Part shown: positions 1 to 20,588 of the stretch, in pieces
Numbering within the stretch: position 1 is the stretch's first letter
How the letters are laid out: every line of letters starts with the position of its first letter
IMG/VR virus record: IMGVR_UViG_3300034418_004480
Span: 1 to 20,588 of that record
Length of the DNA: 20,588 nucleotides
Reading direction: 5' to 3' (one strand)
Origin: a virus
The notes under the pieces: model-generated
What the model saw: the letters and a program-made list of their open reading frames with translations, nothing else
What the model was told of the DNA's origin: nothing
The model's database searches: none
Program-made: the position numbers and the translations under genes

Positions 1-601
1 TAACATATTCAGAAGATCGATCATAAAGCATAATCTGCCTCATATCATTGAGGAACTGTTGCAGATATTCCCTTCTCAGCAAATAGATAGAAGATTTTTC
101 GTCGTTTTTTCTGACTTCATACTCCCAGTTCGTTACCGATCTGACTGGATTAAGTGTAGCACTATAGTCTGCAGGATCTGGTATTGTGAAATTAGAATCA
201 ACGACTTTTTCTTTTGGAAGAATTAATCTGCCATTTGCGTCTTTTACTTCTTTGGTTTCATAGTGGTGGACATCATTCAGTGCAGTACCGTGTTTTTCTT
301 CGGCATACTTATAGAGATGGTAGTTTGATAATGGCCATTCGTCTCTTACATTTAGGATTCCTGCAGTCATCAAAACAACCCAATCAAGTTCTGCATCACC
401 ATAAAACTCTTCTGCCACGAGTTCTGGTCTGGAACCTTCTGGGATCTCATATTTGTTGAAGAGAGTAAAGACACCACTCAGATCATCACGAAGTTTGTTT
501 CTTCTGAATAAGTTTTTAACTCTTAGGTAACTTTGCGACGAAAGACTATCAGAAAGAAAAGATTGATAGTCTACATTTGGTAGTTCTCTGAAATAACCCA
601 T
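1..601 (-). CDS. gp53: Baseplate wedge subunit gp53, partial (C-terminus beyond window)
   Basis: The reading frame opens at ATG 599-601 (MGYFRELPNVDYQSFLSDS...) and stays open for 200 codons to the window edge, so the C-terminus is missing. The sequence resembles the gp53 wedge protein of cyanomyoviruses: an N-terminal FRELPNVDY segment, RVKNLFRRNKLRDD near residue 30, the acidic PEGSRPELVAEEFYG region, then ELDWVVLMTAGILNVRDEWP. In T4, gp53 (196 aa) joins neighbouring wedges around the hub during baseplate assembly. The start lies 1 nt after the gp48 stop, and an AAGGAG-like site sits within the gp48 3' end, so the two genes are probably translationally coupled. The gp48-gp53 pairing supports the call. 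Recognition is from memory of the family, not a search. Confidence 0.88.
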   Translation of the reverse strand, partial: MGYFRELPNVDYQSFLSDSLSSQSYLRVKNLFRRNKLRDDLSGVFTLFNKYEIPEGSRPELVAEEFYGDAELDWVVLMTAGILNVRDEWPLSNYHLYKYAEEKHGTALNDVHHYETKEVKDANGRLILPKEKVVDSNFTIPDPADYSATLNPVRSVTNWEYEVRKNDEKSSIYLLRREYLQQFLNDMRQIMLYDRSSEYV

Positions 602-602
602 T

Positions 603-1619
603 TTAGTATCCTACTCCTTTTTTTCCTTCTTCCGTTTTTTCATAATCTTCTGCATAAATTGGTTCAAGTTCTTTGAATGATAATGAAAGTATTGTGGATA
701 CTGGTGCTCCATCTTCATAAGTTGCATAAACATTTTCACCAGTGTAGTTGACGCTCATATTTTGGAGGGCACATCTCTTAAATCTATTCAAATAACTATG
801 ATCATTTATTCCTTGTTTGTATCTCAACTCAAATACATCGGGAGACGTTAAAAAAGTTCCATCATTATTTTTAGGTGACATATGTTTTTTAAGAGATCTT
901 ATAATAAGTTTTATTTGTTCTGCTTCTTTATCATTTCTTGGAGTTAGTTTGAATGAAAATGAAAAATTACGAATAGTTGGACCATTAAACAGTAACTCCA
1001 TATTTGGATTTACAATTTCACCAGTTGATCTTGCAAGAACTTGATTAAGTGATAAATTGGTTAATCCAACAAGACTTCCTGCTTGTGCTGCTAGATTTGC
1101 AAGTATTAAATTTTTAGTCTCAGGTGTTAATACCGTTTTTCCCAAATTTTCAATTTTTGTCTTTGCTTCAGATAGAGCATCTCCTAATTTAAATTTATCT
1201 CCTGGAAATAAACTTACATTCATTAAATCCTTAGCACCACCTGCCACGGCAGCAGTAATTGCATCCAAAGAGTCATCAGAATAATTGACTTGATTAGTAT
1301 CAATAATGCTTGATGGCATTGGTAATATAATTATATCCCCTATTTTTTTAGTTGATTGAGATATTGTTTTCTGTGTTGCTAACCCTCCTGAAGTTAGACC
1401 TCTAGGAAGAGGAGAATCTTGTGAGAGACCAAAATTACCTCTACTTCCAATTAAGTTAGTAAAGTTTGTAGCATTCTTTTTACCTTCATCTTCCGACACA
1501 TTAATACCAGATCCAGATACTCTTGTTTTTCTGCTAACAAGATTTATCTGAAAATAGTCAGTAATATCAGTCAACGCCTCATAAGGATATCTGAGTATTT
1601 GTGTTTTTTCTTTCGCCAT
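603..1619 (-). CDS. gp48: Baseplate tail tube cap gp48
   Basis: This 338-residue protein is close to the T4 gp48 length of 364. gp48 sits on top of the hub and, with gp54, starts polymerisation of the tail tube. The N-terminal half (about 1-120) is low-complexity and Ser/Asn/Gly-rich, ending in IILPMPSS, which resembles the ILLPRS stretch of T4 gp48. The C-terminal half has a tube-like beta pattern: NMELLFNGPTIRNFSFSFKL near residues 205-225, LIIRSLKKHMSP, SPDVFELRY and a final TILSLSFKELEPIYAEDY. ATG 1617-1619 is preceded by AGGA at short spacing and a CTAAATA late-promoter motif. It lies between the 140-aa gene and gp53. The related tube-initiator gp54 is the main alternative. Confidence 0.82.
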   Translation of the reverse strand: MAKEKTQILRYPYEALTDITDYFQINLVSRKTRVSGSGINVSEDEGKKNATNFTNLIGSRGNFGLSQDSPLPRGLTSGGLATQKTISQSTKKIGDIIILPMPSSIIDTNQVNYSDDSLDAITAAVAGGAKDLMNVSLFPGDKFKLGDALSEAKTKIENLGKTVLTPETKNLILANLAAQAGSLVGLTNLSLNQVLARSTGEIVNPNMELLFNGPTIRNFSFSFKLTPRNDKEAEQIKLIIRSLKKHMSPKNNDGTFLTSPDVFELRYKQGINDHSYLNRFKRCALQNMSVNYTGENVYATYEDGAPVSTILSLSFKELEPIYAEDYEKTEEGKKGVGY

Positions 1620-1633
1620 TTATCCTTTTTTAA

Positions 1634-2056
1634 CTATTTAGAGGAACTTTGTGAAAAATCACCATAAGACAGTCTTATCATATCTTCTTTTTCTTCTTGT
1701 TGTATTTCATAAACTGGACTAATAATTTGATCCCAAGTATATTGTCTTTTATTTTCATCAACTTCCTCATCTCCCCAGTGTAAATTGACTCCAACAAATC
1801 CCCAATCAAATACCTTTACAACACCAACAAGAGGAAATGGATCATAGATAATTCCAGGAGTTTTGGCATTATAAACAAAGGTATAAAGACCACCAGGAAT
1901 AACACTTCTCTTACTGCTTGGTTGTAATGTTTGTTGTATGGCATCCATTATATCTGCCTTATTGTCAACACCAGTCATGGCATCAACAATACCACGCACA
2001 CGATTACTATTATCGTCTGTTGGATTTCTTCTTTGTTTTAGAGTTTTTCTTGGCAT
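1634..2056 (-). CDS. Unrecognised 140-aa protein in the baseplate/head-completion cluster
   Basis: I do not recognise a named family. The N-terminus is basic (PRKTLKQRRNP, residues 2-12) and probably disordered. Residues about 50-100 form a compact beta-rich core with GGLYTFVYNAKTPGIIYDPF, LVGVVKVFDWGFVGVNLHWG and YTWDQI. The Y-x-F-x-Y ... YDxFPLV ... GFxGxNLHW pattern looks like a small SH3-like or OB-like barrel seen in T4-like marine phages. The tail is acidic and Gln/Ser-rich. The ATG at 2054-2056 overlaps the stop of the GIY-YIG gene as TAATG, so the genes are coupled. Context between gp4 and gp48 suggests a virion or assembly role, but that is inference. Confidence 0.7.
   Translation of the reverse strand: MPRKTLKQRRNPTDDNSNRVRGIVDAMTGVDNKADIMDAIQQTLQPSSKRSVIPGGLYTFVYNAKTPGIIYDPFPLVGVVKVFDWGFVGVNLHWGDEEVDENKRQYTWDQIISPVYEIQQEEKEDMIRLSYGDFSQSSSK
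1635..1641 (-). promoter_or_regulatory. Candidate late promoter (CTAAATA) for gp48-gp53
   Basis: On the minus strand the sequence reads CTAAATAG. The motif overlaps the TAG stop of the upstream 140-aa gene (1634-1636) and lies 15 nt before the gp48 ATG. CTAAATA is the variant form of the T4 TATAAATA late element reported in marine cyanophages. The predicted leader would be very short (under 10 nt), which lowers confidence. Confidence 0.45.
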
Positions 2057-2715
2057 TACTTAATACCTTCTTTATCAACAAACATTCCACCATTTTTTAA
2101 GATAAGATAACGAGATAGTTTTGTCTTTTCCATAGTTTCAGTCATAGATGAATAGATTTTTCCATCATAAATGACAGGTTTTCTATTAGCACTTGGTCTA
2201 CCTTTCATCATTTCACTATGTCTTCTGTGCTTTTCTTTATCATTACGATTTCTTTCTGCCATTTTCTTCAAATTTTCAGTATAATATGACATAGGTCTTG
2301 GATTATTTTTTAATTTTTCTTTCCAAGTATTTGATTGCTTTTTTCTTATATCGTCTGGGATTTTCCTTCCCTTTAAACTTACTTTATTTGCGGCACCAAT
2401 TTTTGCTCTAACTTCAGGTCTTTTTGTTGGACTATCTTTACCGTAGTGTGTTGGAGGAGCATTACCACCATCTGCAATATTCATTAAAATTCCTGTATTA
2501 TCGCACTTTTTACCAAATATAGAAATCATATAGATTTCGTGTTTAAATGCCTCTTCTTCAGTTATATTTTGTTTTAGTTTGATTATTCTACTTTTATCTT
2601 TTGGTGGGTTACAATTTTTACCTCTATGATCGTATAATCTATTTCCTTTTCCTTTTCCGATATAATATGGAGACCCATCATTTTGCAAATAGGCATATGT
2701 ATAATATTCACTCAT
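2056..2715 (-). CDS. Free-standing GIY-YIG homing endonuclease (Seg-like)
   Basis: The 219-residue protein begins with a GIY-YIG nuclease domain (about residues 4-90). The GIY element is degenerate (YTYAYL, 5-10), followed by YYIGKGKGNR with Y18-I19-G20 and conserved R26, H30 nearby, a candidate metal-binding Glu in FKHEIYM (E60) and an NIADGGN segment closing the domain. Residues about 90-165 are Lys/Arg-rich with NUMOD3-like repeats (RAKIGAANK, KGRKIP). The C-terminus (KPVIYDGKIYSSMTETMEKT) looks like a NUMOD1-type DNA-recognition helix-turn-helix. This layout matches T4 SegA-E: mobile genes that cut a cognate site in phages lacking them. It sits between gp4 and the 140-aa gene, has its own TATAAATA promoter, and its stop overlaps the next start. 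There is no obvious Shine-Dalgarno site. The domain call is firm; activity is unknown. Confidence 0.9.
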   Translation of the reverse strand: MSEYYTYAYLQNDGSPYYIGKGKGNRLYDHRGKNCNPPKDKSRIIKLKQNITEEEAFKHEIYMISIFGKKCDNTGILMNIADGGNAPPTHYGKDSPTKRPEVRAKIGAANKVSLKGRKIPDDIRKKQSNTWKEKLKNNPRPMSYYTENLKKMAERNRNDKEKHRRHSEMMKGRPSANRKPVIYDGKIYSSMTETMEKTKLSRYLILKNGGMFVDKEGIK

Positions 2716-2739
2716 TTTTATATTTTAGTAATATACTAT

Positions 2740-2747
2740 TATTTATA
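2740..2747 (-). promoter_or_regulatory. T4-type late promoter TATAAATA for the GIY-YIG gene
   Basis: An exact TATAAATA on the minus strand lies 1 nt past the gp4 stop codon and 24 nt before the endonuclease ATG. By T4 spacing transcription would start near 2734. A small hairpin (TAGTA-loop-TACTA, 2726-2738) spans that start point. No -35 element is visible, as expected for phage late promoters that use a sliding-clamp-activated polymerase. Confidence 0.65.
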
Positions 2748-2748
2748 A

Positions 2749-3180
2749 TTAAAACAATTCATTCTCAGTTAATACTTTAAACTCATAACCACGATCTAGA
2801 CACCATTCTTTGGCAGCATTCCATTTTGCCTGATTCTTGGCATACTCAACGACTTCATAGATATAACCCTTAGTCTTTCTCTTTTGGACTTTGGGTTCTA
2901 TACACTGCTTATATGGTTTGATCTCAATAATCATTTTTTTAATCTTACCATTCTTATCCTTCACCTTGATATAAAAATCTGGGAAGTATCTGTGGTAGCG
3001 ATTATCAACAGGAGACCGATAGGGAACGATAATTTCTTCACTTCCCCATTCTAATATCTTTTCATTGGTATCACAATAAACCATAAACTTCCGCTCCCAG
3101 AGAGAACGATAGATTATATTTGTTGGATCACCCTTGTATTTTTTTGGATATGAAGGTTGGTATTTTCCCTTATATGACAT
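2749..3180 (-). CDS. gp4: Head completion protein gp4 (nuclease-fold)
   Basis: This 143-residue protein matches T4 gp4 (about 150 aa), which completes filled heads before tail joining. Visible family landmarks are KKYKGDPTNIIYRSLWERKF (about 14-33), an ILEWGSEE motif, YRSPVDNRYHRYFPDFYIK (about 54-72) and IIEIKPYKQ (about 84-92), then a helical end with AKNQAKWNAAKEWC and YEFKVLTENELF. The WGSEE...FPDF...EIKP order is that of a PD-(D/E)XK-type nuclease fold (D...E-x-K), in line with the proposed nuclease nature of gp4. ATG 3178-3180 is the first codon of the minus operon and lies inside the intergenic inverted repeat. Confidence 0.92.
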   Translation of the reverse strand: MSYKGKYQPSYPKKYKGDPTNIIYRSLWERKFMVYCDTNEKILEWGSEEIIVPYRSPVDNRYHRYFPDFYIKVKDKNGKIKKMIIEIKPYKQCIEPKVQKRKTKGYIYEVVEYAKNQAKWNAAKEWCLDRGYEFKVLTENELF

Positions 3181-3187
3181 CTAAATA
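3181..3187 (+). promoter_or_regulatory. Candidate late promoter (CTAAATA) for the rightward structural operon
   Basis: CTAAATA lies 33 nt before the ATG at 3221 and directly abuts the gp4 start codon. With T4 spacing the start site would be near 3193. An AAGG ribosome site follows at 3210-3213. Confidence 0.6.
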
Positions 3188-3213
3188 CTTAATAATGTAA
3201 GACTCGTATAAGG

Positions 3214-3220
3214 TATTTAG
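3214..3220 (-). promoter_or_regulatory. Candidate late promoter (CTAAATA) for the leftward gp4 operon
   Basis: The complement of TATTTAG gives CTAAATA on the minus strand, 33 nt before the gp4 ATG and directly abutting the ATG of the plus-strand gene. Predicted start is near 3208. It is the mirror image of the plus-strand promoter. Confidence 0.6.
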
Positions 3221-4060
3221 ATGACTGCCCAAAATGAACAGTTATTAAGACAATTTGGAACAGTATCTAATCAAGATGCTCTAAGCAAGATTGGTAATTT
3301 ATCTTTAAGTAATAATTATCTTGTAGTAGTAAATATTCCTAGTGATCTATTATTAGACTTAAATAAATTGCAATTTTCACTTTATAAAAATAAAGACAAT
3401 ATGCCAATTTATTGTTCATCTGCATCTTTACCAGGATCAACCTTTGCTACTTCTGAAGTAAAAGATAATTTTATGGGCGTGACTCAAGAGTTTGCTCACA
3501 CAAGATTATATACTGATATTGATTTTACCTACTATATTGATTCTGAATATACATCTTTAAGAATTTTTGAACAGTGGATGGATTTTATTTCTGGACAAGA
3601 TACACCTTCAAATGACTACGCACAATTTAGGCTGGAGAATCCAGGAATTAATCCTTCGCTTTCAAAGAAGGGTTATTATAGAAGATTTAAATATCCAGAC
3701 ACTTATAAAACAGGAATGTCAATATATAAATTTGAAAGAAATGTTGGAACTAAAAAACAATACTTAACATATAATTTTTACAATGCTTTTCCAAAATCAT
3801 TGTCTGCAACACCAGTTTCTTATGGACCATCCGAACTTCTTCAAGTTACTGTTACGATGAATTATGATCGGTATAATACTTACAAAGAAGACTTGGGATC
3901 TACAAAACCATCCGGACCAAAACCGCCTGGTGAGAAAAGAGGAAGAAGTCTTAGTGGAGAAATACAACAACTCAAAGTATTGGAAAGAAGAAACACATTA
4001 ACTCAAGTTCAAAGAAATAGACTGAATACTCTCCGTAGAGAGTTTCCTGCAGAGTTTTAA
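3221..4060 (+). CDS. Tail-tube-fold baseplate protein, possibly tube initiator gp54-like
   Basis: The 279-residue protein has the pattern of tail tube and tube-initiator proteins. It has MPIYCSSASLPGSTFATSE near residues 61-80, EFAHTRLYTDIDFTYYID near 89-107, an FEQWMDFISG helix near 115-125, and a late LLQVTVTMNYDRYNTYK strand near 207-223 that in this fold closes the beta-barrel. The last 55 residues are a charged, Pro-rich tail (PSGPKPPGEKRGRS) ending in two short helices. T4 gp54 is 320 aa and tube gp19 is 163 aa. The extra length and baseplate-gene context favour an initiator or baseplate-tube adaptor over the main tube subunit. It starts the rightward run from the face-to-face promoter region. 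The fold family is likely; the exact T4 equivalent is uncertain. Confidence 0.75.
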   Translation: MTAQNEQLLRQFGTVSNQDALSKIGNLSLSNNYLVVVNIPSDLLLDLNKLQFSLYKNKDNMPIYCSSASLPGSTFATSEVKDNFMGVTQEFAHTRLYTDIDFTYYIDSEYTSLRIFEQWMDFISGQDTPSNDYAQFRLENPGINPSLSKKGYYRRFKYPDTYKTGMSIYKFERNVGTKKQYLTYNFYNAFPKSLSATPVSYGPSELLQVTVTMNYDRYNTYKEDLGSTKPSGPKPPGEKRGRSLSGEIQQLKVLERRNTLTQVQRNRLNTLRREFPAEF

Positions 4061-4067
4061 AATCTCC

Positions 4068-4075
4068 AATAAATA
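4068..4075 (+). promoter_or_regulatory. Candidate late promoter (AATAAATA) for gp26
   Basis: AATAAATA begins 8 nt after the stop of the 279-aa gene and ends 27 nt before the gp26 ATG. An AGGA ribosome site lies just before that ATG. One base differs from the T4 consensus. Confidence 0.5.
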
Positions 4076-4102
4076 ATCACAACTGAAATTCTATAGGATA
4101 TT

Positions 4103-4825
4103 ATGCCTTTACCAAAAATTTCTACACCAACATATGAGTTGGAATTGCCATCAACTGGAAAGAAGATTAAATATCGTCCATTCCTAGTAAAAGAAGAAAA
4201 GATTTTAATTATTGCACTAGAAACAGAAGATACAAAGCAAATTTCTAATGCGATTGTCCAGATTCTTTCTGAATGTATTTTGACTAGAGGTGTCAAAGTA
4301 AAAGACTTATCTACTTTTGATATTGAATATTTGTTCCTTAATGTTCGTGCCAAATCGGTTGGAGAAACCGTTGAGGTAAATGTAACCTGCCCTGATGATG
4401 GTGAAACTACGGTTCAGATGGAAATTGAACTTGATAGTATCAAAGTAAAGAAAGATCCAAAGCACAGTAATATTATCAAGTTAGATGATAATCTCTCCAT
4501 GAAGCTTAAGTATCCTTCGTTGGATCAGTTCGTAGAAAACAATTTTGAAGTTGCCGATGGTGATAATGATGTGGATAAGTCATTGACAATGATTACTTCT
4601 TGTATTGATATTGTTTATGATAGCGAAGAGTCTTGGAATGCCTCTGACTGCTCTAAAAAAGAACTGAAAGAGTTTGTTGAACAGATGAATACGAAGCAGT
4701 TTAAGGAGATTGAGAATTTCTTTGTAACTATGCCTAAACTCTCTCATACTGTTAAAGTCAAAAACCCAAATACAAAGGTTGAGAGTGAAGTTGTTTTGGA
4801 GGGACTTGTAAGTTTTTTCACTTGA
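4103..4825 (+). CDS. gp26: Baseplate hub subunit gp26 (T4 baseplate family), possible tail-chaperone N-part
   Basis: The 240-residue protein belongs to the T4 gp26 family: an N-terminal PTYELELPSTGKKIKYRPFLVKEEK-type segment (about 9-33, shown in part: LPSTGK, RPFLVKEEK), the ILTRGVKVKDLSTFDIEYLF region (about 58-77), then an immunoglobulin-like or zinc-finger-like region (VNVTCPDDGETT) and a helical half with LKEFVEQMNTKQFKEIENFF. T4 gp26 is 208 aa and is needed for hub assembly. AGGA at short spacing supports ATG 4103. The end of the gene carries a slippery heptamer and stem-loop that could fuse it in -1 to the next gene. The product after slippage would be about 301 residues. Confidence 0.88.
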   Translation: MPLPKISTPTYELELPSTGKKIKYRPFLVKEEKILIIALETEDTKQISNAIVQILSECILTRGVKVKDLSTFDIEYLFLNVRAKSVGETVEVNVTCPDDGETTVQMEIELDSIKVKKDPKHSNIIKLDDNLSMKLKYPSLDQFVENNFEVADGDNDVDKSLTMITSCIDIVYDSEESWNASDCSKKELKEFVEQMNTKQFKEIENFFVTMPKLSHTVKVKNPNTKVESEVVLEGLVSFFT

Positions 4826-4855
4826 GTATGACTCATACCAATCTTGAGTCATACT
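4813..4855 (+). promoter_or_regulatory. Candidate -1 programmed frameshift signal (slippery site plus stem-loop)
   Basis: T TTT TTC at 4813-4819 is in exact phase with gp26 codons 238-239. After a 5-nt spacer, AGTATGACTCA (4825-4835) pairs perfectly with TGAGTCATACT (4845-4855) across a 9-nt loop, giving an 11-bp stem. The -1 frame after TTC is the frame of the gp51-like gene and reads His-Leu-Ser into its ATG. The gp26 TGA (4823-4825) lies at the base of the stem. The same stem also buries the ATG at 4828, so translational coupling is the competing reading. Confidence 0.7.
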
Positions 4856-5007
4856 ATAATGTTAACTTTCAGTTGATGCAGCACCATAAATACTCATTGA
4901 CAGAGTTAGAGAATATGATTCCTTGGGAACGTGAAGTCTACGTTACGATGCTTCAAAATTATATTGAAGAAGAAAATCTAAAGACAAAACAATCAAGTGG
5001 AATTTAG
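4828..5007 (+). CDS. gp51: gp51-like hub assembly catalyst / tail-assembly-chaperone T-part
   Basis: ATG 4828-4830 gives 59 residues. A TTG at 4822 in the same frame is possible but overlaps the gp26 stop and lacks a ribosome site. The core is NVNFQLMQHHKYSLTELEN followed by MIPWEREVYVTMLQNYIEEE. The 'helix, YSLTELENMIPWERE, helix' pattern resembles the second half of phage tail-assembly chaperones, and short proteins of this kind after gp26 are labelled gp51 in cyanomyoviruses. T4 gp51 is far longer (249 aa), so homology to it is doubtful. It lies in -1 frame relative to gp26 and overlaps the next gene by 11 nt. No Shine-Dalgarno site is visible, so it depends on coupling or frameshifting from gp26. 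Confidence 0.75.
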   Translation: MTHTNLESYYNVNFQLMQHHKYSLTELENMIPWEREVYVTMLQNYIEEENLKTKQSSGI

Positions 5008-6583
5008 CAGTCAGGTCTATAGGGCACCAGGAATACCGAAGATAAGCAGTAGAAATATCTCTTCTGCGGTAATGTCTGGTGCTAGGACTGTTTCTGCACC
5101 AAAACTAAAAAGAACATTATTCAGTTTTTCTGGAAGACAGACTCTTCAGGGAGAAAAGCAAACTTTAAAAGTAGAGTCAACTCAAACAGAAGCACTGCAA
5201 GAAACCAATAGAATTCTTGTAGAAATACAAAATCAATTAGCACTAGACTTTGCGAATAGGATTGCCGAAAGAAAGGAGGCAATTAGTGGTATTAAAAGAC
5301 AAACTCAGAAAGAACGAGCAAGTAGAAAGGAGCAGTCTGTTGAGGCTCTGAGTAAGTTTGGGCAGGGCATAACAAAAACATTTGATAAGGTAACGGCACC
5401 AGTAAAAAATATATTCTCAAAGTTGTTGGAGTTCTTTGGAATTATTACGACTGGTATTCTTGTAAACACAGCATTTGATTGGTTGTCTAATGAAGAGAAT
5501 AGAAAGAAACTATCTGATACTTTAGATTTTGTTGGTAAGTATTGGAAAGAAATACTTGGCGGAATAATTGCCATAAAACTGATTGGAACTATAAAAAGTT
5601 TAATTGGTGCATTTAGATTAGCTAGTTTAGTTTTAAGACATCCAGCATTTCTTACCGCTGCTGGTGCAATTGTTCTTGCTGCTGGTGCAATTTCTCTTGG
5701 CAATTATTTAAGAGAACAAAAAGAAAAAAGACAAAGAGAATATGTAGAAGCAATAACAGGAACAAATTATGAAACTAGTGTGTCCGGAAAACCAGCACAG
5801 ATTGTTCCAACTCTTCCACCAGGAAGAGGATATGGTAGAGATAAAGAATCTGTTTTTGATTTGATAAAAGAGGGATTTGGATTTTTTGGAGGAATGTCTA
5901 CAGGTGGAACAGTAAAAAAATATAACTTCAACCCACTGGTAAGACTTTCTCAGGGTGGTTCTGTTGGTGGTAGAGGTTCTGGTGCTGTTGATACTGTTCC
6001 TGCAATGCTTGCTCCTGGAGAAGAAGTTATTAAGACATCGGCGGCAAGATTATTCAGACCATTACTGAAAGATATTAATGATAATTCTGGAAGACTTTGG
6101 AGCACTTTCAGTGCGGGTGTAAAAGAAATGTTGGCGGGCAATGCCATACTTAAAGATATTATGATAAATTTGACTAAAAATTTATCAGACTTTAAAAAAC
6201 AACTTGATGATTTTACGTTTGAATTAAAATTAAAAAATCTTGATGAAGGCAAAGGTGGTGGAGGTGGATACTCATATGGTAGGAAAAATAGTTCAAATAT
6301 GATGATGCTTTCTCCTGGAGAAGAAGTTATAAAATCATCGGCAGCAAGAACATTGATGCCTGTTATAAAAGATGTGAATGTAAGAAGAGAAAGAAAGAAA
6401 AAACCATCAATTACAACAATTCCTATAGACTTGGGAACTAAGGTTGTTGGTGGAGGTCAAAACCAACAACCAACAACAGGATCTTCTGGCGGAAAGGCAA
6501 ATAGAACTCCATCAGGTTCTCCAGTCAATAATTCAAATCCATATATGCAGATAGTTCCAGAAATTCTTGGTATTTACGTGTAA
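4997..6583 (+). CDS. Probable tape measure protein (gp29-like)
   Basis: The frame opens with GTG at 4997, overlapping the gp51-like gene; no closer ATG exists until residue 26. The 528 residues show a charged helical N-half (about 65-135, coiled-coil-like, KEAISGIKRQTQKERASRKE), then hydrophobic helices (FGIITTGILVNTAF about 146-160; ILGGIIAIKLIGTI about 186-200; AAGAIVLAAGAISLG about 222-236). Gly-rich segments and two copies of L-x-PGEEVIK-x-SAAR follow (about 338 and 437). The DTVPAMLAPGEEVIK motif is typical of the C-terminal region of tape measure proteins. Length is close to T4 gp29 (590 aa), and position right after the chaperone pair is the usual one. Its likely role is to set tail length and reach the host membrane at injection. 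Confidence 0.72.
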   Translation: MEFSSQVYRAPGIPKISSRNISSAVMSGARTVSAPKLKRTLFSFSGRQTLQGEKQTLKVESTQTEALQETNRILVEIQNQLALDFANRIAERKEAISGIKRQTQKERASRKEQSVEALSKFGQGITKTFDKVTAPVKNIFSKLLEFFGIITTGILVNTAFDWLSNEENRKKLSDTLDFVGKYWKEILGGIIAIKLIGTIKSLIGAFRLASLVLRHPAFLTAAGAIVLAAGAISLGNYLREQKEKRQREYVEAITGTNYETSVSGKPAQIVPTLPPGRGYGRDKESVFDLIKEGFGFFGGMSTGGTVKKYNFNPLVRLSQGGSVGGRGSGAVDTVPAMLAPGEEVIKTSAARLFRPLLKDINDNSGRLWSTFSAGVKEMLAGNAILKDIMINLTKNLSDFKKQLDDFTFELKLKNLDEGKGGGGGYSYGRKNSSNMMMLSPGEEVIKSSAARTLMPVIKDVNVRRERKKKPSITTIPIDLGTKVVGGGQNQQPTTGSSGGKANRTPSGSPVNNSNPYMQIVPEILGIYV

Positions 6584-6589
6584 TAAGAT

Positions 6590-8200
6590 ATGGAAACTAC
6601 AGAAGTAAAACAACTAAAAATAAATGTCACTAATATAAAAAGTTCTCTTATTAATTACAATAAGAGTCTTATAAGTCTTAGGAAAAGTGAAAAGAAACTT
6701 GTCTTAGAAAATGTAAGAAGACAAAAGACACTTCAGAAAGAAAAAAGAATAGAAACTAAAATAACTCCAAATGCATTGGGGACTATAAAGAATACTATCC
6801 TTTCAAGACCATTAAGTTTCTTTGATAAAATAAAAGAATTTTTTGGTATTGTATTGCTTGGTCTTTTGATTAATAATCTTCCTCAAATAATTGAGAAAAC
6901 TACATCCGCAGTAACAAAACTCATTGAGGTTAGTAGTGGAATTATAAACTCAATAACAACAACGGCAGCATCATTTAAAAATTTTGTTACTTCAATACCA
7001 GAAAATACTAAAACAAAACTGGGAGAAACAAAGGATCAATTAACAACATTAATTGATGAACTCAATAGAATGATTGATCCTTTGAATAAGGCATATACTG
7101 ACCTTGAAAAACAATTACCAGAAACTTCTAAATCTTCTTCAAGTAAAAGTGGTCCTACGGCAGGAACATCAGAAACACAACAAAAGTCTAAGGGTGGAAC
7201 AATAAAATCTGATCCTTCAGCAACAAAAATCATAACAACGGAAAAGGTAACCAGTCCTTTTTCTAGACCAGGTGGAACTGCAAAGCTCAAAAAAGCAAGA
7301 CAATCTTATAATGCTTTTGTAGATTTTGCCGAACTAGCAAGAGGAAACACTGAAAATTATAATATACTTGGCGGAACATCTGATACTTTAGCAGAAGTCA
7401 ATAAATCTTATTATGATTTTATAGTAGAACTTAAAAAATCTTGGAAGGACGCCATTCAACCAGCATCTCCTTATCAAATACCCAGATCTCCTGGACAGGC
7501 ACAACCTCCTGGACCAGTCATACCAACACCAGCAGGATTACCAGCAATAAAAACTGATGATATTATTGGAAGAGTTGGATATACTGGAAGAACAGATCCT
7601 GTGGGAGTAGAAGGGTCTCACATTCATATTGAGTCATATCCAACAAAAGGTAACTCAATACCTAATGGAGTTTTGTATAATATATTAGTTTCTGGGGTTC
7701 CCATGCCAAACCAATTGAGATTTAGTTCTGGTATGTTTACACCAAGCAGACCAAAACATGCTGGATTGGATTATGCTGGAGATCCTAACCAACCAATTAC
7801 TTTGATTGGTGGATTGAAATTTAAAAGATACATACCAGATCAAGGTGATGGATATGGAAATAAAGTTATTATTGAATCTCCAGATGGATCTCAATATACA
7901 TTAAACCACTTAAATGCTGGTCCAGAAAACTTGACCAATCTTATAAAAAAACAAGAAAAAACCAAAACAACAACACAAAATAAAAAAGTATCAAGAGTAG
8001 TATCTCCATCACAAAAAGAAAAACCACTGTTAGCATTTAATTATGATGAAGAAGATACCACAGAAACAATACTTGTGATGGGAACTCAAACAATAATTCA
8101 AAAAGAACCACCAATAATCAAAACAATTATGGTAAATAATAATACTGGTTCCCAATCTTCGTCATCACCAGCAAGTGTATCAAAAATCTGGACAGTATAA
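6590..8200 (+). CDS. Tail protein with hydrophobic helix and permuted M23 peptidase-like domain
   Basis: The 536-residue protein starts with a Lys-rich helical region (1-65), then FFDKIKEFFGIVLLGLLINNL (about 78-98), which echoes KLLEFFGIITTGILVN in the preceding tape measure. A Ser/Thr/Pro linker with SSSSKSGP and PPGPVIPTP follows. Residues about 324-450 carry all peptidase M23 signatures in permuted order: IIGRVGYTG plus SHIHIE (H344, H346) come first, then KHAGLD (H390, D394) and GYGNKVIIES...TLNHL (H440). M23 enzymes are zinc metallopeptidases that cut peptidoglycan cross-bridges. The last 80 residues are low-complexity. The context (tape measure before, hub after) suggests a tail-borne enzyme that opens the cell wall at infection. 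Activity is inferred. It starts 4 nt after the preceding stop codon. Confidence 0.75.
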   Translation: METTEVKQLKINVTNIKSSLINYNKSLISLRKSEKKLVLENVRRQKTLQKEKRIETKITPNALGTIKNTILSRPLSFFDKIKEFFGIVLLGLLINNLPQIIEKTTSAVTKLIEVSSGIINSITTTAASFKNFVTSIPENTKTKLGETKDQLTTLIDELNRMIDPLNKAYTDLEKQLPETSKSSSSKSGPTAGTSETQQKSKGGTIKSDPSATKIITTEKVTSPFSRPGGTAKLKKARQSYNAFVDFAELARGNTENYNILGGTSDTLAEVNKSYYDFIVELKKSWKDAIQPASPYQIPRSPGQAQPPGPVIPTPAGLPAIKTDDIIGRVGYTGRTDPVGVEGSHIHIESYPTKGNSIPNGVLYNILVSGVPMPNQLRFSSGMFTPSRPKHAGLDYAGDPNQPITLIGGLKFKRYIPDQGDGYGNKVIIESPDGSQYTLNHLNAGPENLTNLIKKQEKTKTTTQNKKVSRVVSPSQKEKPLLAFNYDEEDTTETILVMGTQTIIQKEPPIIKTIMVNNNTGSQSSSSPASVSKIWTV

Positions 8201-8203
8201 AAA

Positions 8204-9496
8204 ATGTCATCAGTACAAAGATCATCTACATCTTCACTTAATATAAGAAAGGGTAATAAGGTAGTATCCATATCTCCCGATACTGTTGGACCAAAAACAG
8301 TAAAGTTGGAATATTTTGAGAGTTTACTTTCTCCTATTGTAACGGCAAATATGGTCGTTGTTGATGCTGCTGATGGAGATGTTCCTACTAGCAGAGAGCA
8401 AAATATACAAGGAAAACCAGGTTCCGTATTAAGTTCTCTACCAATAACTGGAAATGAGACAGTTGATTTTGTAATTGAGAATGGAAGTGGAAGATTGGAT
8501 TTGTCAAGATATCCTCTAAGAGTTGATGCTGTTGCCTCAATTGGTAAGGAATCCGAAAGAGAATCTTATGCACTATCTCTTGTGTCTGGATACTCTTATC
8601 AGAATCAGGGAACACAGATATACAAAAAATATCAGAATCAAATATCAGATACTGTTGCAAAAATTTTAAAAGATTATTTTGATGTTGGTGATGATAGATT
8701 GAATGTAGACACGACAAAGTTTCCATATAAATTTTCTGGTTCTGGTAGAGATCCTTTTAAAATTATACTTAACCTTGCTTCTAAGTCTGTTCCAAGTAGT
8801 TCAAAAGATCCTGGATACTTCTTTTACGAGACTAAAGAAGGATTTAATTTTAGAGCAATTTCGGAGTTAATTACTCAAGAACCTCTATTTGAGTATAAGG
8901 AGACTAACGTTATTACTGACGATGATCCAGAAAATAGTTTTAGAATTATTTCGTCACAGTCGATACGAGATCAGAGTCTGATGAGTGCTCTGAAGTCTGG
9001 TGTCTTTTCCTCAAAAAATATATTCTTCAATCCAAAAACATTTAAGTATGAGCAGATTAATGTTAGTTTGGATTTGGAAAAATATCTTGGCAAAGACATT
9101 GAGATCCCAGAAGAATTTTATAGTACCTCAAGAGTTCATGAACACATTTTAGACATTGGAAGTTTGGACAACACTGTGGTTTCGGATGCAAATAATGATC
9201 CAAGAGAGTGGCAGGCAAAATCATCTATGAGATATAATTTTTTGTTCTCACAGATTAGAAATATTACTGTTCCTTGTAATGTAAATTTGTCTGCGGGAGA
9301 TACAATCAATTGCTATTTCCCATATGCAACAAGAGTCAATAAAACAGATTCTCCATACGATCAACATATTAGTGGAAAATATCTTATCTTAAATCTTTGT
9401 CATGAATTTGATTTCAGTGGAGGTGGACAATCTTATACTTACATGACTCTCGTTCGTGATACATATGGTCTATATACTAATAAAAACAAAGCATAA
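8204..9496 (+). CDS. gp27: Baseplate hub protein gp27-like
   Basis: The 430-residue protein fits the hub family that forms the trimeric torus at the tube tip (T4 gp27, 391 aa). Landmarks are KLEYFESLLSPIVTANMVVVD (about 32-52), LSRYPLRVDAVASI, the helix QISDTVAKILKDYF (about 145-160), PFKIILNLASKS, and a C-terminal NVNLSAGDTINCYFP plus GKYLILNLCHEFDF and YTYMTLVRDTYG (about 390-423). The 'leaves the hub, returns with GKYLI-x-x-x-HEF' end is characteristic of gp27/late-control-D-type folds. It starts 3 nt after the previous stop and its TAA is directly followed by the ATG of the gp5-like gene, its expected partner. The T4 assignment rests on pattern and synteny. Confidence 0.78.
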   Translation: MSSVQRSSTSSLNIRKGNKVVSISPDTVGPKTVKLEYFESLLSPIVTANMVVVDAADGDVPTSREQNIQGKPGSVLSSLPITGNETVDFVIENGSGRLDLSRYPLRVDAVASIGKESERESYALSLVSGYSYQNQGTQIYKKYQNQISDTVAKILKDYFDVGDDRLNVDTTKFPYKFSGSGRDPFKIILNLASKSVPSSSKDPGYFFYETKEGFNFRAISELITQEPLFEYKETNVITDDDPENSFRIISSQSIRDQSLMSALKSGVFSSKNIFFNPKTFKYEQINVSLDLEKYLGKDIEIPEEFYSTSRVHEHILDIGSLDNTVVSDANNDPREWQAKSSMRYNFLFSQIRNITVPCNVNLSAGDTINCYFPYATRVNKTDSPYDQHISGKYLILNLCHEFDFSGGGQSYTYMTLVRDTYGLYTNKNKA

Positions 9497-11434
9497 ATGA
9501 GCAGCAACATAGGGTTTGTTGGTAAGGAGGGTTTTAACTGGTGGTTGGGTCAAATCCCTTCCGTAAACACCAGTGATAAGGATTCTGGCGACAACTCTTG
9601 GGCACTACAGGCAGATGGAAATGGTTGGGGAGACAGATATAAGGTAAGAATTCTGGGTTATCATCCAGCAGAAGAGAGTGAACTGTCTGATAATGATTTG
9701 CCTTATGCACTGACAATGTTACCATCTACATCAGGAACTGGTGGAGGAAACTTTGCACAAAGCACTAGATTAAGACCCGGTGATACCGTAATGGGTTTTT
9801 TCTTAGATGGTGCCAGTGCTCAAATTCCTGTCATTATGGGGGCACTGACTAGAACATTGGATGTTTCATCTAATGGTATTCCGACAGGATTTAAACCAGG
9901 AACAGGACATAATAAAAATTTATCAGATTCTCCTTATAATAAAACAGATACAAATGAATGTGCCGGTCAGAATAAAGAAGCAGCACCTTCTCCAAGAAAC
10001 ATACAAGGCAAAGCAGAATGTTCCTTAACTGGACAAACTGTAACACTTGCCAATACTTGTTCGGAAAGTGATAAGTCATTCTTTACGGAAGTTATCGGTG
10101 TCATAGAAAATCTCCTTAAAATAACGACTGAGGCAACTAATTTTCTTGGCGATGTTCAAAGTGCTGTCAAGAAATTACAAAAACTCGCAAATAATCTTGT
10201 AGGAGATTTATTCAGATCTTTATATGAGGAAATGATCCCTCTATTGAAGAGTGGTTTAGATAAGTTGTATAAGTCAGTATATGCATCAGTTTTATCATCA
10301 TCTGGAAACCCTTTTCTTGCCCACTTGGCAGGAAAAAATGCACAAGAGGCAATGGTTCCAGCAATAAAATCCATGCAAGATGCTGCTAAGTGTGTTGCCG
10401 CAAAAATTATTAATGGTCTTGGAGATACAATCAAAGGATTACTAGAATCAACAGTTGTAGAGGTTGTAAATTTCGGTGTATGTGCGGCAGAACAATTTGT
10501 TGGTTCTCTGCTCAATGGCATTATTGATCAAATTTCCTCTGGATTGGATTCTGTTATTGGAGGTCTTGCCAAGATTTTAGATCCAGCATTTAAGGTTGCC
10601 GATTTCCTTCGTGGGTCTGCGGATATTGCCAAGAAAATTCAGGCTTTCTTCAGTTGTAATCAGACTGGAGAAAAATGTCAAGTAATTCCAACCTGGACTA
10701 TTGGATATGGTGCAAAAAATAGGGCAGGTATTACTAGTGCAATGGACAAAGCATTTGATGCAATGAATATATCAAATGCACTGTCTGGAATATCATCCGA
10801 AACTTCCCCTTATACAAAACCAGATTGTGGTGATCCATCAAGTTGTGGTGGTCCTACCGTATCTTTCTTTGGTGGAAATGGTATTGGTGGTGCTGGTAAG
10901 GCAATTATGGGCGGAATTGTCAATAATACTGAGGGTCTTGGAGATGTTGTTTCTTCTGTTGCGAGAACTGGTAGTATTATTGGAGTAGAAATTACTGATC
11001 CAGGTTCTGGTTATACTTATGCACCACCAATCGTAACCTTTGAAGATTCTTGTGGACTTGGATATGGTGCAGTTGGTAGAGTAATTGTTGATTATAATAC
11101 TGGACAAATTACTGGTGTTTATATCGTTTCTGAGGGCGAGAATTATCCAGTAGAAGATGATGATGAATATACGGTAATTGATACAACTGTTTTATCACCA
11201 GGAATTGGATATTCGCCAGATGATACTGCGATTGATGATAACGGAAACGAGTATAGTTTGACCGTTGATAATGGACGAGTTATATCGGCAACACCAATAA
11301 ATAATGTGAAGGTAGAAACATTACCGAATATCACTATCAACACAACCACAGGTATAGGAGCACTTATAAGACCACTGATGGGACCATTTACTCCACAAGG
11401 AGAAGTTATAAGCGTAATAGATTGTGTAACATAA
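9497..11434 (+). CDS. gp5: gp5-like baseplate hub: OB-fold, lysozyme domain absent
   Basis: Residues 1-125 look like the gp5 OB-fold that binds gp27: GFNWWLGQIP (13-22), RYKVRILGYHP (47-57), LPYALTMLPSTSGTG, RLRPGDTVMGFFLDG and AQIPVIMGALTRT. In T4 a lysozyme (about residues 174-339) and a triple beta-helix follow. Here, residues about 190-385 are instead a long helical region with hydrophobic helices (VIGVIENLLKI, GLDSVIGGLAKILDP). The C-terminal part (about 430-645) is Gly-rich with beta modules such as EITDPGSGYTYAPPIVTF. No lysozyme catalytic pattern is visible, and the spike is in the next gene. There are 12 Cys, several in close pairs (CNQTGEKC, CGDPSSC), unusual for a virion protein. 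At 645 residues it is longer than T4 gp5 (575). Confidence 0.78.
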   Translation: MSSNIGFVGKEGFNWWLGQIPSVNTSDKDSGDNSWALQADGNGWGDRYKVRILGYHPAEESELSDNDLPYALTMLPSTSGTGGGNFAQSTRLRPGDTVMGFFLDGASAQIPVIMGALTRTLDVSSNGIPTGFKPGTGHNKNLSDSPYNKTDTNECAGQNKEAAPSPRNIQGKAECSLTGQTVTLANTCSESDKSFFTEVIGVIENLLKITTEATNFLGDVQSAVKKLQKLANNLVGDLFRSLYEEMIPLLKSGLDKLYKSVYASVLSSSGNPFLAHLAGKNAQEAMVPAIKSMQDAAKCVAAKIINGLGDTIKGLLESTVVEVVNFGVCAAEQFVGSLLNGIIDQISSGLDSVIGGLAKILDPAFKVADFLRGSADIAKKIQAFFSCNQTGEKCQVIPTWTIGYGAKNRAGITSAMDKAFDAMNISNALSGISSETSPYTKPDCGDPSSCGGPTVSFFGGNGIGGAGKAIMGGIVNNTEGLGDVVSSVARTGSIIGVEITDPGSGYTYAPPIVTFEDSCGLGYGAVGRVIVDYNTGQITGVYIVSEGENYPVEDDDEYTVIDTTVLSPGIGYSPDDTAIDDNGNEYSLTVDNGRVISATPINNVKVETLPNITINTTTGIGALIRPLMGPFTPQGEVISVIDCVT

Positions 11435-11435
11435 G

Positions 11436-12029
11436 ATGGCAGAAAGACCGAATCAAAATTGGGAGCGTAGAGACTATACCAAGTGGGGGTATAAGTACGG
11501 ATTAGATATTAATAATCCACAAATGAATGGTGATGGTTCTGCCGTTTATCAGTGGTATGGATTTACGGATAATAAAGACGTTAATTTGTCTTTATATTCT
11601 GAAAGTGGAATGTATTCCCTTCTCAATGATAGATCCATAGAGATTTGTGCTGGAGGAAAAAACTCTCCTGGCGAAATTGATATTCAAATTGCTGCAAAGA
11701 ATGGCGATATCACTCTTACCTGCATGGAGAATGGTAATATCAGAATCAAAGGTGCCAATATCATGATTCAGGCTGATGATGACATTGACCTTTTAGCAGG
11801 TAGAAATATCAGTTTGAAGGCAAAGAATGGCGATGTGACATTTGATGGTCAATCTGTTGATGTTATTGGTGGACTTTCTGGAAATCTTGTAGAATCAACC
11901 ATTGGTAGTTTCGTACAAAGAGTAACCGCAGATTCATTTATTGGTCTTGATGTTCTTAAAACAGTTGGTGCTGTGACTGGGATTGGGAATATACCAATTG
12001 TCGGTGCCGCCGTAGACGCTCTCTTCTAG
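11436..12029 (+). CDS. Baseplate central spike (gp5 C-terminal / VgrG-type beta-prism)
   Basis: The 197-residue protein begins with a short N-terminal part (PNQNWERRDYTKWGYKYG). From about residue 75 to 145 come alternating short strands with Gly/Asn/Asp turns: GEIDIQIAAKNGDITLT, NGNIRIKGANIMIQADDDID, AGRNISLKAKNGDVTFDG. This is the pattern of the trimeric beta-prism of T4 gp5C and VgrG needles, which pierces the outer membrane. The C-terminal 40 residues are hydrophobic and Gly-rich (GAVTGIGNIPIVGAAVDALF). The ATG is 1 nt after the stop of the gp5-like gene, consistent with a two-gene version of gp5. No metal-binding tip motif (PAAR) is evident. Confidence 0.78.
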   Translation: MAERPNQNWERRDYTKWGYKYGLDINNPQMNGDGSAVYQWYGFTDNKDVNLSLYSESGMYSLLNDRSIEICAGGKNSPGEIDIQIAAKNGDITLTCMENGNIRIKGANIMIQADDDIDLLAGRNISLKAKNGDVTFDGQSVDVIGGLSGNLVESTIGSFVQRVTADSFIGLDVLKTVGAVTGIGNIPIVGAAVDALF

Positions 12030-12033
12030 AACC

Positions 12034-12651
12034 ATGGCAGATATAAACACTTTTGGAAATCCGACTTATTTTAATAATGACGTAACTTTTTATAAGGATG
12101 TTACAATTGGTGGAGAGTTTAAGTATGATAATCTTTCGGTAAAAACATTATCCGTTGAAAATTCTTTTTCAGTTGGAGATGATGTAAAAATATCTTCTGG
12201 TATCGTAACCGCAACAAAGTTTGTTGGGAATGGAGCAGACTTAACAGGAATTGTTACTATTCCAACTGGTGTGATTGTAATGTGGTCTGGTGCCGTTTCA
12301 GCAATTCCATCTGGATGGGTTCTTTGTGATGGAACTAATAGTACACCAGATTTAAGAGATAGATTTATTGTTGGTGCTGGCGTTAGTTACTCCGTTGATG
12401 ATACTGGTGGTAGTGCTGATGCGGTTGTTGTCTCTCACACTCACAGCATAACTCAAACTTCACACAGCCACAGCTATACGACCAACCAAGGTACAGGTGG
12501 TGGTCAAGGTGGCGGAGGTGCTGATACTGGATCAACGAATAAAACAACTGGTGGCGCAAACGCAAATATCACTATAAACGATGCAGGTGTTTCTGGAACA
12601 AACGCAAACCTTCCACCATATTATGCGCTTGCTTTCATTATGAAGACCTGA
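12034..12651 (+). CDS. Tail-collar domain fibre (gp12-like short tail fibre)
   Basis: The 205-residue protein has an N-terminal repeat region typical of cyanophage fibres (DVTIGGEFKYDNLSV, GIVTATKFVGNGADLTGI). A phage tail collar domain starts near residue 77: PTGVIVMWSGAVSAIPSGWVLCDG, then TPDLRDRFIVGAG (about 108-120). Two His-x-His motifs follow, H135-T-H137 and H144-S-H146, and the end is NLPPYYALAFIMKT. In T4 gp12, His-x-His residues from three chains bind zinc in the receptor-binding head, and a similar role is likely. The segment TTNQGTGGGQGGGGAD is Gly-rich and flexible. At 205 aa it is much shorter than gp12 (527 aa). It is the last gene of the rightward baseplate run. Confidence 0.85.
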   Translation: MADINTFGNPTYFNNDVTFYKDVTIGGEFKYDNLSVKTLSVENSFSVGDDVKISSGIVTATKFVGNGADLTGIVTIPTGVIVMWSGAVSAIPSGWVLCDGTNSTPDLRDRFIVGAGVSYSVDDTGGSADAVVVSHTHSITQTSHSHSYTTNQGTGGGQGGGGADTGSTNKTTGGANANITINDAGVSGTNANLPPYYALAFIMKT

Positions 12652-12667
12652 CCAGTTTCCTGACTGG
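12652..12667. other. Small hairpin after the collar gene
   Basis: CCAGT at 12652-12656 pairs with ACTGG at 12663-12667 around a 6-nt loop, starting 1 nt after the collar-gene stop. There is no following T-run, so it is not a standard intrinsic terminator. It may protect the 3' end of the transcript or mark the border between the late module and the next promoter. Confidence 0.4.
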
Positions 12668-12672
12668 CACAG

Positions 12673-12701
12673 TTGACACCACCCCCTAAATGCCCTATAA
12701 T
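12673..12701 (+). promoter_or_regulatory. sigma70-type promoter for the small-gene/tRNA block
   Basis: TTGACA (12673-12678) and TATAAT (12696-12701) both match the consensus exactly with a 17-nt spacer. Transcription would start near 12708, 19 nt before the 68-aa gene. This would be read by unmodified host RNA polymerase early in infection, unlike the TATAAATA elements elsewhere in the window. Confidence 0.85.
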
Positions 12702-12726
12702 ACTAAGGTAATCAACGGAACACCCA

Positions 12727-12933
12727 ATGGGCACCGCACAAGAATCTGTTCTCGGCATCGTTATTGACGTTTGCACTCGCTCCTTCCTTCTGCTCAGCGA
12801 TGAGGGTAATGAAAAGATGGTAAACTGTGATACCGTCCAAGAGTTTATGAATGTCCTGGAAGTTGTGACTGCTAACCTTAATGAAGACCAGATTGAGTAT
12901 GCTGACCTTGCTATTCAGGGAGAAGAGTATTGA
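12727..12933 (+). CDS. Small unrecognised protein (68 aa)
   Basis: I do not recognise this protein. It begins MGTAQESVLGIVIDVCTRSF, with two short beta strands (VLGIVIDV, SFLLLSD), a VQEFMNVLEVVTANL helix (about 37-51) and an acidic C-terminus (NEDQIEYADLAIQGEEY). The net charge is strongly negative and there is no membrane segment. It is the first gene after the sigma70-type promoter, so probably early. Its TGA overlaps the next ATG as TGATG, so the two are coupled. The upstream ACGGAA is a weak ribosome site. Confidence 0.7.
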   Translation: MGTAQESVLGIVIDVCTRSFLLLSDEGNEKMVNCDTVQEFMNVLEVVTANLNEDQIEYADLAIQGEEY

Positions 12934-13106
12934 TGGAAGTATTTACGGTTAAGGAATGGGAAGAGAACTTTGATTCTCTTCTCGTAAGGGTGGAAAATGG
13001 AGAGCATATAGGTATTATGGGAGATGATGGTAAGGCAGCAGTTATGATACCAGCAGATGATGAACTTTATCGAATATACACTGAGAATAATAACGAAGCT
13101 CAGTAG
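12933..13106 (+). CDS. Phd/YefM-like antitoxin candidate (57 aa)
   Basis: The frame starts at ATG 12933-12935, sharing one base with the previous stop, and ends at TAG 13104-13106. The protein begins MEVFTVKEWEENFDSLLVRV, followed by ENGEHIGIMGDDGKAAVM and IPADDELYRIY. The order 'beta strand, helix with E-x-x-x-x-F-D-x-L-x-x-x-V-E-x-G, strand, turn with DGK/RGK, strand AVMIP' is that of the N-terminal DNA-binding domain of Phd/YefM antitoxins. The toxin-binding C-terminal tail is almost absent (about 14 residues after IPADD). No toxin gene is adjacent; tRNA genes follow directly. It could act as a DNA-binding regulator or block a host toxin. The fold call is by eye only. Confidence 0.65.
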   Translation: MEVFTVKEWEENFDSLLVRVENGEHIGIMGDDGKAAVMIPADDELYRIYTENNNEAQ

Positions 13107-13118
13107 TTCATCATCACG

Positions 13119-13206
13119 GGAAGTGAGACTTGGTAGTCAGAGAGGTCTTATAAACCTTTTCCGCCAGATTAGCGGCTTTGAGGTGGTTCGAATCCACCCA
13201 CTTCTA
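13119..13206 (+). tRNA. Class II tRNA with apparent anticodon UAU, isotype unclear
   Basis: The acceptor stem GGAAGTG (13119-13125) pairs with CACTTCT (13199-13205) including one G-U, and A13206 is the discriminator. The T arm is GGTGG-TTCGAAT-CCACC (13182-13198). The anticodon stem GAGGT/ACCTT closes the 7-nt loop CTTATAA (13147-13153), giving anticodon TAT (13149-13151). A 23-nt variable region contains the stem CCGC/GCGG, as in Leu, Ser and Tyr tRNAs. The D arm is unusually short (GACT-TGGT-AGTC). CCA is not encoded. The anticodon points to Ile (AUA), but the long variable arm does not fit Ile, so the isotype is uncertain. Confidence 0.65.
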
Positions 13207-13208
13207 TC

Positions 13209-13281
13209 GCAGGTTTAGCAATTCGGTAAATGCACCGATCTCATAAATCGGCTCAAACTGGTTCAACTCCAGTAACCTGCA
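13209..13281 (+). tRNA. tRNA with anticodon CAU (Met or lysidine-type Ile)
   Basis: The acceptor stem GCAGGTT (13209-13215) pairs perfectly with AACCTGC (13274-13280), with discriminator A. The D stem is GCA/TGC and the anticodon stem CCGAT/ATCGG closes CTCATAA with CAT at 13242-13244. The T arm is ACTGG-TTCAACT-CCAGT. It is 73 nt long and CCA is not encoded. It has a fully paired first acceptor pair, so it is not an initiator. Elongator Met and Ile (with modified C34) cannot be told apart by eye. Confidence 0.9.
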
Positions 13282-13286
13282 CCTAA

Positions 13287-13371
13287 GTCACCTTGCCGGA
13301 ATTGGTCTACGGAACGAACTTAAAATTCGTCGGGCGTTACGCCCTTGCGGGTTCAAGTCCCGCAGGTGACA
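13287..13371 (+). tRNA. tRNA-Leu (UAA)
   Basis: The acceptor stem GTCACCT (13287-13293) pairs with AGGTGAC (13364-13370), with discriminator A as expected for Leu. The anticodon stem ACGAA/TTCGT closes CTTAAAA with TAA at 13321-13323. The variable arm is GGGCG-TTA-CGCCC and the T arm GCGGG-TTCAAGT-CCCGC. It is 85 nt long and CCA is not encoded. UUA is a preferred Leu codon in AT-rich phage genes, which fits carriage of this tRNA. Confidence 0.95.
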
Positions 13372-13378
13372 CTTAAAA

Positions 13379-13413
13379 GGTAAAGACATATAAATAATAA
13401 GTGTGCCTTTACC
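13379..13413. repeat. Inverted repeat enclosing the late promoter of the HNH gene
   Basis: GGTAAAG (13379-13385) is complementary to CTTTACC (13407-13413). The right arm ends 3 nt before the HNH start codon, in the ribosome-binding zone. TATAAATA lies in the loop. Confidence 0.7.
13389..13396 (+). promoter_or_regulatory. T4-type late promoter TATAAATA for the HNH endonuclease
   Basis: This is an exact match to the T4 late consensus, 20 nt before ATG 13417, with predicted start near 13402. No -35 element is visible. A late transcript would begin after the left arm of the surrounding inverted repeat. Confidence 0.7.
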
Positions 13414-13416
13414 GTA

Positions 13417-13878
13417 ATGGGAAAATCAAAAACTTATAGTGACGAACAGTTTGTAGAAGCAGTAAAAACTTCTATGAGTTACAGGCAAGTTTTATCTAAA
13501 CTTGGTTTAAAGCAAGCTGGTGGAAATTATGCGGTAATGAAAAACCGCATAAAAGATATGGGACTAGACACTTCCCATATGACTGGTCAAGCGTGGAATA
13601 AAGGTAAAACACATACCAATAATACAAGACCTATAGAAGAACTTCTTGTAGAAAATTCTACATACCAATCTTATAAGTTAAAACTAAGATTGATTAAAGA
13701 AGGTCTTAAACAGCATAAGTGCGAGTGTTGTGGTATAACTGAGTGGAATGGACAACCAGCACCAATAGAACTTGATCACATTGACGGGAACAGATATAAC
13801 AACACAATAGAAAATCTCCGTATTTTATGTCCCAACTGCCACGCACAGACAGACACGTATCGCGGTAAAAATAAATAA
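13417..13878 (+). CDS. Free-standing HNH homing endonuclease
   Basis: The 153-residue protein has an N-terminal helix-turn-helix-like region (YSDEQFVEAVKTSMSYRQVL, about 7-26, and LSKLGLKQAGGNYAVMKNRI) that probably contacts DNA. The C-terminal HNH nuclease has a zinc ribbon made by C102-x-x-C105 and C138-x-x-C141. The catalytic pattern is D120-H121 (IELDHIDGN), N133 in NTIENLRIL, and H142 in CPNCHAQT. This is a compact His-Me finger nuclease of the type found free-standing in phages. It sits beside a tRNA cluster and before a major structural gene, a common spot for such mobile genes. Its own late promoter and flanking inverted repeat suggest separate control. No Shine-Dalgarno site is seen before the ATG. 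Confidence 0.9.
   Translation: MGKSKTYSDEQFVEAVKTSMSYRQVLSKLGLKQAGGNYAVMKNRIKDMGLDTSHMTGQAWNKGKTHTNNTRPIEELLVENSTYQSYKLKLRLIKEGLKQHKCECCGITEWNGQPAPIELDHIDGNRYNNTIENLRILCPNCHAQTDTYRGKNK
13870..13877 (+). promoter_or_regulatory. Candidate late promoter (AATAAATA) for the 101-aa gene
   Basis: AATAAATA overlaps the last codon and stop of the HNH gene (TAA 13876-13878) and ends 18 nt before ATG 13896. It differs from the consensus at one base. Confidence 0.4.
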
Positions 13879-13895
13879 GACAAAAAGCATCCAAT

Positions 13896-14201
13896 ATGTC
13901 TTATAAGATTGATACTGCATACTGCTGGTATTTGGACCACAGTATGATAGTCAAGATGTATTTTATCAATCAGGTTCCATTCACCTTTGATGAACTACCT
14001 GATGGACACTTGGAAGATGAAGAATTAGTAGAACTCGCAAATAAAGAAACATCCTTTGAGCCAGAAGACTTATACAGGAGTTCTTTCTATCTTATAGATG
14101 AGGAAGTGCATCCTTGTTTATTTCCTGTTGACTTAGAAAACCCAGAAGATATGCCAGACGATGAAGTCTATTACTATGACGAGGAGGATTTGATGGGATA
14201 A
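13896..14201 (+). CDS. Very acidic unrecognised protein (101 aa)
   Basis: I do not recognise this protein. It has 28 Asp/Glu against 4 Lys/Arg, with the acid load in the C-terminal two thirds (LPDGHLEDEELVELANKE, SFEPEDLYRS, MPDDEVYYYDEEDLMG). The N-terminus (YKIDTAYCWYLDHSMIVKMYF) is more hydrophobic and aromatic, with one possible strand-helix pair. It has no signal peptide or clear membrane helix. It lies between the HNH gene and the large fibre gene, with NATAAATA motifs at both ends. The charge would suit a DNA-mimic or a protein that binds a basic partner, but that is only a suggestion from composition. Confidence 0.7.
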   Translation: MSYKIDTAYCWYLDHSMIVKMYFINQVPFTFDELPDGHLEDEELVELANKETSFEPEDLYRSSFYLIDEEVHPCLFPVDLENPEDMPDDEVYYYDEEDLMG

Positions 14202-14207
14202 TAAATA
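14200..14207 (+). promoter_or_regulatory. Candidate late promoter (AATAAATA) for the 1694-aa structural gene
   Basis: AATAAATA overlaps the stop of the 101-aa gene and ends 32 nt before ATG 14240. TGGGA (14194-14198) and TCCCA (14221-14225) flank it as a short inverted repeat. AGGA at 14225-14228 may serve as ribosome site. Confidence 0.45.
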
Positions 14208-14239
14208 AAACATAGAAATGTCCCAGGAATCATAATAAG

Positions 14240-17200
14240 ATGCCATTAAATCGTCTTGATAATTTTATTAAGAATACAGAAGGTCGTATTTTATATGTAA
14301 GTCCATCAGACTTGGACTCAACAGATAGTATTCTTAACACTGGCAACTCACTTGCTCGTCCCTTTAAGACCATTCAGAGGGCACTGATTGAGGCAGCAAG
14401 ATTCTCTTATGTCAAGGGAGATAGTAACGACGAGACTGAGAAGACTACTATCCTTTTGATGCCTGGTGAGCACATTGTTGATAACCGACCAGGATGGTCA
14501 ATTTTTAATGATGGTGGAACTCCAAAGGTTATTCGTTCCGATGCATCTGCCGCAGAAGTTGTCCCAGCAGATTTTTATCTGACACTGGAATCTAACTTTG
14601 ATTTAACACAATCTGGTAATCACCTTTATAGATTTAACAGTATTAATGGTGGTGTTATTGTTCCCAGAGGTGTATCAATCGTTGGTCTTGACTTAAGAAA
14701 GACCAAGGTTCGTCCTAAGTATGTTCCAAATCCAACGGACAGCACACCAAACTCTGCCATTTTTAGAATCACTGGTGCCTGTTATTTCTGGCAGTTCTCT
14801 CTGTTTGATGCAGATGAACTGGGAACAGTTTATACGAAAAACAATAACTTCAGCACGACTAATCAAGCAGTACCAACATTCTCACACCACAAACTCACCG
14901 TATTTGAGTATGCTGATGGTGTAAATGAGGTCTCTAATTACAATATTACAGACCTTGGAATGTACTATGCGAAACTTTCTGTCGCATATGGAACTGGTTC
15001 TGGAAGAGATGTTGATGATAAGTTCCCAACACTTCCAAAAGGATTTGAACCACAAAGACCAGAGTATGAAATTGTTGGCGCATTTGCTGCCGATCCACTG
15101 AAAATCACCAGTATTGAAGCTGGAACTGGTGGAGTAGTAACCAATAGAGTTACTGTAACTACAGAGACAGCACACGGACTTTCGGCAGGAACACCTATTC
15201 GCATAAGTGGTGTAACACCTGTTGATGGAGATACAAATTATAATGTCTCCACAAAAGTTAGTGAGATTGACGCGACCAACCCCAATATCTTCTACTATAA
15301 TTTACTTTATGCACCAGCGACGATGACGACTCCTGGTGTCATCAGTGGAAATGAGTTTGTAACTATTGAGACTGATACCGTATCTGGTGCTTCTCCCTAT
15401 ATTTTTAACTGCTCCATGCGTTCCGTATGGGGTATGCAGGGTATGCACGCTGACGGAAGCAAGGCAACTGGTTTCCGCTCAATGGTTGTTGCACAATTCA
15501 CTGGTGTTTCACTCCAAAAAGACGATAGAGCATTTGTAAAGTATAGTCCTTCTGCAAGAGATTATAGTGATAGTATTACAATCACTGCAGAAACTGGTGG
15601 AGCACTGGCAGGAAACTCTTCATCAAAGGGAACTGTCTATCACTTAGATGCCGATGCGATTTATAGAAGTGGATGGGAATCTACTCACATTAAGGCTTCT
15701 AACGATGCGTTTATTCAGATTGTTTCTGTATTCGCAATCGGTTATAACAAGCACTTTGAGTGTTTGAGTGGTGGTGATGCTTCTATTACTAACTCCAACT
15801 CAAACTTTGGTCAGATTTCACTTTCCGCCGATGGATTTAAGAAAGAGGCATTTAATAAAGACAACAAGGCATATATTACTCACATTATTCCACCAAGAGC
15901 AATCACTGGTTCGGAAGAAAATGTTGATTGGCAGACTCTTGATATTACAAATACCCTTGCAAATGCAGTCAATACTAGACTTTATCTGAATGGATTCACC
16001 TCAGAAGATATTGTCCCACCAGTTCTGACGCAAGGTTATAGAGTCGGTGCCAGAACAAATGATAAGTTATATCTGAACATTAGTGGAACAGAATATTCGG
16101 CAAATATTCTGATGACCGATGGTTCCACAAGTTCTGTCAAGGAATACGCTGTTGGAGCACCATCATCTAATATCTTTACACTTTCATCTGGAAGTCACTC
16201 ATTGGCGACTGGTGAAAAAGTAGTCATTATCAGTGATGATGGAGATCTTCCAGAGAATCTGAGAACCAATACTGTTTATTATGCAATTGTTCCAAGTGGA
16301 AGCACAACAACCTTTAAACTTGCGGCATCAGAATCTGATGCAAGCAATGATTCTCCAATCACTGTTTATGGCGGAACAAATCTCAAGGTTCTGAGTAGAG
16401 TATCCGATAAGATTGCTGGTGATATTGGACACCCAGTTCAGTGGGATAGTTCCAACAGTCAGTGGTACATTACAACAAATGCTGGCAGTGACATTTATAG
16501 TAATCTTTCTGGAACTGGTACATCAACAGCAACATATTTGAAGAGAATTGCAGACACAAGAAGTCTTGATGAGAAGATTTATAAGGTAAGAGTTGTAGTT
16601 CCAAAAGAACTTTCTAACTCTAAGACACCAGAAGATGGTTTTGTTATTCAGGAATCTAGTTCCACTGGATATCGTGGAACCGATAATACAGATTTCCTCA
16701 AATCCACAATCACTGCTGCCGATGACTATGATTACAATAGAAATCCAAGATTCATTGCAACCTGTAGTTTCAGTAGTCCAACGGCAACGGTAAGAGCAGA
16801 ACTTCCACATAACTTAACCACTGGCGACAGTATTATTGTCCGCAACGTAACCGATTCCAATAATACGGTCGGTGCGGCAAATAGTGGATACAACGGTACT
16901 CATACGGTCACCGTTGTTGATGATATGACCTTCAGTTATTCTGTATCATCTAATGTTCCTGGAGCAACATCATCAAATAATATTGGAATCAGAACGAATA
17001 CTTCGCCAAGATTTGAGAGGAATGATTTGCAATCAAACCTCTACATCTATAGAAATGAGGTAATTCAGGAATATGTTGATGGAGAACGTGACGGAATCTA
17101 TCACCTTTATGTTGCAAACTCTGGCAATACAGTTTCAGAGGAATTTACAACCCTTAAGTATGGACAGAATGTTGTTGATCTCTACCCACAACTTGATAGG

Positions 17201-19324
17201 GATAATGTCAATGATAGTCCATTGTCGGCAAAATCATATGCCAAAGTTGCTCCACTTGGTGAGGTTGTAACTAATGATCTGAAGAAGAGTATCACCAGAG
17301 AGACTGTTGATTTACTATCAACAAAGTTAGGATTTGGTCTTGACATTTCCTCTGTTGCCGATGCCACAACAACCACACCAGATATTACATTTGGTAGAAG
17401 ACACGGACTGCAAGGTATTGTAGAGGCAACTGTCAATACTGCTGGTAGTGGACACACAAATGGAACACATTATAATGTAAAATTACTGAACGATGGCACA
17501 ACGACCTGGGATGGTGCCACCGCAAACATTACTGTTTCTGGTGGAGCAGTTGGAGTTGTCACTATTGCCTCACCTGGTTCTGGTTATACCAATGGAGAAA
17601 TTTTAGATTTAGAAGGATTCTCTGGTTCAGACCTTACAATTTCTACAGCAGGTATTTCTAGTGTAATTGGTCATGTAGTTCAGTTTACTGGTGCTGGAAC
17701 AACATCAGACACCTATCATCGTATTACTGCGGTTGGTGCTGCGAATCAAATCTCCATTGCGAGAACAACTGGTGACCCAGTAATTACTCCTAATCATTAT
17801 GCTTATGTTGTAGGTAAGTCCATTGCATTCACTGCCGATACTGCAACTGGTATTACAACTGCCACGGCACACGGTCTTGTAGCAGGAAATAGAGTAAGAA
17901 TCATTGATTCCAGCAACAACAATAAGGGAGACTTCATTGTTGGAAGCAGAGTTGGTGTTAATACGATTACAATTTCTGGAATTGGTGCCACATCTGGTTA
18001 TATCCTGAAGCACGCATTCTCTGCAAACTCTGGAACATCAGATAGATCGGCAGAAAATCTTGGTAAGAGAGCATTTGCAATCTATGGTGGTGAGACACTG
18101 ACTCTTGGTGCTGGAATCACTGCTACAACATCACAATTTGCCGTAAGTGTTCCAGAGTCTGGTATTGGAACCATGAGCAGATTCCCTCTTGGTTCTTATA
18201 TTCAGATTGATGAAGAGATTATGAGAGTTGCGAATGACACTTTACAGGGTGTCAGCAATAATGAACTGGTTGTTATTCGTGGTGCTCTGGCTACAAGACA
18301 GGTGGCACACGATTCTGGTTCGGTTATTAAAAAGGTGGAACCAAGGGCAATTGAGTTCCGCAGACCATCTTATGCTCGTGCATCTGGTCATACATTTGAG
18401 TATCTTGGTTATGGTCCTGGAAACTACTCAACTGGTCTTCCTCAGGTTCAGGTCAAGGCACTACCAGAAAGAGAAGAATTCTTAGTCCAATCTCAAGAAA
18501 GATCTGCTGGTATTGTTGTCTATACTGGTATGAACAACAATGGAGATTTCTTTATTGGAAACCAGAAGAAGTCTGCATCGACTGGTGAGGAAACAACATT
18601 CGATACACCAATCCCAACAATAACTGGCGAAGATCCCTCAAGATTGAGTGCCGTATTTGATGAAGTTACTGTTAAAGAGAGAATTGTTGTTGAGGGTGGT
18701 CCTTCTAATCAGGTTCTTTCGCAATTTGATGGTCCAGTTACATTTAATGGTGAGACTAGATTTATTACTACGCCAAAAGTAGTTAATACTGATGCATCTA
18801 CCAGCACAACAACTGGTGCATTTGTAGTTTCTGGTGGTGTTGGTGTCGGAGGAACATTAACAGCATCTGACGTTCAGGTTGGAACTGTTCATCTGAAATC
18901 TTCTACCAATGAAGTTACGACAACATCAGGTAATCTGAATCTGTGTGCCACTTCTGGTTCTCTTGTTGCAATTTGTACCAATACCACAATCACTGGAATC
19001 CTTAGCGTAACTGATGATATTACTGCTTTCTGGTCTTCTGACGAGAGACTGAAGGATAACATCACACCTATTGATGACCCGCTTGCAAAGGTTGTTTCTA
19101 TTAGTGGTAATACATTTGATTGGAACGAGAAGTCTAATAAGTCTGGTCACGATGTTGGACTGATCGCACAAGAGATTGAGAGGGTTCTGCCAGAAGCGGT
19201 TGTAACGAGAGATAATGGATACCTTGCAGTCGATTACCACAAGGTTGTTCCTCTGCTTGTAGAGGCAATCAAGGAACTCTCCGGCAAGGTAGAAGCACTG
19301 GAGCAAAAACTATCTGATAAATAA
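14240..19324 (+). CDS. Large fibre-like structural protein with C-terminal S74 self-cleaving chaperone domain
   Basis: This 1694-residue protein starts with LDNFIKNTEGRILYVSPSDLDSTD and a beta-helix-like region (NSLARPFKTIQRALIEAARF, TILLMPGEHIVDN, about 35-85), as in pectate-lyase-type fibre shafts. The middle holds repeated beta modules with an HGL-x-x-G-x-x-I signature (about residues 308, 650, 852, 1208). 'GSGYT' segments lie near 1067 and 1110. The C-terminal 95 residues form a peptidase S74/endosialidase chaperone domain: SSDERLKDNI with S1600 and K1605 as the expected cleavage pair, GHDVGLIAQEIERVLPEAV, GYLAVDYHKVVPLLVEAI, and a final coiled coil (LSGKVEALEQKLSDK). This domain trimerises the fibre, then cuts itself off. 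The protein probably reads host surface sugars, but receptor and exact fibre type are unknown. Confidence 0.88.
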   Translation: MPLNRLDNFIKNTEGRILYVSPSDLDSTDSILNTGNSLARPFKTIQRALIEAARFSYVKGDSNDETEKTTILLMPGEHIVDNRPGWSIFNDGGTPKVIRSDASAAEVVPADFYLTLESNFDLTQSGNHLYRFNSINGGVIVPRGVSIVGLDLRKTKVRPKYVPNPTDSTPNSAIFRITGACYFWQFSLFDADELGTVYTKNNNFSTTNQAVPTFSHHKLTVFEYADGVNEVSNYNITDLGMYYAKLSVAYGTGSGRDVDDKFPTLPKGFEPQRPEYEIVGAFAADPLKITSIEAGTGGVVTNRVTVTTETAHGLSAGTPIRISGVTPVDGDTNYNVSTKVSEIDATNPNIFYYNLLYAPATMTTPGVISGNEFVTIETDTVSGASPYIFNCSMRSVWGMQGMHADGSKATGFRSMVVAQFTGVSLQKDDRAFVKYSPSARDYSDSITITAETGGALAGNSSSKGTVYHLDADAIYRSGWESTHIKASNDAFIQIVSVFAIGYNKHFECLSGGDASITNSNSNFGQISLSADGFKKEAFNKDNKAYITHIIPPRAITGSEENVDWQTLDITNTLANAVNTRLYLNGFTSEDIVPPVLTQGYRVGARTNDKLYLNISGTEYSANILMTDGSTSSVKEYAVGAPSSNIFTLSSGSHSLATGEKVVIISDDGDLPENLRTNTVYYAIVPSGSTTTFKLAASESDASNDSPITVYGGTNLKVLSRVSDKIAGDIGHPVQWDSSNSQWYITTNAGSDIYSNLSGTGTSTATYLKRIADTRSLDEKIYKVRVVVPKELSNSKTPEDGFVIQESSSTGYRGTDNTDFLKSTITAADDYDYNRNPRFIATCSFSSPTATVRAELPHNLTTGDSIIVRNVTDSNNTVGAANSGYNGTHTVTVVDDMTFSYSVSSNVPGATSSNNIGIRTNTSPRFERNDLQSNLYIYRNEVIQEYVDGERDGIYHLYVANSGNTVSEEFTTLKYGQNVVDLYPQLDRDNVNDSPLSAKSYAKVAPLGEVVTNDLKKSITRETVDLLSTKLGFGLDISSVADATTTTPDITFGRRHGLQGIVEATVNTAGSGHTNGTHYNVKLLNDGTTTWDGATANITVSGGAVGVVTIASPGSGYTNGEILDLEGFSGSDLTISTAGISSVIGHVVQFTGAGTTSDTYHRITAVGAANQISIARTTGDPVITPNHYAYVVGKSIAFTADTATGITTATAHGLVAGNRVRIIDSSNNNKGDFIVGSRVGVNTITISGIGATSGYILKHAFSANSGTSDRSAENLGKRAFAIYGGETLTLGAGITATTSQFAVSVPESGIGTMSRFPLGSYIQIDEEIMRVANDTLQGVSNNELVVIRGALATRQVAHDSGSVIKKVEPRAIEFRRPSYARASGHTFEYLGYGPGNYSTGLPQVQVKALPEREEFLVQSQERSAGIVVYTGMNNNGDFFIGNQKKSASTGEETTFDTPIPTITGEDPSRLSAVFDEVTVKERIVVEGGPSNQVLSQFDGPVTFNGETRFITTPKVVNTDASTSTTTGAFVVSGGVGVGGTLTASDVQVGTVHLKSSTNEVTTTSGNLNLCATSGSLVAICTNTTITGILSVTDDITAFWSSDERLKDNITPIDDPLAKVVSISGNTFDWNEKSNKSGHDVGLIAQEIERVLPEAVVTRDNGYLAVDYHKVVPLLVEAIKELSGKVEALEQKLSDK
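19316..19323 (+). promoter_or_regulatory. Candidate late promoter (GATAAATA) for the last gene
   Basis: GATAAATA overlaps the last codons and the TAA of the 1694-aa gene and ends 15 nt before ATG 19339. It is also partly dictated by coding sequence (Asp-Lys-stop), so it may be chance. Confidence 0.35.
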
Positions 19325-19338
19325 CTAAAAAGACTATA

Positions 19339-20588
19339 ATGGCAAATATTCGTAAGTCATTTAATTTCAGAACTGGTCTTCAGGTTGATAATGATAACTT
19401 CGTCGTAAATGCAAATGGTCTTGTGGGAATCGGAACTTCCATCCCACAAAACTATTTGTTAAATGTTCATGGAGACACAAGAGTTACTGGTCTCACAACA
19501 AGTGGAACTTTATATGCTGGTATTGGAACTGTTGGAGTTCTGAGTGCAACAACTGCCGATGTTTCTGGTATTCTTACCGTAGGACAATTAAAGGTAGGAA
19601 CATCTAATGTAGTCAATAATCTTATCGGGTATGGATACACTGCTTGGATTACTGATAATGGTGGCACAGGACTTCATACAACATCAAAGATAGGTGTTAA
19701 TACAACCACGAGTCCTGGTGCTTCTGATGTTGAATTTAAGGTTCATGGTAATGCAAATGTAACTGGCATCTTGACCGCTGCTACTCTCAGTGGAAGTGTT
19801 GCCGCTACAAATTTAACAGGAACTATTGATAATGCCAGACTCCCTTCTAGTATATCGGTAAGTAGTGTAACTGCCACTACTTTTACAGGAACCGCAACAA
19901 CTGCATCATCACTTACAGGAACACCAAACATTACTGTCGGTATAGTAACGGCAACTAAACTTATTGCCAATAGTATTGATGTTCCATCAACTGGTATTAC
20001 AACTGTTTCTAAGTTACTTCATGTCGGAACTGGTGGAACTGCATTCTCTGCTCTAGAAGCAGGAAGAATTGGAGTTGGAACCGCACTACCAACCTCCGAA
20101 CTTCAGATTAGAAAATCTAGTGGTTCTTTGGCAGAAGTTGTTTCTGATAGTGGGCAGGCAAGAATCAGTGTTGGAAACTCTGTTGGTGTTGGAAATAGCT
20201 CTGCCGTACTGAGATTCGGGAACTCTGCTGGCGTACTAGACATCATCAATAATGATGTTGGTGATATTAAGACTATCATTCACGGTGGTGCTGGTGCAGG
20301 AAGCACTGGAAACTTTAAGTGGGTTTATGGTCAGACCAATGCCGAGAGAATGACTCTTACTTATGATGGTAAGTTAGGTATTAATCAATCATCTCCAACT
20401 AATACTTTACATGTTGTCGGAACATCAACAGTAACAGGTAATGCTTTTGTTGGTGGAAACTTAAACGTTGCTGGAAATGTAACTGGAAACATTACTCTTG
20501 ATCCCATACTAACTGATACTAATTTAAATAATACCTCGGGAATAACCACTCTTTCACAACTTGAGGTAACAGAAAGCGTTGACTTTAG
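19339..20588 (+). CDS. Repeat-rich virion structural/fibre protein, partial (C-terminus beyond window)
   Basis: The frame from ATG 19339 stays open for 416 codons to the window end. It begins MANIRKSFNFRTGLQVDND, then NFVVNANGLVGIGTS, a start seen in cyanomyovirus structural proteins. Repeated modules follow: 'VGIGT-x-x-P-x-x-x-L-x-V-x-G' (about residues 30-48, 350-365), 'VTG-I/N-x-T' and 'GTIDNARLPSSISV'. The segment GIVTATKL resembles GIVTATKF in the collar fibre at 12034, so the genes share a motif repertoire. Composition is Gly/Thr/Val/Ser-rich with no Cys in the visible part. A C-terminal S74 or collar domain may lie beyond the edge. It is probably a tail fibre or head fibre; its function is not assignable. 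Confidence 0.8.
   Translation, partial: MANIRKSFNFRTGLQVDNDNFVVNANGLVGIGTSIPQNYLLNVHGDTRVTGLTTSGTLYAGIGTVGVLSATTADVSGILTVGQLKVGTSNVVNNLIGYGYTAWITDNGGTGLHTTSKIGVNTTTSPGASDVEFKVHGNANVTGILTAATLSGSVAATNLTGTIDNARLPSSISVSSVTATTFTGTATTASSLTGTPNITVGIVTATKLIANSIDVPSTGITTVSKLLHVGTGGTAFSALEAGRIGVGTALPTSELQIRKSSGSLAEVVSDSGQARISVGNSVGVGNSSAVLRFGNSAGVLDIINNDVGDIKTIIHGGAGAGSTGNFKWVYGQTNAERMTLTYDGKLGINQSSPTNTLHVVGTSTVTGNAFVGGNLNVAGNVTGNITLDPILTDTNLNNTSGITTLSQLEVTESVDF

Follow-up and report, generated by a model that had tools for sequence, protein, structure and literature searches.

A predicted -1 frameshift signal joining the gp26-like and gp51-like reading frames of T4-type phages into one tail assembly chaperone gene

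Organization of the gp26-gp51 locus

The stretch of DNA from a cyanophage-like virus analyzed here (IMG/VR record IMGVR_UViG_3300034418_004480, positions 1 to 20,588; hereafter the window, 20,588 nucleotides in full) carries a gp26-like ORF whose end is overlapped by a short gp51-like reading frame (Table 1). A preliminary description, made from the sequence alone, had placed this pair directly before the probable tape measure gene. This placement is probable: the downstream ORF has a weak match to phrog_25241, and pairwise BLASTP comparisons of it with the tape measures annotated in Cr30 and HTVC008M gave no significant match. The region from 4997 to 8200 holds two consecutive ORFs of 528 and 536 amino acids, each with hydrophobic segments discernible by eye, the second of which also shows a sub-threshold match to peptidase M23. 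Either or both of these could be the tape measure, and the latter case would mean a split tape measure.

Table 1. Coordinates of the genes and signal elements at the gp26-gp51 junction of the window
Feature	Position	Strand	Evidence or remark
Tail tube protein gene, upstream neighbor	3221..4060	+	PF23849 Phage_TTP_2, E=7.8e-21; phrog_45, E=1.2e-40
gp26-like ORF, short tail assembly chaperone (TAC-N)	4103..4825	+	240 aa if unshifted; profile matches
Shine-Dalgarno-like GGAGGG, probable 5' stimulator	4798..4803	+	anti-SD pairing, codon bias
Slippery heptamer T_TTT_TTC	4813..4819	+	in phase with gp26; in-phase T_TTT_TTN in 210/210 distinct junctions
-1 frame extension (gp51-like), TAC-NC C-terminal extension	4819..5007	+	62 codons and stop; phrog_634, phrog_150, hhalign
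Spacer between heptamer and hairpin	4820..4824	+	5 nt; sequence
Hairpin, probable 3' stimulator, covering the ATG at 4828	4825..4855	+	-15.4 kcal/mol, z -4.48; frozen stem third positions
Probable tape-measure gene, downstream, overlapping the end of the extension	4997..6583	+	weak: phrog_25241 tape measure, E=3e-8, 54 residues

At the end of gp26 the codons run AGT (4811-4813), TTT (4814-4816) and TTC (4817-4819), with the stop codon TGA at 4823-4825. These positions place T_TTT_TTC in the phase of gp26, as had been claimed, and in its 0-frame phase it has the form X_XXY_YYZ of bacterial -1 frameshift heptamers. The -1 frame is open from 4789 to 5004 in the window and after a slip would read CAC TTG AGT ATG and onward to a stop at 5005-5007. 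This is the frame of the gp51-like ORF, and the predicted fusion (239 plus 62 residues) has the 301 amino acids originally given for it. Putative stimulators also lie where they are expected at a bacterial site of this kind, namely a Shine-Dalgarno (SD)-like element on the 5' side and a hairpin on the 3' side, and both are constrained at synonymous positions.

Conservation of the slip site among relatives

We compared 210 distinct 270-nt junctions, drawn from 264 usable loci and falling into 16 clusters below 60% identity of the fused protein. The counts derive mainly from IMG/VR contigs along with named phages, and the set covers phages of the Kyanoviridae and Straboviridae, pelagiphages, and phages of Caulobacter, Rhizobium, Pseudomonas and Stenotrophomonas. 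A single locus was omitted from the counts, as the frame followed in it ran beyond the junction; Vibrio phage D494, SD25, Kuttervirus Sa157lw and the T4-type fused loci stand outside the 210. An in-phase T_TTT_TTN is present in every one of these junctions, with C as the last base in 204, T in 5 and G in 1, and its position relative to the gp26 stop is nearly fixed (-10 in 202, -7 in 7 and -13 in 1). The -1 frame, which must be open across a bacterial frameshift site, is likewise open in all 210, for 56 to 68 codons.

Another reading would be that gp51 is a separate small protein made from the ATG at 4828 by reinitiation or translational coupling, with the heptamer a by-product of a conserved Phe-Phe pair. 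The proximity of this ATG to the gp26 stop is consistent with it, some independent initiation is possible in the window, and several public records, such as those of P-SSM2, nt-1 and phiM9, give gp51 a CDS of its own. Against this, codons 1 to 12 of the extension lack ATG in 125 of the 210 junctions and lack all of ATG, GTG and TTG in 90. Since start codons are so often missing from the early extension, the product that is conserved is not a free gp51, and the original claim that its independent initiation is unlikely gains from the dispensability of the start codon across relatives. The codon usage of the Phe-Phe pair argues in the same direction: it is fixed as T_TTT_TTN, whereas only 1 of 62 other Phe-Phe pairs in gp26 is encoded as T_TTT_TTY. 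With the amino acids held fixed, the heptamer would turn up by chance in all 16 clusters with a probability of about 10^-11 if the clusters are treated as independent, which they are not fully. Further, the excess of synonymous conservation is high at gp26 codons 237-239, and Sinorhizobium phage phiM9 retains a slippery T_TTT_TTG even though Leu replaces the second Phe. Together with the unsuitable distance of the SD-like element and the burial of the ATG in a stable stem, both described below, these observations make a separately initiated gp51 very improbable.

Slippage of the polymerase rather than the ribosome, generating mixed mRNAs of which some encode the long form, is another conceivable source of the fusion, and runs of six to seven T are indeed present (seven in Cr30 and HTVC008M). 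In the described cases of bacterial transcriptional slippage the run is about nine A or T long (PMC5009743), whereas here it is mostly six; moreover, transcription would not require the invariant codon phase of the heptamer, and the SD-like element and hairpin are suited to ribosomes. Hence, we regard a transcriptional origin as extremely improbable.

The treatment of the extension in public records varies: it is omitted in those of S-CAM4, P-RSM1 and Aeromonas phage AS-zj, whose extension lacks a start codon, and starts late in those of HTVC008M, Astolliot and Ci1, and no joined gp26-gp51 CDS was present among the records examined. Nor was a second, fused copy of gp26 detected in 731 phage records, in each of which the gp26 query matches one place.

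In D494, SD25 and Sa157lw, a gp26-like ORF is accompanied by a recognizable -1 extension without T_TTT_TTN; hence, the heptamer is not universal beyond the main group. D494 and SD25 have a TAATG overlap at the junction; in Sa157lw no ATG is present there and no heptamer is obvious. These three phages may join the two frames in another way.

Elements flanking the slip site

The GGAGGG element, which was missing from the preliminary description, lies 9 nt upstream of the heptamer. Its predicted duplex with the anti-SD sequence has an energy of -9.8 kcal/mol, unmatched by the other 18-nt stretches tested in gp26 of the window. Across 57 lineages the mean anti-SD energy at this position is -6.0 kcal/mol, versus +0.45 for gp26 generally, and the preceding Glu codon at the element is GAG in 28 of 36 cases versus 25% elsewhere (Fisher p=1e-10). 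The element is weak in some lineages, namely the S-CAM4 type, nt-1 and phiM9. In the window it is 24 nt from the ATG at 4828, which is too far for it to serve in the initiation of gp51. Taking these features together, we propose that the SD-like element, the heptamer and the hairpin probably constitute a three-part signal in the style of dnaX, in which each flanking element would have a stimulatory role.

The hairpin was found to be as originally described, with the 5-nt spacer, a perfect stem (arms 4825-4835 and 4845-4855, 11/11 pairs) and a 9-nt loop (4836-4844). None of 200 shuffled sequences was as stable, and among the 75 slippery-type heptamers on the plus strand of the window, the one at 4813-4819 has the most stable downstream fold. 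The ATG at 4828 sits within the 5' arm, as had been noted. Of 66 distinct close relatives, 46 preserve all 11 base pairs of the stem and 54 preserve 9 or more; one subclade has lost the hairpin or carries a different one. Of the two conservation checks proposed at the outset, that of the heptamer thus held throughout and in the same phase, and that of the stem held in most of these close relatives. Compensatory changes, which had also been named as potential support, are few, with both sides changed in only 2 of the 11 pairs (7 cells). Covariation was dropped as proof of the stem, there being too few two-sided changes, and a test of synonymous sites was used instead.

Because covariation is thin, support for the stem rests on the freezing of these synonymous sites. 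In the 57 stem-bearing sequences the stem codons are GAG for Glu (57/57), TCA for Ser (57/57), GCT for Ala (51/51) and TAC for Tyr (50/57), with the remaining Tyr codons (7/57) forming a G-U pair, against background frequencies of 24, 25, 24 and 11%, respectively, in the same genes. The Thr codon of the loop drifts in these sequences, with all four synonyms in use. In distant lineages, among them MA01, IC12, Astolliot and the locus L098, stable hairpins of other sequence occur 5 to 7 nt past the heptamer (z -3.2 to -4.0); in several distant lineages the downstream hairpin is weak or absent. In light of its loss or replacement in the subclade and its weakness in these distant lineages, the hairpin is predicted to be dispensable for the mechanism.

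These data also bear on the possibility that the frameshift is real but the hairpin uninvolved in it, serving mainly to hide the gp51 start or as an element in mRNA processing or pausing. The stem does cover the ATG, both in the window and in those relatives that carry the stem. However, it begins 5 nt past the slip site, which is the usual place of a -1 stimulator, and lineages without the ATG, such as L098, carry different hairpins at the same place. Accordingly, we consider this alternative role unlikely. An intrinsic terminator was ruled out, as no T run follows the stem.

Relationship to the T4 proteins

The gp26-like ORF matches PF12322 (T4_baseplate; E=1.6e-74, residues 9-239) and phrog_150 (E=2.8e-82). 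The gp51-like extension matches phrog_634 (E=1.2e-27) and also the C-terminal part (237-278) of phrog_150, that is, of the gp26 family itself, which shows that in some members of this family a single protein holds both parts. T4 itself provides such a case: PF12322 is recovered both in T4 gp26 (E=8.8e-64) and in residues 1-201 of T4 gp51 (E=3.9e-52), and the latter spans phrog_150 nearly end to end. The cyanophage-type gp51 family aligns to the last 45-46 or so residues of T4-type gp51 (hhalign, probability 96.9, E=1.6e-10). Judging from these alignments, the cyanophage "gp51" corresponds to the extension only and not to T4 gp51 in its entirety; hence, a T4-like long form needs the extension to be joined to gp26. 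The architecture of a short-form domain followed by a C-terminal extension is thus seen directly in T4 gp51, whereas here the fusion depends on the shift.

Both systems would therefore comprise a short and a long form, the C-terminus of T4 gp51 being homologous to the extension. They differ in gene number: T4 encodes the short form and the in-frame fused form separately, on opposite strands, and the virus of the window would use one gene with a -1 shift. The end of T4 gp26 reads AAAGAGTTCTTTGAG, with the heptamer gone. Genes 26 and 51 of T4 are paralogues in divergent orientation (7803-8429 on the minus strand and 8480-9229 on the plus strand of locus L092), and the former heptamer position in gene 26 now has the non-slippery GAGTTCTTTGAG.

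A sequence search of the PDB recovered no match among solved structures. In Foldseek searches of the PDB with the gp26 model, the HK97 chaperone gp13 structure (2ob9_B) was among the top matches, at a non-significant E value of 1.5-1.6, a probability of 0.38 and a TM score normalized by target of 0.43. Searches of a viral library returned many gp26-like and baseplate-labeled proteins.

Comparison with known frameshifting systems

The products of T4 genes 26 and 51 were historically assigned to assembly of the baseplate hub (PMC3004832). Papers that cite Vladimirov, Gautam & Davidson 2022 (Virology 566:9-15) give that study the credit for the tail assembly chaperone role of these proteins in T4-like phages and for poly-T slip sites in their genes (PMC10274946/PMC10885494, PMC12846349). 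The recasting of gp26 and gp51 as a chaperone pair in the preliminary description is thus supported by T4 homology and conservation but is not new. According to the PRFect paper, some T4-like phages have a short gene and a fused long TAC gene in place of frameshifting (PMC10274946/PMC10885494), and the paper on phage Adele reports poly-T slippery sequences as known in the TAC-N genes of T4-like phages (PMC12846349). The literature searched, in which Vladimirov et al. 2022 is represented through citing papers, yielded no prior description of an SD-like element or hairpin at gp26/gp51. In these sources, therefore, the chaperone idea is already present for T4-like phages, and the details of the signal were not found described.

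The TAC locus of the Vandenendeviridae/Andersonviridae (phage Adele, PMC12846349) resembles the arrangement predicted here in having a -1 shift at a poly-T sequence (GTTTTT) near the end of TAC-N and an unannotated extension ahead of the tape measure gene; it differs in belonging to other phage families, and the text of PMC12846349 examined mentions neither an upstream SD nor a hairpin. With lambda gpG/gpGT (Xu, Hendrix & Duda 2004) there are in common two overlapping ORFs and, as predicted here, a -1 shift where the first of them approaches its end. The placement between the tail tube gene and the probable tape-measure gene would also be lambda-like, whereas the family searches made revealed no homology, and the signal here combines U_UUU_UUC with the SD-like element and hairpin. 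The lambda slip site is a different heptamer. The layout also parallels that of the E. coli dnaX cassette, which likewise has an upstream SD, a slippery heptamer, a short spacer and a downstream hairpin; its heptamer is A_AAA_AAG, and its shift yields a shorter product, in contrast to the longer product expected here.

Proposed mechanism and evolutionary implications

On the strength of the sequence, the phase and conservation of the heptamer, the dispensable gp51 start, the frozen stem codons, the homology to the T4 proteins and the location after the tail tube gene, we consider it highly likely that gp26 and gp51 are one tail assembly chaperone gene, expressed in two lengths by a -1 slip at T_TTT_TTC. 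Most ribosomes would read gp26 to its TGA, producing the short chaperone. A minority might pause, with the SD-like element bound to the anti-SD and the hairpin lying ahead, whereupon the Phe-tRNAs occupying the P and A sites would both slip from T TTT TTC to TTT TTT. Such ribosomes would then continue in the -1 frame and yield a long chaperone ending in the 62 gp51-like residues. If the pair works as lambda gpG/gpGT does, its two forms would coat the tape measure protein and bring in subunits of the tail tube. The occurrence and efficiency of the shift, the roles of the stimulators and the chaperone activity are all what we infer from the above lines of evidence.

With respect to evolution, we lean slightly toward a scenario in which the T4 superfamily ancestrally used the three-part -1 signal (SD-like element, T_TTT_TTN and hairpin), which was kept in the Kyanoviridae, pelagiphages, Caulobacter and rhizobial phages, Otagovirus, Menderavirus and several Straboviridae, while the T4 branch swapped recoding for duplication and in-frame fusion. 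If so, a fixed translational ratio would have given way to two independently expressed genes, offering a natural case of recoding and gene duplication as alternative routes to the same short/long pair. Among marine viruses, T4-type cyanophages and pelagiphages are very abundant; at present, their gp51 is annotated as a separate "hub assembly catalyst," given a wrong start codon, or omitted. Annotating the two frames as a single CDS would put hundreds of records right. The findings also support moving the T4 "hub" genes 26 and 51 to the tail assembly chaperones.

Other features of the window

Three consecutive tRNA genes are found at 13119-13372 on the plus strand, for Ile (anticodon TAT), Met (CAT) and Leu (TAA); the window contains no tRNA-Phe. 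Right after this cluster is an HNH endonuclease ORF (13417-13878; PF13392, E=1e-5, and PF01844), which is probably a homing endonuclease. The ORF at 2056-2715 on the minus strand, between the gp2-like and TnsA-like-N genes, has no Pfam match, and its start resembles a GIY-YIG nuclease by eye. The ORF at 14240-19324 encodes a 1694-aa protein of the tail fiber or spike type, with a terminal Peptidase_S74 self-cleaving chaperone domain (residues 1600-1654, E=8e-15).
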